NCBI RefSeq assembly: GCF_018100785.1
Contig: NZ_JAGJEC010000001.1
Coordinates: forward strand, 868,001 to 932,000
DNA length: 64,000 nt
DNA from: Maribacter sp. MMG018
GTDB taxonomy: Bacteria; Bacteroidota; Bacteroidia; Flavobacteriales; Flavobacteriaceae
Reading direction: 5' to 3'
The translations under genes and the position numbers were made by a program. Below the pieces are notes generated by a model, which did no database searches, was not told the origin of the DNA, and saw nothing but the letters and a program-made list of their open reading frames with translations. Shown piece after piece: positions 1-64,000 of this stretch. Position 1 is the first letter of the stretch. Every line of letters begins with the position of its first letter.

Positions 1-1971
1 GAAACCTGGAGTACTTATTATAACCAACCAACGGCCCAGTTTTATAGGGTAACTACCGATAACCATTTCCCGTACCGTATTTATGCGGCGCAACAAGATA
101 ATTCTACCGTGCGTATAAACCATAGAAGCGATGGTTCTGCGATTACAGAAGATGATTGGGAGCCAACAGCGGGTGGAGAATCAGCATGGATCGCCGTGGA
201 CCCCAAAAATGATGATATCGTATACGGAGGTAGCTATGGTGGATTCTTAACGCGTGTGAACCACGAAACGGGAACGGTAAGAGGTATCAATGTTTGGCCG
301 GACAACCCTATGGGTGCTGGGGCAGAGGCTATGAAATATCGCTTTCAGTGGAATTTCCCGATAATCTTCAGTAGACATGACCCTAAGAAACTATATACTT
401 TTTCCCAACACGTTCATGTTTCGGAAAATGAAGGTCAGAGCTGGAAAGTGCTAAGTGGAGACTTAACCCGTAACGATCCTACTAAACTAGGTTCTAGTGG
501 GGGACCTATCACACAAGATAATACCAGTGTAGAGTATTATTGTACCATTTTTACGGCAAACGAAAGTCCTTTAAAAGAAGGTTTGTTGTGGGTTGGTAGC
601 GATGACGGACTAATTCATGTCTCAAAAGATGGGGGCGGAACATGGGAAAATGTGACTCCTGCCAATATGCCGGAATGGAATATGATCAACAGTATTGAAC
701 CGTCCGCTTTTGATGAAGGTACCTGTTATGTTGCGGCTACACGGTATAAATTGGGCGATTTTAAACCTTACTTGTACAAAACTACCGATTATGGACAGAC
801 TTGGACTAAAATAACCAATGGCATCAATAATGAACACTTTACAAGGGTAGTACGTGAAGACCCAAAAAGAAAGGGATTGCTTTATGCCGGTACAGAAACG
901 GGGATGTACATTTCTTTTGACGACGGTGCCAATTGGAGCTCCTTTCAGATGAACTTGCCCATAGTCCCTGTAACGGATCTAACTATTAAAGACGATAACT
1001 TGATTGTGGCGACACAAGGGCGTAGTCTATGGATTATTGATGATTTGACCGTATTGCATCAATTGGACGAGAGTAAAAAATCATCCAATGCCATTTTATA
1101 CAAGCCAAAAGATTCGTATCGTACAAAGGGGAGAACGGCAAGAACACCTTCTAAAACGTCCGGTGAAAACCATCCAAACGGGGTAGTCACACATTTTTAT
1201 CTTAAAGATCTTTCAGAAAAAGATAGTGTGTACCTAACATATACCTCTATGGCGGGCGATACACTTGCAACATATAGCAATGTTGCCAAGGAAAAAGATA
1301 AAAAATTGAAGGTTGAAAAGAGGGGGAACACCTATGTATGGAATACGAGGGGAAAAGGAGCCAAAAAGTTGAAAGGAATGATTTTATGGGGAGCGAACTT
1401 GAACGGAGCCAAAGCTGTTCCCGGAAATTATAAGGTACACCTAAACGTGAACGGGACATCCGTATCGGAAACTTTTAAGATTCTTCCCGATCCAAGGGCG
1501 GAAGTTTCTGTTGCCGATATGCAAAAACAGTTCGATTTTATCACCGATGTCAACAATACTATTAATAAGGCGCACACCTCTATCGAAAAGATAAGAAATG
1601 TAAACGGGCAGTTAGATGCCTTTATCAAACAGTATAAAAATAACGACTCGGTTAAAGATTTGATTTCCAAAGCCAAAACAATGAAAGAGAATTTAGGGGA
1701 AGTAGAAAAGGCATTGTATCAAACTAAGAACAGGAGTAATCAAGATCCGTTGAACTTTCCTATTAAGTTGACCAATAAGTTGGGACACTTGAACAGACTG
1801 GTGAGTATGGACGATTTTCCTCCAACGGATCAAGATATTGCCGTGAAGAACGAACTAACGACCAAGATCAACAGTGAACTGGATAAGTTTGATGCCGTTA
1901 TGTCAAAAGAGCTTCAAGAATTTAATAAATCTTTCAACGATCTTAACCTGAACTATCTGTTCGTTGAATAA
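1..1971 (+). CDS. VPS10/BNR-repeat secreted propeller protein (5' end outside window)
   Basis: The frame is open from base 1, so the gene starts upstream; 656 residues are visible. It belongs to the VPS10/sortilin-like BNR family, whose Asp-box turns (S/T-x-D-x-G-x-x-W) build beta-propellers. Asp-boxes are visible, for example [16 protein letters not shown] and SFDDGANW, in the first half. The last 200 or so residues are charged and helical, without an obvious type IX secretion sorting domain. It is clearly homologous to the next gene: both contain FTRVVRED followed by LLYAGTE.GMYIS. The two are 26 bases apart and probably co-transcribed. Homologues are often annotated as glycosyl hydrolases, but no catalytic residues are recognisable here, so the function (binding or hydrolysis at the cell surface) is unknown. 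Confidence 0.85.
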
Positions 1972-1997
1972 TTAAGGGCCAAATAGGTCAAGAAACC

Positions 1998-4900
1998 ATG
2001 AAAAAAATTATAATAAGCCTCACTTTTGGGTTCTTGGCCTTTGCTGCCTTTTCCCAAGCCGCAAACGAATATTTTAAACCAATAAAGTACCGTAACATTG
2101 GCCCGTTTAGAGGGGGGCGATCGGTAACCGCTTCCGGGGTTGTTGGTGATCCAATGACCTATTATATGGGCACCACGGGTGGTGGTCTTTGGAAAACCGA
2201 GACTGCAGGCCAAAAATGGGAGAATATTTCTGACGGGTATTTTAAAACTGGATCTGTAGGTGCGGTAACCGTTTCAAGATCAAATCCTAATATCGTGTAT
2301 TGTGGAATGGGAGAGCACGCCCCAAGAGGGGTAATGACCTCCTATGGAGACGGCGTATATAAATCTACCGATGCCGGTAAGACCTGGAAACATATAGGTC
2401 TTGAAAAAACACAGCATATTTCTAGGATAATTATCCACCCTACGAATCCGGATGTGGTGTATGTAGCCGCGCAAGGGGCCTTGCACGAAGGTACTTCTGA
2501 AAGAGGCATCTATAAGTCTGTAGATGGCGGAAAAACATGGAAAAACACCTTGTTCGTGAATAATTTGACGGGGGCCTCCGAACTGTCCATGGATGCCAAT
2601 TATCCCGAAATAATGTATGCCGCTATGTGGGAACACCAACGTAAGCCCCATAAGGTAATAAGTGGAGGGGAAGGCAGTGGTCTTTATAAATCTACCGATG
2701 GGGGAGAAACTTGGTTCAAGATACACAAAGGTCTGCCCGAGGAAAAAGGAAAGATGGCGATAGCGGTGAGTCCTTCAAACTCAAATAAGGTGTATGCCTT
2801 GATCGAAAGTGATTCCAATGCCGATAAAGGCGGATTGTTCGTTTCTTCAGATGCAGGTGCTTCTTGGTCTATGGTCAGTGGAGATAATAGGTTGGTGCAA
2901 AGGGCGTGGTATTACATTGAGGTTTTTGTTGATCCTAACGATGAAGATACGGTCTATGTGTTAAGTGCACCGGCATTACGCTCTACCGATGGTGGCAAGA
3001 CATGGAAAACGATTCATATACCACATGGCGATACGCATGATCTTTGGATCAATCCCCAGAACTCCAATAATATGGTATTGGCCGATGATGGCGGAGCCAC
3101 CATTTCTTTTGATTTTGGAAAAACATGGTCTACCCAGAACAATATGCCAACGGCCCAATTTTATAGGATCAATGTAGACAACCTGTTCCCATACAATATT
3201 TATGGCGGTCAGCAAGACAATACCTCGGTTCGTATTGCTAGCCTGTCGATGGGCAGACGCAGTATCAACGAACAAGACTGGACGTATGCCGCGGGAGGGG
3301 AAAGTGCTTTTTTGGCCTTTGACCCCGATAACCCGCGATATGTACTTGGAGGTAGTTATTTAGGCACCATAGAGGTGTTGGACATGGAAACCAAGGGTTC
3401 TACCAATATTATGGCGGCACCCATTCAATACTTGGGTCGTGAGGCAAGGAACATGAAGTATCTTTATAATTGGAACGCACCTATTATTGGCTCTAAACAT
3501 GAGCCCGGAACCTATTATCACGGAGCTCAATTAGTGTTGAGAACAAGGGATATGGGAGTTACATGGGAAGAAATTTCTCCCGATCTTACAAGGGATATTG
3601 ATGAGAAACAAGGTAATGGAGGTGGGCCATATACCAACGAGGCCGTAGGCGCCGAGAACTATGGCACCTTGGCCTATATGATAGAGTCTCCCCATGAAAA
3701 GGGTGTTTTTTGGACCGGTAGCGATGATGGTTATGTGCATGTTACAAGAAATAACGGGGAGCATTGGGAAAACGTAACCCCAAAAGGATTAAAAGAGTGT
3801 TTGGTCAATGCCATCGAGGTTTCTCCACACGATCCCGCAACCGCTTATATTGCTACGACAAGATATAAGTTCAACGACTATACCCCGGCGATATATAAGA
3901 CCACAGATTATGGTAAATCTTGGACGAATATAAGTGAGGGTATTCCATACGGTTCATTTACAAGGGTTGTTAGGGAAGACGAGAACCGAAAAGATCTACT
4001 TTACGCAGGTACCGAACAGGGAATGTACATTTCGTGGAACGGAGGTAAGAAATGGGAGCCTTTTCAACTGAATTTGCCCATTACTCCGATTACGGATCTA
4101 AAAGTGCATCAAGGTAATTTGATTGTGGCCACATCGGGTCGTTCTTTTTGGATATTGGATGATCTGGCTGCGTTGTCTCAATATCAACCAAAAAACAAAG
4201 AATTGAAAATTTTAAAACCGGGTGTCACCTACGCCGGGTCATGGGGAAGTTCCTTAAACAGCAGTTCAGAAAAAGTAACCGGCACCGATGATTTTGAAGG
4301 GGTGAATCCGGCGAATGGTATGGTCATCTATTATGAATTGCCCAAATTGGAAGATGGCACAAAACTATCTATGGAGATTAGGGATGTGAACGGAAAACTG
4401 ATTAGAACTTTAAGCTCTGAAAAGGATCCTAATTATAAACCCCATAACGGGGGAGGTGCACCACCGGCTCCAATTCTTTCGAAAAAGGAAGGGTTGAACC
4501 GTTTTGTATGGGACATGGGGCATTCTATAATACCCAGTATTCCAGATACCTATATCGAAGCGAATTTTAGAGGGCACAAAGCCATTCCCGGTGTTTATGA
4601 TATAAGATTGACCGTAGGAGATAAAACAGTTTCGACAAAAGGAGAGATCAAGGCTGTGCCAACTTTTGAGACCAAGCCGGGGCAATATGGGGAATATGAT
4701 GTGCTCATGACCGAAATGGAAAAGAAAATCACCGATATGCACCATATGGTGAATCGTTTGTATGCTATACAGAAAGATTTAAAAGAAGTTCTAAAATCCG
4801 TAAAGGACGAGGCCATCAAGAAAGAAGGAGGGGCATTGTTGGAAAAAATGGATGCTTGGGACCATGATATGATTCAGCGAAAATCACAGGCCTATGACGA

Positions 4901-5123
4901 TGTTGAGAATTTTCCGAACAAATTTACGGCAGAGTACCTGTTTTTGTTGAACCAAACAAGTGGCAGTATCCCTAGGGTGAACCAATCTAATTTGGATAGA
5001 AAAAAAGAACTGGACCAACGGTGGATACAATTAAAGAACAGGGGAGAGGAAATAATGAAAAAAGACTTGCCCGCGTATAACAAACTACTTTGGCAGGCAG
5101 GTATAGGGGCGTTAAGGATATAG
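1998..5123 (+). CDS. VPS10/BNR-repeat secreted propeller protein, tandem paralogue
   Basis: This 1041-residue protein has a signal peptide (hydrophobic residues 4-19, ending FSQA). A long propeller region follows with Asp-box motifs near residues 121 (STDAGKTW), 172 (SVDGGKTW), 230 (STDGGETW), 327 (STDGGKTW), 369 (SFDFGKTW) and 633 (TTDYGKSW), consistent with one or two sortilin-type propellers. The C-terminal third is a beta-sandwich-like stretch and then a helical tail, as in the upstream paralogue. It is probably periplasmic or surface exposed. The family is abundant in Bacteroidota and is sometimes called glycosyl hydrolase, but no catalytic residue can be assigned. The start is fixed by the signal peptide and the 26-base gap to the previous stop. 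Confidence 0.88.
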
Positions 5124-5147
5124 TGGTTTTGAATGGGGATGTACAGG

Positions 5148-5176
5148 TTGGCATGTAATTAGTTTTGCTAACTTTG
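5148..5176 (+). promoter_or_regulatory. Bacteroidota-type promoter for the HemJ-like gene
   Basis: TTG at 5148-5150, an 18-base spacer and TAACTTTG at 5169-5176 match the Bacteroidota -33 (TTG) and -7 (TAnnTTTG) elements at close to normal spacing. The ATG of the next gene lies about 30 bases downstream. Confidence 0.6.
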
Positions 5177-5207
5177 GTTTCTCTGTTTAAGTTAAAGGCA
5201 TATATCG

Positions 5208-5759
5208 ATGACCGAATATTATAATTATATAAAAGCCCTGCATTTAATCTTTGTTATTACATGGTTTGCAGGGCTTTTTTATATTCCAAGGTTGTTTATT
5301 TATCATATCGAAGCGAACCAAAAACCTTCGCCCGAAAAGGAAATAATCAGCGAACAACTAAAACTAATGACCAAAAGGCTGTGGTATATTATTACTTGGC
5401 CATCGGCTATTTTGGCTACGTTTTTTGCTATTTGGTTATTGATATTGGCACCTCAATGGCTGAGCCAGTCATGGATGCACGTTAAACTACTGTTTGTAGT
5501 ATTGCTCATTGCCTATCACCTTAGAAACCATAGTATATTTAAGAAATTTCAGCGTGATGAGATCGTTTACAGCTCCAATTATATGCGTATTTGGAACGAA
5601 GTAGCTACCTTGATACTCTTTGCCGTTGTCTTTTTGGTGATATTGAAAAGTGCCTTCAACTGGATTTTTGGGGTCGTGGGAATCGTCTGTTTGGGAGTGT
5701 TACTTATGTTGGGTATTAAACTATACAAACGCATAAGAAACAAGAACCCGGAAGCCTAA
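5208..5759 (+). CDS. hemJ: HemJ/CopD-family membrane protein (probable protoporphyrinogen IX oxidase)
   Basis: This 183-residue integral membrane protein has about four transmembrane segments (near 8-28, 58-80, 88-108 and 133-170). The N-terminal motif is typical of the HemJ family: H12, then WFAGLFYIPR with R28, and H33 at the end of helix 1. HemJ oxidises protoporphyrinogen IX to protoporphyrin IX in haem synthesis and uses conserved His residues for haem binding. Flavobacterial members are often labelled CopD family. It stands as a single gene behind its own promoter-like sequence, between the VPS10 genes and a histidine kinase. Without comparison to a haem-pathway context, a related CopD role cannot be excluded. 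Confidence 0.7.
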   Translation: MTEYYNYIKALHLIFVITWFAGLFYIPRLFIYHIEANQKPSPEKEIISEQLKLMTKRLWYIITWPSAILATFFAIWLLILAPQWLSQSWMHVKLLFVVLLIAYHLRNHSIFKKFQRDEIVYSSNYMRIWNEVATLILFAVVFLVILKSAFNWIFGVVGIVCLGVLLMLGIKLYKRIRNKNPEA

Positions 5760-5828
5760 CGCATAACGCAACCAATTCTATTGGATGGCTATCTGTGCAT
5801 GAACATCCGATTTTGGTGCGATATTTGC

Positions 5829-5836
5829 TAACTTTG
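5829..5836 (+). promoter_or_regulatory. -7 promoter element before the histidine kinase
   Basis: TAACTTTG matches TAnnTTTG. No TTG is found at the usual 18-20 bases upstream, so only half of the signature is present. If active, transcription would begin around 5842, leaving a leader of roughly ten bases before the TTG start at 5853. Confidence 0.4.
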
Positions 5837-5852
5837 ATGAAACTTCGATCCT

Positions 5853-7316
5853 TTGTTCAGTAAATTTTCTCTAAGATCCCGGATTTTTATATCAATGATT
5901 CTATTGGTATTGGTCGCCTCTGTGCTGATCATGGGGGTTACGATATATCAGTTTAGGGAAATAAATATCGATTACCATCAAAACAGGATGGAAAGAAAGG
6001 AAGAACAGATCAGGCAAAGTATTGATCTAGCGATTCAAAAAACAACATATCCGGTAACTACAGAAAATTTAGGACTAATATTTAAAGATGAAATTTATGA
6101 GATTGCGGTAGTACAGAACATGAACTTTAACCTGTATACCTTAGATGGTCAACTTATAAAAAGTTCTAGGCCGAAGTTTGATAACGATCCCGTGCCCACT
6201 TGTTTGTCAGCGGAAGTTTTAAATAATCTGGAGGCCAGCGTAGATAAACGCTATGTAGAGAAGAACTCAGCGGCCGGTGATCAATACCAAGCTTCGTACA
6301 CATATATTTCCGACAGGCAGTTTAAACCTATCGGCATTCTTAATTTACCGTATTTTGAAGACAATTCTTTCAATGATAAAGAGTTGAAAGAGTTTTTGGC
6401 CAGATTGGGGGGCGTCTATTTCTTAATGCTCTTATTGGCCATAGGTCTTGCATATTTTGTTTCAAAGTACATTACAAGGTCTTTAGAAACTATTTCTGGA
6501 ATGATGGAGAGAACCGACCTTACCAGACGAAATGAGAAAATACATATCGACAAGCCTGGCGAGGAAATCGAGAAATTGATCTCTTCTTATAACGCGATGA
6601 TAGACGAACTTGGGCAGAGTGCCGCCAAATTGGCAAAAAGCGAGAGAGAGCAGGCGTGGCGGGAAATGGCCAAGCAAGTAGCCCATGAAATAAAGAACCC
6701 TTTAACTCCAATGCGTTTGAGCGTTCAGAGTTTTCAAAGAAATTTTGACCCTAACGATCCCGATATCAATGAAAAAGTGGATGAATATTCTAAAACACTT
6801 ATTCAGCAAATAGATACTATGAGCAGCATAGCCTCGGCTTTTTCCAATTTTGCCAAAATGCCTGCGCAGCAGAACGAGACGTTGAACATAGTCGAAGTCG
6901 TGAAATTGGCATTGGATATTTTCAATGAGGATTATATACATTTTATTACCGAGGAAGAAAAGATTATTGCCAAACTAGACCGTACGCAGTTGGTCAGGGT
7001 GGTTACCAACTTGGTAAAAAACGCCATTCAGGCTGTTCCAGATGTAGAATCGCCCAGAATTTTGGTTTCTGTGGCCGTAGAGGATGATATGGTAAAAATA
7101 TCGGTTGCGGACAATGGCGTGGGTATAGAAAAAGAATTAGAGGATAAAATTTTTGAACCAAAATTCACTACCAAAACAAGTGGTATGGGCTTGGGCTTGG
7201 GTATGGTAAAGAATATTGTCGAAACTTATAAAGGAACTATTAAATTTACGTCACAACCAGGCAAGGGTACCGTATTTTGTGTGAAGTTCCCGAGAGAAAT
7301 AATGTCCAATAAATAA
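5853..7316 (+). CDS. NtrY-like sensor histidine kinase, orphan
   Basis: This is a 487-residue membrane histidine kinase. Two transmembrane helices (about 12-32 and 187-207) flank a periplasmic sensor domain of some 150 residues. A HAMP-like linker, an H box with H278 (VAHEIKNPLTPM) and an ATPase domain follow, with N box NLVKNAIQA, DNGVGI, FEPKFTTK and the G2 loop GMGLGLGM. The proline-rich H box and the domain order resemble NtrY. The start is TTG, because no in-frame ATG precedes the first helix; an out-of-frame ATG at 5837 opens an 8-codon frame ending at 5863. No response regulator is adjacent. Enoyl-CoA hydratase follows after 10 bases and may be co-transcribed. The signal sensed is unknown. 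Confidence 0.9.
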   Translation: MFSKFSLRSRIFISMILLVLVASVLIMGVTIYQFREINIDYHQNRMERKEEQIRQSIDLAIQKTTYPVTTENLGLIFKDEIYEIAVVQNMNFNLYTLDGQLIKSSRPKFDNDPVPTCLSAEVLNNLEASVDKRYVEKNSAAGDQYQASYTYISDRQFKPIGILNLPYFEDNSFNDKELKEFLARLGGVYFLMLLLAIGLAYFVSKYITRSLETISGMMERTDLTRRNEKIHIDKPGEEIEKLISSYNAMIDELGQSAAKLAKSEREQAWREMAKQVAHEIKNPLTPMRLSVQSFQRNFDPNDPDINEKVDEYSKTLIQQIDTMSSIASAFSNFAKMPAQQNETLNIVEVVKLALDIFNEDYIHFITEEEKIIAKLDRTQLVRVVTNLVKNAIQAVPDVESPRILVSVAVEDDMVKISVADNGVGIEKELEDKIFEPKFTTKTSGMGLGLGMVKNIVETYKGTIKFTSQPGKGTVFCVKFPREIMSNK

Positions 7317-7326
7317 AATAGAGTTT

Positions 7327-8109
7327 ATGTCTTATAATACAATTCTAGTTACAAAAAAGGAAGTGGTGGCTACGGTGGTCATTAATCGTCCAAAAAAATT
7401 GAATGCCCTTAACAAAGAAACCATTCAAGAACTTCATGAGGCCATTTCGGCACTGAACGATGATGAAGATGTTAAGGTAATCGTTCTTACAGGTAGTGGT
7501 GAAAAGGCTTTTGTGGCAGGTGCCGACATTTCTGAATTTGCCGATTTTTCTATGGAAGAAGGTCAAAAATTGGCTGCCAAAGGCCAGAAACTGTTATTCG
7601 ATTTTGTGGAGAGCATGTCTAAACCTGTGATTGCCGCTGTTAACGGTTTTGCTTTGGGAGGTGGTTTAGAATTGGCTATGGCCTGCCATTTTAGGATAGC
7701 CAGTGATAATGCTAAAATGGGATTGCCAGAGGTTTCCTTAGGTCTTATTCCCGGATATGGAGGTACACAGCGTTTACCACAGTTGGTTGGTAAGGGCAGG
7801 GCAATGGAGATGATCATGACCGCCGGTATGATCTCTGCCGAGCAGGCTAAAAATTATGGCTTGGTGAACCATGTAACTTCGCAAGAAGATCTATTACCGT
7901 TATGTTATAAAATAGCCGATAAAATATGTAATAATTCTTCAGTGGCCATTTCATATGCAATAAAAGCGGTAAATGCGGGTTTTATGAATACTGTTAACGG
8001 TTATGAACAGGAAATAGAGGCCTTTGGAGCTTGTTTTGGAACAGACGATTTTTCTGAAGGTACTACGGCCTTTCTAGAGAAAAGAAAAGCAGATTTTCCA
8101 GGTTCGTAA
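7327..8109 (+). CDS. Enoyl-CoA hydratase (crotonase family)
   Basis: This 260-residue crotonase-fold enzyme is of normal length. The oxyanion-hole region AFVAGADI and the two catalytic glutamates, E115 (GGGLELAMAC) and E135 (LPEVSLGLIPGYGGTQ), are in place and spaced as in crotonase, which supports true hydratase activity (trans-2-enoyl-CoA to 3-hydroxyacyl-CoA, beta-oxidation or related acyl-CoA degradation). It is cytoplasmic. It sits 10 bases behind the histidine kinase and 18 bases before a secreted protein of unknown function, so it may be in a loose operon. No other beta-oxidation gene is nearby, so the physiological substrate is not clear from context. Confidence 0.92.
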   Translation: MSYNTILVTKKEVVATVVINRPKKLNALNKETIQELHEAISALNDDEDVKVIVLTGSGEKAFVAGADISEFADFSMEEGQKLAAKGQKLLFDFVESMSKPVIAAVNGFALGGGLELAMACHFRIASDNAKMGLPEVSLGLIPGYGGTQRLPQLVGKGRAMEMIMTAGMISAEQAKNYGLVNHVTSQEDLLPLCYKIADKICNNSSVAISYAIKAVNAGFMNTVNGYEQEIEAFGACFGTDDFSEGTTAFLEKRKADFPGS

Positions 8110-8127
8110 CACTAAACCGGATCAATT

Positions 8128-9678
8128 ATGCTTAATAAAATTATTGTCTTTTTATGTATCACGATGACCGTTGGGGCCTTCGCCCAAATGAACGATATAA
8201 CCTATACTATAGGTGAAAAGTATAATGATAAATACAAATATTCCAATCTTTTGGCCATTGCGGACGATGGTAATGGAGGTACGGTAATCGTTAGGTCGTA
8301 CTATACCGGTATCGTTCTTAAGCCTAAAGGTTATTTCGTAGAGCATTACAATAAAGATTTGGAATTGTTGTCCGAATTCAACTATAAGCTCAAGAATGCG
8401 AATTTTGTTAATGCCTACGTTAAGAACGGACAGGTATACCTACTTTTCTTAGAGTACAACTATAATAGAAAGGCTTATGAGTATCAGGTTCACAGGAGCC
8501 CCTATACAGACTATCATTTTACAAAAGAAACAATACTGAGTATTGTTTCAGAACCTGTGACACAGCCGTTGGACCGTAATTTTTACAACCGTAATTTTTC
8601 ATCGGGATTTACCACTTCTGTGTTGTTCAATGATGAGAAATCTGCATTTGCAATTACCACACATTTCAAGAAACGTAAAGAGAACAAACATTTTATATAT
8701 GTGTTCGATGCCAGTCTTAACAAATTGGTAGAGCACGATTTCTCGGAAGAAGTTGAAGAAAAGAATTATGCCTTTGAGACCGTGACTTTTTCTGAGGACT
8801 TGAGCAATGTTTATTTAGTGGGCAAAGCTTACTTTAAAAAGAAAAGGTTCAATGCCACAGAACGTAAGTTTCAATATGAAATGGTGCGTGTCTCCGCTTC
8901 TGGAAGAAGTGTACAGTCTTTCTATACCCCTGGAAAATTCCCAGAGGCGTTAAAACCTATCTTTCGGGGAAATGAATTGCTGTGTCTTGGTTTTTATGCC
9001 GACAGAAAGGATAATAGGTACAATGGTATTGCGTATTTTAAGCTAAATCGCAACACGCTTAACATAGAATCACAAAAATTCAATCCTTTCTCCCAGCAGT
9101 TTATGATGGACAAATTTGGCCGGGAAGAAGACAAGACCATAAAAAACCTCATTTTTAAAAGTATGGATATTAGTGCAACGGGTGAAATTCTTTTCAATGC
9201 GGAAGAGTATTTTACCAGCACCAGTACACAAGCCAATACCAGTGGTGGTAGGGTTATGGTGACCAGATATCATCATAACGATATCGTAAGTGCCAAACTA
9301 CAGGCCAATGGAGACCTTATTTGGGCCAGGAATATTAATAAGACCGAAGTTACCCAAGGTGACGATGCTTATACTTCTTATAGCGCCTATACAAAAGGCG
9401 GGACTACCTATTTCTTTATTAGTACCGCTTCTGAAAACCCACAGCAATTAAGTGCGGAACGTATTATGTTTAAACAAGGGCTATCTCGTAACAGAAATAT
9501 CTTTTTGATAAAATTGGACGGAAACGGTAAAATGAACTATGAAAAGGTAATCGATGATGGCGATGCCAGATTGCCCTTGATGGTTTCTAGGCCTCACATA
9601 GATAAGTCAAAGGACGAACTTATGTTCTACGCCAAAAGAGGGTCTAAAAAGCAATTGGTACGCGTAACTGTTAATTAA
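8128..9678 (+). CDS. Secreted protein of unknown function, probably beta-propeller-like
   Basis: This 516-residue protein begins with a signal peptide (hydrophobic residues 4-17, cut near AFAQ). The mature part is rich in aromatic and beta-strand patterns (for example DKYKYSNLLAI, FVNAYVKNGQVYLL), suggesting a repeated beta fold, but no known domain is recognised. Acidic patches and a late KLDGNGKMNYEK strand are typical of surface propellers in Bacteroidota. It follows enoyl-CoA hydratase by 18 bases. The next gene begins after a perfect hairpin. The function is unknown. Confidence 0.75.
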   Translation: MLNKIIVFLCITMTVGAFAQMNDITYTIGEKYNDKYKYSNLLAIADDGNGGTVIVRSYYTGIVLKPKGYFVEHYNKDLELLSEFNYKLKNANFVNAYVKNGQVYLLFLEYNYNRKAYEYQVHRSPYTDYHFTKETILSIVSEPVTQPLDRNFYNRNFSSGFTTSVLFNDEKSAFAITTHFKKRKENKHFIYVFDASLNKLVEHDFSEEVEEKNYAFETVTFSEDLSNVYLVGKAYFKKKRFNATERKFQYEMVRVSASGRSVQSFYTPGKFPEALKPIFRGNELLCLGFYADRKDNRYNGIAYFKLNRNTLNIESQKFNPFSQQFMMDKFGREEDKTIKNLIFKSMDISATGEILFNAEEYFTSTSTQANTSGGRVMVTRYHHNDIVSAKLQANGDLIWARNINKTEVTQGDDAYTSYSAYTKGGTTYFFISTASENPQQLSAERIMFKQGLSRNRNIFLIKLDGNGKMNYEKVIDDGDARLPLMVSRPHIDKSKDELMFYAKRGSKKQLVRVTVN

Positions 9679-9687
9679 TATGAGTTA

Positions 9688-9721
9688 TTGGATTTATTCC
9701 ATATTTTTGGAATAAATCCAA
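9688..9721. repeat. Perfect 13-base inverted repeat just before the radical SAM start
   Basis: TTGGATTTATTCC (9688-9700) and GGAATAAATCCAA (9709-9721) are perfectly complementary around an 8-base loop. The right arm ends 5 bases before the ATG at 9727, and no T-tract follows on the plus strand. It is therefore better explained as an mRNA hairpin at the translation start or a palindromic protein-binding site than as a terminator. Confidence 0.7.
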
Positions 9722-9726
9722 TAAAA

Positions 9727-10800
9727 ATGAATATCGAGAACCCCTTAAAAGGAAGGGGGGCACAAAAGAACACCCCTAATAGATTTCTTCGAGACATTTA
9801 TGAGACCAGAAACGACTTTCTGGAATATTGTCGTATAGAAGGGGAAGAGGCAGATAATAACCGTACGCAGTACATTCCCATTTTTCCTAAAACCATCGTC
9901 AACAAGGTCACCAGTGCCGATGTAGGTATGATGTATTCCATGAATACCTACCAAGGGTGTGAACATGGCTGTATTTATTGCTATGCAAGAAATACACATG
10001 AATATTGGGGCTATAGTGCCGGGTTGGATTTTGAACGTAAGATCTTGGTAAAAAAAGATGCTCCCAAATTATTGGAGGCAAAGCTAAAAAGTAAAAACTG
10101 GAAAGCTTGTACGATCGTGCTTTCAGGAAATACCGATTGCTATCAACCTGTGGAGAAAAAAATGGAAATAACCCGCGCCTGTCTAGAGGTTTTCTTAAAG
10201 TACAGACATCCCGTGGGTATCATAACCAAAAATGCCCTCGTTTTAAGGGATTTGGACCTCCTTGTCGAATTGAACAAACATAGGTTAGTGGGTGTCAATA
10301 TTTCGGTCACTTCTTTGAGTGAGGAAACAAGGCGAATTTTGGAACCTAGAACTACGACCATTAAAAAGCGATTGGAAACCATAAAAGTACTTTCTGACAA
10401 TGGTATACCTGTAAATGCCATGTTGGCACCTATCATACCCGGAATCAATAGTCATGAAATATTGAACTTGGCGAAAGCTTTTTCGGAAAACGGGGCAAGG
10501 TCCTTTGGCTTTACGGTTGTGCGTTTAAATGGGGCCATAGGCGAAATATTTACAGATTGGATTAAAAAAACCATGCCCAATAGAGCGGATAAGGTTTTGC
10601 ATCAGATACAAGAATGCCATGGGGGATCTTTGAACGATAGTCGTTTTGGTATCCGTAACCGCGGAGAAGGTATTATTGCAACCCAGATACATGATATGGT
10701 CCGCTTGGCCAAACATAGATATTTTATGGGTAAGGAGTATCCGAAGTTGAACACGACTCTTCATGAAGCTTATAAAACGGGGCAAATGCGTTTATTTTAA
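9727..10800 (+). CDS. Radical SAM protein, PA0069 family
   Basis: This 357-residue protein carries the radical SAM cluster motif C78-x3-C82-x2-C85 (CEHGCIYC), preceded by the N-terminal KGRGAQ and NRF signature common in the PA0069/SplB-like family. It binds a 4Fe-4S cluster and S-adenosylmethionine; the substrate of this family is not firmly established. I chose ATG 9727. An upstream in-frame TTG at 9688 would place the first 13 codons inside the inverted repeat, and the family's usual N-terminus matches the shorter form. It ends at 10800 and is followed by a bidirectional terminator shared with the convergent oxidoreductase. Confidence 0.88.
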   Translation: MNIENPLKGRGAQKNTPNRFLRDIYETRNDFLEYCRIEGEEADNNRTQYIPIFPKTIVNKVTSADVGMMYSMNTYQGCEHGCIYCYARNTHEYWGYSAGLDFERKILVKKDAPKLLEAKLKSKNWKACTIVLSGNTDCYQPVEKKMEITRACLEVFLKYRHPVGIITKNALVLRDLDLLVELNKHRLVGVNISVTSLSEETRRILEPRTTTIKKRLETIKVLSDNGIPVNAMLAPIIPGINSHEILNLAKAFSENGARSFGFTVVRLNGAIGEIFTDWIKKTMPNRADKVLHQIQECHGGSLNDSRFGIRNRGEGIIATQIHDMVRLAKHRYFMGKEYPKLNTTLHEAYKTGQMRLF

Positions 10801-10843
10801 ATAATTGAGTATTTGATTAAGGTTTGCCAAGGGGGGAAACAAA

Positions 10844-10871
10844 AAAAGCTACAACCAAGGTCGTAGCTTTT
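10844..10871. terminator. Bidirectional intrinsic terminator
   Basis: The arms AAAAGCTAC and GTAGCTTTT pair around a 10-base loop, with A-runs upstream and T-runs downstream. It lies between convergent genes and can stop both the radical SAM transcript and the minus-strand oxidoreductase transcript. Confidence 0.8.
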
Positions 10872-10894
10872 ATCGCATTTTCTTTTATAAGGTG

Positions 10895-12319
10895 TTAGCT
10901 TAGTTCCCATCCTTTTCGGTAACTGCCTTTTACCCATTCATTGGCTTTATCCCAATTGGTTACTTTCATGTTATCACCGTCCCATAGAATTTTACGACGG
11001 CCCGGGTATTCAAAAGGATCCCAATCGCCCAATTTTTTACCTGGTTTCAATTTTTTGTACTGGAATGCCTTTATGGCCAAGTTACCCATCAAAACAGCTT
11101 CTGTCAATGGACCAGAGCGTTTAAAATCAGAAGAGGTTTCTTTTCCTTCCAAACATCCTTCCACAAAATTACGCTGATGTCCTCCCGTATCACCTTCTAT
11201 TCTTTTTAGATAGGGTTTTGGCGGGGTCAACAGCTCCATGGTGCTAGAAGGCAATAACCTTGCATTTCTAGAATAGGTATCACAAACCAAAATGCCCCTT
11301 GTACCATAAAAAATACTTCCACCGCCACTATCGCCAATAGTTTCGCCGTCTTTTAGCTCATCGGGCAGGTCGGGCAGTAAACCACCGTCATACCAGTTAA
11401 GGGCTACGTCTCCGTGCTCGGCGGTATTGAATTTTAATCTTACTATCGAAGAAGCAGGGCAAGATTCACTATAGTCGGCCTCAACAAAATCACCTACCCA
11501 ATTGGTAGTGCAACTTGCTTCCGCCTCTGTAGGATAACCAAGGTCTAAAACACTAAAAGGAGTTTCCATGATATGACAGCCCATATCGCCTAGGGCACCT
11601 GTGCCAAAATCCCAGAATCCTCTCCATTTAAAAGGAAGGTAGGCATCGTTGTAATCTCTCATTTGCGCGGTACCCAACCATAAATCCCAATCCAATCCTT
11701 TTGGTATACGATCTTTACCCGTGGGCAGGGGTACCCCTTGTGGCCATACGGGCCTGTTTGTCCAGCAATCTACTTTGTATACCTTGCCTATAATTCCAGA
11801 TTTTATCCATTCTTTTGCTTCACGGCTACCATCACTAGAGGCTCCTTGGTTGCCCATTTGCGAAATGATTCCGTTTTCTTTGGCCACCTTGGTCATTATC
11901 CTGGCCTCGTTTATATTATGTGTCAAGGGTTTTTCAACATACGCATGTTTTTTGGCCCGCATAAATGGGAGCGCAATACTTGCGTGCATATGATCTGGAG
12001 TGGCAACCATGATAGCATCGATATCTTTCAGTTGCTTGTCATAGACTTTTCTAAAGTCCTTATATCTATTTACATCCGGAAACTTTTTGTACGTTTCTGC
12101 CGCTCGCCTGTCGTCTACATCACAGAAAGAAACGAATTTTACTTTTTTGGTCTCGTGTAATCCTTGAATAACACCTGCTCCACGACCACCGACCCCAAAG
12201 GCCCCCATGTAAAGGGTGTCACTGGGTGGAACATGGGTTTTGCCCATAACAAAACTGGGCACAATGGTAAATGCCGCCGATGCTGTTGCGGCGTTTTTGA
12301 TAAATTTTCTACGTTGCAT
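10895..12319 (-). CDS. Tat-exported Gfo/Idh/MocA-family oxidoreductase
   Basis: This 474-residue protein has a twin-arginine signal (QRRKFIKNAA, then a hydrophobic stretch to about residue 26). A Rossmann domain follows with the nucleotide loop GVGGRGAG, and the family Lys-Pro motif EKPLTHN lies near residue 134, where the lysine normally takes part in catalysis. The C-terminal part is the substrate-binding beta-sheet domain. Such proteins oxidise or reduce sugars using tightly bound NAD(P). Export of a folded cofactor-loaded enzyme by Tat suggests a periplasmic sugar oxidoreductase. It is a single gene with its own terminator and a 270-base divergent region upstream. It may act with the keto-sugar island at 26565-39174, but it is 14 kb away and this link is inference. 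Confidence 0.88.
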   Translation of the reverse strand: MQRRKFIKNAATASAAFTIVPSFVMGKTHVPPSDTLYMGAFGVGGRGAGVIQGLHETKKVKFVSFCDVDDRRAAETYKKFPDVNRYKDFRKVYDKQLKDIDAIMVATPDHMHASIALPFMRAKKHAYVEKPLTHNINEARIMTKVAKENGIISQMGNQGASSDGSREAKEWIKSGIIGKVYKVDCWTNRPVWPQGVPLPTGKDRIPKGLDWDLWLGTAQMRDYNDAYLPFKWRGFWDFGTGALGDMGCHIMETPFSVLDLGYPTEAEASCTTNWVGDFVEADYSESCPASSIVRLKFNTAEHGDVALNWYDGGLLPDLPDELKDGETIGDSGGGSIFYGTRGILVCDTYSRNARLLPSSTMELLTPPKPYLKRIEGDTGGHQRNFVEGCLEGKETSSDFKRSGPLTEAVLMGNLAIKAFQYKKLKPGKKLGDWDPFEYPGRRKILWDGDNMKVTNWDKANEWVKGSYRKGWELS

Positions 12320-12589
12320 GATTATTGTATTTGGTCTAAGGGATTAAGGTACAAAAAATAGAAATTCATTAAAGAAATAGGCGATGTTTATTGAATTAAT
12401 AATTTAAGACCCTTTTGATTACTGTTTAAATAAGGTATTGTGAAATCTGTTGTCGTTGGCTTTTATGGATGCTTAAAATGCATATTTATGTAAAGAAATC
12501 ATCTATTGTTTAAAATTGTCTTAAGGTATGATCCAAATATACTTTGGTAACGTATAACCCTTTAGAACAAAACACCATAGGACATATTT

Positions 12590-14038
12590 ATGAAAACAGT
12601 AAACACACCATTACTTCAGAAAAAATCGAACGAAGACGACGATCAGATCTCACCGAATTTTAAAAACGGATTCTTGCTAAAATCAAGAGTGCAATCGTTT
12701 CTAGAAAATGCCAATGCTTGGGGAGTTTTTGTTATGGGAAGCACCTTTGTCTTAATGTTGGCCTCTATTTATGTCGTGTATGTTTTACAGACCGATTATG
12801 AGCAATTTAATATAGAGAGAAGAAGCACTACGTTCGGAATGATCTTTATGGTCATTGCAGGTTCTCTATTTCTGTTCAAAGCAGGGTTTTTTGTTTATAC
12901 GTTGTACAGATATTTTCGTTACAAGCCAATTTCTTCCGTTAGTGACGAAGAATTGCCGACCTGTACGGTAATCGTACCCGCTTATAACGAAGGGAAACAG
13001 GTTTGGGACACTTTAATGAGTTTGGCGGAAAGCGATTTCCCTAAAGAGAAACTTCAATTACTTTCTATAGACGATGGTAGTAAAGACGATACCTGGTATT
13101 GGATGCAAGAGGCCAAAAAGAAGTTGGGAGATAGGTTGGCCATTTATCAGCAACCCGAAAATAAAGGAAAAAGGCATGCCCTTTACCGTGGTTTTAATGA
13201 GGGTACCGGAGATGTGTTCGTAACGGTAGATAGTGATTCTATTGTTAAGAAAGATACATTAAGAAATTTGGTGAGTCCGTTTGTGACGAATGAAAAATGT
13301 GGTGCGGTCGCCGGTAATATTCGTGTATTGAACAATAAAGAAGCACTTATACCAAAAATGCTGGATGTAAGTTTTGTATTGAGTTTTGAGTTTGTTCGTT
13401 CGGCAGAAAGTAGTTTAAACTCTGTGCTATGTACACCCGGGGCATTGGCCGCGTATCGTAGAACGGCCGTTTTTGCTTGCCTACCAGAGTGGATCAACCA
13501 AAAATTTATGGGGCAACCTTCAGATATTGGTGAAGACCGTGCGATGACAAATATGATCTTGAAACAAGGCTATCACGTATTGTTTCAGAGAAATGCCTAC
13601 GCATATACCAATGTGCCGGAAAAATATCAAGGTCTTTATAAGATGTTTATCAGATGGGGCAGAAGCAATGTACGTGAGAACATCGAGATGTCGAAATATG
13701 TATTCAAGAACTTTAGGGAGGGCTCTAAAAGCGGTACTAGATTGTTGTTTTTCAGTCAGGCTACAAAAATTGTAATGAGCTATCCTTTCTTATTGTTTAT
13801 GATGTTCTTTGTACTTACACATCCTTTATTGTTCGTAAGCACTACTTTGTTGAGTATTTTAATACTATCAACGTTCCCGGTAATATTCTACGCCAAAAGA
13901 TACAATTTCGTAGAATCTTTTTGGGCATACTCATATAGCATATTGTATACGTTCGGTTTGTTTTGGATTACCCCTTATGCTATAGCAACGGCCAATAGAA
14001 GAGGATGGTTGACAAGAGGTCTGCCAGAAAAAAAATAA
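12590..14038 (+). CDS. Membrane glycosyltransferase family 2 (PgaC/NodC-like)
   Basis: This 482-residue GT2 enzyme has two N-terminal transmembrane helices (about 43-65 and 83-105) and three or more at the C-terminus (about 395-465). The catalytic core contains VIVPAYNEG, the DDGSKDD motif, the metal-binding VDSDS, TPGALAAYRR, GEDRAMTN and an RW motif in FIRWGRSN, matching processive hexosaminyl- or hexosyltransferases such as PgaC, NodC and hyaluronan synthase. It probably makes a beta-linked polysaccharide at the inner membrane and may export it through its own channel. No export or modification partners flank it, so the product cannot be named. It is followed by an intrinsic terminator. 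Confidence 0.88.
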   Translation: MKTVNTPLLQKKSNEDDDQISPNFKNGFLLKSRVQSFLENANAWGVFVMGSTFVLMLASIYVVYVLQTDYEQFNIERRSTTFGMIFMVIAGSLFLFKAGFFVYTLYRYFRYKPISSVSDEELPTCTVIVPAYNEGKQVWDTLMSLAESDFPKEKLQLLSIDDGSKDDTWYWMQEAKKKLGDRLAIYQQPENKGKRHALYRGFNEGTGDVFVTVDSDSIVKKDTLRNLVSPFVTNEKCGAVAGNIRVLNNKEALIPKMLDVSFVLSFEFVRSAESSLNSVLCTPGALAAYRRTAVFACLPEWINQKFMGQPSDIGEDRAMTNMILKQGYHVLFQRNAYAYTNVPEKYQGLYKMFIRWGRSNVRENIEMSKYVFKNFREGSKSGTRLLFFSQATKIVMSYPFLLFMMFFVLTHPLLFVSTTLLSILILSTFPVIFYAKRYNFVESFWAYSYSILYTFGLFWITPYAIATANRRGWLTRGLPEKK

Positions 14039-14059
14039 ACGGATAAAATTGTTTTTACG

Positions 14060-14097
14060 GGGGGGTAAGGTGAACACCATACTCCCCTTATTTTTTT
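14060..14097 (+). terminator. Intrinsic terminator of the glycosyltransferase gene
   Basis: A G-rich arm (14060-14072) pairs with a C-rich arm (14075-14087), with one mismatch and one wobble pair. TTATTTTTTT follows at 14088-14097. The T-tract reaches into the stop codon of the convergent HD gene. Confidence 0.7.
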
Positions 14098-14773
14098 ATG
14101 AGGGACGCTGAGGTGTTAAAGGGTCCCATTCCTTATAAAATTGTTCTAAAAAGTTGAGCATATATTGATGGCGTTGCTCTGCCAATTTTTTACCGGTTTC
14201 GGTGTTCATCTTTTCTTTTAGCAATAATAGTTTTTCGTAAAAGTGGTTGATGGTCGGCGCTACCGATTTTTTATATTCTTCTTTTGTCAGGTCTAGTTTT
14301 GGAGCTATTTCAGGGTTGTAGAGAGGCCTGTTCTTAAAACCACCATAGTTAAAGGCCCTAGCGATACCAATGGCCCCTATGGCATCTAAACGGTCTGCAT
14401 CTTGAACAATTTTTAGCTCTTTAGAGGAGAAAGAATTTTCTTTATCCCTCTCCAAACTATTTTTAAAAGAGATGTTCTCAATAATTTTTACAACATGGTC
14501 TATTGTTTCGTTTGAAACGTTTAAGGACGTTAAAAAATCGGTTGCCATCCTAGGCCCTATTTTTTCGTCTCCATCATAGAATTTGGCATCGGCAATATCA
14601 TGCAGCAAAGCTCCTAAACTAACCACCAAGGTGTCTGCCTCTTCGTTTTTTGCTATAAGTAACGAGTTGTTGTAAACACGTTGAATGTGAAACCAGTCAT
14701 GCCCACCTTCGGCATGTTTTAATGTGTCTTTTACAAAATTGATGGTTTTTTCGACAATTGCTGTGTCTGTCAT
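14096..14773 (-). CDS. HD-domain phosphohydrolase (YedJ-like)
   Basis: This 225-residue HD-superfamily protein shows the first metal ligands in HAEGGHDWFH (residues 20-29) and the defining HD pair in LLHDIAD near residue 57. A later QDADRLDAIGAIGIAR segment supplies the downstream aspartate. The pattern fits the YedJ-like group of metal-dependent phosphohydrolases, acting on an unidentified nucleotide or phosphorylated metabolite in the cytoplasm. Its ATG overlaps the TGA of the upstream acyltransferase gene (ATGA overlap), so the two are translationally coupled. Confidence 0.88.
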   Translation of the reverse strand: MTDTAIVEKTINFVKDTLKHAEGGHDWFHIQRVYNNSLLIAKNEEADTLVVSLGALLHDIADAKFYDGDEKIGPRMATDFLTSLNVSNETIDHVVKIIENISFKNSLERDKENSFSSKELKIVQDADRLDAIGAIGIARAFNYGGFKNRPLYNPEIAPKLDLTKEEYKKSVAPTINHFYEKLLLLKEKMNTETGKKLAEQRHQYMLNFLEQFYKEWDPLTPQRPS

Positions 14774-15507
14774 TTAAAAGAATTTATTCCAGATACTACC
14801 GCAGCCTCTGTTTTGGCTATTAATTCATCGATATTACCTTTGTTTTCTATAGGTTCGTGTACATCAAAAGATACTTTGGCCCCAAGGCCCATGGGGAATT
14901 TTCCATAACGGACCAGTTTCCAAGAATTGTTGATGCTTATAGGGACTATTAGGGCAGAAGGGGCTTTCTTTAATAACATTTTAAGTCCCATAGGTTTAAA
15001 AGGCTTGGGATGACCGTCTCTACTTCTTGTGCCTTCCGGAAAAATAACGGCTGTTCTGTTGTGCTTTTCAATATAAGAACCAAGTTTTGCTATTTCCATT
15101 AGAGAAGCCTTGGCATCTTTTCTGTCTATTAAGACCGATCCCCCATGAACCAAATTGAAAGATACGCTTGGAATACCTTTACCGAGTTCTTTTTTACTGA
15201 CAAATTTGGGGTGATGTTTGCGCATGTACCAAATTAATGGGGGTATGTCGTACATACTTTGATGGTTGGTAACCACGATCAACGGTCTGTTTTCGGGTAT
15301 GGTATACGGATTGGTGAATCTGTAGGTGGTGCCTAATATATTGGTACACCTCATTAAAGACCAGTTAAGTACACTGACCACTCTTTTTAAACCTATATAG
15401 CCAAATAGTTTTAGGCCCAACCATTGTAAGGGGTGAAAAATTGCCAAGCATAAACCAAAGGCCAAAAAGAAAATAGGTGTAATGACGTATGATAAAACCT
15501 TGCTCAT
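14770..15507 (-). CDS. plsC: 1-acyl-sn-glycerol-3-phosphate acyltransferase
   Basis: This 245-residue membrane acyltransferase has a hydrophobic N-terminus, the catalytic HX4D motif at H82-D87 (NHQSMYD) and the acceptor-binding motif FPEGTRSRDG. It transfers an acyl chain to lysophosphatidic acid to form phosphatidic acid in phospholipid synthesis. I place the start at ATG 15507, because a longer reading from 15546 would run through the terminator hairpin of the upstream gene. The stop overlaps the start of the HD hydrolase gene. Paralogues act on other lysolipids, so the exact acceptor is inferred. Confidence 0.88.
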   Translation of the reverse strand: MSKVLSYVITPIFFLAFGLCLAIFHPLQWLGLKLFGYIGLKRVVSVLNWSLMRCTNILGTTYRFTNPYTIPENRPLIVVTNHQSMYDIPPLIWYMRKHHPKFVSKKELGKGIPSVSFNLVHGGSVLIDRKDAKASLMEIAKLGSYIEKHNRTAVIFPEGTRSRDGHPKPFKPMGLKMLLKKAPSALIVPISINNSWKLVRYGKFPMGLGAKVSFDVHEPIENKGNIDELIAKTEAAVVSGINSFK

Positions 15508-15513
15508 AATGCA

Positions 15514-15543
15514 AAAATAAAAAACCGCTCTTTTACGAGCGGT
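15514..15543 (-). terminator. Intrinsic terminator of the bacilliredoxin gene
   Basis: On the minus strand ACCGCTC and GAGCGGT pair around 6 bases and a T-rich tract follows. It lies between the bacilliredoxin stop and the PlsC start, so plsC needs its own promoter or read-through. Confidence 0.75.
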
Positions 15544-15575
15544 CATAAACTTTTAAAATAATCGAAGCAAAATGC

Positions 15576-15986
15576 CTAACAGAATTCGTTATATGCCTGG
15601 ATCAAATTTTCGGCGATCATTTCTGCAGGTCTCCCTTCAATATGATGGCGCTCGATCATGTGTACCAATTCTCCATTTTTGAACAACGCCATAGATGGTG
15701 AAGAAGGAGGAAATGGAACCATTAAATCTCTTGCTGCATTTACCGCTTCGGTGTCTACTCCTGCAAACACGGTAACCGCATGATCTGGAGTTTTTTCGTT
15801 CTGTAAGCTCATTTTGGCAGCTGGCCTTGCATTGGCGGCGGCACAACCACAAACTGAATTTACCACTACCAATGTAGTGCCTTCTTGTTTAATAGCTTTT
15901 TCTACCGCTTCGGCCGTGTATAATTCTTCGAACCCGGCAGAAGCCAAGTCGTCTCTCATTGGTTTTACTAATTCCGCAGGATACAT
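15576..15986 (-). CDS. BrxA/BrxB-family bacilliredoxin
   Basis: This 136-residue thioredoxin-fold protein has the family's CGC active site (C46-G-C48 in VVNSVCGCAAA). Members remove bacillithiol from mixed disulfides on proteins. The length and the C-terminal HMIERHHIEGR segment match the YphP/YqiW family, which is widespread in Flavobacteriia. It is monocistronic, with an intrinsic terminator directly after the stop. Confidence 0.9.
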   Translation of the reverse strand: MYPAELVKPMRDDLASAGFEELYTAEAVEKAIKQEGTTLVVVNSVCGCAAANARPAAKMSLQNEKTPDHAVTVFAGVDTEAVNAARDLMVPFPPSSPSMALFKNGELVHMIERHHIEGRPAEMIAENLIQAYNEFC

Positions 15987-16092
15987 AGTCTTTTTTTTTA
16001 ATTAAAAATCTGATTAACAAAGATAACCAATTAGAACTATTTCTTTATGTACCTTAACTTTTCCTTAGTTCTATAATCTCTTGTTAATATTT

Positions 16093-16100
16093 TATCTTTG
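16093..16100 (+). promoter_or_regulatory. -7 promoter element before the J-domain gene
   Basis: TATCTTTG matches TAnnTTTG and ends 20 bases before the ATG at 16121. A -33 TTG at the normal distance is not seen, so this is a partial match. Confidence 0.4.
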
Positions 16101-16120
16101 GCAAATATCAAAATTGTGAA

Positions 16121-16861
16121 ATGATTAAATGGATAGGAGCCTTGATAGGCTTTTTTATTAGAGGTCTTGCGGGTGCCATTCTTGGATTTTTCGCCGGCAG
16201 TGTCTTAGATAGTATGTTTGGGTCAGGTTCCGGTCAGGCACAAACTGTTTTTAAGGATTTTACCAGGCCTAACGTGTCCCCTGCAGATTTTGAACTCAAT
16301 CTATTGTCGTTGTGTTCTATTGTAATAAAAGCAGATGGTCAAATAAGCCGACAAGAAATGGATTATGTGCGACAGTATTTTGTTGTCACTTATGGCAAAG
16401 ACAAGGCCAATGCTATTTTTAGGACATTTAACGAGATAAATAAGAAAAGAGAAATTTCGGCGCAGCGGATATGTTCTTTTTTAACTCAGCGCACAAGGTA
16501 TGAGGTAAGATTGCAATTACTACATTTTTTGTTCGGAATAGCACAGGCAGACGGTAATGTAAGTGCTCCGGAGATAAACAAAATTCAAGAAATCGCAGGT
16601 TACTTAAGGGTTTCTTCGAACGATTTTGAAAGTATAAAGGCAATGTTCATAAAGTCTGCCGACAATGCCTATAAAATATTGGAGATAGACAAGTCCGCAT
16701 CGAACGACGAGGTTAAAAAAGCTTATAGGTCTATGGCCAAAAAGTATCACCCAGATAGGGTAAATACGCAAGATGCAGCTATTAAAAAAGGCGCGGAAGA
16801 GAAGTTTAAGCAGGTGCAGTTGGCCTATGAGACCATTCAAAAAGAACGTGGAATAAATTGA
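16121..16861 (+). CDS. DjlA-like membrane-anchored TerB/J-domain co-chaperone
   Basis: This 246-residue protein has an N-terminal glycine-rich transmembrane segment (about 5-30), a TerB-like helical domain in the middle (about 55-150) and a C-terminal J domain (about 175-246) with the HPD motif in KYHPDRV. The order is the same as in DjlA, which recruits and stimulates DnaK at the inner membrane. The HPD tripeptide is intact, so it should activate an Hsp70. The HupE/UreJ-like gene follows after 18 bases and may be co-transcribed. Confidence 0.88.
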
Positions 16862-16879
16862 ATGTAATTTAAGTTTGTT

Positions 16880-17464
16880 ATGGAAGATTTTTGGTTTTAT
16901 TTAAAAATGGGTCTGGATCATGTTCTGGATCTTGGGGCATACGACCATATTTTGTTTTTATCGGCCTTGGCCATACCGTTTACCTTTAAAAGTTGGAAAA
17001 AGGTACTTGTTTTGGCTACCGTGTTTACCATTACACACTGTCTCTCTTTAATGCTGTCGGTTTATGAGATAGTGGTGATGGATGTGTCTCTTATAGAATT
17101 TTTGATTCCCGTTACCATATTTCTTACGGCGATCTTTAACATACTGTATCAAAAAATGTTAGAGGGCAGTAAGAGTATAGGCCTGCATGTGATCGCTACC
17201 GCCTTTTTTGGTCTGATCCATGGTTTTGGGTTTTCAAACTATTTTAAAATGTTGGTTTCTGGGGAAGATGAAAAGGTTACCCCACTTATAGGTTTTGCTA
17301 CTGGAATCGAAATTTCTCAGGTTACGGTCGTAATGATAGTTTTAATACTTGCCTATATCGTTCAAACCATTTTAAAAGTGAAACAACCTGTTTTTGTATG
17401 GGCGGCCAGTAGTATAGTGTTGTTGATTACAATACCGTTGTTATATCAGACGTTTCCTTGGTAG
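16880..17464 (+). CDS. HupE/UreJ-family membrane protein
   Basis: This 194-residue protein with about six transmembrane helices carries histidine-rich signatures typical of HupE/UreJ: HVLDLGAYDHILFL near residue 14, FTITHCLSL, and GLIHGFGFSN. HupE and UreJ are nickel or cobalt permeases or accessory proteins for hydrogenase and urease. No urease or hydrogenase gene is nearby, and flavobacterial members are usually stand-alone, so metal uptake is plausible but unproven. It sits 18 bases behind the J-domain gene. Confidence 0.83.
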   Translation: MEDFWFYLKMGLDHVLDLGAYDHILFLSALAIPFTFKSWKKVLVLATVFTITHCLSLMLSVYEIVVMDVSLIEFLIPVTIFLTAIFNILYQKMLEGSKSIGLHVIATAFFGLIHGFGFSNYFKMLVSGEDEKVTPLIGFATGIEISQVTVVMIVLILAYIVQTILKVKQPVFVWAASSIVLLITIPLLYQTFPW

Positions 17465-17550
17465 AGAGTTGTTAAAAATGTCTCTATCCTTTTGTAAAGG
17501 GGCCAGAAAGCAGGTATATTAGATAAACCGTGGCTTATGTCACATCCGAG

Positions 17551-17982
17551 ATGAATAAATCGAAACAACAGAAATATGACAGGGCCTATTTAAGAATGGC
17601 CAAAGAATGGGGCAAATTGTCCTATTGTAAACGAAAGCAGGTAGGTGCTATTATAGTTAAGGACCGTATGATAATTTCAGATGGTTACAACGGTACCCCT
17701 ACAGGTTTTGAAAACTATTGCGAAGATGACGAAGGGTACACCAAATGGTACGTTTTGCACGCCGAGGCAAATGCTATTTTAAAGGTAGCTTCTTCTACAC
17801 AATCTTGCGAAGGGGCCACTTTGTATATTACACTTTCGCCCTGTAGGGAATGTAGTAAGCTAATTCATCAAGCTGGCATAAAACGTGTAGTATATCAAGT
17901 TGGGTACAAAGATGACTCCGGCCTTAAATTTTTAGAAAAGGCAGGGGTAGAAATCGAGTATATGCCCGAAATAGACGATTAG
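17551..17982 (+). CDS. dCMP deaminase family protein
   Basis: This 143-residue cytidine/deoxycytidylate deaminase-fold enzyme has zinc ligands in HAEANAI and SPCRECS, with the catalytic glutamate in HAE. It would convert dCMP to dUMP for dTTP synthesis, although the family includes other nucleotide deaminases. I chose ATG 17551. A GTG seven codons earlier (17530) is possible, but family members usually begin a few residues before YDRAYLRMA. It is followed after 17 bases by the S41 protease gene. Confidence 0.88.
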   Translation: MNKSKQQKYDRAYLRMAKEWGKLSYCKRKQVGAIIVKDRMIISDGYNGTPTGFENYCEDDEGYTKWYVLHAEANAILKVASSTQSCEGATLYITLSPCRECSKLIHQAGIKRVVYQVGYKDDSGLKFLEKAGVEIEYMPEIDD

Positions 17983-17999
17983 GTCTTAATTTAAAATCA

Positions 18000-19625
18000 A
18001 TGAAGAACAAGTACAGTTACCTAATACCAACCATAATAGCCATGGCTTTGGCGCTCGGTATCTTCTTAGGAGGTAAACTGAACTTCAATGATACGCCAGA
18101 AAAACTCTTTACGACCAATTCTAAAAAAGACAAACTTAATCGGCTTATAGATTATATAGATTATGAATATGTAGACGATGTAAATACCGATAGTATCGTA
18201 GATATAACGGTTAATAGCATCTTAGAAAAATTAGATCCCCATTCTGTCTATATTCCAGAAGAGGAAATGACCCGGGTCTCAGAGAATATGAAAGGTGATT
18301 TTGTCGGTATCGGTGTTAATTTTTATCCGTATCATGATTCTATCGCCGTAATAAGGGCCATTAAAGATGGGCCAAGTTTTTCAAAAGGTATCAAACCTGG
18401 GGATAGAATTTTAATGGCCGATGATGATACTTTATATGGCAAAAGAATGCCCAATGAGGTTATAGTCGATAAACTTAAAGGTAAAGAAGGGAGTCCCGTA
18501 AAATTAACTGTCTATAGAAAATCTGAAGATAAAACGTTTACCGTTACGGTAAATAGGGGCGTAGTACCCATAAAGAGTATAGAGTCTTACTTTATGTTGG
18601 CTGATGATATGGGTTATATTAAAGTAAACAGGTTTGCGGAATCTACCTATAAAGAATTTAAATCTGCATTGAGGGAATTACAGAAAGAAGGAGCCAAGAA
18701 ATTGGTTTTGGATTTAAGGGACAATCCTGGTGGATACTTGGGTATAGCGGAACAAATGGCCGATGAATTTTTGGAAGATGGAAAGCTTATTCTTTTTACT
18801 AAAAACAAAAAAGGAAAGATAGATAAGGTGTATGCAACGGACGACGGTAGTTTTGAGGACAAACCCGTTTATGTGCTGATCAACGAACGTTCTGCATCTG
18901 CCAGTGAGATCATAGCAGGGGCATTACAAGATAATGATATAGGAACCATCGTAGGAAGAAGGTCTTTTGGAAAAGGTCTTGTACAGCGAGAAATGGCCCT
19001 TGGAGATGGTTCAGCGGTTCGTTTAACGGTTTCTAGGTACTATACCCCTACAGGTAGAAGTATTCAAAGAACATATGCGAACGGTAACGATGATTATTAT
19101 CAAAGGTTTATGGATCGTTACCACAGCGGTGAAATGATTTCGGTAGACAGCATCAAAGTTGCCGATTCTTTAAAGTACACGACCCCAAAGGGAAAGGTAG
19201 TCTATGGTGGTGGTGGAATTATTCCCGATGTGTTCGTGCCTATTGGAACAAATGAAGAAGAAGCCGTTGAAAGTATGGACAACTTAGGGTTCTTGTCCTT
19301 TTTTATCTTTGAACACCTTGACAAGGAAAGGGAAATGTATGCCGATTATACCAAAGAGGAATTCATCGATTACTATAAAGTAGATGACTATTTGTTCGAA
19401 AAATTTGTCAATTACTCGCTAGATCGCGATTTAAAGATGGATTTTTACGATTACGAGGCTAGTATAAAACTATACTTAAAGGCGGCATTGGCCGAGCAAT
19501 TGTTCGATGCAAATGCCCATGCAAAAATTAAAAGCGCCATCGACCCTATGCTTATAAAGGTCAGAGAGTTGGATGGCGATTCTTTAGGGGTTGGGCAAGA
19601 GGAGGCAATGCACGCCAATAACTAA
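18000..19625 (+). CDS. S41-family C-terminal processing protease
   Basis: This 541-residue protein has an N-terminal signal or anchor (about 7-24), a PDZ domain (about 95-170) and an S41 protease domain. The Ser-Lys dyad is visible in RSASASE (S300) and SFGKGLVQ about 25 residues later. Such CtpA/Prc-type enzymes cut periplasmic proteins near their C-termini. The C-terminal 150 residues form an extension after VVYGGGGIIPDV that is common in Bacteroidota. Its stop overlaps by 4 bases the stop of the convergent small membrane protein. Confidence 0.92.
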   Translation: MKNKYSYLIPTIIAMALALGIFLGGKLNFNDTPEKLFTTNSKKDKLNRLIDYIDYEYVDDVNTDSIVDITVNSILEKLDPHSVYIPEEEMTRVSENMKGDFVGIGVNFYPYHDSIAVIRAIKDGPSFSKGIKPGDRILMADDDTLYGKRMPNEVIVDKLKGKEGSPVKLTVYRKSEDKTFTVTVNRGVVPIKSIESYFMLADDMGYIKVNRFAESTYKEFKSALRELQKEGAKKLVLDLRDNPGGYLGIAEQMADEFLEDGKLILFTKNKKGKIDKVYATDDGSFEDKPVYVLINERSASASEIIAGALQDNDIGTIVGRRSFGKGLVQREMALGDGSAVRLTVSRYYTPTGRSIQRTYANGNDDYYQRFMDRYHSGEMISVDSIKVADSLKYTTPKGKVVYGGGGIIPDVFVPIGTNEEEAVESMDNLGFLSFFIFEHLDKEREMYADYTKEEFIDYYKVDDYLFEKFVNYSLDRDLKMDFYDYEASIKLYLKAALAEQLFDANAHAKIKSAIDPMLIKVRELDGDSLGVGQEEAMHANN

Positions 19626-19825
19626 TCTTCGTCTATATTTTTTTGTATTTTTTTGCTGGTATAAAAAATCAAGATCAACACTATGGCACATAGTGAAGCC
19701 ATAATACCTATAATGGCGACAATACTATTGCCCTCGAAAGGGTCTGAGAAATCTACCAATGTAATGTTATATGCGATAAGGGCAATTGCCACTACAACCA
19801 AAATAATATAGAGTGTCTTATTCAT
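19622..19825 (-). CDS. Small two-helix membrane protein of unknown function
   Basis: This 67-residue protein has two clear transmembrane segments (about 4-22 and 34-56) and a charged C-terminus (SKKIQKNIDED). The composition and the clean ATG downstream of a TAnnTTTG element support a real gene. No domain is recognised. It is convergent with the S41 protease and overlaps it by 4 bases. Confidence 0.7.
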   Translation of the reverse strand: MNKTLYIILVVVAIALIAYNITLVDFSDPFEGNSIVAIIGIMASLCAIVLILIFYTSKKIQKNIDED

Positions 19826-19843
19826 AACCTATGATATTAGGTA

Positions 19844-19851
19844 CAAAAATA
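19844..19851 (-). promoter_or_regulatory. -7 promoter element for the small membrane protein
   Basis: Read on the minus strand, TATTTTTG matches TAnnTTTG and ends 18 bases before the ATG at 19825. No -33 TTG at the usual spacing is evident. Confidence 0.4.
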
Positions 19852-19860
19852 CGCTCTTTT

Positions 19861-20445
19861 TTACTGGTTAAAAAGCTCATTTATGTTCGCGGCGAACAAT
19901 TTAACGGCTATGGCCATTAGAATAACGCCAAATACCTTCCTGATTACGTTGACACCGTTTTTTCCTAGAATTTTTTCCAGTTTTGTGGATGACTTAAGAA
20001 CTATATAAACAAAGATTATGTTTATAACGATGGCAATGATTATGTTTTCAACATTATACTCGGCCCGTAAAGAAAGTATAGAAGTCAATGTACCCGCACC
20101 GGCTATTAAAGGAAAAGCTATGGGTACAATGGAAGCACTTTCGGGCTCGTCGTCTTTGTAGATAGTAATGCCCAATATCATTTCAATGGCCAAGAAAAAA
20201 ATAATAAAAGCACCTGCTACGGCAAAAGAATTAACGTCTATACCAATTAAATCGAGTATTTCTTCCCCTAAAAATAGAAACGCGACCATAATGCAGGCGG
20301 CCACTACGGAAGCTTTTTCAGATTGTATGTGGCCTACCTTTTTTCGTAAGCCAATAATGATAGGGATACTTCCTAAAATATCAATAACTGCAAATAATAC
20401 CATACTGGCCGTTGCAATCTCTCTTAAGTCAAAATTAAGGGTCAT
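19861..20445 (-). CDS. MarC-family inner membrane protein
   Basis: This 194-residue protein with about six transmembrane helices matches the MarC family by length and by LFAVIDILGSIPI near the N-terminus, GEEILDLIGI, and PIAFPLIAGAGTL. The function of MarC proteins is not settled; the early link to multiple antibiotic resistance was withdrawn. It is transcribed away from the DUF3109 gene, with a -7-like element at 20460-20467. Confidence 0.9.
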   Translation of the reverse strand: MTLNFDLREIATASMVLFAVIDILGSIPIIIGLRKKVGHIQSEKASVVAACIMVAFLFLGEEILDLIGIDVNSFAVAGAFIIFFLAIEMILGITIYKDDEPESASIVPIAFPLIAGAGTLTSILSLRAEYNVENIIIAIVINIIFVYIVLKSSTKLEKILGKNGVNVIRKVFGVILMAIAVKLFAANINELFNQ

Positions 20446-20459
20446 TTGAAAAATTTTTG

Positions 20460-20467
20460 CAAATCTA
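20460..20467 (-). promoter_or_regulatory. -7 promoter element for the MarC gene
   Basis: Read on the minus strand, TAGATTTG fits TAnnTTTG and lies 14 bases before the MarC ATG. The -33 element is not recognisable. Confidence 0.4.
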
Positions 20468-20559
20468 CGTTTATAAATATGTCTTTGGATGTTTATTTGT
20501 AGAATATTATTGCGACCCCAATTTTAGAAATAACGTATCTTTCGGGTTTAAAATAAAAT

Positions 20560-21132
20560 ATGTTTCAGTTAGGTAAGAGTATAGTTTCTGAAGAAATTAT
20601 AGAGAACGATTTTGTTTGTAATCTTAACGCATGCAAAGGAGCATGCTGTATCGATGGTGATGCCGGTGCCCCTTTAGAAGAAGAGGAAACGGAGATAATG
20701 GTAGATATCTACTCAAAGGTAAAACCTTACCTGAGACCCGAAGGCGTTGCCGTTATTGAGGATCAAGGGGCCTTTGTAAAAGGGGAAGATGGTGAATGGG
20801 AAACACCGTTGATAGAAGGTAGTGAATGCGCTTATGTTATTTTCGACGAAAAGAATATTGCCAAATGTGGTATAGAGGAGGCTTATAACAATGGTGATAT
20901 AGATTGGAAAAAACCGGTATCCTGTCATTTGTATCCTATCAGAATACGGGAATACACAGAATTAACTGCCGTTAACTATCATAAATGGCATATTTGTGAT
21001 CCAGCTTGTGCCTTAGGGGAAGAACTTAAGTTGCCGATCTACAAATTTGTAAAAGAAGCTTTGATTAGAAAGTTCGGGGAATCTTGGTATAAGGAATTGG
21101 AAGAGGTTGCTGAAGAACACCTTAAATCGTAG
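20560..21132 (+). CDS. DUF3109-family cysteine-rich protein
   Basis: This 190-residue cytoplasmic protein shows the DUF3109 pattern: clustered cysteines in NACKGACC near residue 28, then SCHLYPIRI and HICDPACALG. Eight or more conserved cysteines suggest a metal or iron-sulfur site, but the family has no established function. It is acidic (EEEETEIMVDIY). It is convergent with the TPR histidine kinase gene and the two stops overlap by 11 bases. Confidence 0.88.
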   Translation: MFQLGKSIVSEEIIENDFVCNLNACKGACCIDGDAGAPLEEEETEIMVDIYSKVKPYLRPEGVAVIEDQGAFVKGEDGEWETPLIEGSECAYVIFDEKNIAKCGIEEAYNNGDIDWKKPVSCHLYPIRIREYTELTAVNYHKWHICDPACALGEELKLPIYKFVKEALIRKFGESWYKELEEVAEEHLKS

Positions 21133-23104
21133 GGATGTGCAACATAATTTTGGTGCCCGAGGGTTTGTTGTCCTTATCGTAAATATCTATGATCTCTACC
21201 TGAAAAGAGTTTTCATAGTCTTTTGAGAAGTTGGCCAACCTTTCTTTGGTAATATCTATTCCTACAGATTTTCGTTTCAATACTTTATTGTTCTTTATTT
21301 TTTCTGCGGCATCACGTCCTACACCATCATCTGTAATCGCTATTTTTATAAAACCATCCGGTCCCTTGTTTATATCAAGGGTAATGTTTTTTTCCCCTTC
21401 CTTTGAAGAAAGACCGTGCCATAGGGCATTTTCTAAAAAAGGCTGTAATATGAGCGATGGTATTTTTACTACATGAACATCTATATCATCGTGTATGTTC
21501 ACCTTAAAGTTTATTTCGTTAGAAAACCGTATGTTTTCAATGTTCATATATAACTCCACGGTTTCTAGCTCTTCGGCCAACGAAATTTCTCTTTGTGAGG
21601 AAGCTTCCAGTATTTTACGTACCAGTTTAGAGAACTTATTTAGATAATGAACGGCGTTTTTCTTTTCGTTGTTTATAATATATAGCTTAATTGAGTTAAG
21701 CGAATTGAACAAAAAATGCGGATTCATTTGGCTGCGAAGCATGGTTTGTTCCAAGGTTAAAAGTTTTTTTTCGTTATTTAGTTGGTATTGCCTGTATAGA
21801 ATGTAGAGAATACCGGTGAGCAAGGCCAGACCAATACCGATAACGAGCAACATGGTCTTGTTTTTGCGAAGCCTTGTTCTAACATCCTCGTTTTCTTTTG
21901 CAAGTGTTTCTAACTGGTTTGTACGTTTTTCTGCTTCGTACCGTATGATCATGTCGTTTACGTACCTTAAATTAAGGTTGTTGGTTACTTGGTCTTCATA
22001 TTTCTTCGATTCTTTATAAAAGACCATGGCTTTTTTGTAATCATCTTTTTTCATCCATAGTTCGGATAAAAACTTATTGGCTTCGGCAATTTCTGAAGGA
22101 AAATTATATTTTGTAGCAACGGATAACCCTTCTGTAAGATAAGTTTCTGCCGAAGTGTAGTCACCAACATTAAGGTAGGCCCAACCTAGGTTGATCAATA
22201 CGGTAGAGATGATTGCCTGATCCCCAAGAGTCTTTGATCTTTCGAGGGCCGATGTCAGTAGTTCTAACGCCTCGTCTGTTTTTTTCTGATGCACATAAAC
22301 ATGGGCTATACTATATTGACATATGATCTTTCCTTTTTCAGAATTTATCTTTTCGTTGTATTCCAAGCTTTTTTCAAAGTTTTCCAGTGCCGGCTCTAAC
22401 TGTGCCTGTGCTTCATAACATTCTCCGATATTTTGGTAATTTATGGCCAGCCCAAGCATATTGTTCAGTTCTTTTTCCAATTTCATGGACTGCTGAAACT
22501 TTTCAATGGCAAGGTCATATTGTTCTAGCAATTGGTATATGTTTCCAATGCTGTTCAGTGATACGTTAATACTTCGTTTAAGACCGTTAGAAGGGTTTTT
22601 TACCGTCTCGGCGAGTTCTAACGCTTCTTGACTGTAATCTAGTGCCGATTTGATCGCATCCGTTCTTCTGAATATAACACTGATCATATTAAGGCTATAG
22701 ACCCTAAATTCTAAATTATCGGCTTCTGTGGCTATATGTAATGCTTCTTGAAAAAACTTTAAGGCTTTTGAAAATTGAGAAATATCCCGGTATACCCTAC
22801 CCATATGGTTTAGGGCATAGATCTGACCTTCGGGGTAATGTCTGATTTCAGACCTTTTAACAACATATTTCATCAAGGTTGTATCCTTACGAAATGGGCG
22901 CAGCACTTTATCTATTTCAGAATAGGTGAGCGGGGCGGCAATAATTAGGCTGTCTACCGAATGTTTAAAGTTTTGGGAAACTTCTTGTGAGTAGGAACTT
23001 TGAAATATGAAAAAAGAAAATATCGAGACAATGATACTTCTACAAAAAAAGAATAATCTTGATGGGTTTAAATACAATGGTTTCAGAGATTCATACGATG
23101 CCAT
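21122..23104 (-). CDS. TPR-containing LytS-type sensor histidine kinase
   Basis: This 660-residue protein has a signal peptide (to about residue 40), a periplasmic stretch of tetratricopeptide repeats (about 80-390, for example ALKFFQEALHIA and AIEKFQQSMKLE), a coiled-coil linker, a transmembrane helix (about 420-440) and a His_kinase domain with the LytS-type box QMNPHFLFNSLNSI. The HATPase motif DDGVGRD follows. It should phosphorylate the LytTR regulator encoded 7 bases upstream. The TPR sensor probably binds a protein or peptide partner; the signal is unknown. This architecture is common in Bacteroidota. Confidence 0.92.
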   Translation of the reverse strand: MASYESLKPLYLNPSRLFFFCRSIIVSIFSFFIFQSSYSQEVSQNFKHSVDSLIIAAPLTYSEIDKVLRPFRKDTTLMKYVVKRSEIRHYPEGQIYALNHMGRVYRDISQFSKALKFFQEALHIATEADNLEFRVYSLNMISVIFRRTDAIKSALDYSQEALELAETVKNPSNGLKRSINVSLNSIGNIYQLLEQYDLAIEKFQQSMKLEKELNNMLGLAINYQNIGECYEAQAQLEPALENFEKSLEYNEKINSEKGKIICQYSIAHVYVHQKKTDEALELLTSALERSKTLGDQAIISTVLINLGWAYLNVGDYTSAETYLTEGLSVATKYNFPSEIAEANKFLSELWMKKDDYKKAMVFYKESKKYEDQVTNNLNLRYVNDMIIRYEAEKRTNQLETLAKENEDVRTRLRKNKTMLLVIGIGLALLTGILYILYRQYQLNNEKKLLTLEQTMLRSQMNPHFLFNSLNSIKLYIINNEKKNAVHYLNKFSKLVRKILEASSQREISLAEELETVELYMNIENIRFSNEINFKVNIHDDIDVHVVKIPSLILQPFLENALWHGLSSKEGEKNITLDINKGPDGFIKIAITDDGVGRDAAEKIKNNKVLKRKSVGIDITKERLANFSKDYENSFQVEIIDIYDKDNKPSGTKIMLHIPTI

Positions 23105-23111
23105 AAATTTC

Positions 23112-23852
23112 TCATAATAAATCTAAAAAGTCCGATTTCTTTTGTCTTGAAACAGGAATTTTATGGTTAGATTTTAAGACGACATAGCCATCTGTCTTAA
23201 GAAATTCTTTGATCTTATTGAGGTTAATGATGTAAGAATTATGGATTCTGAAAAAGGAATCATCGGGGAGTATCGTATTTACTTCTTTTAGTTTTTTTGT
23301 CAATACTATTTTTTGGCCGTCCGTTAGAAAAATAGTACTATAGTTTCCATCCGATTCCGCGTAAAGTATTTCATCGCTTTCAAGAAAAAGAAGTTTTCCG
23401 TCGGTGTTAAGGGTAATTCTTTTGTTTACCGAGCGAGAGTTGAAGTTTATAAGGATCTGCTCTAATTTTTCTGCGGTAAAATTTTTGGCATTGAACTTTT
23501 TGATCTTTACAATAGTGTCTTTAAGATCATCGGTATCTATGGGTTTTAGTAAATAATCAATGGCTTCGTTCTTCAATGCTTTGATCGCGTACTGGTTGTA
23601 AGCGGTTGTGATGACAACCGGAAAATTTTTGTTCGTCAGTTTTTGTATGAATTGAAACCCGTCCATTGTGGGCATCTCAATATCTAAAAACAAGCAATCT
23701 GGGGTGTTGATTTCTAGATACTCCAGTGCTTCGAACGGATTGGTGAAGGAAGCGGTCACATTTATTTCTTCACTGAAATTTGTGAGTTCCCAAGAAAGGC
23801 TCTGTAAGGCCTTTATTTCATCATCAACTATAACTGCTTCTAACATAGACAT
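23112..23852 (-). CDS. LytTR-family response regulator
   Basis: This 246-residue protein has a receiver domain (phospho-acceptor Asp in CLFLDIEMPT, K in YLLKPID) followed by a LytTR DNA-binding domain (about 145-246, with ESDGNYSTIFL and FFRIHNSYIIN). It is the partner of the TPR histidine kinase that follows after 7 bases. I place the start at ATG 23852 (MSMLEAVIVDDE). ATG 23846 and an upstream TTG are alternatives. Possible targets are the small secreted-protein genes just upstream, but no LytTR direct repeat was identified with confidence. Confidence 0.9.
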   Translation of the reverse strand: MSMLEAVIVDDEIKALQSLSWELTNFSEEINVTASFTNPFEALEYLEINTPDCLFLDIEMPTMDGFQFIQKLTNKNFPVVITTAYNQYAIKALKNEAIDYLLKPIDTDDLKDTIVKIKKFNAKNFTAEKLEQILINFNSRSVNKRITLNTDGKLLFLESDEILYAESDGNYSTIFLTDGQKIVLTKKLKEVNTILPDDSFFRIHNSYIINLNKIKEFLKTDGYVVLKSNHKIPVSRQKKSDFLDLL

Positions 23853-24176
23853 ATGAATGTTGTACAATAAGGGAAGTTAAACAAAATTAAAGTTTACCAA
23901 TTAGCGAAATATGATTTTTGTATCAATGGAAGCTAATCAAGTATAATCGGTATTAAATATATATAATGTTGTATAAATATAATAAAATCAGATTCTTATA
24001 AGAAAAGTAGCACAAGGTGATGAGTTTTTCCGTCTGTTTGTTTTTGGGTTTCTCCGTTTACACAAAAAAAACAGCAGATTATACATGTTAGTATTTACGA
24101 TTTGATTCTTGCTTTAATTTAGGGGTAAATAATTTTCAATAAACAAAGCATACATGTGTTAGGTCTGTAATTAATT
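23853..24176. other. AT-rich intergenic region, no gene seen
   Basis: These 324 bases separate the minus-strand two-component genes from plus-strand small genes, so they should hold divergent promoters. The sequence is strongly AT-rich. I see no exact TAnnTTTG element, no convincing hairpin and no open frame of coding character. Confidence 0.5.
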
Positions 24177-24338
24177 ATGATTATGAAAAGATGTTTGATA
24201 ATGTTCGTGGTTTTTTTGTTTTTGGTAATTATAGCGGCCAAGTTGGAAAGTAGAAATAATAAAGAGCCCTATAAAGGTGAAATTGTTATGGAAACTATAA
24301 ATGTAAAGGGGTCTTATGACCATAAAAAAATAAGATAA
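24177..24338 (+). CDS. Small membrane or secreted peptide, hypothetical
   Basis: The frame starts ATG-ATT-ATG and encodes 53 residues: a short basic head (MKRC), a strongly hydrophobic segment (LIMFVVFLFLVIIAA) and a charged tail ending in GSYDHKKIR. This looks like a single membrane anchor or an uncleaved signal. The next gene starts 16 bases downstream, which suggests co-transcription. No family is recognised, and a random frame in AT-rich DNA is possible. Confidence 0.4.
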   Translation: MIMKRCLIMFVVFLFLVIIAAKLESRNNKEPYKGEIVMETINVKGSYDHKKIR

Positions 24339-24354
24339 TAATCTCGATAAAGTG

Positions 24355-24894
24355 ATGTACCAATTTTTTATTAAAACTACAAAGTTTGTTGTGTTGGGAT
24401 TATTGCCTTTTTTGCTTATTTCCAATTCAGGGAAGGAAATTGGGTTGGTGGACTTGGAATACGATAAAACCTATTTGTCGGAAAGCGACCTGAAAGCGTA
24501 TGTTGCATATCCATCTAAAGTGGAGTACCATACGAATCATGAAAAATTGAACGAAGGTGGGTTTTACAATACGTTAATGTTGAGCTTTGGGGATATAAAG
24601 GATAGTTCAAAGGCGACTATGGAATTTTTAATTTCTGAAAAAGGGGAATCCAAAGAACTGTCCAAGGGTATTTATCCAATAAATGAGATAGAAGGGTTTA
24701 TAAATAATTTTGACGGAGTTTTTGGAGTGGCCAATGTAAATAAGCTCGGAGAGAAGCCATTTTTTGCCAAAAAAGGGTTTATACAAATCAATGAATTGAA
24801 TATTAAAGGTGTTAAAGGATATATGGACGTAACACTGGTAAATGAGATAGGAATGACCATCAGGGTTACAGACAACTTTGATACCTATAAATAA
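24355..24894 (+). CDS. Secreted protein of unknown function
   Basis: This 179-residue protein starts at ATG 24355 (a GTG lies one codon earlier). A hydrophobic N-terminal segment (about 9-24) is probably a signal peptide, followed by a beta-rich mature part with charged turns. No known domain is recognised. It lies upstream of the LytTR/TPR system in divergent orientation and behind a 53-codon hydrophobic peptide. The codon pattern looks like its neighbours', so it is probably a real but narrowly distributed gene. Confidence 0.6.
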   Translation: MYQFFIKTTKFVVLGLLPFLLISNSGKEIGLVDLEYDKTYLSESDLKAYVAYPSKVEYHTNHEKLNEGGFYNTLMLSFGDIKDSSKATMEFLISEKGESKELSKGIYPINEIEGFINNFDGVFGVANVNKLGEKPFFAKKGFIQINELNIKGVKGYMDVTLVNEIGMTIRVTDNFDTYK

Positions 24895-25580
24895 TGTACG
24901 GCCCAAAGAATATATACATATTCTGGCCAATGTTTTGAGCGCCAAAAAAGTAGCATTGACAGGTAACTGTTAAGTTGCAAGACTAATAAAAGGTTTCGGG
25001 GGAACTACCTTAATTAGCGCTTGGTGGGCATTTTCATTTATGAAGCATTGGGGGTCGTATTTTTTGCAATTACTTCTGTATTCTTAAGGCCAAGGCGATA
25101 TGTCGCTTTGGCTTTTTTTAATAGGAATACTAAGTTCAGAGGCCGCATATGTTTTTGCCTTTCCATAGATGTTAATAATGGAATATATAACCTGTTCAGA
25201 TGTTAAGGGTTAAGTCCTCTAAGAATGCGGTCTATAGATTATGAACGGAAAATAGATACATGTAAACACCTATTATTTTGTGAAGATGACAGATTAATGG
25301 TCTGTATTTTCTTTTCTAAACAATTTTTAGGGTTTTGGGTTTAACCACTTATGACAAGTGCCGTAAATAAAGGCATTTGTTATGGGTTAACTTGTGTTGG
25401 CCCTTGTCAAATAGCCCTCAATATTATGTTTTTTGATACTATAGATTGTTGATAAACAAGTTTTTATGTTTTTTGGCGCATTTGTGGCATGGTTGGTTAC
25501 ATACGTTGTACCTGTTTAGTGTATGGTTTCATAGTTTCGATTTGTAATCGAGAGAAAAATAAATTGAACAATTAAAGAAT
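24895..25580. other. Long non-coding stretch with hairpins and an orphan terminator
   Basis: These 686 bases hold no convincing gene. A hairpin at 24900-24928 (GGCC arms enclosing AGAATAT/ATATTCT) lies just after the previous stop. A strong intrinsic terminator is at 25086-25119. Another imperfect hairpin (ACAAGTGCC and GGCATTTGT) lies near 25350. The frame at 25021-25206 runs through the terminator and lacks coding character. A small RNA ending at the terminator is possible. Confidence 0.5.
25086..25119 (+). terminator. Strong intrinsic terminator without an obvious gene
   Basis: Arms of 13 bases (25086-25098 and 25103-25115, with two G-T wobbles) enclose a TATG loop. The right arm runs into a run of seven T. 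It is about 190 bases after the nearest plus-strand stop, so it may end a small RNA or a long 3' untranslated region. Confidence 0.8.
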
Positions 25581-25697
25581 ATGGAAATGGTGCAAAAAAA
25601 GATAGACAGTATGGCATTGGTTTTTTTAGTGATGATGATTATGGCCTTGGTAATGATATTAGCGGGCTTACCTAAGATCGGGTTTTACGGCCTATAA
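25581..25697 (+). CDS. Very small single-helix membrane protein, candidate
   Basis: The frame encodes 38 residues, with a charged head (MEMVQKKIDS) followed by a methionine-rich hydrophobic helix (about 11-28) and a short GFYGL tail. ATG follows an AT-rich stretch (AATTAAAGAAT), a good context for Bacteroidota initiation. It lies 61 bases before the lipoprotein gene and could be its operon partner. No homologue is recalled. Its reality rests on composition and context only. Confidence 0.4.
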   Translation: MEMVQKKIDSMALVFLVMMIMALVMILAGLPKIGFYGL

Positions 25698-25758
25698 AAG
25701 AGTATAGTTAAGTGTAAAAAGAGATAAAGTTTTGTTTTAACCAATATTAAAATTTAGA

Positions 25759-26115
25759 ATGATGAAAACCTTAAGAAAAAATCGAGTAAAAAAAGCTATA
25801 ATGGTTTGCGGTGTATCGGCATTGATGCTTATGGGATGTGGCAAGGAAGATGCCATAAACCCATTAGGCGGTTGTTTTGGAGGTGCCGTGTGGACAGATA
25901 ATATTTTAGATGAGTTGACAGAATGGGAGGCTGCGGCTCAGGCGTATTCCGATAACCCTACCGATGAAAATTGCAATAGATATAAAGAGGCCGCTAAGGA
26001 CTATCTTGATTCTTTAAAGGGTATGGCCGATTGTGTACCTGGTACCAATAAGGCAGAATATGATCAAGCCATTAAAGAAGCAAAGGCAGAGGTTGACAGG
26101 GAAGGTTGTGATTAA
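25759..26115 (+). CDS. Small lipoprotein of unknown function
   Basis: This 118-residue protein has a basic head, a hydrophobic signal and a lipobox ending in the acylated cysteine (LMGCGKED, near residue 27). The mature part contains further cysteines (GGCFGG, NENC-like, MADCV and the final GCD) and an amphipathic helical stretch with YKEAAKDYLDSL. It is probably anchored in the outer or inner membrane. The cysteines could form disulfides. No domain is known. Confidence 0.75.
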   Translation: MMKTLRKNRVKKAIMVCGVSALMLMGCGKEDAINPLGGCFGGAVWTDNILDELTEWEAAAQAYSDNPTDENCNRYKEAAKDYLDSLKGMADCVPGTNKAEYDQAIKEAKAEVDREGCD

Positions 26116-26564
26116 CATTGCACGACACTTTATGTAGTCGCATTACATTATACGGTGCTGCGCAATGATCTATTAAATGATGGAGTTATTTGTTAGTGTT
26201 TAATAAGGTCGTTAATATGGGTTAGGTTCCATAAAAATGTTTTTATGGGATTTAACCTGTTAACGACAGAATTCGTCTTTTTCGGTCTGCTAGTATAGTT
26301 TAGCTTCTTTTTATAATAATGATAACATATTTTGGAGGTACAAAATAGTGCCACGTATGCGATAAGTAGGTATAGATATGAGTACATATACCAAAGAAAC
26401 GAAAAAGTAGTATAATTCTTACATTTTATATAGTGTTTTGTTGGTAAAAATCCTTTTTTTCGATGAAATACACCTTTTACCCAGCCTTGAATACCATAAT
26501 AAAGGCGTATACAACAAGGCTAGGTTTTATAAAGTACCGGTTATTTTTGGCTTTTACCTTAAGT
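26116..26564. other. Intergenic region with a long inverted repeat
   Basis: These 449 bases lie between the convergent lipoprotein gene and the TIM-barrel gene. Apart from the inverted repeat at 26208-26267 no structured element is clear. Short open frames on both strands (26193-26387 minus, 26463-26654 plus) have poor starts and unlikely composition. Confidence 0.5.
26208..26267. repeat. Imperfect 60-base inverted repeat
   Basis: The outer arms GTCGTTAA and TTAACGAC, the middle blocks GGTTA and TAACC, and the inner arms CCATAAAAA and TTTTTATGG all pair around a 2-base centre, with a few mismatches and a bulge between blocks. It could be a terminator-like 3' structure of the lipoprotein transcript, or a miniature mobile repeat. 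Confidence 0.65.
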
Positions 26565-27482
26565 TTAAAGGAAGCTGTCTACATTTATATAGGCATCTAT
26601 AACCGCCTGTTCTCCTTCTTTACCTGTTTTAGAATTACCGTGCTCCATACCTAGAACTCCTTCGAATCCTTTTTCGTAAATCCATTTGAGTACATTTTTG
26701 TAGTTGATCTCACCCGTTGTTGGTTCTTTGCGCCCAGGGTTGTCACCTATCTGTATGTATCCAATTTCGTCCCAAGTAAGATCCATGTTATGGATCAGGT
26801 GGCCTTCGGTCTTCTGCATATGGTATATATCGAACAAGATTTTACATGCGGGACTGTCAACTCCCTTGCATATCATATAGGTCTGGTCTGAATTTTGTAA
26901 GTACAGGTCGGGTGAATCGGAAAGGGGTTCCAATACCATGGTAAGGCCATGGGGTTCCAAGATTTCCGCGCCTCTTTTTAAGGCCTCGATAACATTGCCA
27001 TCTTGTACACCAATGGGCAAACTTCTTTCAAACGCACCAGGTACAACGGTCATCCATTTGGCATTGACCCTTTTTGCAACTTCAACGGCACGTTTGCAGC
27101 CATCTAAGAATATATCAATATTTTCTTTTTTTCCAGCGGCCAAGGTATTGGCCATGTTGCCGCCTTTGTCAATTACAAAAACACCCATGGTCATTCCTCG
27201 TTTTGCAAGGGTTTCGCCAATTTTGGTCTGCATGGCAACATCTCTTTTCATCATTCCGTTATCCTCAAAGGCGGTAAAACCTTGGTCGGCCATAAAGTTA
27301 ATCTGGTCAATGGGGTCTTTTCCGGCCAGCTCTTTGAACATGCCCAGATGAGGTGCATATTTTAAATTAAACTTATGGGGTTCTGATATCTTTCTGGTTT
27401 CATGGGCAAAGCTCAGTGCTCCCCCGAATGATAGGGCTCCTCCTGTAAGAGCAGATTTTTGAATAAAACTTCTTCTTTTCAT
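26565..27482 (-). CDS. Hydroxypyruvate isomerase-like TIM-barrel protein, Tat-exported
   Basis: This 305-residue protein starts at ATG 27482 with a twin-arginine-type signal (KRRSFIQKSA, then a glycine-rich hydrophobic region). The rest is an AP-endonuclease-2/hydroxypyruvate-isomerase TIM barrel. Metal-site segments are visible: VLEPLSD, LFDIYHMQ, QIGDNPGRKEPTTGEINY and GMEHGNS. The GR-x-EP-x-TGEINY element is characteristic of hydroxypyruvate isomerases. Export suggests a periplasmic sugar isomerase or keto-sugar enzyme instead of the glyoxylate pathway. It lies downstream of the GMC dehydrogenase pair, separated by a terminator hairpin. Confidence 0.85.
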   Translation of the reverse strand: MKRRSFIQKSALTGGALSFGGALSFAHETRKISEPHKFNLKYAPHLGMFKELAGKDPIDQINFMADQGFTAFEDNGMMKRDVAMQTKIGETLAKRGMTMGVFVIDKGGNMANTLAAGKKENIDIFLDGCKRAVEVAKRVNAKWMTVVPGAFERSLPIGVQDGNVIEALKRGAEILEPHGLTMVLEPLSDSPDLYLQNSDQTYMICKGVDSPACKILFDIYHMQKTEGHLIHNMDLTWDEIGYIQIGDNPGRKEPTTGEINYKNVLKWIYEKGFEGVLGMEHGNSKTGKEGEQAVIDAYINVDSFL

Positions 27483-27529
27483 ATGGTTGTTGAATAAGAG
27501 GTTATTGGTTTTGTTTTTTGTGCAAAGCA

Positions 27530-27568
27530 AAAGAGTTAAAGGAGGTGATTACCTGCCTTTAACTCTTT
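27530..27568. terminator. Intrinsic terminator after the GMC operon
   Basis: Perfect 13-base arms (AAAGAGTTAAAGG and CCTTTAACTCTTT) enclose an inner AGGT/ACCT pairing. On the minus strand a T-rich sequence follows. It lies after the small-subunit gene and before the isomerase gene, so the isomerase may be expressed by read-through or its own promoter. Confidence 0.7.
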
Positions 27569-27594
27569 ATTGTACATGTGTTTATTATTCTTGT

Positions 27595-28242
27595 TTACAG
27601 AGACCAAGCTTTTCCTTGGGAAAGTTCTTGGGCATCTCCACAACCAATATATTCTCCTGGAACGGGAAGATAGGCCAAAACCTCTTCTCCTACATATTCA
27701 GAGGTTTTATACCCCCAAATTGTTAGGCCTCGTAGATTGTTTGCAAAGGCAAAACGAGCGGTTCCGTCATCTAATGTAGCAGATTTTCCTTCTGCTATCG
27801 CCTCATTATAGGTGGTTATGGATTCGAACATTTTGGCCTGATCATCTTTAGAAGTTTTAAGGGCACTTGCCAAGACAGGTTCTAGATCTTCAGGAGTAAG
27901 ATCCTGTGCATTTTCTTTTCCAGAATCTTTTAACGCCTTGTCTATAAATTTGCCCATGGTCATTTTAAAGAAATCCTGATTTTCTTTTTCCATAACATCT
28001 TGGGAAAACTTGTCGATAAAAAGATCCACCTGTACCTCTGATGCTGAAAGCGTATCGGTCTTGGGGATGATGATATCCACCAGTTTGGTAATAACGCTGC
28101 CTTCGGCCTGCGTAAAAAATTCAGGCGTCCATTGGGCAACGGTTTCCCCCTTACAACTTTGCATGATACTTATAAGGGTAGGAGTCGCCACGGTATATCC
28201 CATGGCAAGTCCCATATTTTTGAGTGCTTTTCTTCTATCCAT
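27595..28242 (-). CDS. Gluconate 2-dehydrogenase subunit 3-family small subunit with Tat signal
   Basis: This 215-residue protein belongs to the small-subunit family found with FAD-GMC sugar dehydrogenases. A twin-arginine head (DRRKALKNMG) and a hydrophobic stretch ending in IMQSC, which may also be a lipobox, indicate export. In related glucoside 3-dehydrogenases the small subunit carries the signal and brings the signal-less flavoprotein across the membrane. Its ATG overlaps the stop of the GMC gene by one base, so the subunits are translationally coupled. Confidence 0.88.
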   Translation of the reverse strand: MDRRKALKNMGLAMGYTVATPTLISIMQSCKGETVAQWTPEFFTQAEGSVITKLVDIIIPKTDTLSASEVQVDLFIDKFSQDVMEKENQDFFKMTMGKFIDKALKDSGKENAQDLTPEDLEPVLASALKTSKDDQAKMFESITTYNEAIAEGKSATLDDGTARFAFANNLRGLTIWGYKTSEYVGEEVLAYLPVPGEYIGCGDAQELSQGKAWSL

Positions 28243-29954
28243 TATATATTTCCTTTTTTAAGTTCTTGAACTGCGTGGTTTGCCGCTCTAGCCGTAAAGG
28301 CCATATAGGTCAATGATGGGTTTACGCAGCTAGAAGAGGTCATAAACGATCCATCGGTAACATATACATTAGGTACATCGTGTAATTGATTATGTCCGTT
28401 TAGTACAGATGTTTTTCTGTCTCTACCCATTCTTGCAGTACCCATTTCATGAATTCCAAGACCAAGGCCAGTTGGTCCATCATGTCCTTTTACATCTTTG
28501 AATCCGGCTTTTTCCAACATTTCAACAGCAGATTCCTGCATGTCTTTACGCATGTTGAATTCGTTTTCTTGAAGATCTGCATCAAAAGTAACGGTAGGTA
28601 GGCCCCATTGATCAAGTTTGTCGTAATCAAGGGTGAATCGATTGTCTTGATAAGGGAGTACCTCACCAAACCCGCCAATACCCATTCGCCATCCTCCGGG
28701 CTTCAAAATATTCTCTTTCAGGTCTTTTCCATAGGCAAGCTCTGCAACCGTTTCTTCCCAGTTGCCCCTACTGGCACCTCCTTGGTAACCGAATCCACGT
28801 TTATAGTCTTTTCTGTTTGAAGAACCACCAAGGTTTCTAAATCTTGGAATATAGACACCATTCGGTCTTCTGCCTTTGTAATATTTGTCGTCATAGCCTT
28901 CAAATACACCACTGGCACCTACCCCTAAGTGGTGGTCCATGATGTTACGGCCCAATTGATCGGAATCGTTGCCCATACCATTAGGGAAACGGTCAGATCT
29001 TGATTGCATTAAGATAGATGTAGAGGCGATCGCAGAGGCGCAAAGGAAAATTACCTTGGCCTTGAACTCGTATTTTTCTTTGGTCACCCTATCTATTACT
29101 CTTACCCCCGTAGCTTTTTTAGTATCTGGGTCGTATATTACTTCATGTACTATAGAATCTGGTCTAAGGGTCATGTTTCCGGTAGCTTCCGCAGCCGGAA
29201 GTGTAGAGGAAAGACTACTGAAATAACCTCCAAAAGGACAACCTCTGATACATCTGTTTCTAAATTGACATTTTGTTCTTCCGTCGAAAGTTTTATCTCC
29301 CGTAATATGGGCTACTCGGCCCACGGTAACGGCTCGGTCATCAAAGGATTCCATTACCTTGTTCTTAAAGTGGTCTTCTACACAGTTCAGATCCATAGGC
29401 GGAAGAAAATCACTGTCCGGTAATTGAGGAAGATTAAGTGCTTCTCCACTAACCCCGATAAAATTTTCTACTTTGGAGTACCATGGGGCAATATCCTTAT
29501 ATCTAACGGGCCAGTCTACGGCAATGCCATCTCTTTGGTTTGCGGTAAAGTCGATATCGCTCCAACGATAACTTTGGCGACCCCATTGTAACGATCGTCC
29601 TCCAACGTGGTAACCGCGCATCCAATCGAAACGTCTTATTTCATTATAAGGATGTTCCAAATCGTTTACGAACCACATATGGCTGGCTTGGTTGGTCGTA
29701 TAGCCGGTTCTGTGTTGTTTGGGCTGCTTCTCTATGATTTCTTTAGTAGCAACGCCACCGTTAGGAAAATCCCAAGGGTCTTTGTTGGCCGTGACATAAT
29801 CATCGATATGCTTCACCATCCTTCCCCTTTCGAGAACAAGGGTCTTCAATCCGTTTTCACATAATTCTTTAGCGGCCCATCCTCCGCTAATACCTGTTCC
29901 GACAACAATCGCATCATACGATTCTTGTTCTTCGTTATAATAAAATTTGCTCAT
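28242..29954 (-). CDS. GMC-family FAD sugar dehydrogenase (glucoside 3-dehydrogenase-like)
   Basis: This 570-residue flavoprotein has the FAD-binding loop GTGISGG (residues 19-25), LERG for the ribose, and the GMC catalytic pair: His in GIHEMGTARMG and Asn in SSSCVNPSLTYMAF. A cysteine cluster C229-x5-C235-x3-C239 (CQFRNRC.RGCPFGG) resembles the iron-sulfur site of FAD-dependent glucose and glucoside dehydrogenases. There is no signal peptide; export would rely on the coupled Tat small subunit. Together they probably oxidise a sugar or glycoside, plausibly at C3, passing electrons to the respiratory chain. No cytochrome subunit is adjacent. Confidence 0.88.
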   Translation of the reverse strand: MSKFYYNEEQESYDAIVVGTGISGGWAAKELCENGLKTLVLERGRMVKHIDDYVTANKDPWDFPNGGVATKEIIEKQPKQHRTGYTTNQASHMWFVNDLEHPYNEIRRFDWMRGYHVGGRSLQWGRQSYRWSDIDFTANQRDGIAVDWPVRYKDIAPWYSKVENFIGVSGEALNLPQLPDSDFLPPMDLNCVEDHFKNKVMESFDDRAVTVGRVAHITGDKTFDGRTKCQFRNRCIRGCPFGGYFSSLSSTLPAAEATGNMTLRPDSIVHEVIYDPDTKKATGVRVIDRVTKEKYEFKAKVIFLCASAIASTSILMQSRSDRFPNGMGNDSDQLGRNIMDHHLGVGASGVFEGYDDKYYKGRRPNGVYIPRFRNLGGSSNRKDYKRGFGYQGGASRGNWEETVAELAYGKDLKENILKPGGWRMGIGGFGEVLPYQDNRFTLDYDKLDQWGLPTVTFDADLQENEFNMRKDMQESAVEMLEKAGFKDVKGHDGPTGLGLGIHEMGTARMGRDRKTSVLNGHNQLHDVPNVYVTDGSFMTSSSCVNPSLTYMAFTARAANHAVQELKKGNI

Positions 29955-30130
29955 AGAAACTGTTTATTCCCTAAATTTATTAAATATTAAATTAATTCTA
30001 TACATTTATTCTTTATTCTTCTTGCGAATATGACATCATTATAGATGTTTGTTGTGTTTAAAATTCATAGAAAAAGAAGGATAAATAAAATTAAATCAAT
30101 TAGTTAACAAATAGAATAACCAGCGATTAA

Positions 30131-31123
30131 ATGAAAAGAAGAAATTTTATTAGAAAGACCGCCGTTGCCGGTGTAGGGGTATCATTTTTGGGTACCTATG
30201 CATGTAAAGAGGCTAAAAAGGAAAATAAAAATGCCGTGGAAGCGGAAGGGGCCACTGAATTGGCCAAGCCGTTTTTTGAATTGTCATTGGCCCAATGGTC
30301 TATTCATAGAATGATCAGGGAAGAAGGCGTGGATCCATATACCTTTGCTGAAAAGGCTAAAAATTGGGGATTTACAGGGTTAGAATATGTTAGTCAATTA
30401 TACAACCCCGAACTGTCGGACGCCAATTATTCTGAAGAAGCTATGGCCGCATTTGTAGAAAAATCCAATGCCGAAGCGAAAAAGCATGGAATGAAAAATG
30501 TTTTGATCATGATCGATGGGCAGGGGAATTTGGCTGTTAGTGATGAGGCAGAAAGAAACGAAACGGTAGAAAAACATAAAAAATGGGTAGATGCAGCTGC
30601 AGCGATGGGTTGCCACTCTATACGTGTAAACCTAAACGGTAGTAACGATCCCGAGGAATGGAAGAAGAATTCTGTTGACGGACTCACAAAACTAGCTACC
30701 TATGCAAAAGAAAAGAACATTAATATTTTGGTTGAAAATCATGGAGGTCTTTCTTCTAACGGGGCCTTGCATGCTGAGGTAATGGCGATGGTAGATATGG
30801 ATAACTGCGGTACATTGCCCGATTTCGGTAATTTCTGTATCACAAGAAAACCCGATAGTTGGGACTGTGAGGTAATGTACGACAAATACAAAGGTGTTAA
30901 AGAGCTGATGCCGTATGCAAAGGCGGTAAGTGCTAAATCCAACGTTTTCGACGCAGAAGGCAACGAGGTAGAGATAGATTATGTTAAGATGTTGCAGATG
31001 GTGAAAGATGCCGGGTATACCGGTTTTATTGGTGTAGAATATGAAGGAAAAGAACTTAGCGAAGAAGAAGGCATAAAAGCTACACGTGATTTATTGTTAA
31101 AAGCGGCTAAAGCAGTTGTTTAG
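30131..31123 (+). CDS. Sugar isomerase/epimerase-like TIM-barrel lipoprotein
   Basis: This 330-residue TIM-barrel protein has a Tat-type head (KRRNFIRKTA) and a lipobox (GTYAC) near residue 25, so it is probably a membrane-anchored lipoprotein exported folded. Barrel metal-site segments include ILVENHGG, TLPDFGNFC and GVEYEG. It resembles the xylose-isomerase-like/hydroxypyruvate isomerase family, whose members in keto-sugar clusters act as isomerases or hydratases. It is divergent from the GMC operon and starts the operon DinB-MFS-Gfo/Idh. Confidence 0.87.
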   Translation: MKRRNFIRKTAVAGVGVSFLGTYACKEAKKENKNAVEAEGATELAKPFFELSLAQWSIHRMIREEGVDPYTFAEKAKNWGFTGLEYVSQLYNPELSDANYSEEAMAAFVEKSNAEAKKHGMKNVLIMIDGQGNLAVSDEAERNETVEKHKKWVDAAAAMGCHSIRVNLNGSNDPEEWKKNSVDGLTKLATYAKEKNINILVENHGGLSSNGALHAEVMAMVDMDNCGTLPDFGNFCITRKPDSWDCEVMYDKYKGVKELMPYAKAVSAKSNVFDAEGNEVEIDYVKMLQMVKDAGYTGFIGVEYEGKELSEEEGIKATRDLLLKAAKAVV

Positions 31124-31140
31124 TAAAGCTTTGATTTGTT

Positions 31141-31584
31141 ATGAAAGTATTCTTTAATGAATTGTTCGACTACAATTTTTATTGTAACAAGAAAATTATA
31201 GACGAGTGTGTTAAACTAGGTAAAGCTCCTGAAAAAAGTCAGGAGCTTTTTAGTCACATTCTAAACGCACATCATATATGGAACTCAAGAATTTTGGGAA
31301 AACCTTCGGAATATGATGTATGGCAAAAACATGACATTAAAGATTGGTCCGATATACATTATGAAAACCAAAGAAATTCATTTGAAATAACTACAAATGC
31401 AGATGAATTCGATAAACGTATCGACTATGAGAATTCTAAAGGTAGGCTGTTTACCAATACCTTACAGGACATGCTCTTTCATATTATAAATCATTCAACA
31501 GCCCATAGAGGGCAAATTTTAACAGATTTTAGAAACAATGGGGTCGACCCCATTGTTATGGATTATATTTTTTATAAAAGATAA
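31141..31584 (+). CDS. DinB-family protein
   Basis: This 147-residue DinB/YfiT-fold four-helix protein has the three histidine metal ligands of the family: an early one in LNAHHIW (residues 41-46) and the pair in HIINHSTAHRGQI near residue 120. DinB proteins include metal-dependent thiol transferases and hydrolases of unknown substrate. It lies 17 bases after the TIM-barrel gene and 7 before the MFS gene, so it is in the operon. Its 3' end carries a 24-base perfect palindrome. Confidence 0.87.
   Translation: MKVFFNELFDYNFYCNKKIIDECVKLGKAPEKSQELFSHILNAHHIWNSRILGKPSEYDVWQKHDIKDWSDIHYENQRNSFEITTNADEFDKRIDYENSKGRLFTNTLQDMLFHIINHSTAHRGQILTDFRNNGVDPIVMDYIFYKR
31534..31557. repeat. 24-base perfect palindrome inside the DinB gene
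   Basis: AACAATGGGGTC followed by GACCCCATTGTT is perfectly self-complementary without a loop. It codes for NNGVDPIV near the DinB C-terminus and lies 35 bases before the MFS start codon. It could be a protein-binding site or form a strong RNA hairpin between the two cistrons. Confidence 0.8.
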
Positions 31585-31591
31585 ATAGATT

Positions 31592-32821
31592 ATGAGTATT
31601 GGAGTAAGAGCACAATTATGTGTTATGATGTTCTTGGAATTTTTTATATGGGGAGGTTGGTTCGTAACCCTTGGTACCTTTTTAGGTAATAATATACAGG
31701 CCTCGGACGGTGAAATCGCCTTGGCATTTTCTACACAATCATGGGGAGCTATTATAGCTCCTTTTATTATAGGTCTCATAGCCGATAGGTATTTTAATGC
31801 GGAAAGAATTTTGGGTGTTTTACACCTGTTGGGTGGCGTGTTATTATACCTTATGTACGGCACTGAATCTTTTAGTGTTTTTTATCCTTATGTATTGGGT
31901 TATATGATATTATATATGCCGACGCTGGCATTGGTGAATTCGGTTTCATTTAACCAAATGAACAATCCGGCCAAAGAGTTTTCTGTTATACGGGTCTTTG
32001 GTACCTTGGGATGGATAATCGCGGGCTTGCTGATCAGTTATTTGTTTAAATGGGATTCGGATGTCGGTATCTCCAACGGTCTTTTAAAGAACACCTTTTT
32101 AATGACTGCCATTGCTTCTTTGGTATTGGGCGTGTTTAGCTTTACATTGCCTAAAACACCACCTAGGGCAACAAGTTCCGAGAAATTGAACCTGCAGGAA
32201 ATTTTAGGTTTGGATGCCTTAAAATTGTTTAAGGACAAGAATTTTCTTGTTTTCTTTATTTCTTCTGTGTTGATATGTATACCGCTGGCCTTCTATTACC
32301 AGAATGCCAACCCTTTCTTGGTGGAAATAGGAATGCAGAACCCCACAGGAAAAATGACGCTAGGGCAGATTTCCGAAATTCTATTCATGCTTTTGCTGCC
32401 TTACTTTTTTACCAAATTCGGATTTAAAAAAACCATAATGGTTGCCATGTTGGCCTGGGTGGTCCGGTATATTTTGTTTGCCTACGGTAATGTCGGAGAG
32501 CTTAGTTTTATGTTGTTGCTGGGTATTGCCCTGCATGGTATCTGTTATGACTTTTTCTTCGTTTCCGGTCAGATATACACAGATAGTAAGGCCGGAGAGA
32601 AATTTAAAAGTTCGGCCCAAGGGCTTATTACCTTGGCGACCTATGGCGTGGGGATGTTAATAGGATTTTGGATCGCCGGTAACATTTCAAATAGCTATTT
32701 GTTGAGTGATGGTACTCACGTTTGGGACATTATTTGGTTGTATCCGGCCGGTTTTGCATTTATAGTTTTGATTTTGTTTTTGCTTTTGTTCAAAAAAGAA
32801 AAAATAGACTATAAGTCTTAG
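31592..32821 (+). CDS. MFS transporter of the nucleoside:H+ symporter (NupG-like) family
   Basis: This 409-residue protein has twelve predicted transmembrane helices. It starts with the family signature LCVMMFLEFFIWGGWFV and includes SFNQMNN near helix 4 and LLGIALHGICYDFFFVSGQ near helix 10. NupG-type permeases move nucleosides, but in Bacteroidota this clade is often linked to Gfo/Idh and TIM-barrel sugar genes, as here, which suggests a sugar or keto-sugar substrate. It probably imports the product made by the periplasmic enzymes of this island. Confidence 0.87.
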   Translation: MSIGVRAQLCVMMFLEFFIWGGWFVTLGTFLGNNIQASDGEIALAFSTQSWGAIIAPFIIGLIADRYFNAERILGVLHLLGGVLLYLMYGTESFSVFYPYVLGYMILYMPTLALVNSVSFNQMNNPAKEFSVIRVFGTLGWIIAGLLISYLFKWDSDVGISNGLLKNTFLMTAIASLVLGVFSFTLPKTPPRATSSEKLNLQEILGLDALKLFKDKNFLVFFISSVLICIPLAFYYQNANPFLVEIGMQNPTGKMTLGQISEILFMLLLPYFFTKFGFKKTIMVAMLAWVVRYILFAYGNVGELSFMLLLGIALHGICYDFFFVSGQIYTDSKAGEKFKSSAQGLITLATYGVGMLIGFWIAGNISNSYLLSDGTHVWDIIWLYPAGFAFIVLILFLLLFKKEKIDYKS

Positions 32822-32870
32822 AATTTTTATAAATTGAAAACTTGATAAAACTTAAAAATAAGATTACAAC

Positions 32871-34010
32871 ATGCCAAAGAAGATTAGATTAGGAATATTA
32901 GGAGGAGGAGGAGATTCCCTTATCGGGGTTTTACACAGGGTAGCTTCACAAATAAACGATAATTACCAGATAACGGGTGCGGTATTCAATCCTGATTATG
33001 AAAAGAATTTAGATTTTGCCAAAGAGATAGATGTTCCTTTAGATAGAATATATAAAGATTTTGATACCCTTGTAGAGGAAGAATTGAAATTGCCTGAAGA
33101 TGAACGTATACAGGTGTGTTCTGTTCTTACGCCTAATTTTTTGCATTTTCCAATGGCCAAAAAATTGTTGGACAACGGTTTTCATGTGATTTGTGAAAAA
33201 CCTATGACCACAACTTTGGAAGAGGCCAAGATTTTGTTGGAGGCCCAGCAAAAATCAGGTGCCGTCTTTGCCCTGACACATACTTATACAGGGTATCCTA
33301 TGGTACGGCAGATGAGAGAAATGATAAAAGCCGGCGAAATTGGTAAGATCCATAAGGTAGATGCACGGTATTATCAAGGCTGGATAAACGAAATAATCCA
33401 TGATAAGGACAAACGTAATTCTGTATGGCGCCTAGACCCCAAAAAGGCTGGTATTAGTTCTTGTATGGGTGATATTGGGGTACATGCCTTTAATATGGTA
33501 GAGTATACTACGGGGTTAAAAGTAAAATCTGTTCTTTGCGATTTTAATTACCTTTACGATGACAACCAAATGGATGTGGACGGTACCGTACTTATTAGAA
33601 TGGGAGACCATGTAAAAGGGGTTATTCGTGGTAGCCAAGTCGCAACAGGAGAAGAAAATGGCCTTGCCATCGCTATTTATGGAGAAAAAGGAGCTTTTAG
33701 ATGGGAGCAAGAAAATCCGAATTTCCTATATAAATTAAGTGATACCGAGCCGGTACAGATATACAAACCAGGGCATGCCTATAACTCTGAACTGTCATTG
33801 GACGGTACTAAGTTACCTGCAGGACACCCAGAAGGTATTTTTGATTCTATGGCCAATATTTACTTAGGCGCTGCACGTGCTATAAGGGGAGAAAAATACA
33901 ATGATGGCGAGTTTCCGACCATTGTTGATGGTGTAAGGGGTATGGACTTTATTGTGTCTACCGTAGAATCCAATAAGAACGGTAATACATGGGTCGCCTT
34001 AGAAGACTAA
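32871..34010 (+). CDS. Gfo/Idh/MocA-family oxidoreductase, cytoplasmic
   Basis: This 379-residue protein has a Rossmann N-terminus (ILGGGGDSLIG), the catalytic Lys-Pro motif CEKPMTTTLEEA near residue 107 and a C-terminal sugar-binding domain with GDIGVHAFNM, whose His is a frequent catalytic residue. There is no signal peptide, so it acts in the cytoplasm with NAD(P). It would oxidise or reduce a sugar, plausibly a 3-keto sugar after uptake by the MFS permease 49 bases upstream. The operon ends with a perfect terminator. Confidence 0.9.
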   Translation: MPKKIRLGILGGGGDSLIGVLHRVASQINDNYQITGAVFNPDYEKNLDFAKEIDVPLDRIYKDFDTLVEEELKLPEDERIQVCSVLTPNFLHFPMAKKLLDNGFHVICEKPMTTTLEEAKILLEAQQKSGAVFALTHTYTGYPMVRQMREMIKAGEIGKIHKVDARYYQGWINEIIHDKDKRNSVWRLDPKKAGISSCMGDIGVHAFNMVEYTTGLKVKSVLCDFNYLYDDNQMDVDGTVLIRMGDHVKGVIRGSQVATGEENGLAIAIYGEKGAFRWEQENPNFLYKLSDTEPVQIYKPGHAYNSELSLDGTKLPAGHPEGIFDSMANIYLGAARAIRGEKYNDGEFPTIVDGVRGMDFIVSTVESNKNGNTWVALED

Positions 34011-34032
34011 GGTCGAACAAATAGTAAGTAAT

Positions 34033-34061
34033 AAAAAAAGGGCGTTTAAACGCCCTTTTTT
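34033..34061. terminator. Perfect bidirectional intrinsic terminator
   Basis: A run of seven A, GGGCGTTTAAACGCCC and a run of six T form a fully symmetrical hairpin. It lies between the Gfo/Idh gene and the convergent ASCH gene and can stop both. Confidence 0.9.
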
Positions 34062-34064
34062 ATT

Positions 34065-34523
34065 TTAAAATACCTTTTTAAATTCTTGGCAAACAATGAT
34101 CATACTATCTCTTGGTTCGCGTCCAAAAGACCCTAGTTCTCTGGTGTAGTATTCCCAATGCACCTTTTTCCAATAGGCAAGACTTTTATCCCCTTCACCT
34201 TCTTTTTCGGCATATGATTCGTTAATACTAAAGTAAGGTCGTAATGTTACCGATGTTAATTGAATGATACATTGTGCTTCTCCCTCCCAATTTGTAATTA
34301 CTATAAAGTCTCCTATTTTGGGCAATTTCTCTTTTCTATGCTGTATACCCAATAAAGAACTGGAAAAGGCCTTTTTAATACCTTTTTTCGTTAAATCGGC
34401 ACAATTGTTGGCATCTTGTTCGTTATCATAAAAATGCATGGTCTTGGGGGCTTCGTGGAATGCATCTTCTAGATGTTTGTCCAAATAATCTCCCCACATG
34501 TTTCTTGCCGAAGTATTTTCCAT
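34065..34523 (-). CDS. ASCH-domain protein
   Basis: This 152-residue protein has the ASCH fold signature: GIQHRKEKLPKIGDFIVITNWEGEAQCII, with the conserved basic and aspartate positions, and a C-terminal YYTRELG segment. ASCH domains bind RNA or nucleic-acid bases, and some are amidohydrolases of N4-acetylcytidine. It is a cytoplasmic single gene lying between sugar-metabolism operons, with no visible functional link to them. Confidence 0.87.
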   Translation of the reverse strand: MENTSARNMWGDYLDKHLEDAFHEAPKTMHFYDNEQDANNCADLTKKGIKKAFSSSLLGIQHRKEKLPKIGDFIVITNWEGEAQCIIQLTSVTLRPYFSINESYAEKEGEGDKSLAYWKKVHWEYYTRELGSFGREPRDSMIIVCQEFKKVF

Positions 34524-34635
34524 AAAAGTTAGTGTTTACAACGAGTGTAATTTACTTTCAAAAGAAAGAAAATTCAAAACTTCCAATATAATTAAATCGA
34601 TATTTTATAATCTAATAACGTTTTATCGTTTCTTT

Positions 34636-36339
34636 TTAAGAGAACTTACCTGTTTTTAACGCTTTGGCGGCATGGTTTGCAGCTCTGGCGGTAAATGCCA
34701 TATAGGTCAATGATGGGTTTACACAACTAGAGGACGACATAAAGGCACCATCGGTAACATACACATTTGGTACTGTGTGTACTTGGTTGTGTTTGTTTAC
34801 GATAGATGTTTTCGGGCTATGACCCATACGGGCACCTCCCATTTCATGAATTCCCAATCCTGGCCCAGAAGACTCTTCGTAAGGTTGAACATCTTTAAAA
34901 CCGGCCGCTTTGAACATTTTTACGATTTCTTTTTTAATGTCTTTTCGCATGTTGTATTCGTTCTCCTTGAACTCTACATCAAAATCTAATTGGGGAAGGC
35001 CCCATTTGTCTTTTTCGGTTCTACTCAGCGTAACCCTATTATCATCATACGGTAAGAACTCTCCGAAACCGGTGACACCGATTTGCCATTTTCCAGGCCT
35101 TAAAATTTGCTCTTTTAAGCCTTGGCCGTAACCAAGTTCTGCCACCGATTCAGACCAATCTTGGCGACTTGCAGTACCTTGGTAACCAAAGCCCCTGAGG
35201 TATTCTTCTCTTTTTGTCTTTTCGTCGAGGTTTACAAATCGGGGAATATAGAAACCGTTGGCCCTTCGGCCTTTATAATATTTTTCTAAATAACCGTCAA
35301 CTTTTGCCGTTGCCCCTAATTTATAATGATGGTCCATAATACCTCTTCCCAAGGCATCTGAATCATTGCCCAGACCATTTGGAAAACGTTCCGATTTTGA
35401 TTGTAGCAAAATACCTACCGAAGCCATTGCAGATGCACATAGAAATATCACTTTTGCCTTAAACTCTAGTTTTTCATGTGTTTCTGCGTCTATTACCTTT
35501 ACTCCTGTCGCTTTTTTGGTAGTGTCGTCGTAGATGACTTCATATACGATGGAGTTAGGTCTTAAGGTCATGTTTCCGGTGCGTTCCGCTGCTGGTAGCG
35601 TAGATGAGTTGCTGCTAAAATACCCCCCGAACGGACAACCTCTTGAGCATCTGTCACGGTTTTGGCAAGTTCCCCGGCCTTCTATATTTGCATTTGGATC
35701 CGTAATATGGGCCGTTCTTCCAATGGTGATCAACCGACCATCATCAAATTTCTCTGCAGTAATTTTTTTAAAGTCTTCCTCTACACAATTAAGTTTCATG
35801 GCAGGCATGTATTTGCCATCGGGCAACTGCTTAAGGCCAAGATTTTCGCCGCTAACCCCTATATATTCCTCTACCTTGTCGTACCATGGTGCAATGTCCT
35901 TATATCTAACGGGCCAATCTACCCCAATGGATTCTTTTTTGTTCGCTTCAAAATCGATATCGCTCCAACGATAACTTTGACGGCCCCAAGTAAGCGATCT
36001 ACCACCGACTTGGTAACCGCGGATCCAATCAAAACGCTTGGTCTCTACATAAGGATGTTCTAGGTCGTTTACAAAAAAATGCTTGTTGTCATCTTTTGGC
36101 GCCCATAAAACACGGCTTTGTACGTGGTATTTTTTTTTGTCTTCTTTAGATAGTTCCCCTTTGTTGGGGTAATCCCAAGGGTCATCGTTCATGGTCGGAT
36201 AATCTTTGATGTGGGTAACCATGGGTCCACGTTCCAATACGAGGGTCTTTAGTCCGTTTTCAGTAAGTTCTTTGGCTGCCCAACCTCCACTAATTCCTGT
36301 GCCAACCACAATGGCATCGTATATTTCATCCTGATTCAT
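34636..36339 (-). CDS. Second GMC-family FAD sugar dehydrogenase, no small subunit beside it
   Basis: This 567-residue protein is closely similar along its length to the GMC enzyme at 28242-29954. It has the FAD loop GTGISGG (residues 14-20), LERG, the cysteine cluster C225-x5-C231-x3-C235, the catalytic His in GIHEMGGARMG and the Asn in SSSCVNPSLTYMAF. No small subunit or signal peptide is present. It may share the small subunit encoded 6.4 kb away or work in the cytoplasm. It is divergent from the isomerase and DUF1080 operon, with 160 bases between starts. Confidence 0.88.
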   Translation of the reverse strand: MNQDEIYDAIVVGTGISGGWAAKELTENGLKTLVLERGPMVTHIKDYPTMNDDPWDYPNKGELSKEDKKKYHVQSRVLWAPKDDNKHFFVNDLEHPYVETKRFDWIRGYQVGGRSLTWGRQSYRWSDIDFEANKKESIGVDWPVRYKDIAPWYDKVEEYIGVSGENLGLKQLPDGKYMPAMKLNCVEEDFKKITAEKFDDGRLITIGRTAHITDPNANIEGRGTCQNRDRCSRGCPFGGYFSSNSSTLPAAERTGNMTLRPNSIVYEVIYDDTTKKATGVKVIDAETHEKLEFKAKVIFLCASAMASVGILLQSKSERFPNGLGNDSDALGRGIMDHHYKLGATAKVDGYLEKYYKGRRANGFYIPRFVNLDEKTKREEYLRGFGYQGTASRQDWSESVAELGYGQGLKEQILRPGKWQIGVTGFGEFLPYDDNRVTLSRTEKDKWGLPQLDFDVEFKENEYNMRKDIKKEIVKMFKAAGFKDVQPYEESSGPGLGIHEMGGARMGHSPKTSIVNKHNQVHTVPNVYVTDGAFMSSSSCVNPSLTYMAFTARAANHAAKALKTGKFS

Positions 36340-36499
36340 CCTTAAAATTTTATCTTTTTCTGATGGTATTTCCTATATTTATAAATTGTCGGCAAACAAA
36401 TAAAGAAATACATAAATATTTCTCTAAATATAGTGTTTATTCACATATTTATAATTGGCAGATTAACAACAACATATAATAATAGATAGTAAATAAAGC

Positions 36500-37552
36500 A
36501 TGAAAACAATTAAGGGACCGGGAGTATTTTTAGCACAATTTGTTGATAGCAAACCACCGTTCAATAGCTTGGACGGATTATGCAAATGGGCTTCGGATTT
36601 GGGATATAAGGGAATTCAAATTCCTACATGGGAAAGTTTTTTGATTGATTTGGACAAAGCTGCCGAGAGCCAAGTGTATTGCGATGAGCTAAAGGGCAAG
36701 ATCAACTCTTATGGGCTGGAGATAACCGAATTGTCCACACATTTGCAAGGGCAATTGGTAGCGGTACATCCTGCATATGATTTAATGTTCGATTCTTTTG
36801 CCCCAAAAAATGTTCACAACAACCCTAAAGCAAGAACAGAATGGGCGGTAGAAACCGTTAAAAAGGCCGCAACGGCCAGTAGAAGACTGGGGTTGTCGTC
36901 ACATGCTACTTTTTCAGGTTCTTTGTTGTGGCATACAATGCATCCATGGCCGCAAAGACCTGCCGGATTGGTAGAGATGGGCTTTGAGGAACTTGCCAAA
37001 AGATGGATGCCGATATTAAACCACTTTGATAAGGAAGGTGTAGATGTTTGTTACGAGATACACCCAGGAGAGGACTTGCACGACGGTGATACTTTTGAAC
37101 GCTTTTTAGAGGCTACAAATAACCATAAAAGAGTAAATATACTCTATGATCCAAGTCATTTTGTATTACAACAATTAGATTATATAGAGTATATAGATTT
37201 CTATCACGAGTTTATAAAGTCTTTCCATGTCAAGGATTCCGAATTTAACCCTACGGGAAAAAAAGGAGCTTTCGGAGGATACAACGATTGGGGCAACCGT
37301 GCCGGTCGTTACCGTTCTTTGGGTGATGGACAAATAGATTTTAAAACCATCTTTTCCAAATTAACCCAATATGGTTGTGATGTATGGGCGGTTATGGAAT
37401 GGGAATGTTGTATAAAAAGTCCGGAACAAGGTGCTAGGGAAGGAGCTGTCTTTATTAAAGATCACATCATAGAGGCTACCGAAAAGACCTTTGATGATTT
37501 TGCCGGTGCTGAAATAGACAAAGAGATGCTTAAAAAAATGTTGGGAATTTAA
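36500..37552 (+). CDS. Cytoplasmic sugar isomerase/epimerase-like TIM-barrel protein
   Basis: This 350-residue TIM-barrel protein lacks a signal peptide. Metal ligands are visible at the barrel mouth: Glu in CYEIHPGED, Asp and His in LYDPSHF, His in SFHVKDSE and Glu in VMEWEC. The pattern matches the sugar phosphate isomerase/epimerase (xylose-isomerase-like) family. It opens the operon with the two DUF1080 lipoproteins (15 and 29 base gaps). In characterised keto-sugar pathways such barrels act as hydratases or isomerases of the released sugar; here that role is inference. Confidence 0.88.
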   Translation: MKTIKGPGVFLAQFVDSKPPFNSLDGLCKWASDLGYKGIQIPTWESFLIDLDKAAESQVYCDELKGKINSYGLEITELSTHLQGQLVAVHPAYDLMFDSFAPKNVHNNPKARTEWAVETVKKAATASRRLGLSSHATFSGSLLWHTMHPWPQRPAGLVEMGFEELAKRWMPILNHFDKEGVDVCYEIHPGEDLHDGDTFERFLEATNNHKRVNILYDPSHFVLQQLDYIEYIDFYHEFIKSFHVKDSEFNPTGKKGAFGGYNDWGNRAGRYRSLGDGQIDFKTIFSKLTQYGCDVWAVMEWECCIKSPEQGAREGAVFIKDHIIEATEKTFDDFAGAEIDKEMLKKMLGI

Positions 37553-37567
37553 TCAAATCATAGATAC

Positions 37568-38323
37568 ATGAAAAACGTAGTAATGGCAGCCATGCTAACC
37601 CTCTTGGTAATTGGTTGTAAGGAAAAACAAAAAGAGACGAGCACAGAGAAAGCGGAAGAAGTGGTTTCTGAACAAAAAATGCCGTCCGCCGAAGGGGAAT
37701 GGACCATGATTTTTGATGGCAAATCGTTTAATGGTTGGCATGAGTATCTAAAAGATGGTGTTTCTGAAAACTGGAAGATCGAGGATGGTGCCATGGTTTT
37801 TTATCCTCCAAAGGAGCGAAAGGATGGAGAGCAATTTAATTTAGTCTCCGATACTGAATATACAGATTTTGTGCTTTCGTTGGATTGGCGCATTTCAGAC
37901 GCAGGAAACAGTGGTGTAATGTGGGGCGTTAAAGAATCTCCCGATTTGTCGCAACCTTATTTAACAGGACCCGAAATTCAGGTGTTGGACAACGATAAAC
38001 ATCCAGATGGAAAGAATGGAACCAGCCATCAGGCAGGCGCCTTGTACGATATGGTGCCGCCTTCAAAAGATGTTACCAAACCTGTTGGTGAATGGAATAC
38101 GATGGTCTTTACCGTTAATCATAAAACTAATGAAGGTAACGTTGTCTTAAATGGAGTTGAAATAGTTAAGTTTTCTGTGAACGACCCAGAATGGGGAGAA
38201 ATGGTCTCAAAATCGAAATTTGCCGATTGGGAGCATTTTGCTAAATACACTACAGGAAAATTTGCCTTGCAAGACCATGGTAATGAAGTTGCTTTTAAGA
38301 ATATAAAAGTAAAAGAACTGTAG
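37568..38323 (+). CDS. DUF1080 lipoprotein (3-keto-disaccharide hydrolase family)
   Basis: This 251-residue protein has a lipobox (VIGC) near residue 16 and a charged linker. A single DUF1080 jelly-roll domain follows (about 45-251) with the family signatures MIFDGKSFNGWH, NSGVMWG, GPEIQVLDN, GEWNTMVF and the C-terminal LQDHGNEVAFKNIKV. The family is now called 3-keto-disaccharide hydrolase, because members cleave glycosidic bonds of 3-oxidised glycosides. It is probably in the periplasm or at the surface, acting after the GMC dehydrogenases. The substrate is unknown. Confidence 0.9.
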   Translation: MKNVVMAAMLTLLVIGCKEKQKETSTEKAEEVVSEQKMPSAEGEWTMIFDGKSFNGWHEYLKDGVSENWKIEDGAMVFYPPKERKDGEQFNLVSDTEYTDFVLSLDWRISDAGNSGVMWGVKESPDLSQPYLTGPEIQVLDNDKHPDGKNGTSHQAGALYDMVPPSKDVTKPVGEWNTMVFTVNHKTNEGNVVLNGVEIVKFSVNDPEWGEMVSKSKFADWEHFAKYTTGKFALQDHGNEVAFKNIKVKEL

Positions 38324-38352
38324 ACATCTGTTTTAAACCAAACCAACCGAAC

Positions 38353-39174
38353 ATGAAAAATAATTACATGGCTATCGTATTGATAGCATTATTACTTGCC
38401 TCTTGTCAAGAAAAAGTGAAAGAGGAGGTACAAGAAGAAAAAACAGAAGTGGAGAACAAGGTGATTGTGCATGAAGAGTATAGTGGCACAGAACCTACAA
38501 AGCCAGAAGAAACCGAGTTTTATGAGCCAAAGGTGCCCGTAGTACGCCCAACCTCCCAGAACGGAGCTCCAAGCGATGCCATAGTCCTATTCGATGGTAC
38601 TGATCTGGACCAATGGATCTCTAGTGTAGATAGTACTGCTGCAAAATGGCATTTGAACGATGATGGTAGTATGACGGTGAACAATAAAACCGGTGACATT
38701 CAGACCAAACAGAATTTTGGCGATATTCAGTTACATATAGAGTGGAAGTCACCATTGCCGGTTCAAGGAGAAGGACAGCACAGGGCCAATAGCGGTGTCT
38801 TTTTAAATGGAATATACGAGGTTCAGGTGTTGGACCAAAATGATAATCCTACATATGTAAACGGACAGGTAGCCTCTATTTATAAGCAGCATGTGCCTTT
38901 GGCAATGGCATCGGTACCGACGGGTGAATGGAATACCTACGATATTATATACCATTCCCCTGAATTTAATGACAGGGGCGAAAAGATAAAGTCGGGTACT
39001 ATTACCGTAATACATAATGGTGTTCTGGTACAGGATCATGTTGAGATAAAAGGTACCACCCCATATATAGGCTGGCCTAAGAACCCCGCACATGGCAAAG
39101 GACCATTGCGTTTACAGGATCACAGGGACGATAGTCGTGTAAGTTATCGAAATATATGGGTAAGAGAGTTGTAA
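38353..39174 (+). CDS. Second DUF1080 lipoprotein (3-keto-disaccharide hydrolase family)
   Basis: This 273-residue protein has a lipobox (LASC) near residue 18 and a long Glu/Lys-rich linker of about 50 residues. The DUF1080 domain contains VLFDGTDLDQW, NSGVFLNGIYEVQVLDQ, GEWNTYDIIYH and LQDHRDDSRVSYRNIWV. It differs clearly from its neighbour (insertion after the central strands, GWPKNPAHGKGP loop), so the pair probably has different linkage or sugar preferences. It closes the operon that starts with the TIM-barrel gene. Confidence 0.9.
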   Translation: MKNNYMAIVLIALLLASCQEKVKEEVQEEKTEVENKVIVHEEYSGTEPTKPEETEFYEPKVPVVRPTSQNGAPSDAIVLFDGTDLDQWISSVDSTAAKWHLNDDGSMTVNNKTGDIQTKQNFGDIQLHIEWKSPLPVQGEGQHRANSGVFLNGIYEVQVLDQNDNPTYVNGQVASIYKQHVPLAMASVPTGEWNTYDIIYHSPEFNDRGEKIKSGTITVIHNGVLVQDHVEIKGTTPYIGWPKNPAHGKGPLRLQDHRDDSRVSYRNIWVREL

Positions 39175-39201
39175 GACACACCCTGTAAAAGGCAAAACAA
39201 T

Positions 39202-39209
39202 TACCTTTG
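39202..39209 (+). promoter_or_regulatory. -7 promoter element for yicC-gmk-nadD
   Basis: TACCTTTG matches TAnnTTTG and ends 21 bases before the yicC ATG. A -33 TTG at standard spacing is not found. Confidence 0.45.
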
Positions 39210-39230
39210 CTAGAAATCTAAATTCAACTT

Positions 39231-40088
39231 ATGATTCAATCCATGACTGGATTCGGGAAGTACGTAGTTCAACTTCCTACTAAAAAAATTACGGTAGAAA
39301 TAAAATCGCTCAACAGTAAGAGTATAGATTTAAATGCACGTATGCCATCAGCTTATCGTGAAAAGGAACTTGAGATAAGAAAACGTATTGCCAATTCGCT
39401 ACAAAGGGGCAAAGTTGATTTTAACCTTTATATAGAGATTACCGGTGACGACACTTCTGCGCAAGTGAATGAAAGTGTGGTAAGGCAATATATGGATCAA
39501 TTAAAGTCTATTGCCGACGGTACCGACATTCAGCTTATGGAGATGGCCCTGCGCTTGCCAGATGCCATGCGAACCGACAGGGAAGATATAGATGAACAAG
39601 AGTACGGGGCCATATTGGAAGCGCTGAACGGTGCCCTAGAGGAAATAAATAAATTTAGAACCGAAGAAGGCAATGTTCTAGAAAAGGATTTTCAGGAGAG
39701 AATACAGGTTTTAAAAAATCTATTGGAACAGGTCTTGGCAATGGACCCAGAACGCCAAGGTACTATTAGAGAACGTTTAGAAAGAGCCGTGCAGGACCTA
39801 AAAGTTGAGGTCGATGCCAATAGGTTTGAACAAGAACTTATCTATTATTTGGAGAAATACGACATTACCGAAGAAAAAGTACGTTTGGCCAATCATCTGG
39901 ATTATTTTGAAAAAACACTGAAATCCAAAGATAGTAATGGTAAAAAATTAGGGTTTATTTCGCAGGAAATAGGTAGAGAGATCAATACTATAGGATCAAA
40001 GGCCAATTATGCGCCAATGCAACAATTAGTGGTTCAAATGAAAGATGAACTGGAAAAGATAAAAGAGCAAATGTTAAACGTACTGTAA
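39231..40088 (+). CDS. yicC: YicC-family endoribonuclease
   Basis: This 285-residue protein begins with the family motif SMTGFGKY, has the central LDARM-like NARMPSAYREKEL segment and ends with the conserved EIGREINTIGSKA. YicC proteins are stress-related endoribonucleases. Its stop overlaps the gmk start by one base (TAATG), the yicC-gmk linkage seen in many bacteria. It is cytoplasmic. Confidence 0.92.
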   Translation: MIQSMTGFGKYVVQLPTKKITVEIKSLNSKSIDLNARMPSAYREKELEIRKRIANSLQRGKVDFNLYIEITGDDTSAQVNESVVRQYMDQLKSIADGTDIQLMEMALRLPDAMRTDREDIDEQEYGAILEALNGALEEINKFRTEEGNVLEKDFQERIQVLKNLLEQVLAMDPERQGTIRERLERAVQDLKVEVDANRFEQELIYYLEKYDITEEKVRLANHLDYFEKTLKSKDSNGKKLGFISQEIGREINTIGSKANYAPMQQLVVQMKDELEKIKEQMLNVL

Positions 40089-40675
40089 TGGAAGGAGGAA
40101 AACTCATTATTTTTTCGGCCCCTTCGGGAAGTGGTAAAACAACGATAGTACGTCATTTGCTCGGGATTCCGGAATTGAACTTGGCGTTTTCGGTTTCTGC
40201 AACCTCTAGACCTAGAAGAGGGAAGGAAAAGAACAAAGAACATTATTATTTCATGACCGTTTCAGAATTTAAAAATCATATAAAGAACGATGATTTTTTA
40301 GAATGGGAAGAAGTGTATCGCGATAATTTTTACGGAACCCTGAAGAGCGAGGTAGAACGTTTATGGGCTCAAGGAAAGAATGTGATATTCGATATTGATG
40401 TGGCTGGAGGTCTTCGTATAAAAAAGAAATTTCCAGAGAGAACGTTGGCTGTTTTTGTAAAGCCCCCAAGTGTAGACGAACTAAAGATCAGACTTAAAAA
40501 GAGAAGTACCGAGAGCGACGACAAAATAAATATGCGTATTGCAAAAGCATCGGTAGAATTGGCCACTGCACCCCAATTTGATAAGGTTATAAAGAATTAC
40601 GATCTGGAAGTTGCATTAAAGGAAGCGGAAAAACTGGTGGCGGATTTTGTAGGGGCTGAAATTAGGGAGGACTAA
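40088..40675 (+). CDS. gmk: Guanylate kinase
   Basis: This 195-residue kinase has the P-loop SAPSGSGKTT (residues 10-19), the GMP-binding SRPRRGKE segment and VIFDIDVAGG. It phosphorylates GMP to GDP with ATP. It is translationally coupled to yicC and followed by nadD after 50 bases. Length and all motifs are normal. Confidence 0.95.
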   Translation: MEGGKLIIFSAPSGSGKTTIVRHLLGIPELNLAFSVSATSRPRRGKEKNKEHYYFMTVSEFKNHIKNDDFLEWEEVYRDNFYGTLKSEVERLWAQGKNVIFDIDVAGGLRIKKKFPERTLAVFVKPPSVDELKIRLKKRSTESDDKINMRIAKASVELATAPQFDKVIKNYDLEVALKEAEKLVADFVGAEIRED

Positions 40676-40725
40676 CAGGTAATATGGCCCTTTTTGATGT
40701 CAAAAGTATAATTGAGAATAGATAG

Positions 40726-41310
40726 ATGAAAAAAGTAGGTCTTTACTTTGGTACTTTTAATCCTATTCATATTGGTCATTTAGTGATTTCGAACCATATG
40801 GTGGAGTTTTCGGAACTGGATGAGGTTTGGTTCGTGGTAACGCCCCAAAGTCCTTTTAAGACCAAGAAAACGCTTCTAGATAACCATCATCGCTATCAAA
40901 TGGTGTTGGAGGCCACAGAAGATTATCCAAAATTGAAACCTAGCAATATAGAGTTCAATCTACCACAGCCCAACTACACCATAAATACCTTGGTTCATTT
41001 GGCAGAGAAATACCCGACAGGATATCAGTTTTGCCTTATTATGGGAGAAGACAACCTAAAGGGTTTTCATAAATGGAAAAATTATGAGACCATATTGGAG
41101 GACTATGAAATATATGTCTATCCTAGAATATCAAAAGGTCAAATAGAGCATCAATTTAAAGAACATCCATCTATACATCGGGTAAACGCCCCTATTATGG
41201 AAATATCTTCCACTTTTATAAGAAGAGAGCATAAGAACGGTAAAAATGTAAGGCCCCTATTGCCATTTGCGGTATGGAAATATATGGATGAAATGAACTT
41301 TTACCGTTGA
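40726..41310 (+). CDS. nadD: Nicotinate-nucleotide adenylyltransferase
   Basis: This 194-residue nucleotidyltransferase has the ATP-binding GTFNPIHIGHL motif (residues 9-19) and the C-terminal ISSTFIRR signature. It adenylates nicotinate mononucleotide to deamido-NAD in NAD synthesis. It is the third gene of the yicC-gmk-nadD operon. Its stop is one base from the stop of the convergent gene. Confidence 0.94.
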   Translation: MKKVGLYFGTFNPIHIGHLVISNHMVEFSELDEVWFVVTPQSPFKTKKTLLDNHHRYQMVLEATEDYPKLKPSNIEFNLPQPNYTINTLVHLAEKYPTGYQFCLIMGEDNLKGFHKWKNYETILEDYEIYVYPRISKGQIEHQFKEHPSIHRVNAPIMEISSTFIRREHKNGKNVRPLLPFAVWKYMDEMNFYR

Positions 41311-41311
41311 T

Positions 41312-42034
41312 CTAATTTAGTTCCGAAACTTTTGTAAGGGTATCAGTGCCAAGGTACTTGTCATCATTGTTATAATACCACGAACGTACTTTTGGCATTT
41401 TTATGTCATTGATATCGGTGGTTCCCTTTAACAAGATGTATTCTCCGTCGTTTTTAGATTCATCATGGTAAAATTGGTATACTTCCATGGCATAGGTGCT
41501 GGGGTCAAAATAAAAGTACCACGTATCTTTTCCGACGTTTTCATCGTATTTTACCTTTAACACCAAATATTCTTTTCCCTTAAATGATTTTTTAACCACT
41601 TTCTTGTCTATGATGGTTCCCGGGTTTTTTAATTTCATGGGTAAGCCATATAGGTACGTGTAGTAATTTTTCATCATTTCCGCCCTTTCGCAGGTAAGGT
41701 TCAATTCTTTTATGTCGGTTTGGTCAATTTCTGTGCTTCCATTCAGTTTTATAGTGCAATCCCCATTGTTTAATTCGGATTCTATGACGTTGCCGTCCTT
41801 TGAAACGATCGACTTAAAGAAGTTGGCCGGAAAATTGATCTGTACCTCGGTTTTTCTTAAACTGCTGTTAGGGGTCTCCATTTCAATAAACAGTTTGCCT
41901 TTAAAAGCAGGCCAATTATTATTGGGGTCGTGAAAAGAAATGGCTTTCTCTAGAAGTTGATCGCCGGTAAGCTCTTGGCCAAATGCGGCAATATTTAAAA
42001 TGAGGGCCAGAGATAAAAAAAAGTACCTTGTCAT
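41312..42034 (-). CDS. Secreted DUF6503-like protein of unknown function
   Basis: This 240-residue protein has a signal peptide (residues 4-18, cut near AFGQ) and a beta-rich mature part resembling LolA/LolB-fold lipoprotein-carrier-like proteins (DTWYFYFDP, KGKEYLVLKVKY). Flavobacterial homologues are placed in DUF6503. It is probably periplasmic. Its first codons lie in the right arm and T-tract of a strong terminator hairpin that follows the phosphate transporter gene, so its expression may be controlled by termination. Confidence 0.75.
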   Translation of the reverse strand: MTRYFFLSLALILNIAAFGQELTGDQLLEKAISFHDPNNNWPAFKGKLFIEMETPNSSLRKTEVQINFPANFFKSIVSKDGNVIESELNNGDCTIKLNGSTEIDQTDIKELNLTCERAEMMKNYYTYLYGLPMKLKNPGTIIDKKVVKKSFKGKEYLVLKVKYDENVGKDTWYFYFDPSTYAMEVYQFYHDESKNDGEYILLKGTTDINDIKMPKVRSWYYNNDDKYLGTDTLTKVSELN

Positions 42035-42062
42035 ATCGTTGTTTTATACGGACAAGGTACTT
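42014..42062 (-). terminator. Intrinsic terminator overlapping the next gene's start codon
   Basis: On the minus strand, AAGTACCTTGTC pairs perfectly with GACAAGGTACTT around an 18-base loop and a run of T follows. It lies 25 bases after the phosphate transporter stop. The right arm and T-tract form codons 2 to 7 of the next gene, whose ATG is at 42034. Confidence 0.85.
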
Positions 42063-42087
42063 ATAATTTTGGAGTTATGGGAGACTC

Positions 42088-44394
42088 TTATTTTTGGTGT
42101 TGCTCTGAAATGGTTGCGGGTTCTACAGAGCTATCATGTTCGTCATGGTACTGTTGTAGCAAGTTCATGGTCGAGGTCATTAAATCTTTTGTTTCAAGAA
42201 GTAACGAGAAATATAAGGTAGTGTTTTTAGGACTGGATTCCTCTGTACGTGTTCTTGCCACTTGGGTCTTTATTTTATCCGACACCATATCGAACAGTTC
42301 TTGTTTTTGTTCCAAGACCTTGCCGATTTCCTCAAATGACTGATTGGCAAATGCCGTTTGTGTCTGGTTTAAGATATCCTCAAGCTTAAGGTCAATCTCC
42401 TTCAATTCCTTGATTTGGTTGTATTTAAGCTTTTTGTGGTTGTTGTTTACATGTTTGTGGCTCACTTTTCCGATGTATTCCAAAGATTGGGCTATATCTG
42501 TCAAATAACCAAGAACATTAATGTAAAAGTTACTTGCGCCAACACTGTTTTCATCAAGGTTTTTTATGAAATAGAAAATATGATCGCGTAAATCATCGAT
42601 TTCGTTCGACAGTTTTTCTCCTTGTTTCTTATTTTTCTTCAATAAGTTGACATCTTGCTTGGCAAGTCCGTTGATAGAGTTTTTGTATATTTTATTTGTT
42701 CTTTTAAGAACATTGGAGATATTGTCGGCACTTTCTAGTATCACACCTTGTATAGAGCTGCTTTCCGCTCTGTTCAGCGAATCTTCCTCACGTAGTTCCT
42801 TACTTTTTTTGTTGTGCGATATATAACTTCTTACCAATAACAAGATCGCTGCGAACAAAAGAATTGCTATGGCGGCACCTTTACCAAAACTGATCAAAGT
42901 GAGTATAATACCAGAGGCTACAAAAGCGATAATGGCCGTTCCGAACCACCCTCCGATAACATTAAGTACACCTGCTACCCTATATACGGCACTTTCTGCA
43001 CCCCAGGCCCTGTCGGAAAGTGAGGTACCCATGGCTACCATAAAGGTTACGTATGTAGTTGACAAGGGCAGTTTATAAGAGGTGGCAATAGAAATCAATA
43101 TTCCCGCTACCATCAAGTTTACGGCGGCACGAACCATGTCAAAAGCCGGAAGATCCTTTAGGTCCTTCTTCGATACATTGTTAACAGGGGGCTTATTAAA
43201 CTGTTGGTCAATTTTATTTTGCCAGCTTTTTGGTAATATATAACTGGTCATTTCCGACATGGCTATGGCCAACCTGACAAATCCCCTTGAAAGAAAATTA
43301 GGTTGAAAACGTTCTTTGGTGTCTTCTTGGCTAGAAAGGTCTATCGAAGTTTGTACCACTTTTTTTGCTTTACTGGAAAACAGCAAGGTTATGACCATGA
43401 TCATACCTGCAATGAACAAGAGCAAAGTGGGGGTGGCCACCTTTTCTGCCAATATGCCCATACTAAATTCTGTAGCATCTACACCCGATGCGAGCCATGC
43501 TTCGTACGATTGCCATGCGGCGATAGGTACACCTATAAAATTCACCAAGTCGTTACCGGCGAAAGCAAGGGCCAAGGCAAAGGTACCAACACCGATTATT
43601 AATTTGTAAATGTTGGTTTTTGCAAATTTTATTAAAATAAATGATAGGGTGGACCATGCCAGGAAATTTAAAAGAACCACCAAAATTAGATTGTGCTGTA
43701 AGAATTCCTTAATGGTAACACCGCCGATGATATCAAAACTTTCATTGGCAAAAGACGTTCCTCCTATACCCTTTATCAATATAAAATAGGTGATTGCGGA
43801 AAGGGCAAATCCACCGAACAGGGCTCCTACCCAAGAGGCCTTTTTTTGAAAGTCATAGGATAACAGCAATCTTGAGACCCATTGAACAATGGCCCCAACG
43901 GTAAATGCCACTATGACCGAGAGTAGTATTCCGAATATTATCTGTATGGCCTTATCGTTGTTAATGTACTTTACTACATCTATAAAGTCGCCTTGGGCCG
44001 CTCCGATCTTGATCAATGACATGGCAACTGCCGCACCAAGTAGTTCAAATACGATAGATACCGTTGTTGAGGTCGGCATACCTACGGTATTAAAGAAATC
44101 CAACAACAAGATATCGGTAATCATTACCGCCATAAAAATGAACATAATCTCGTTGAAATAAAATTCACTGGGATTAAATATGCCTTTTCTCGCCACTTCC
44201 ATCATTCCACTGGAAAAAATGGCCCCTGCGGCGATTCCAAAACTGGCGACAATCATTATGGTTCGAAACGAAATAGCTTTGGAGCCGATGGCGGAATTTA
44301 AAAAGTTTACCGCATCGTTACTGACGCCTACCACAAGATCTGCTATAGCCAAAATAGCTAAAGCGATAAGCATTAAAAAATAGATGTTATCCAT
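42088..44394 (-). CDS. Pit-type inorganic phosphate transporter fused to a PhoU-like domain
   Basis: This 768-residue protein starts at ATG 44394. The N-terminal 520 residues form a PiT permease with the repeated phosphate-binding signatures GVSNDAVNFLNSAIGSKA (near residue 25) and GNDLVNFIGVPIAAWQS. A second inverted half contains LSTTYVTFMVAMGTSLSDRAWG. After a short linker the last 220 residues form a DUF47/PhoU-like helical bundle (ESADNISNVLKRTNKIYKNS). It imports phosphate by cation symport; the fused PhoU-like part probably regulates the permease. It is downstream of an OprO/P-like porin. Confidence 0.92.
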   Translation of the reverse strand: MDNIYFLMLIALAILAIADLVVGVSNDAVNFLNSAIGSKAISFRTIMIVASFGIAAGAIFSSGMMEVARKGIFNPSEFYFNEIMFIFMAVMITDILLLDFFNTVGMPTSTTVSIVFELLGAAVAMSLIKIGAAQGDFIDVVKYINNDKAIQIIFGILLSVIVAFTVGAIVQWVSRLLLSYDFQKKASWVGALFGGFALSAITYFILIKGIGGTSFANESFDIIGGVTIKEFLQHNLILVVLLNFLAWSTLSFILIKFAKTNIYKLIIGVGTFALALAFAGNDLVNFIGVPIAAWQSYEAWLASGVDATEFSMGILAEKVATPTLLLFIAGMIMVITLLFSSKAKKVVQTSIDLSSQEDTKERFQPNFLSRGFVRLAIAMSEMTSYILPKSWQNKIDQQFNKPPVNNVSKKDLKDLPAFDMVRAAVNLMVAGILISIATSYKLPLSTTYVTFMVAMGTSLSDRAWGAESAVYRVAGVLNVIGGWFGTAIIAFVASGIILTLISFGKGAAIAILLFAAILLLVRSYISHNKKSKELREEDSLNRAESSSIQGVILESADNISNVLKRTNKIYKNSINGLAKQDVNLLKKNKKQGEKLSNEIDDLRDHIFYFIKNLDENSVGASNFYINVLGYLTDIAQSLEYIGKVSHKHVNNNHKKLKYNQIKELKEIDLKLEDILNQTQTAFANQSFEEIGKVLEQKQELFDMVSDKIKTQVARTRTEESSPKNTTLYFSLLLETKDLMTSTMNLLQQYHDEHDSSVEPATISEQHQK

Positions 44395-44438
44395 AATCGA
44401 TTGTTCTATCAATTTGCAAATATCATTATCGTTGGCCG

Positions 44439-44460
44439 CTGTAATGTTACCTTAAGGTTA
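44439..44460 (-). promoter_or_regulatory. Candidate PHO box (11-base direct repeats) before the Pit gene
   Basis: Read on the minus strand, two 11-base units begin with TAAC (TAACCTTAAGG then TAACATTACAG). PhoB binding sites are built from 11-base direct repeats. The same TAACCTTA unit recurs before the regulatory-domain gene at 46363-46384. It is 45 to 66 bases upstream of the Pit start. Confidence 0.45.
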
Positions 44461-44466
44461 TATTTT

Positions 44467-45669
44467 TCAGAAATGAACCTCGAGTTGCAATCTGTACATT
44501 AAATTATTCTGACCAGTTTCTAAGGTTAGGTGGCTTAGGTCGGTCTGAACCTTTAACTTATGGCCTACCACGTATTTAGAAATTCCTAAGGTATATTGTG
44601 TTCTAGAATTATTTTCGTTAAGCTCTTGATCTAGTCTAATATTCGTATACCGAGCGGATACTTCCCAATCATTTTTAAGCAAATAACCGGTTTGCAGGTT
44701 TAGTCCGTCCCCGATCTGTACTTCATCTCCGGTAAGGGATCCGTCCGAATTTTTGGCAAAGGGGTCGTCGGCCGTTCTGTGCGCATATTCGCCCATGAAA
44801 GAAAAACCGTTGTATTTGAACATGGCATCAACGAAGATGGTGTTGATGTCGGTGGCAAAGAATCCCGTATCGTTCACCATATAAGAACCTTGGTTGCTTC
44901 TTGTCTTTACTGCGTTTTTGTTAATGTCGTAGGTGGCCGCAAGCATTAATTTTGGCTTTTTTTCACGTATAAGGTCGGCTCCTACGTAATCACCTTTGCC
45001 CAAGAAATTACCAAAAGGCAATAATTCTATTCGGGTCGTATATTGGTGGCCTCCAAGGTTACCACTGGTAATATTTCTTCCTTCCCCTTGGGAGACGGCG
45101 AATATTTCTCGAATCATAAATTTTTCTGAGATATTGAATTTATGTCTTAATTGAAACCCTATATCGCGATCTATATTAAAATTGCTGTTCAATAAAGAGC
45201 GATCTACCTGTTGTAAATTACCTGATGAAATAACGCGTTCTATATTTCCGGGCAGTTTTGCTTGGCCGAACCACAATACAAAATTCTTGTAAAAATTCCA
45301 TTTTACTACGGCATCAAAAATATATCTAGGGGCATTCCCCGTAAATTCTGAAGCACCCGAAAGGTCTCTATTAGAAAGTCCGAGTTCTAGTTTATAAGTC
45401 AATTTTGGGGAATAAGCATATCCGTTAAACTTAAATCGAGCCCTTCTGATCAAAAAATTTTGTTCAGGATCCACTAAGCTATTACCACTCGTATTCCAAT
45501 CGGCAACTGCTTGTATTTGCATTCTGGCCCCAACTTTCATGGTCCAAGAGCTATCTCTCCCCACAAGGTTCAGGAGGCCATTGCCAAAAGAGGGTGCATT
45601 GGTCTCTTGGCCTATTATGTAAAATGAATTACATAATAATACCGCAAGGCAAAGAAGATTGATTTTCAT
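44467..45669 (-). CDS. OprO/OprP-like phosphate-selective porin
   Basis: This 400-residue outer membrane protein has a signal peptide (to about residue 20) and a beta-barrel pattern of alternating hydrophobic strands. It begins with the family's KVGARMQIQAVADW strand, then FLIRRARFKFNGYAY and YKLELGLSN, and ends with an aromatic-terminated strand (LEVHF). It would let phosphate through the outer membrane, fitting the adjacent Pit permease. The 16-strand prediction is inferred. It precedes pit by 72 bases. Confidence 0.88.
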   Translation of the reverse strand: MKINLLCLAVLLCNSFYIIGQETNAPSFGNGLLNLVGRDSSWTMKVGARMQIQAVADWNTSGNSLVDPEQNFLIRRARFKFNGYAYSPKLTYKLELGLSNRDLSGASEFTGNAPRYIFDAVVKWNFYKNFVLWFGQAKLPGNIERVISSGNLQQVDRSLLNSNFNIDRDIGFQLRHKFNISEKFMIREIFAVSQGEGRNITSGNLGGHQYTTRIELLPFGNFLGKGDYVGADLIREKKPKLMLAATYDINKNAVKTRSNQGSYMVNDTGFFATDINTIFVDAMFKYNGFSFMGEYAHRTADDPFAKNSDGSLTGDEVQIGDGLNLQTGYLLKNDWEVSARYTNIRLDQELNENNSRTQYTLGISKYVVGHKLKVQTDLSHLTLETGQNNLMYRLQLEVHF

Positions 45670-45822
45670 CAATTATTGGTTTTTGTCGAATGCAAAATAC
45701 TCAAAACAAACATTAACTCGGTGCTCTTTGAAAGTTAATTGGTGTCAATACTATGAGTGTTAGGAACAATGATGTGCCTGAGAGAACTTTTAAGTCTGTA
45801 TAATGTAGGCTTGTAGGGATAC

Positions 45823-45851
45823 AAAAAAGCTACCTTGGTCTAGGTAGCTTT
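45823..45851 (-). terminator. Intrinsic terminator after the regulatory-domain gene
   Basis: On the minus strand, AAAGCTACC and GGTAGCTTT pair around 8 bases, followed by TTT. It separates the carboxypeptidase-like gene from the porin gene, so the porin has its own promoter. Confidence 0.8.
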
Positions 45852-45943
45852 AAGATTCCAAAAAAAAACTAGTCGACAAAAACCAATAGTAAATGAAATC
45901 CGGTATTTAAAAAAAGACAAAGTTGGATTTGGTGAACAAACTA

Positions 45944-46333
45944 TTATTGTTCGCTTTTACTGGCCAATTTGATCTGTTTGGGGTTCGTGTTTACTTGGGC
46001 CAGGTCTATAGTCGGTAGGGCCTTTGCTTGCAGACCGCATTGAATGTATGTGCTCTCGTTTAGGCTTATGACTACTGGTAATTCCATTTCTTCATAACCC
46101 AAAAAGCGAACCAGAAGGGTGTACTCCCCAGGGGCAACATCGGTAATCTCAAAATTGCCATTGAAATTTGTATGGGTAGACCAATCGGTATTTTTTAAAC
46201 TTACGGCTGCCATTAGCAAAGGTTCATTGAACATTTCCGCATTTAGCACCTTGCCGGTTATGGCGCCTGTAGACTGCGCAAAAGTTATGGTAGATATAAG
46301 GGTTACGACGGTAATTAGCAGTTGTTTCATCAT
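45944..46333 (-). CDS. Secreted carboxypeptidase-regulatory-like domain protein
   Basis: This 129-residue protein has a signal peptide (to about residue 19, ending TFAQ) and one carboxypeptidase regulatory-like beta-sandwich, with GKVLNAE near the start, NGNFEITDVAPGEYTLLVRFLGYEE in the middle and an extended polar tail. The domain is typical of TonB-dependent receptor plugs, but here it is free-standing. ATG 46333 is preferred over the upstream alternatives. The candidate PHO box and a palindrome lie directly upstream, tying it to phosphate regulation. Confidence 0.8.
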   Translation of the reverse strand: MMKQLLITVVTLISTITFAQSTGAITGKVLNAEMFNEPLLMAAVSLKNTDWSTHTNFNGNFEITDVAPGEYTLLVRFLGYEEMELPVVISLNESTYIQCGLQAKALPTIDLAQVNTNPKQIKLASKSEQ

Positions 46334-46340
46334 CAAGCGA

Positions 46341-46384
46341 TTATTTGCTTGCAAATAAAGTCATCATAGGTTAAGCTAAGGTTA
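46341..46384 (-). promoter_or_regulatory. Palindrome and 11-base repeats before the regulatory-domain gene
   Basis: TTATTTGC and GCAAATAA (46341-46358) are separated by two bases. Just upstream, on the minus strand, TAACCTTAGCT and TAACCTATGAT (46363-46384) repeat with an 11-base period. A third TTAACCT lies near 46412. The shared minus-strand TATTTGCAA also occurs before the Pit gene. Confidence 0.45.
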
Positions 46385-46506
46385 GGTGCAGATTATTAGT
46401 GTATTTCCAAAAGGTTAAGATATGGCAAGTTACTTATAATTCTGATTGGAATAGAATGTCGTCTAATATTCAAAAAATGTATCTTGCGCCCAACTAAACA
46501 AGTATC

Positions 46507-47850
46507 ATGGATTGGGAGCAATTACTTTCTTTACGTAGAAAGGGAGACACTAATAAAAGACTGCGTAACGAGCAGAACGAGACCAGGTTAGGTTTTGATG
46601 TAGATTATGACCGTATCATTTTTTCGGCCGCGTTTAGGAGCTTACAGGATAAAACTCAGGTAATTCCACTTTCTAAGACCGATTTTGTGCACACAAGGTT
46701 AACCCACAGTTTAGAAGTGTCGGTGGTAGGTAGAAGCCTTGGGCGGCTTGCGGGCAAAAGAATTCTTGAAAAACATCCATACCTCAAAGAAATTCATGGG
46801 TATAAGTTCAATGATTTTGGGGCTATTGTGGCCGCCGCCGCATTGGCACATGATATTGGCAACCCTCCTTTCGGACATAGTGGTGAGAAGTCTATAGGAG
46901 AATATTTTAAGAACGGTAAGGGCAAGAGGTTCAAGTCTGAACTTTCTGATAAGGAATATCAGGATATTATAGATTTTGAAGGGAATGCAAACGGGTTTAA
47001 GTTATTGACACAAGATAGGGCCGGAGTACCTGGTGGCCTGCGTTTAAGTTATGCCACCCTTGGGGCCTTTATGAAATATCCGAAAGAATCGCTGCCCAAA
47101 AGACCATCAAAACATATTGCCGACAAAAAATTCGGTTTTTTTCAAACGGAAAAAGAATCTTTTTTTGAAGTGGCAAAAGATTTGGGTCTGATACAGACCA
47201 GTATTGGACCCTCTGTTTCTTTTGCACGGCACCCTTTGACCTATCTTGTGGAGGCAGCAGACGATATCTGTTATACGATCATAGATTTTGAAGACGGTAT
47301 TAACCTTGGGCTGATCTCGGAAGATTATGCTTTGGAATACCTTATTAAACTGGTAAAAGACTCTATAAATACCAAAAAGTATAATTCTTTAAAGTATAGA
47401 GAAGATAGGTTAAGTTATCTGAGGGCATTGGCCATAAACACCCTAATACAAGATGCGGTATCCATTTTTATGGATAACGAAGACAAAATACTGAACGGTA
47501 CATTTGATGTTTCGTTGTTGGACAAGAGCAAGTACGAGGCTCAGGTAAAGGATATTATTAGTCTTAGTGTACAAAATGTTTACAGGGCAAAAGAGGTAGT
47601 GGAAAAGGAGATAGCCGGTTACAAGATAATTGCCGACATTCTTGAAGTGTATACAGATGCCTTGGTAGAAAAGAAGAACCAAAGTGCCTCGAACTACCAT
47701 AATCTAATTTTAGAAACCCTGCCCGAGTTTTATCAGCGAACAGAGATTTCTTTATATGAAATATTGTTGAATACCTGTTGTTATGTGGCGAGTTTATCCG
47801 ATAGTTCAGCAGTGCATATACACAATAAAATTAGTGGTAAGCAACTTTAA
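46507..47850 (+). CDS. dgt: Deoxyguanosinetriphosphate triphosphohydrolase
   Basis: This 447-residue HD-superfamily enzyme has the N-terminal DYDRIIFSAAFRSLQDKTQV segment and metal ligands in HTRLTHSLEV (near residue 58) and AHDIGNPPFGHSGE. It hydrolyses dGTP to deoxyguanosine and tripolyphosphate. Length fits the Bacteroidota type 2-like dGTPase. It is a single gene, convergent with the DUF3078 gene (4-base overlap of stops). Confidence 0.93.
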   Translation: MDWEQLLSLRRKGDTNKRLRNEQNETRLGFDVDYDRIIFSAAFRSLQDKTQVIPLSKTDFVHTRLTHSLEVSVVGRSLGRLAGKRILEKHPYLKEIHGYKFNDFGAIVAAAALAHDIGNPPFGHSGEKSIGEYFKNGKGKRFKSELSDKEYQDIIDFEGNANGFKLLTQDRAGVPGGLRLSYATLGAFMKYPKESLPKRPSKHIADKKFGFFQTEKESFFEVAKDLGLIQTSIGPSVSFARHPLTYLVEAADDICYTIIDFEDGINLGLISEDYALEYLIKLVKDSINTKKYNSLKYREDRLSYLRALAINTLIQDAVSIFMDNEDKILNGTFDVSLLDKSKYEAQVKDIISLSVQNVYRAKEVVEKEIAGYKIIADILEVYTDALVEKKNQSASNYHNLILETLPEFYQRTEISLYEILLNTCCYVASLSDSSAVHIHNKISGKQL

Positions 47851-48971
47851 AAATCATAGGCGATGCCTACTGCCAACACTTGCTTAAATTGAATTTTGGG
47901 TACGCCGGGGTCGATTACCGTGCCATCATCGTTCTGTACCTCGTCAAACAAAATGTCGTCATCGTAGATCATTTGTGCGCCAATGGTTGTTTGTATGTAT
48001 TTGTTGACCTTGAGCGTTAAATTTAGTTCCCAATCCACATCAACATTGCCAAAACTGTTAAGGTAGTCGGTGTATAAGTTCAATCTGCTTTTCATTTCCA
48101 CGTTCTTGGCAAGGTTTACCTGCCAATTATGGGTAATAAGTATACCCAGCTCCATAAGATGGTTTTTTCCGGGCGTAATTACATTTCCATCATCGTCCAA
48201 TACCGCTTTTTCTACACCAAAAGAACCTTTGTCGGCGAGATCTTGATCCAATACAAAAGTAGATTTCATGGTCAAAGGGGAGAGATAAAGGTTAAATTTT
48301 TGATTTTTACTTATATAAGAGGTACCCGCACCAAATAATAGATAACCCGGGGCCATGAACCTAGAGATCGGGGTGGCCCTGTCGGGGTACGTATACCCAT
48401 TTGAAAACTGAGTATTAAAATTTAATTGAACAGAGTAATACCAATTACTGATCGTATCACGCCTGTAACCTAAATTGGAGCTAAGCCTAATAACATCTTC
48501 TGATTTTCTCAGCTTTCTTCCTTCCTGTGCATTTAGGCCATATCTAAGTTCGACATTGTTGTCCCATTTGACATACCTGAACTTATAATTTCTGACAAAT
48601 TTTATAAAGCCGAGTCCACTTACAGCATTGTCTCCACCAGCATTCCAGTTTACAAAGGCCGCCTCGCTTACATTAATGCCGAACAGATTTTCCTTTGTCC
48701 AAAAAGAAGGCACCCTAAACCTATCATACCTATCTTTTAAGGGTTTTGTTCTTTTAAAGGATATTACGGGATTGGTCAAATTTACCCCCCTTGGTATGTG
48801 TTTGATTTTTTCTTGGGTTTTTCTAATTACTATGGTGTCAATTGCCATGGTATCAATCACAATTGAGTCTGGAACGATAGGAGAAGGAATAGTGTCTTGT
48901 GCAAAGACCATAAAGGTCGTCAGAAAGAAAAAACAAAATAATGATTTTGCCCGGTGTTCAAATGCGCTCAT
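47847..48971 (-). CDS. DUF3078-family outer membrane beta-barrel protein
   Basis: This 374-residue protein has a signal peptide (to about residue 24), a Thr/Ile/Asp-rich linker (DSIVIDTMAIDT) and a barrel-like domain with the DUF3078 signature FGINVSEAAFVNWNAGGDNAVSG. The final strand ends in phenylalanine (AYDF), typical of outer membrane insertion. The function is unknown. Its ATG overlaps the TGA of dxs (ATGA), so it is co-translated with it. Confidence 0.87.
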   Translation of the reverse strand: MSAFEHRAKSLFCFFFLTTFMVFAQDTIPSPIVPDSIVIDTMAIDTIVIRKTQEKIKHIPRGVNLTNPVISFKRTKPLKDRYDRFRVPSFWTKENLFGINVSEAAFVNWNAGGDNAVSGLGFIKFVRNYKFRYVKWDNNVELRYGLNAQEGRKLRKSEDVIRLSSNLGYRRDTISNWYYSVQLNFNTQFSNGYTYPDRATPISRFMAPGYLLFGAGTSYISKNQKFNLYLSPLTMKSTFVLDQDLADKGSFGVEKAVLDDDGNVITPGKNHLMELGILITHNWQVNLAKNVEMKSRLNLYTDYLNSFGNVDVDWELNLTLKVNKYIQTTIGAQMIYDDDILFDEVQNDDGTVIDPGVPKIQFKQVLAVGIAYDF

Positions 48972-50734
48972 AAAATATTCTCTATGTATGATTTTATTGA
49001 ATTTTTGTCCAAAGCAGCTATTTGATAAAGTTCTTCTGGGGTTCCATGGGGTAAAAATTCATCCTTGACACCAAATATCTTAATATTTTTGTTTAATCCA
49101 AGTACATTGGCCAATTCAAGAATGCTACTGCCAAATCCTCCAGAGGCACATCCGTCCTCTAAAGTTATAATGTGTTCGTAGTGCTGAAATATTTCGGACA
49201 CCCTCTTGGTGTCCAAAGGTTTTATAAAAGGGAAGTTATAGTGCCCTATTGCATCGGTGTTACATAGTTCTTTTGTAATTTCTTTTGCCATGTTTCCTAT
49301 TGGTCCAGTACTAAGAATAGCTATTTTATGTCCTTTTTTGAGCTCAAAAGATGTGCCGATCTTTAGTTTTGTAAAAGGTTGTTTCCAATTAAGTATATGG
49401 CCTCGGCCTCTAGGGTATCTTATGGCAATAGGTTGGCCTAGCCCCAATTGGGCCGTAAACATTATGCTTCTTAGTTCTATCTCGTCTATTGGGGAAAATA
49501 CGATGAGGTTTGGAATACATCGTAGATAAGCAATATCAAAAACCCCGTGATGGGTGGGGCCGTCCTGCCCTACAATTCCTGAACGGTCCAGACAAAATAC
49601 AACAGGAAGATTTTGAAGGGCCACATCGTGTATGACCTGATCGTAGGCCCGTTGTAGAAACGTGGAATAGATGTTGCAAAAAGGAATCAAACCCTCGGCG
49701 GCCATACCGGCGGACAGCGTTACGGCGTGTTGTTCTGCTATACCAACATCAAAGGCTCGTTCGGGAATCTTTTCCATCATAAATTTTAATGAACTGCCTG
49801 TGGGCATTGCAGGGGTAATACCTACAATTTTTTCATTCTGTTTTGCCAGTTCAACAATGGTGTGGCCAAAGACGTCCTGAAATTTTGGAGGTTCTTGGGT
49901 CTCTTCTTTTTTGTATAGTTCTCCTGTTTTTTTGTCAAACCTACCTGGTGCATGGTAGGTTACTTGGTTTTCTTCCGCTTTTTTTAGTCCTTTTCCCTTT
50001 GTGGTTATAATATGAAGTAGTTTGGGGCCGTTAATCGATTTTAATCTTTCCAGTTCTTGAACCAAAGTAGTAATATCGTGGCCATCGATAGGCCCACTGT
50101 AATTAAAATTTAAGCACTCGAAAATGTTTTCGTCTTTGGCGGTCCCTTTTTTTACGTTCGTCAAATATTTTTTTAAGGCTCCAACACTGGGGTCTATCCC
50201 AATAGCGTTGTCGTTAAGTATAATTAGAGCGTTGGTGTCGGTAACCCCTGCGTGGTTCAACCCTTCGAACGCCATTCCGCTTGCGATCGAGGCATCGCCG
50301 ATGACCGCAATATGTTGTGTTGTGGTATCTCCTTTTAGTTTGGAGGCGATGGCCATTCCTAAGATGGCAGAAATGGACGTTGAGCTATGGCCGGTTCCAA
50401 AAGCATCATATTCACTTTCTGACATTTTTGGGAAACCACTAATACCGTTCAATTGTCTATTGGTGTCAAAAACATCTTTTCTGCCGGTCAGAATTTTATG
50501 TCCATAAGCCTGGTGGCCTACATCCCATATTAATTTATCTACCGGGGTATTGAATACATAGTGTAGTGCGACCGTTAATTCTACCACGCCCAAGCTTGCT
50601 CCCAAATGGCCTTCTTTTGTAGAAACAATATCAATAATAAAGTCCCTTAACTCTTTTGCCAATAGAGGTAACTGCCCCAAGGTCAGTTTTTTTAGGTCGC
50701 TAGGTGAATCTATATGTTTTAATAGTTTGCTCAC
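48968..50734 (-). CDS. dxs: 1-deoxy-D-xylulose-5-phosphate synthase
   Basis: This 588-residue thiamine-diphosphate enzyme starts at GTG 50734 (VSKLLKHIDSPSDLKKL), which gives the usual Bacteroidota length; reading further upstream adds a non-conserved tail that overlaps the tadA promoter region. Signatures include EGHLGASLGVVELT, the ThDP motif GDASIASGMAFEGLNHAG and EQHAVTLSAGMA. It condenses pyruvate and glyceraldehyde 3-phosphate in the first step of the MEP isoprenoid pathway. The DUF3078 gene follows with a 4-base overlap; tadA is divergent. Confidence 0.93.
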   Translation of the reverse strand: MSKLLKHIDSPSDLKKLTLGQLPLLAKELRDFIIDIVSTKEGHLGASLGVVELTVALHYVFNTPVDKLIWDVGHQAYGHKILTGRKDVFDTNRQLNGISGFPKMSESEYDAFGTGHSSTSISAILGMAIASKLKGDTTTQHIAVIGDASIASGMAFEGLNHAGVTDTNALIILNDNAIGIDPSVGALKKYLTNVKKGTAKDENIFECLNFNYSGPIDGHDITTLVQELERLKSINGPKLLHIITTKGKGLKKAEENQVTYHAPGRFDKKTGELYKKEETQEPPKFQDVFGHTIVELAKQNEKIVGITPAMPTGSSLKFMMEKIPERAFDVGIAEQHAVTLSAGMAAEGLIPFCNIYSTFLQRAYDQVIHDVALQNLPVVFCLDRSGIVGQDGPTHHGVFDIAYLRCIPNLIVFSPIDEIELRSIMFTAQLGLGQPIAIRYPRGRGHILNWKQPFTKLKIGTSFELKKGHKIAILSTGPIGNMAKEITKELCNTDAIGHYNFPFIKPLDTKRVSEIFQHYEHIITLEDGCASGGFGSSILELANVLGLNKNIKIFGVKDEFLPHGTPEELYQIAALDKNSIKSYIENIL

Positions 50735-50816
50735 GGTACAATGGTAAGGAACAAAAATACTTCTTTTAAACACAAAACAATTGTTTTTAATACTAGCTGT
50801 CAAAAGAAGCAAATTG

Positions 50817-50824
50817 TATTTTTG
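50817..50824 (+). promoter_or_regulatory. -7 promoter element immediately before tadA
   Basis: TATTTTTG fits TAnnTTTG and ends 4 bases before the tadA ATG at 50829. If used, transcription would start at or next to the ATG, giving a nearly leaderless message. Confidence 0.4.
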
Positions 50825-50828
50825 GCAT

Positions 50829-51272
50829 ATGGTTTTACCGTTTGATGATACTTATTTTATGAAAAAGGCCCTGCAAGAGGCAGCGTATGCCTTTGAGAGC
50901 GATGAGATTCCGGTAGGGGCCGTTATTGTGGTCAAGGATCGTATTATTGCCCGTGCCCATAATCTTACCGAAAAATTGAACGACGTTACGGCACATGCAG
51001 AAATGCAGGCAATAACCGCGGCGGCCAATTTTCTTGGGGGTAAATACCTAAGGGATTGTACCCTTTATGTGACCTTGGAACCCTGTCAAATGTGCGCCGG
51101 TGCATTATATTGGAGCCAAATAGGTAAAATCGTTTATGCCGCATCGGACCCTTCCCGTGGTTATAAAGCAATGGGTACAAAGCTGCACCCGAAAACAACT
51201 GTACTAGGGGGAGTTATGGAATCTGAGGCATCAGAATTATTAAAGCGTTTTTTCGATAAAAAACGAAACTGA
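50829..51272 (+). CDS. tadA: tRNA-adenosine deaminase
   Basis: This 147-residue deaminase has zinc ligands and the catalytic Glu in HAEMQAI and EPCQMCAGAL. Those residues, the early IPVGAVIV segment and the DPSRGYKAMG region identify TadA, which makes inosine at the wobble position of tRNA-Arg. I chose ATG 50829, in agreement with the flavobacterial N-terminus PFDDTYFMKKAL. It ends before a terminator shared with the cold-shock gene. Confidence 0.92.
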   Translation: MVLPFDDTYFMKKALQEAAYAFESDEIPVGAVIVVKDRIIARAHNLTEKLNDVTAHAEMQAITAAANFLGGKYLRDCTLYVTLEPCQMCAGALYWSQIGKIVYAASDPSRGYKAMGTKLHPKTTVLGGVMESEASELLKRFFDKKRN

Positions 51273-51284
51273 TTTTCTAGGTAT

Positions 51285-51308
51285 AAAAAAACCACGCTTT
51301 GGCGTGGT
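51285..51308 (-). terminator. Intrinsic terminator of the cold-shock gene
   Basis: ACCACGC and GCGTGGT pair around a TTTG loop. On the minus strand a run of seven T follows. The plus-strand tail is weaker, but the hairpin may also end the tadA transcript. Confidence 0.8.
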
Positions 51309-51337
51309 TATGAGTTTTACAAAATGTAATACGATGA

Positions 51338-51529
51338 TTATAGGACTTTTACTTGTCCTGCAACTATTCCTTTTCTTCCTTCTTCTTCAATGTATTCTAC
51401 TTTGTCACCTTCCCTGATTTCGGTTCCGTTTAGAGCGGTCGCATGGACAAAAATGTCCTTTCCTGTGTCGTCGTTGGTAATGAAGCCATAACCTTTGGAT
51501 TCATTAAAAAATTTTACCGTGCCAGTCAT
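51338..51529 (-). CDS. Cold-shock protein (CspA family)
   Basis: This 63-residue single cold-shock domain has RNP1 (KGYGFIT) and RNP2 (DIFVHAT) intact. It binds single-stranded RNA and DNA and acts as an RNA chaperone. Length is slightly shorter than CspA of E. coli and normal for Flavobacteriia. The gene lies alone between a membrane protein and a terminator. Confidence 0.95.
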   Translation of the reverse strand: MTGTVKFFNESKGYGFITNDDTGKDIFVHATALNGTEIREGDKVEYIEEEGRKGIVAGQVKVL

Positions 51530-51593
51530 TAAAATAAAAATTAAGTATTAGTTACCTAATTTAATAATTTTAGGCCAAGTATAGAAGTGATTT

Positions 51594-51866
51594 TTAATTT
51601 TTATTGTTCGGAATGTGTTGATTGTCAGACTCTAGTGGTGGTTTTCCCTGCATTTTACGAATGTTTTCTTCGGTAAGCATATAGTCTTTCATTTTTTTTC
51701 CACGACTTTCTTTTATTAAAAACAGGGGCATGGCAATTAAGAACAGGCCAAGGGTTCCCCCTCCAATATATTTGTTCGCCTGCTCTTCTTGTGAGTCTTC
51801 TAGCGTAAATCCGTAGATGATGGCACCGAAAGAAAGTAATACTATCAATGTAATAACGTACTTCAT
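51594..51866 (-). CDS. Small two-helix membrane protein of unknown function
   Basis: This 90-residue protein has two hydrophobic helices (about 3-21 and 36-53) separated by an acidic EDSQEEQANKY loop, and a polar tail. The composition is credible and it follows the CLC gene by 54 bases in the same direction. No domain is recognised. Confidence 0.72.
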   Translation of the reverse strand: MKYVITLIVLLSFGAIIYGFTLEDSQEEQANKYIGGGTLGLFLIAMPLFLIKESRGKKMKDYMLTEENIRKMQGKPPLESDNQHIPNNKN

Positions 51867-51920
51867 GGGACAAATTTAGTAAAAGTGGGCAATTTGATAT
51901 AGAGGTGCCTTTATGCAGAC

Positions 51921-53708
51921 TTATGAACCGGTAAAATTTATGAGTTCTCTTCGGTACGCTGTCAATAATTTTGATTTGGAAACAAATCCAAGATATTTTC
52001 CATCTTTTATAACAGGTAGGTTCCAAGCACCGCTATTCTGAAATTTCTGCATTACTGCCTGCATGTTGTCTTTGCCATAGTAAATTTGTTCAGGCGGTTT
52101 TTGCATAAATACTTTGACCTTGGTGGTTTTGTATAAAGAAGTGTCGAACATGATCTCGCGTATATCGTCTAACAAAATGATACCGACCAGCGCTTGTTTG
52201 TCATTGACTACGGGGAAAATATTTCTACTTGATTTTGCTACGGATTCATGTAGCATTTCCCCGAGGGTCATTTCTAATTTTACGGTTTTAAAGTTCTTTT
52301 CTATAATATCATCTAGTTGCATAAGGGTCAATACCGCATGATCTTTGTTATGTGTCAATAGGTCTCCTCTTTGGGCTAATTCTCGGGTGTAGATGGTATA
52401 GTCTATTGCGTTTTTTTTAATCAGATAAGAGATAGAGGCGGTAATCATCAAGGGAACAAAAAGAGCGTAGCCACCAGTAATTTCCGCTATTAGGAAAATA
52501 GCCGTTAGCGGGGCGTGCTGTACGCCCGAAATGAGTCCGGCCATTCCAATGAGCGTAAAGTTGCTTTCGGAGACCGAAAAACCGAGGCCTAAATTGTTTA
52601 TTACCTTTGCCACTACATTTCCCAATGCACTGCCCATTACCATTGTTGGGATAAAGATGCCACCACCGCCACCGGCTACAAAAGTAGTGGTCATGGCTAC
52701 GGCTTTAAATATGGTAATACCGAACAAGAGTGCGATTACCATCCAAATATTGTCTATGTAAGCGTCAAAAGGGGTTTTGCCCAAGGCGTGTATATGGTCT
52801 CCGATCAAAAGATTGTTGATAAACCCGAAACCTTCACCATATAATGGAGGGATCATATATAACATGATACCAATGGCAAGACCACCTACCAAAAGACGGT
52901 ATTTAGGACTTTTGATCGGTTTAAATAATTTGAGGATACCAAAGTACATTTTGGTAAAGTAAATAGAGGCCAAGGCCGTACCTACGCCCAATACGATATA
53001 AAAAACGGTATCCTTAACTTCAAAATCGCGTGTAATATTAAAATTGAAAAGTACTTCGTTGCCCAAAAAGAAATAGGAGGTAAGTACCCCTGAAATAGAT
53101 GCCAATAACAGTGGAAGCATAGAGATCATGGTTAGATCCAGACTAAATACTTCTACTGCGAATATGATAGCGGCAATCGGTGATTGAAAAATGGATGCGA
53201 TGGCCCCTGCAGAGGCACAGGCGATCAACAAAGAACGTGTTTTTGCATTAATATGAAATAACTTTCCCAAATTAGAGCTAATAGCCGCCCCTGATGCTAC
53301 CGCAGGCCCCAATAGACCAACAGATCCACCAAAACCAACGGTTAACGGCGCCACTATTAATTGGGTCAAAATATGTTTTCTTTTTATACGGCCTTTGTTT
53401 TTAGATAGGGAAAACAAAATAGAAGAGACCGCATGTGTCAATCTTTCCTTATGTACGTATTTTACGTAGATGTAAACAAGGGTAAGGCCAATAATAGGTA
53501 GTATAAAATATAGATGGGTGCTAGAAAAAATGATTCCTTTTTCTAAGGTGGCCTCAATAAAATAGGTAATGTTCTTTAGGGTTACGGAGGCCAACCCAGC
53601 TAGTAATCCGACAACAACACTGAGAATATGAACAAATGTTCTCTGGGAAATATGTTTATATCTCCAAATCAATATACGTTTTAACAAGCTTTTGTTTTGA
53701 TCGGGCAT
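51921..53708 (-). CDS. CLC-family chloride channel/antiporter with CBS pair
   Basis: This 595-residue protein has a CLC membrane domain (about 25-440) followed by two CBS domains (about 455-590). Helix N carries GIFIP, as in other CLC proteins, but the other filter segments are unusual: the GSGIP position is not recognisable and GREGP reads GLLGP (residues 131-135), so the external gating glutamate is replaced by L133. Proton coupling may therefore be altered. The CBS pair suggests control by adenine nucleotides. A terminator separates it from aspS upstream. Confidence 0.88.
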   Translation of the reverse strand: MPDQNKSLLKRILIWRYKHISQRTFVHILSVVVGLLAGLASVTLKNITYFIEATLEKGIIFSSTHLYFILPIIGLTLVYIYVKYVHKERLTHAVSSILFSLSKNKGRIKRKHILTQLIVAPLTVGFGGSVGLLGPAVASGAAISSNLGKLFHINAKTRSLLIACASAGAIASIFQSPIAAIIFAVEVFSLDLTMISMLPLLLASISGVLTSYFFLGNEVLFNFNITRDFEVKDTVFYIVLGVGTALASIYFTKMYFGILKLFKPIKSPKYRLLVGGLAIGIMLYMIPPLYGEGFGFINNLLIGDHIHALGKTPFDAYIDNIWMVIALLFGITIFKAVAMTTTFVAGGGGGIFIPTMVMGSALGNVVAKVINNLGLGFSVSESNFTLIGMAGLISGVQHAPLTAIFLIAEITGGYALFVPLMITASISYLIKKNAIDYTIYTRELAQRGDLLTHNKDHAVLTLMQLDDIIEKNFKTVKLEMTLGEMLHESVAKSSRNIFPVVNDKQALVGIILLDDIREIMFDTSLYKTTKVKVFMQKPPEQIYYGKDNMQAVMQKFQNSGAWNLPVIKDGKYLGFVSKSKLLTAYRRELINFTGS

Positions 53709-53734
53709 TACTTAAAACTTATTTAAAGGTATAT

Positions 53735-53761
53735 AAAAAACCCGCTTTAAAGCGGGTTTTT
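53735..53761. terminator. Intrinsic terminator of aspS
   Basis: AAAAAACCCGCTTTAAAGCGGG plus T-run forms a perfect palindrome. It lies between the aspS stop (53768) and the CLC start (53708) and terminates minus-strand transcription. Confidence 0.9.
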
Positions 53762-53767
53762 GTCTTA

Positions 53768-55516
53768 CTATAAATCTAATTTTAAATTTAATTCTTTTAA
53801 TTGCTCTTCATCGATCGGCGCAGGTGCATCGATCATAACATCGCGTCCGCTGTTGTTTTTTGGAAAGGCAATGAAGTCTCGAATGGTTTCCTGTCCTCCT
53901 AAAATAGACACCAATCTGTCTAGGCCAAAGGCGATACCACCATGTGGTGGAGCGCCATATTGAAAGGCATCCATTAAAAATCCGAATTGGGCCATCGCCT
54001 CCTCTGGCGTAAAACCTAGGTGTTTGAACATAATTGATTGGGTCTCCTTATCATGTATACGAATAGAGCCGCCACCAATCTCGTTTCCGTTCAACACCAA
54101 ATCATAGGCATTGGCTCTTACGGCACCTGGGTCGGTATCCAAAAGCTCTAACTGACCGGGTTTTGGAGAGGTGAACGGATGGTGCATGGCGTGGTAATGG
54201 CCAGTTTCCTCGTCCAGTTCCAATAAAGGGAAATCTACCACCCAAAGAGGGGCAAATTCATCTGGGTTACGTAAACCTAAACGTTCCGCCATTTCCATAC
54301 GAAGAGCGCTCATCTGGGCTCTTACTTTGTTTTTATCACCGCTTAGCACACATATCAAGTCTCCTGGTTTTGCGCCTGTAGCTTCTGCCCATTTTGCCAA
54401 ATCGTCTTGGTCGTAAAACTTATCTACTGAAGATTTAAAGGTTCCGTCCTCATTACATCTACAGTATACCATGCCCAAGGCACCTACTTGAGGTCTTTTG
54501 ACCCAATCGGTAAGTTTGTCTATCTCTTTACGTGTAAAGGAGTTTCCTCCCGGAACCGCTATACCCACTACCAATTCTGCACTGTTGAACACATTAAAAT
54601 CTTTGTGCTGTGCAACGTCGTTCAATTCTCCGAACTCCATTCCAAAACGGATATCAGGTTTGTCGTTACCATACTTGGCCATGGCCTCGTCGAAGGTAAT
54701 TCTTGGGAATTTGTCAATTTCGACCCCTTTAATCTCTTTTAGTAAATGCTTGGTAAGGCCTTCAAAAACATCTAGAATGTCCTCTTGTTCAACAAAGGCC
54801 ATCTCACAATCTATCTGGGTAAATTCTGGTTGCCTGTCGGCACGTAGGTCTTCGTCCCTAAAACATTTTACGATCTGAAAATATTTATCCATACCACCGA
54901 CCATTAATAATTGCTTAAAGGTTTGTGGCGATTGGGGAAGGGCATAGAACTGACCCTCGTTCATACGGCTGGGCACTACAAAATCGCGTGCTCCTTCCGG
55001 GGTAGATTTTATAAGGTACGGAGTCTCTATTTCTATAAACTCTTGATCGGATAAAAATTTACGTACCTCCATAGCCACCTTACTTCTAAAAATAAGGTTG
55101 TTTTTTACAGGGTTTCTACGAATATCCAAATACCTATATTTCATTCTAAGGTCTTCTCCGCCATCGGTTTCGTTCTCTATTGTAAACGGAGGAGTTTTAG
55201 ATTCGTTTAAAACAATCAGTTCCGATACCAATACCTCTATGTTTCCGGTAGGTATATTAGGGTTCTTTGAAGCTCTTTCTATTACGGAGCCCTTTACCTG
55301 AATTACGAATTCCCTTCCAAGATTTCGGGCCCTTTCCAGAAGTTCTGATGAAGAGCGGTCTTCATCAAAGACAAGTTGGGTTATTCCGTATCGGTCCCTG
55401 ATATCTACCCAGATAACAAATCCCTTGTCCCGGGTTTTATGGACCCATCCGGATAATGTTACGTTTTCATTGATATGGGTTTCCCTTAATTCTCCGCAAT
55501 TATGGCTTCTATACAT
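53768..55516 (-). CDS. aspS: Aspartyl-tRNA synthetase
   Basis: This 582-residue class II synthetase of bacterial type has an N-terminal OB-fold anticodon-binding domain, motif 2 in [19 protein letters not shown], the bacterial GAD insertion (about 280-410) and motif 3 ([10 protein letters not shown]). It charges tRNA-Asp, possibly also tRNA-Asn if an amidotransferase exists in this genome. Length and motifs are complete. It is monocistronic. Confidence 0.96.
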
Positions 55517-55699
55517 AATGATTGTATTAATAAAGGGGCAAATTTAAGAAGAGTTAGCGATTAAAGTTCCATTAATAAAAATCGATTTTCTGTCGAATAT
55601 ATGAAGAATATTCAGGTGTTTTTATTTTCGTAAGTTATTATAAATGAGTTTATTGCGATTCTAATGTAAATTTAATGTTAAGTAAATGTTACTAAAACG

Positions 55700-55730
55700 T
55701 TTGTTTAGAGCCGAAAAAAATCTATATTTG
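55700..55730 (+). promoter_or_regulatory. Full Bacteroidota-type promoter for the MORN-repeat gene
   Basis: TTTG at 55700-55703, a 19-base spacer and TATATTTG at 55723-55730 match the -33/-7 consensus closely. The ATG is 46 bases downstream. Confidence 0.7.
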
Positions 55731-55776
55731 TTATTATAGTGTTAAGTGAATATGAATTAATATAAAAATATACAGC

Positions 55777-56124
55777 ATGAAAAAAATACTTTTAATAGCG
55801 GTTTTGGCCTTTTCTTTTGGCGCATATGCCCAAATAGAACCGAAATTCGAAAAAGATGGTAATATGATAAAGGCAACTTATTATCATGCCAATGGAGAAA
55901 TATCTCAACAAGGATATTTTTTAAATGAAAAGCTTCAAGGTAAATGGAAGATGTTTAACGAGGATGGTGATAAAATTGCCGTTGGCAACTATGATAAAGG
56001 AATAAAGACCGGTAAGTGGGTTTTTTGGGAAGGAGATACGGTAAAAGAGGTAAGTTTTGATAATAATAAAATTGCCAGTGTGGAACAGATAGATTCGAAA
56101 AAATCGATTGTTACCAATAGATAA
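55777..56124 (+). CDS. Secreted MORN-repeat (YwqK-like) protein
   Basis: This 115-residue protein has a signal peptide (to about residue 19, ending AYAQ) and three or four MORN-type repeats: ANGEISQQGYFLNEKLQGKW, then DGDKIAVGNYDKGIKTGKW and the EGDTVKEVSF unit. Such repeats occur in proteins annotated as YwqK-family antitoxins, but secretion makes a toxin-antitoxin role unlikely here. The function is unknown. It has its own promoter and terminator. Confidence 0.83.
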   Translation: MKKILLIAVLAFSFGAYAQIEPKFEKDGNMIKATYYHANGEISQQGYFLNEKLQGKWKMFNEDGDKIAVGNYDKGIKTGKWVFWEGDTVKEVSFDNNKIASVEQIDSKKSIVTNR

Positions 56125-56143
56125 GACCAATATAATAGATATT

Positions 56144-56176
56144 AAAAGGCCCGGTACCATTGGTACCGGGCCTTTT
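56144..56176. terminator. Bidirectional intrinsic terminator
   Basis: Arms of 16 bases (AAAAGGCCCGGTACCA and its complement) meet at a single base, so the centre will open into a small loop. T-runs follow on both strands. It separates the MORN gene from the convergent RND permease gene. Confidence 0.9.
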
Positions 56177-56206
56177 TGTTTGAATTATCTTTTCACATTT
56201 TCAATA

Positions 56207-59200
56207 CTAAGCAACACTCTCTATGGTAGAGGTGTCTTTGTTCGGTTCTTTTTTGCCGATGCTCTTAAGCTTAATTTTTATACGGTACACAATATTGAAT
56301 AATACGGGTACGATGATCAAAGTTAAGAACGTGGCTACGATCAAACCAAAGATTACGGTCCAGGCAAGTGGGCCCCAGAATACAACATTGTCTCCACCTA
56401 TGTAAATATTGGCATCGAATTCTGAGAAAAGAGAAAAGAAATCGATGTTCAATCCTATGGCCAATGGTATAAGTCCGAGAACTGTAGTGATTGCTGTTAA
56501 GATTACAGGTCTAAGTCTGGCCTTACCGCCCACGATCATGGTCTCCGTTGCTTCTGGCAAGGTCAATAGGTCGCTGTCGTCCATTCCCAATTTTACCTTT
56601 TTACGGTCTATGAGAATTTGGGTGTAGTCTAACAACACTACCCCGTTGTTTACCACAATACCTGCCAATGATATTATGCCCATCATGGTCATCATAATTA
56701 CAAACGACCAACCTGTTAGCATTAATCCTCCGAAAACTCCTATAAAACTTAGGAATATGGCGATCATAATGATCAGTGGTTTGGAAATACCGCCAAATTG
56801 AAAGATTAAGATCAACATTATAAGTCCCAGACCCGAGAAGAAAGCACCGATCAAGAACATTTGTTGCTTCATTTGTTCTTCGAGTTGTCCTGTGTAATCT
56901 ATTTTCACGGTGTCGGGCAAGCCTTTAAAGCTCTCCATTTCTTTTTGGATTTCCCCTACAATGGCCCCAGCGTCGGTAAAGCCCGGTTTTAGTCCAGAAT
57001 AAATGGTCACGACCCTTTTTCCGTCTCTATGCTTTATAGAGCTAAAACCAGAGGTGTTTTTTTCGGTAGCTACGGCAGAAACGGGAATTTCTTTGATTTG
57101 ACCTGTCGCGGCATCCCTAAAAATGATGTTTTGGTTGAACAGGGCACTTTTATTATAGCGCAGATCTTCGTTAAATCGAATATTGATATCGTAATCTTCT
57201 CCATCCTCTTTATAAACCCCTGCTTTTTCACCAAAAATGGAACGCCTTAATTGATTGCCTACTTGGCCGACGGCCACACCAAGTTCCCCCGCTTTTTTAC
57301 GGTCTACGATCACCTGCATTGAAGGTTTTCCCTTGTTTACATCGATCTTTAGTTCTTCGATACCTGCAATGTTCTTTGTGTTGATGTAATTTCTAATATC
57401 CTCTGCAGTATTGATCAGTTCATCATAATCCTTTCCTTCGAGTTCTATGTTTATAGGGTACCCTGCTGGAGGACCGTTAACGTCTTTTTCTACAGAAATG
57501 GCAACACCGGGGTAAACACCTTCTAATTCCGCTTGAACCCGCGCCCTTATATCTTCGGTGTTTATGCCTTCTCTGTATTTATATTCGCTGAAGTTGACGG
57601 TAACCTTGCCCTTGTGGGGCATCTCTGCAGAAGAACCTCCATCCGTAAGCGGGTTTCCGGCTCCTTCGCCTACTACAGATACCGCTGAGGACATCATAAA
57701 GTTTTCGCCGTTCTTTTTATACTTGGGGTCATCCATAATGGCATAGACCTGATCTTCGATCTTTTTGGTGATTTCGTTGGTCTTCTCGATCGATGTGCCT
57801 TCTGGATATTCTATATATACATAGATTTCGTTAGGCTTGTTGTCTGGAAAGAACTCTATTTTAGTTCTACCGCTACCTACCGACATGCCAAATAACATGA
57901 ATACTCCGATCAACAATAAAAAAGTAATGCCAAAATACCAGTATACGTTGCTTCCCCGTAGGGCGTGTTTTAAACGGCGTTCGTACCAATTTTCGAAACG
58001 TGACATGGTATTTTTTTGAAAACTTATGGCAGTACCTTTAATAATGTATTTGTAGGCCCAGAACATAATTGCGGTTAAGATCAAAACAGATCCCAGACCT
58101 CGCATTGCGCCACCAAAAACCAATATCAATATACCAAGAACACCTAAAATTGCGCTCATTTTTATAAGCTGTTTTACGGTTAGTTCCTTTTCGTCGGTAC
58201 TCATAAACTTGGAGACCAACATAGAATTCATGAAAATGGCAACAAACAGTGACGAACCTAGAACTACGGATAGTGTAATGGGAAAGTATATCATAAACTG
58301 ACCAAAAATACCTGGCCATAATCCTAATGGAACAAATGCCGCTACGGTAGTTGCCGTAGATATAATAATGGGGAACGCAATTTCACCGATACCCTTTTTT
58401 GCGGCTTCTATGCGGGGCATGCCCTCATCCATTAAACGGTAAACGTTTTCCACGACCACGATACCGTTATCTACCAACATGCCGAGCCCCATGATCATTC
58501 CGAAAAGAATCATGGTATTTAGGGTATAGCCCAACCATGAAAGTATTACGAACGACATGAACATAGACATGGGTATGGCGAAACCTACAAACAGGGCATT
58601 TCTAAAACCTAAGAAGAACATTAAGACCGTAACTACCAGGATAATTCCGAAAATGATATTGTTGACCAAGTCATCGACCTGGTTCAAGGTTCTAGAGGAA
58701 GAGTCGTTCGCAATAGAAATATGAAGGTCTTTCGGAAAGTAGTTTTCCTGTTCATATTTAACGAGTTCTTTGATCTTGTCGGCCGCCGAAATGGCATTTC
58801 TTCCCGCTCGTTTTTTAACATCCAGCATAACTACGTTTTCGCCAAATTCACGGGCATAGGTAGTTCTGTCCTTTGCTCTAAAATTGATTTGGGCAATGTC
58901 TTTTAAATACACTGCGCCATTCTCTGATTTTACTACAAAGTTGTCTAGTTCTTTAGGGTCTTCTATTTCTCCGAGAATACGTATGGTACGTCTTTGCTCA
59001 CTTGTTTTCAGGTTTCCGGCGGACATGGTCATGTTTCCATTGTTGATCGTATTGATCACATCCTGAAAGCTAATTTTGGCGGCCATCATTTTATAGATGT
59101 CTACGGCCACTTCTACCTCTTTGTCCTGTGCTCCACGAATATCCGCTTGTTTGATCTCAGGTAGGTCCTCGATTTCATCTTGAAGATATTCCGCAAATTC

Positions 59201-59713
59201 CTTTAGTTTCTCCACGGGATAGTCTCCCGTAAAGTTAATGTTCATTATAGGAACCTCTTCAGAAAAGTTAAGGTCAAAAACATTCGGTTCTACCTTTGCC
59301 CCGTTAAAAGTGGGCCAATCTTCACTTGCTTTTTCACTATCTACCTCATCTTTAACCTTTTGCTTGGCTTGCTCTACGGTAATTTCTTCATCGAACTCAA
59401 CCGTTAAAATAGCATAGTCTTCTTGTGAGGTAGAGATAATCTCTACAACATTGCTGATGTTTTTTAACCGGTCTTCCAGAGGGTCCGTAATCAATTTTTC
59501 TATATCCTCGGCGGTATTGCCAGGGTAAGGGGTGCTTATGTATATTTTGGTTTCTACAATTTCCGGAAAATCCTCTCTGGGCATTGCCATGTAAGCCGAA
59601 AAACCAAGCCATAGAAAAATAGCGATCATTACATAAATAACCGAAGGATTGTCAATGGCCCAAGAAGATAAACTGAATTCCTTATCGGCGTTTTTCTTTA
59701 TTTTGTTGCTCAT
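56207..59713 (-). CDS. RND efflux transporter permease (AcrB/HAE1-like)
   Basis: This 1168-residue inner membrane transporter has the RND layout: a first helix near residue 25-42, porter loops, the helix-4 GMLVDNGIVVVENVYR motif that carries the proton-relay aspartates, and a second half ending near GIVVNNGVVLLDYTQ and PLAIGL. It exports drugs, lipids or metals by proton antiport. It is longer than AcrB because about 65 residues with two extra hydrophobic segments (about 505-570) are inserted between helices 6 and 7. The adaptor gene lies 6 bases upstream. Confidence 0.92.
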   Translation of the reverse strand: MSNKIKKNADKEFSLSSWAIDNPSVIYVMIAIFLWLGFSAYMAMPREDFPEIVETKIYISTPYPGNTAEDIEKLITDPLEDRLKNISNVVEIISTSQEDYAILTVEFDEEITVEQAKQKVKDEVDSEKASEDWPTFNGAKVEPNVFDLNFSEEVPIMNINFTGDYPVEKLKEFAEYLQDEIEDLPEIKQADIRGAQDKEVEVAVDIYKMMAAKISFQDVINTINNGNMTMSAGNLKTSEQRRTIRILGEIEDPKELDNFVVKSENGAVYLKDIAQINFRAKDRTTYAREFGENVVMLDVKKRAGRNAISAADKIKELVKYEQENYFPKDLHISIANDSSSRTLNQVDDLVNNIIFGIILVVTVLMFFLGFRNALFVGFAIPMSMFMSFVILSWLGYTLNTMILFGMIMGLGMLVDNGIVVVENVYRLMDEGMPRIEAAKKGIGEIAFPIIISTATTVAAFVPLGLWPGIFGQFMIYFPITLSVVLGSSLFVAIFMNSMLVSKFMSTDEKELTVKQLIKMSAILGVLGILILVFGGAMRGLGSVLILTAIMFWAYKYIIKGTAISFQKNTMSRFENWYERRLKHALRGSNVYWYFGITFLLLIGVFMLFGMSVGSGRTKIEFFPDNKPNEIYVYIEYPEGTSIEKTNEITKKIEDQVYAIMDDPKYKKNGENFMMSSAVSVVGEGAGNPLTDGGSSAEMPHKGKVTVNFSEYKYREGINTEDIRARVQAELEGVYPGVAISVEKDVNGPPAGYPINIELEGKDYDELINTAEDIRNYINTKNIAGIEELKIDVNKGKPSMQVIVDRKKAGELGVAVGQVGNQLRRSIFGEKAGVYKEDGEDYDINIRFNEDLRYNKSALFNQNIIFRDAATGQIKEIPVSAVATEKNTSGFSSIKHRDGKRVVTIYSGLKPGFTDAGAIVGEIQKEMESFKGLPDTVKIDYTGQLEEQMKQQMFLIGAFFSGLGLIMLILIFQFGGISKPLIIMIAIFLSFIGVFGGLMLTGWSFVIMMTMMGIISLAGIVVNNGVVLLDYTQILIDRKKVKLGMDDSDLLTLPEATETMIVGGKARLRPVILTAITTVLGLIPLAIGLNIDFFSLFSEFDANIYIGGDNVVFWGPLAWTVIFGLIVATFLTLIIVPVLFNIVYRIKIKLKSIGKKEPNKDTSTIESVA

Positions 59714-59719
59714 CGAATT

Positions 59720-60886
59720 CTAGTTTTGAATTTTTACCTTTTGTCCGTCCTTAACACTTCTGGCCCCTTCTTTAATGACATGGTTGCCATTTTCCAATCC
59801 TGAAAGAATCTCTACTTGTGACCCTTGTACCTTACCGGTAGTAATAATGGTTCTTTTTACAATGGACTCGTTGTTATCGTTGGGTTCTTCGGCAACAAAA
59901 ACATATTGGTCTCCATCGGCATTTTCAGATATAATACTCGAAGGTAAAAGAATGGCGTTATCGCTTGTATAGTCGTTCAGGTTTACCTTGGCCGTTAGGT
60001 TGGGCTTGATCTTACCGTTTTTATTGGGTACAGGTATTTCCGCACTAAAGGATCTATTGGACGGATTTATAAAATTACCGGTTTCCCTGATCTTGGTCTC
60101 CACACTGTCCCCAAGTACTGGAAAATAGACCAAGGCTTTCTTACCTTTTGAAATAGAGCCTATGTAAGTTTCTGGTACGTCTACCTCTATATACATATCG
60201 CTAAGGTTTACGATCCTAAAGACTTCTGATCCCGGGCCTGGGGAAACAACGGTACCCTGATCTTTGATGACGTCATCTATAATGCCGTTAAAAGGAGCGC
60301 GAATGGTTGCTTTGTCCAACTGACTTTCTACTTGTCTTACAGCTTCTTGGCGGGCTTCATATTCGGCCTTGGCCGATAGAAACTCGATCTCGGAGCCGAT
60401 TTGTTGTTCCCATAATCTTTTTCTTCTTTCAAAAGTAGTTTTAGCAAGATCGGCCTGTGTTTTTAACTGAGATAACTGATTGCCCATACCACCATCGTCT
60501 ATAATGGCCAAAGGTTGACCTTTACTTACACGTTGTCCTTCTTTAACATATACCTGTCTAAGAATACCCGACATTTCTGGATATATAAGCACATTTTGTT
60601 TTGTGGTCACATCACCTTGAAGTTCTAAATAATGGTCAAATTTTTGCGACTGTACCGTTAAGGTATTTACCAAGGGTAATTTTTCGGTAACGTCCATGGT
60701 CGAAATAACGGAATCCAATTGTTTTATTTGACTGTCTAATAGCTTTTGTTGGTCTAATATTTCGCTCTTTTTGGCCCTCAAGGCCTCTAAGTTACCCTGG
60801 GCTATGACTCCTGCAACAGATTGGTCTTCTCCGCCTCCACAAGATAAAAATGCCAAGGATATGGATAGGAATAATATTTTTTTCAT
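59720..60886 (-). CDS. RND periplasmic adaptor (membrane fusion protein)
   Basis: This 388-residue lipoprotein (lipobox LSCG near residue 16) has a coiled coil (about 40-65), the lipoyl/barrel-sandwich half-motifs SGILRQVYVKEGQRVSKGQ and APFNGIIDDVIKDQGTVV, a helical hairpin between them and a beta-barrel. It links the RND pump to TolC. Order in the operon: TetR, TolC, adaptor, permease. Confidence 0.92.
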   Translation of the reverse strand: MKKILFLSISLAFLSCGGGEDQSVAGVIAQGNLEALRAKKSEILDQQKLLDSQIKQLDSVISTMDVTEKLPLVNTLTVQSQKFDHYLELQGDVTTKQNVLIYPEMSGILRQVYVKEGQRVSKGQPLAIIDDGGMGNQLSQLKTQADLAKTTFERRKRLWEQQIGSEIEFLSAKAEYEARQEAVRQVESQLDKATIRAPFNGIIDDVIKDQGTVVSPGPGSEVFRIVNLSDMYIEVDVPETYIGSISKGKKALVYFPVLGDSVETKIRETGNFINPSNRSFSAEIPVPNKNGKIKPNLTAKVNLNDYTSDNAILLPSSIISENADGDQYVFVAEEPNDNNESIVKRTIITTGKVQGSQVEILSGLENGNHVIKEGARSVKDGQKVKIQN

Positions 60887-60913
60887 AATGATTTTTTTAG
60901 TGATTGATTTTCT

Positions 60914-62254
60914 TTAGGATTGTTCGTTTAATATGGTTTCCAATTCCGTTTTCTTGTTGATTACCTCTACCATGTCCTGTAAGTATTCTTGTTGGGCGGT
61001 ATACAATTGTATCTGCGCTTGGCGCAGTTCAAAGCTGGTAGCAATACCTTCGGTATATTTTATTTGGTTTTTTCTTTCAATACGTTCTGCCAAGGCCAAG
61101 TTGTTTTTAGATGTTTGGTATTCCTCAATGGCCAATACGTAATTACTTCGGGCGTTTTCTAATTGTAACTTTATTTGTTGTTCTGCTTCGGTAAGTTGTG
61201 TTTTTGCTTTTTCCAAGGCAATTTTTGCACGTTGGGTACTAGCGTTTCTTTTTAATGAACTGAATATGGGAATGTTAAGGTTAAAGCCCATTATAGAAGA
61301 ATTGTACCATTGTTGTTCGCTATCTAAAAAGCTGAATGTGTCTGAATAGGCACTGGTACCATAGTTTACAAAGGCATTTAAAGTGGGCAAGGCCCTACTT
61401 TTTGCCAACTTCCATTCAAAAAATCGTTGTTCGTTCTGATTAAGGGCCAGTTTGTAATCAACATTGTTTTCTATTTTAAAATCGGACTCTAGAAGGTCTA
61501 AATCTATTTTTTTCTCCGTTAGGTTTTCAAGGTCTTCCTTTAATTGGGTAGGATGGTCCAAATCTAGCCCCATTACCACATTTAACATTTGTAGCGTAAT
61601 CTTTTCTAACCGTAGGGCATTTTTTAACTGACTTTCAACAGAAGACAGGGTGATCTGAAGTTGCTCTACACTTTCTTCATCGGCTAAGCCATTTTCAAAA
61701 AGCTTGGTAGTTTCATAAAGATTTTTCTCTAGGGTCTCTTTGTTTTTTTCGAGTATGGCAACACTCTCTTGAGCCAACAATACATTGCCGTACGATTCAA
61801 CTACCGATTTTCGCACCTCAAGGGCCGTTTTTTCTTTGTTATTGGCACTATAGCTTAAAAATGCCTTGGTTGCCTGTACCCCGACAATATACGAACCATC
61901 AAAAATTTGTTGGGTAAGTGTGGCCGTGGCGGTGGTCGTTTGTGGTTGTGAGAAAACAACGTCTACATAAGTTCCGGCCTCGCCACCGAAAATTTCGGCG
62001 GGTATCACCGTTACAGGCTGTTTTAATTGATTTTGATAGCTGATTTCACCATTTATCTGTGGTAAACCGGCCGCAATGGTCTCCCATTTTTGCTTTTGGG
62101 CATCTATAAGGTCCCTGTCGGCATTAATGGCGCTATAGTTGTTCTCAAGGGCATAGGCTATAGCTTCGTCCAAAGTAAAGCTGTTAGTCTGTTCTTGACC
62201 ATAGTTGAAATGTACAACTATAATAAAGAGAAAAATAAATAGAGGATGTCGCAT
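60914..62254 (-). CDS. TolC-family outer membrane efflux protein
   Basis: This 446-residue protein has a signal peptide (to about residue 19) and two repeats of the outer-membrane-efflux helical domain, with long alpha-helices such as ALEKAKTQLTEAEQQIKLQLE. It forms the trimeric exit duct. Its ATG directly follows the TetR stop with no gap, so the two are co-translated. Confidence 0.92.
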   Translation of the reverse strand: MRHPLFIFLFIIVVHFNYGQEQTNSFTLDEAIAYALENNYSAINADRDLIDAQKQKWETIAAGLPQINGEISYQNQLKQPVTVIPAEIFGGEAGTYVDVVFSQPQTTTATATLTQQIFDGSYIVGVQATKAFLSYSANNKEKTALEVRKSVVESYGNVLLAQESVAILEKNKETLEKNLYETTKLFENGLADEESVEQLQITLSSVESQLKNALRLEKITLQMLNVVMGLDLDHPTQLKEDLENLTEKKIDLDLLESDFKIENNVDYKLALNQNEQRFFEWKLAKSRALPTLNAFVNYGTSAYSDTFSFLDSEQQWYNSSIMGFNLNIPIFSSLKRNASTQRAKIALEKAKTQLTEAEQQIKLQLENARSNYVLAIEEYQTSKNNLALAERIERKNQIKYTEGIATSFELRQAQIQLYTAQQEYLQDMVEVINKKTELETILNEQS

Positions 62255-62860
62255 TTATTGTTGGTTTGAATTGATGATTGTGTTTAGGGTGTCTTTTCCT
62301 TTTTTTGTCACGATTCCACGTAAATGGTATTCTAAAAAGTCATCCATTAATTTTGAAATAGGAAATTTGTCTACAGGAAAAATGTTCTGATCCTTAATAC
62401 TGTTAATTCCCGAATAGTACATTCTTGCTATAAATTCAGGGTCTAGATTAGGACGGTAAATCTCTTGTTTTATTCCTCGCTCCACATTGGAAAGAAGGCA
62501 TTTCTGCATTTTGCTCAACTGCAATGACTTCATGTTCTCATGAATTTTTGGGTAATATTTCATGAGCTGAAATTGAGGAGAGGTTTTTTCGTCCTTCAGG
62601 TGGGACATTACATATTTTTTTATCTCATAAAGCTCTTCGATAGGGTTTTTGCCCTTTGCAATTATAGAATCAATGCCCTCGTTTATAGCGCATATCTTGT
62701 TCATTACACAGTCTTCGATCAATGCGGTCTTATTGTTATACTCCGCATATATTGTTTTTTTAGATATACCGATGGCACTGGCTATATCGTCCATTGTAAC
62801 GCTCTTAAAACCATAGTTTAAGAACATATCCGTAGCCTTTTCCTTTATTTTTGTTTTCAT
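62255..62860 (-). CDS. TetR/AcrR-family transcriptional regulator
   Basis: This 201-residue regulator starts at ATG 62860 (MKTKIKEKATDMF); an upstream TTG at 62872 lies inside the promoter element. The N-terminal helix-turn-helix is clear (FKSVTMDDIASAIGISKKTIYAEYNNK). The C-terminal domain should bind a ligand. As the first gene of the efflux operon it probably represses itself and the pump by binding the inverted repeat at 62884-62909. Confidence 0.92.
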   Translation of the reverse strand: MKTKIKEKATDMFLNYGFKSVTMDDIASAIGISKKTIYAEYNNKTALIEDCVMNKICAINEGIDSIIAKGKNPIEELYEIKKYVMSHLKDEKTSPQFQLMKYYPKIHENMKSLQLSKMQKCLLSNVERGIKQEIYRPNLDPEFIARMYYSGINSIKDQNIFPVDKFPISKLMDDFLEYHLRGIVTKKGKDTLNTIINSNQQ

Positions 62861-62869
62861 AATCCAGCG

Positions 62870-62909
62870 CAAAGATAGGCTAGGAAACTTTTAAAACTAT
62901 AAAAGTTTC
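62870..62909 (-). promoter_or_regulatory. Promoter and operator of the TetR-RND operon
   Basis: Read on the minus strand, TATCTTTG (62877-62870) is a -7 element 9 bases before the ATG. Just upstream, GAAACTTTT (62884-62892) and AAAAGTTTC (62901-62909) form a 9-base inverted repeat with 8 bases between, followed by another AAAGTTTTA half-site near 62911. The site would cover the -33 region, as expected for a repressor. Confidence 0.6.
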
Positions 62910-63082
62910 TAAAGTTTTACATTTTGTTAACATAAGTGCTACTGGCCTATGGTTTTTTCTTGTGCTTCTTTTCGCCTTTCACATTTTCCGATGAATGCTC
63001 ACGTTTATTGGGGGTACTTTTGTTTAAGCTCCAAAAGAAGGCTTTGTTCTTAATGTGGTATTTTCTTTTGGTATTGTTTGTC

Positions 63083-63508
63083 TTACTTTCCATGAGGTTT
63101 ATTTTTGTTTCTTTCGAGGTAATTTTTGTACGCTTGTTCTCCTTCTTCTTTCCAGAATTCATCATAGTGTTTCCAGTCAGAAAAATCACATTTCCAATCT
63201 TTACAATTGGGGCCGAAAAAACGTTTCTTTTTTGATTTTCCTTTTTTGTCGTGGCTTTTGTCACCACCTCCACCAAATCCGAATAAGATTTTGGCGAGTA
63301 TCAAAATGCCCAATGCTTTCCAATAGTCTACTTCGGGCAAACCAAATAAGTAGGGCATTAGCCAGTTCCATAACAGCATTACAATGTATCCTACCAAAAA
63401 GGCGATCGCTATGCCCAATATGATAAACATGATTACTTTGAATATTTTTTTGATCAATTTCTTGGTCTTTTTTTCCATATGTTTTTCCATGATGTCTTGT
63501 GTTTCCAT
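63083..63508 (-). CDS. Membrane protein next to an ECF sigma factor, unknown
   Basis: This 141-residue protein has a basic N-terminus (EKKTKKLIKKIFK), a transmembrane helix (about 24-48), a second hydrophobic segment (about 65-78) with a GFGGGG turn, and a cytosolic tail rich in Lys, Trp and Asp (KDWKCDFSDWKHYDEFW). It follows the ECF sigma gene by 4 bases, the place where an anti-sigma factor is often found, but no ZAS or FecR-like domain is visible. A role in controlling the sigma factor is inference. Confidence 0.75.
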   Translation of the reverse strand: METQDIMEKHMEKKTKKLIKKIFKVIMFIILGIAIAFLVGYIVMLLWNWLMPYLFGLPEVDYWKALGILILAKILFGFGGGGDKSHDKKGKSKKKRFFGPNCKDWKCDFSDWKHYDEFWKEEGEQAYKNYLERNKNKPHGK

Positions 63509-63512
63509 AGTT

Positions 63513-64000
63513 TTATTTTTTTAGTGACTCTAGTTTTTTTGTTAAAATGGACATTGCCCTATGTCTTCTAGACATTAGTGTGCCGGGCGGTATGCCGGTT
63601 TGTTCCGATATTTCCTTGTAAGTGTAATTTTCAAAATCGACCGCAATAATTATATCCCTGTAAACAGGTTTTAATTCTGTTATGGCCACTTTTAGTTTAT
63701 GTATTAGTTGTGCCGGATATTCCTCAGAGAGGTCTTCGTAAAATTTGCTGGCAAAATCGGTCCATAACAATTCTACCGTTTCGTCATTATGAATCCTTTC
63801 TTTTTTGGTTCGCATAACATCTATGATCCTATTCTTGATTGCATTGTACACGAAACCACCAATATTATGTATTGGAAGAGCATTTATAGGTCTAGAGAAC
63901 AATCGAAGGGCAACATCTTGTATAATATCTTCCGCATCGCTTTCTGCCGTATGGTCGATTCTTGACCGCACAAAGTTTTTGAGCGAGTGATATTCCTCTT
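63513..64000 (-). CDS. ECF-type RNA polymerase sigma factor (5' end outside window)
   Basis: The frame stays open through base 64000, so the gene starts beyond the window. 162 residues are visible. Region 2 includes SDAEDIIQDVALRLF and DVMRTKK; region 4 has YKEISEQTGIPPGTLMSRRHRAMSIL, the helix-turn-helix that binds the -35 element. It would direct RNA polymerase to stress or envelope genes. The membrane-protein gene follows after 4 bases. Confidence 0.92.
   Translation of the reverse strand, partial: EEYHSLKNFVRSRIDHTAESDAEDIIQDVALRLFSRPINALPIHNIGGFVYNAIKNRIIDVMRTKKERIHNDETVELLWTDFASKFYEDLSEEYPAQLIHKLKVAITELKPVYRDIIIAVDFENYTYKEISEQTGIPPGTLMSRRHRAMSILTKKLESLKK

Follow-up and report, generated by a model that had tools for sequence, protein, structure and literature searches.

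In the lactose cluster of Caulobacter crescentus, LacA is a GMC protein and LacB a cytochrome. This lacABC-DUF1080 cluster has been described with supporting genetics, and has been reported for Halomonas titanicae, Algoriphagus and Indibacter as well (PMC9007349). For Agrobacterium tumefaciens, a GlycDH/TAT-AtOGE-AtHYD-Gfo system has been described, in which an FAD dehydrogenase and its TAT protein occur with a putative hydratase, a Gfo protein and a TIM-barrel lyase, OGE (PMC10628242). In Bacteroides thetaiotaomicron (BT2156-BT2160), periplasmic C3 oxidation by the glycoside 3-dehydrogenase BT2158 is reported together with a DUF1080 enzyme, BT2157 (PMC11300592, PMC11501099, PMC9007349); deletion of BT2157 or BT2158 caused no growth defect on raffinose-family sugars (PMC11501099). 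The levoglucosan pathway (LgdA/B1/B2/C) uses separate enzymes for oxidation, elimination, hydration and reduction, and the same paper cites a dye-linked C3 glucose dehydrogenase from Cytophaga marinoflava, a member of the Flavobacteriaceae (PMC7676230). In marine flavobacteria, the GMC proteins of Zobellia AA3 clade A have been proposed as glycoside oxidases, with 53-58% identity to characterized FAD-GO (PMC6950322). Published work already puts forward oxidation and elimination in other bacteria (PMC9007349, PMC10628242) and, in Zobellia, the GMC alone (PMC6950322).

The locus analyzed here lies in a 64,000-nucleotide stretch of Maribacter sp. MMG018 DNA (the window). It resembles the Agrobacterium system in combining an FAD dehydrogenase and Tat small subunit with a predicted hydratase and a Gfo protein, but DUF1080 proteins stand in the place of the TIM-barrel lyase. 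With Bacteroides it shares a DUF1080 enzyme and predicted periplasmic C3 oxidation; the oxidase here is an FAD GMC protein rather than BT2158, which we take for a Gfo/Idh protein because the Gfo proteins of the window match the NCBIfam model of BT2158. Compared with Caulobacter by description rather than by sequence, the locus has no LacB-type cytochrome gene near the GMC, and it contains a second GMC and two DUF1080 genes side by side. The levoglucosan pathway shows the same division of labor, but acts on another substrate, begins with levoglucosan dehydrogenase instead of a GMC, and has no DUF1080 protein among its four enzymes (PMC7676230). The likeness to Zobellia AA3 clade A and FAD-GO is one of description; the available passages do not join those GMCs to a pathway (PMC6950322). 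We recognized no description of the whole cluster in marine flavobacteria in a literature search mostly outside subscription journals. The accessible parts of the Maribacter and Zobellia proteome and transcriptome papers held nothing usable on its expression; a "sugar phosphate isomerase/epimerase" that is up on laminarin in one Maribacter could not be linked to the cluster (PMC11345257, PMC9296495).

Gene content of the locus

A Pfam search with ten proteins, together with a whole-genome search for PF06439, confirmed every part named in a preliminary description of this DNA: two GMC proteins, one Gluconate_2-dh3 protein, three PF01261 TIM barrels, a permease, a Gfo/Idh protein and two DUF1080 proteins. 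That list had omitted two genes, encoding a DinB-like and an ASCH-domain protein (Table 1). The genes lie on both strands, and hence do not form one operon. TIM1 probably starts at the ATG at 27482 rather than the TTG at 27530, as its relatives do. In line with the Tat-type signals previously claimed, twin-arginine motifs can be read by eye in TIM1, TIM2 and G2DH3. The cluster, also as claimed, contains no glycoside hydrolase, SusC or SusD gene; none was seen elsewhere in the window among the open reading frames read from 7.3 kb on (minimum length 120 to 200 aa). Against NCBIfam, none of ten proteins gave a match above the model cut-off.

Table 1. Genes of the locus, with coordinates in the window.
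Gene	Position	Strand	Domain evidence	Description
TIM1	26565..27482	-	PF01261, 4e-29 (Pfam)	Xylose-isomerase-like TIM barrel, hydroxypyruvate-isomerase/epimerase type; Tat signal by eye
G2DH3	27595..28242	-	PF13618, 2.8e-27	Tat small subunit, gluconate 2-dehydrogenase subunit 3 family
GMC1	28242..29954	-	PF00732/PF05199	FAD GMC dehydrogenase, candidate glycoside C3-dehydrogenase
TIM2	30131..31123	+	PF01261	Lipoprotein TIM barrel, exported; fold close to that of CGE/DgpC lyases
DinB-family protein	31141..31584	+	PF05163	
NUP	31592..32821	+	PF03825 (Nuc_H_symport), 2.2e-113	Nucleoside:H+ symporter-family MFS permease
GFO	32871..34010	+	Pfam Gfo/Idh	Cytoplasmic oxidoreductase, candidate 3-keto-hexose reductase
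ASCH-domain protein	34065..34523	-	PF04266	
GMC2	34636..36339	-	Pfam GMC	Second GMC dehydrogenase; no small subunit of its own
HYD	36500..37552	+	PF01261 and 8ro4 match	Cytoplasmic TIM barrel, predicted 2-hydroxy-3-keto-glucal hydratase
DUF1080a	37568..38323	+	PF06439, 168.4 bits	Lipoprotein, predicted 3-keto-glycoside lyase/hydrolase
DUF1080b	38353..39174	+	PF06439, 136.5 bits	Lipoprotein, PF06439 subfamily different from that of DUF1080a

A predicted hydratase and two DUF1080 proteins

The strongest new evidence for a C3-oxidation/elimination pathway is a homology match: HYD aligns over residues 1-350 with residues 1-349 of 8ro4, a solved 2-hydroxy-3-keto-glucal hydratase (E = 3.1e-162, 543 bits), as against 41 bits for a solved IolE chain. 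Conserved in the 8ro4 alignment are E-x-HPG at 186, YDPSH at 216, FHVKD at 242 and EWE, of which the E-x-H, D, H and E are putative active-site residues by analogy with OGE. The preliminary description rightly assigned this third TIM barrel a sugar isomerase-like fold, but overlooked the hydration step that the match predicts. Across 62 relatives, HYD has the highest median identity of the genes compared (91.6%, versus 88.6% for guanylate kinase); if the pathway reading is right, this points to a place in the core metabolism of these bacteria.

Both DUF1080 proteins score above the PF06439 cut-off of 26.8 bits. DUF1080a matches the solved Bacteroides-type chains 8rr2/8tda (5e-35), and DUF1080b matches 4qhz (2.2e-76). 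A conserved QDH histidine (His237, within QDHG, in DUF1080a; His257 in DUF1080b) is found also in the aligned solved chains and, judging by the numbering, would correspond to H275 of the Bacteroides lyase (PMC13273386). PF06439 also includes an endo-xanthanase/lichenase (PMC9007349).

GMC dehydrogenases and the small subunit

The combination of GMC domains and Tat small subunit (Tat by eye) known from the FAD-GO/GlycDH glycoside 3-dehydrogenases is present, and G2DH3 directly adjoins GMC1 in all 80 of 80 relatives. Read by eye, neither GMC1 nor GMC2 has a signal peptide. GMC1 has a candidate catalytic pair (His502 and Asn544) and carries Cys229-x5-Cys-x3-Cys, which we take to be the iron-sulfur motif of FAD-GDH. 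GMC2 forms a clade of its own in the tree and occurs in 47 of 71 loci; it is probably a second oxidase of other specificity, using G2DH3 as a common small subunit. In one GMC row (genome G013), the neighbor is a beta-lactamase-family protein.

A LacB-type cytochrome beside GMC1/G2DH3 was considered as an electron partner and rejected: no credible CxxCH open reading frame of at least 80 aa was found in the 80 loci or between positions 20000 and 45000 of the window, eight short candidates having been dismissed by eye as spurious.

Conservation and co-occurrence

The left flank is complete in 71 relatives; G2DH3, TIM2, GFO and HYD stand beside GMC1 in 61 of them, and so the grouping is not due to chance. 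NUP is found in 57 of these 71 loci and GFO in 66. To gauge co-occurrence more widely, any GMC of the GMC1 group (E up to 1e-120) was counted. In 120 family genomes (119 genera), 55 have HYD and GMC, one HYD only, five GMC only and 59 neither; in 148 genomes from the phylum, the corresponding numbers are 33, 0, 11 and 104 (kinship ignored in both sets). All 56 HYD genomes of the family set contain PF06439, and in 49 of them a GMC lies no more than 20 kb from HYD. Homologous clusters without the dehydrogenases, named in the preliminary description as evidence against its pathway, come down to a single case among these 56: genome G036 keeps a TIM2-NUP-GFO-HYD block, and gave no GMC, PF13618 or BT2158-type match. 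A secreted Gfo of the BT2158 type was tried as the missing oxidase of G036 and rejected (no match at 1e-20).

Plasmids provide independent gene rows, with HYD proteins 58-68% identical to that of the window. Pseudoalteromonas has a compact Gfo-HYD-MFS-DUF1080-GMC-G2DH3-TIM row, Palleronia a row with HYD at 58% identity, and Novosphingobium a row with HYD at 65% and no DUF1080. The Pseudoalteromonas GMC sits on a far branch of the GMC tree, and therefore two GMC lineages have joined the same downstream families. Rhizobium (ABC genes, Gfo, TIM, HYD, second Gfo), Phaeobacter and Pantoea have HYD, but the stretch examined shows neither GMC nor DUF1080 (three of the four plasmid matches inspected from the hydratase search). 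Relatives of GFO with 33-40% identity adjoin the hydratase in Rhizobium, Phaeobacter, Pseudoalteromonas, Palleronia and Novosphingobium, and in Pantoea a 39% NUP relative does so. To their proteobacterial counterparts, the Gfo protein and small subunit of the window are related only distantly.

Proposed pathway and alternatives

Sequence, co-occurrence and independent gene rows together make it probable that the locus serves to break down glycosides through oxidation followed by elimination, not through hydrolysis. The route set out in the preliminary description (periplasmic C3 oxidation, cleavage, import and cytoplasmic restoration) draws support from all three lines, and would run as follows: (i) GMC1/G2DH3, exported via the Tat signal of G2DH3, would act in the periplasm, oxidizing C3 of a glycoside and handing the electrons to the respiratory chain; (ii) DUF1080a and DUF1080b would, by their family, split the 3-keto-glycoside through beta-elimination, TIM2 perhaps taking part, to yield the aglycone plus a 2-hydroxy-3-keto-glycal, or a 3-keto sugar after hydration; (iii) NUP, the candidate permease for the keto sugar or glycal, would bring the product in; (iv) HYD would, on strong homology, hydrate the glycal to the 3-keto sugar in the cytoplasm; and (v) the Gfo/Idh enzyme (1e-89 against 3v5n) would reduce the 3-keto sugar to the hexose there.

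GMC1/G2DH3 might instead be a C1 aldose or polyol dehydrogenase of the FAD-GDH or FDH type, the TIM barrels and Gfo handling its products without elimination cleavage. The nearest solved sequences to GMC1 are indeed fructose dehydrogenase and FAD glucose dehydrogenase, oxidizers of free sugars, and in genome G025 alone a GMC relative and G2DH3 are followed by an SMP-30 gluconolactonase, a neighbor that suggests C1 oxidation by this GMC member. However, G025 itself has no HYD match, Pfam finds no lactonase in the window cluster, and a C3 pathway accounts far better for the HYD/GMC co-occurrence, the adjacent DUF1080 genes and the match to 8ro4; we consider C1 oxidation quite unlikely. A cyclitol (inositol-like) pathway, with HYD as inosose dehydratase, Gfo as inositol dehydrogenase and GMC as polyol oxidase, is very improbable: the matches behind it are weak and far under cut-off (HYD to iolE, 58.1 bits against 290; GFO to iolG, 53.5 against 355), GFO scores highest with the NCBIfam model for levoglucosan dehydrogenase (92.6 bits, likewise far short of the cut-off), HYD matches 8ro4 far better, and we know of no place for DUF1080 proteins in such a pathway.

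The locus could also be two modules that are mere neighbors, with TIM2-NUP-GFO-HYD salvaging 3-keto sugars or glycals from elsewhere in the cytoplasm, next to a separate periplasmic oxidase. The G036 block, the Rhizobium, Phaeobacter and Pantoea plasmids and the six of 56 HYD genomes with the GMC on another contig (all drafts of 30 or more contigs) are in keeping with this. It is nevertheless unlikely, given a GMC in 55 of 56 and 33 of 33 HYD genomes, and the compact rows of Pseudoalteromonas and Palleronia that unite all steps. If oxidation and elimination is the true function, 56 of the 120 Flavobacteriaceae genomes sampled, close to half, would be able to break glycosides by a route that needs no glycoside hydrolase, and HYD with GMC would be a clear marker for predicting the pathway from genomes.

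TIM1, TIM2 and neighboring genes

TIM2 matches 4ovx at 1.8e-80 and DgpC weakly; for its AF2 model (pLDDT 88.6), Foldseek ranks 4ovx first, then DgpC/CGE among many other TIM barrels. E202-N-H204, D231 and E303 are invariant in an alignment of 26, as is Ser267, where HYD and an OGE-like Rhizobium protein have His (AtOGE His189; motifs aligned by eye). TIM2 keeps E202, His204, D231 and E303, and lacks the complete OGE/CGE metal site with its His. It is conceivable, though we consider it doubtful, that TIM2 and 4ovx belong to a hitherto uncharacterized group of lyases for 3-keto-glycosides, periplasmic lipoproteins that have a catalytic His and a metal site altered by the invariant Ser in place of His, acting beside DUF1080 so that two periplasmic lyases and two GMC oxidases would supply one hydratase/reductase pair.

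Neither TIM1 nor TIM2 could be upheld as an OGE orthologue, since neither truly resembles the OGE-like protein of Rhizobium in sequence. In that protein, the His-Asn-His, Glu, Asp and His positions agree with the published AtOGE residue numbers after an offset of 7, except that Glu233 misses by one. TIM1 scores far below the cut-off of the NCBIfam Hyi-like model; the structures nearest its AF2 model (pLDDT 85.3) are 3ngf/1k77 and ketose 3-epimerases. E185, D218, Q244 and E280 are invariant in 23 aligned rows and may bind metal, as in the Hyi site.

The ASCH gene is present in 66 of 71 loci and the DinB-family gene in 63; the DinB-family protein, though a conserved neighbor, probably stands outside the pathway. 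A BT2158-like protein is encoded 14 kb away (window 10895-12319; BT_2158_fam 478.4 bits, below the curated cut-off of 750). In Catenovulum, a 45% relative of TIM1 lies two genes ahead of DUF1080 and GMC.

Gene content and predicted pathway

Every cluster component listed in the preliminary description was recovered from the 4.13 Mb genome (17 contigs) by ORF, Pfam and PF06439 genome searches, together with two additional genes, encoding DinB-like and ASCH proteins. The latter two recur within the cluster in most relatives and have no evident role.

Cluster genes in window order, with a nearby oxidoreductase. Counts are loci, among 71 with ~10 kb of left flank (nine cut loci dropped), with the gene beside GMC1; those for genes close to the flank end are lower bounds.
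Feature	Position	Strand (block)	Loci (n = 71)
TIM1, PF01261 TIM barrel	26565–27482	− (left)	49
G2DH3, PF13618 Tat small subunit		− (left)	71
GMC1, GMC dehydrogenase	28242–29954	− (left)	
TIM2, PF01261 TIM barrel	30131–31123	+	68
DinB-like	31141–31584	+	63
NUP, permease		+	57
GFO, Gfo/Idh		+	66
ASCH	34065–34523	− (second)	66
GMC2, GMC dehydrogenase	34636–36339	− (second)	47
HYD, PF01261 TIM barrel	36500–37552	+ (right)	61
DUF1080a, PF06439 lipoprotein	37568–38323	+ (right)	55
DUF1080b, PF06439 lipoprotein	38353–39174	+ (right)	49
Gfo/Idh, outside cluster	10895–12319		

The earlier proposal that the cluster oxidizes glycosides at C3 and then cleaves them is supported at the sequence level, and further strengthened by identification of a putative hydratase: HYD matches PDB 8ro4, named 2-hydroxy-3-keto-glucal hydratase, over its full length (E 3.1e-162), and has no signal peptide as judged by eye. 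8ro4 is probably the putative hydratase of an Agrobacterium pathway described as comprising an FAD glycoside dehydrogenase with a TAT protein, a beta-eliminase, the hydratase and a Gfo enzyme (PMC10628242). DUF1080a matches solved chains 8rr2 and 8tda (5e-35), presumably BT2157 (the match table states no organism), while DUF1080b belongs to another subfamily and matches 4qhz. Family matches suggest the roles of the permease, Gfo and GMC proteins. The chemistry would consist of periplasmic C3 oxidation, elimination by DUF1080, import, hydration by HYD and reduction by GFO.

Prior work includes BT2158, a periplasmic glycoside 3-dehydrogenase (PMC11300592); a Bacteroides thetaiotaomicron lyase whose H275N variant is hydration-deficient (PMC13273386); Zobellia AA3 proteins proposed as glycoside oxidoreductases (PMC6950322); and a dye-linked C3 glucose dehydrogenase of Cytophaga marinoflava, classed in Flavobacteriaceae (cited in PMC7676230). 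This pathway type is already known, and the cluster therefore adds another case rather than a new type.

TIM1 and TIM2 are the two TIM barrels predicted to be exported. For the TIM2 model (AF2, pLDDT 88.6) the nearest structure is 4ovx, which comes from a planctomycete and has no stated function; DgpC/CGE C-glycoside lyases come next, along with numerous further TIM barrels. Glu202, His204, Asp231 and Glu303 are invariant in a 26-row alignment; Ser267 occupies the place of a His in HYD and an OGE-like protein (motif alignment by eye). Since several relatives lack the twin-arginine pair and Cys25 is listed as kept in at least 90%, TIM2 is best read as a predicted lipoprotein. The TIM1 model (pLDDT 85.3) resembles hydroxypyruvate isomerases and ketose 3-epimerases.

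Conservation and co-occurrence

The small subunit directly adjoins GMC1 in all 80 named relatives compared. These rank highest among at least 582 confirmed stretches and are therefore close kin (best named: Maribacter thermophilus, Flavobacteriaceae, 99%). Three of the 71 flanked loci (L046, L067, L078) lack both TIM2 and GFO in the flank.

A sample of 120 family genomes spanning 119 genera contains HYD in 56 (E ≤ 1e-80) and this group's GMC in 60 (E ≤ 1e-120, a limit that lets in GMC2 and its kin): both in 55, HYD only in one (G036), GMC only in five (G013, G025, G047, G062, G115) and neither in 59. Of the 56 HYD genomes, 49 have a GMC no more than 20 kb from HYD and 6 have the two on different contigs. 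PF13618 is present in 61 genomes. PF06439 reaches E ≤ 0.001 in 75, among them all 56 with HYD, and exceeds its cut-off in 70. In a phylum sample (n=148), all 33 HYD genomes, 26 of them outside the family, carry GMC; 11 have GMC only and 104 neither. Fisher values (8.9e-27 family, 7.6e-24 phylum) ignore kinship.

Some results count against the pathway reading. G036 (locus L083) carries a TIM2-permease-Gfo-HYD block; GMC, small subunit and BT2158-type oxidase were not found at the thresholds used. In G025 a gluconolactonase follows the GMC–small subunit pair, so homology to the GMC is by itself no proof of C3 oxidation. A CxxCH ORF scan revealed no cytochrome gene next to GMC: the 80 loci yielded eight ORFs, judged spurious by length, position and sequence, and the scanned window stretch yielded none.

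Plasmid-borne rows in other lineages

Seven of 60 listed plasmid matches were opened, four from the hydratase search and three from the GMC search. The former gave a Pseudoalteromonas row in one direction (Gfo-HYD-MFS-DUF1080-GMC-small subunit-TIM), and Rhizobium, Phaeobacter and Pantoea HYD loci with GMC and DUF1080 absent from the stretch viewed. The latter gave rows from (i) Palleronia (HYD-Gfo-ABC transporter-two TIM-GMC-small subunit-DUF1080), (ii) Novosphingobium (Gfo-HYD-small subunit-GMC, without DUF1080) and (iii) Catenovulum (TIM-heme protein-DUF1080-GMC-small subunit, the TIM a 45% relative of TIM1; HYD absent from the stretch viewed). HYD identity to the window protein is 68% (Pseudoalteromonas), 58% (Palleronia) and 65% (Novosphingobium), with Gfo at 35–40% in these three. 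BLAST gave no match between the MFS, small subunit or TIM of the Pseudoalteromonas row and their window counterparts; the GMC of this row groups in the tree with the fourth GMC of the window's own genome, remote from other GMCs. These rows are independent assemblies of the predicted pathway genes.

Other candidate loci

The Gfo/Idh protein 14 kb from the cluster carries a Tat signal (by eye) and scores 478 bits against the BT2158 glycoside 3-dehydrogenase model, below the cut-off of 750; it may be a C3 oxidase of a second type encoded in this region. Elsewhere in the genome, at L085 (C10:236000–250000), the fourth, distant-type GMC and its PF13618 subunit are accompanied by genes for a TIM barrel and a secreted Gfo and by a GH130-like gene; this may be another 3-keto-glycoside locus. 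At L087 (C11:199000–215000), DUF1080 and a BT2158-like Gfo form a row with a 1062-aa protein that combines DUF7133, cytochrome c and GDSL-lipase domains. In two compared loci (L081:3370–6765, L082:3007–6399), ~1130-aa proteins that carry HEAT repeats and end in a DUF1080 domain directly precede GMC and the small subunit.
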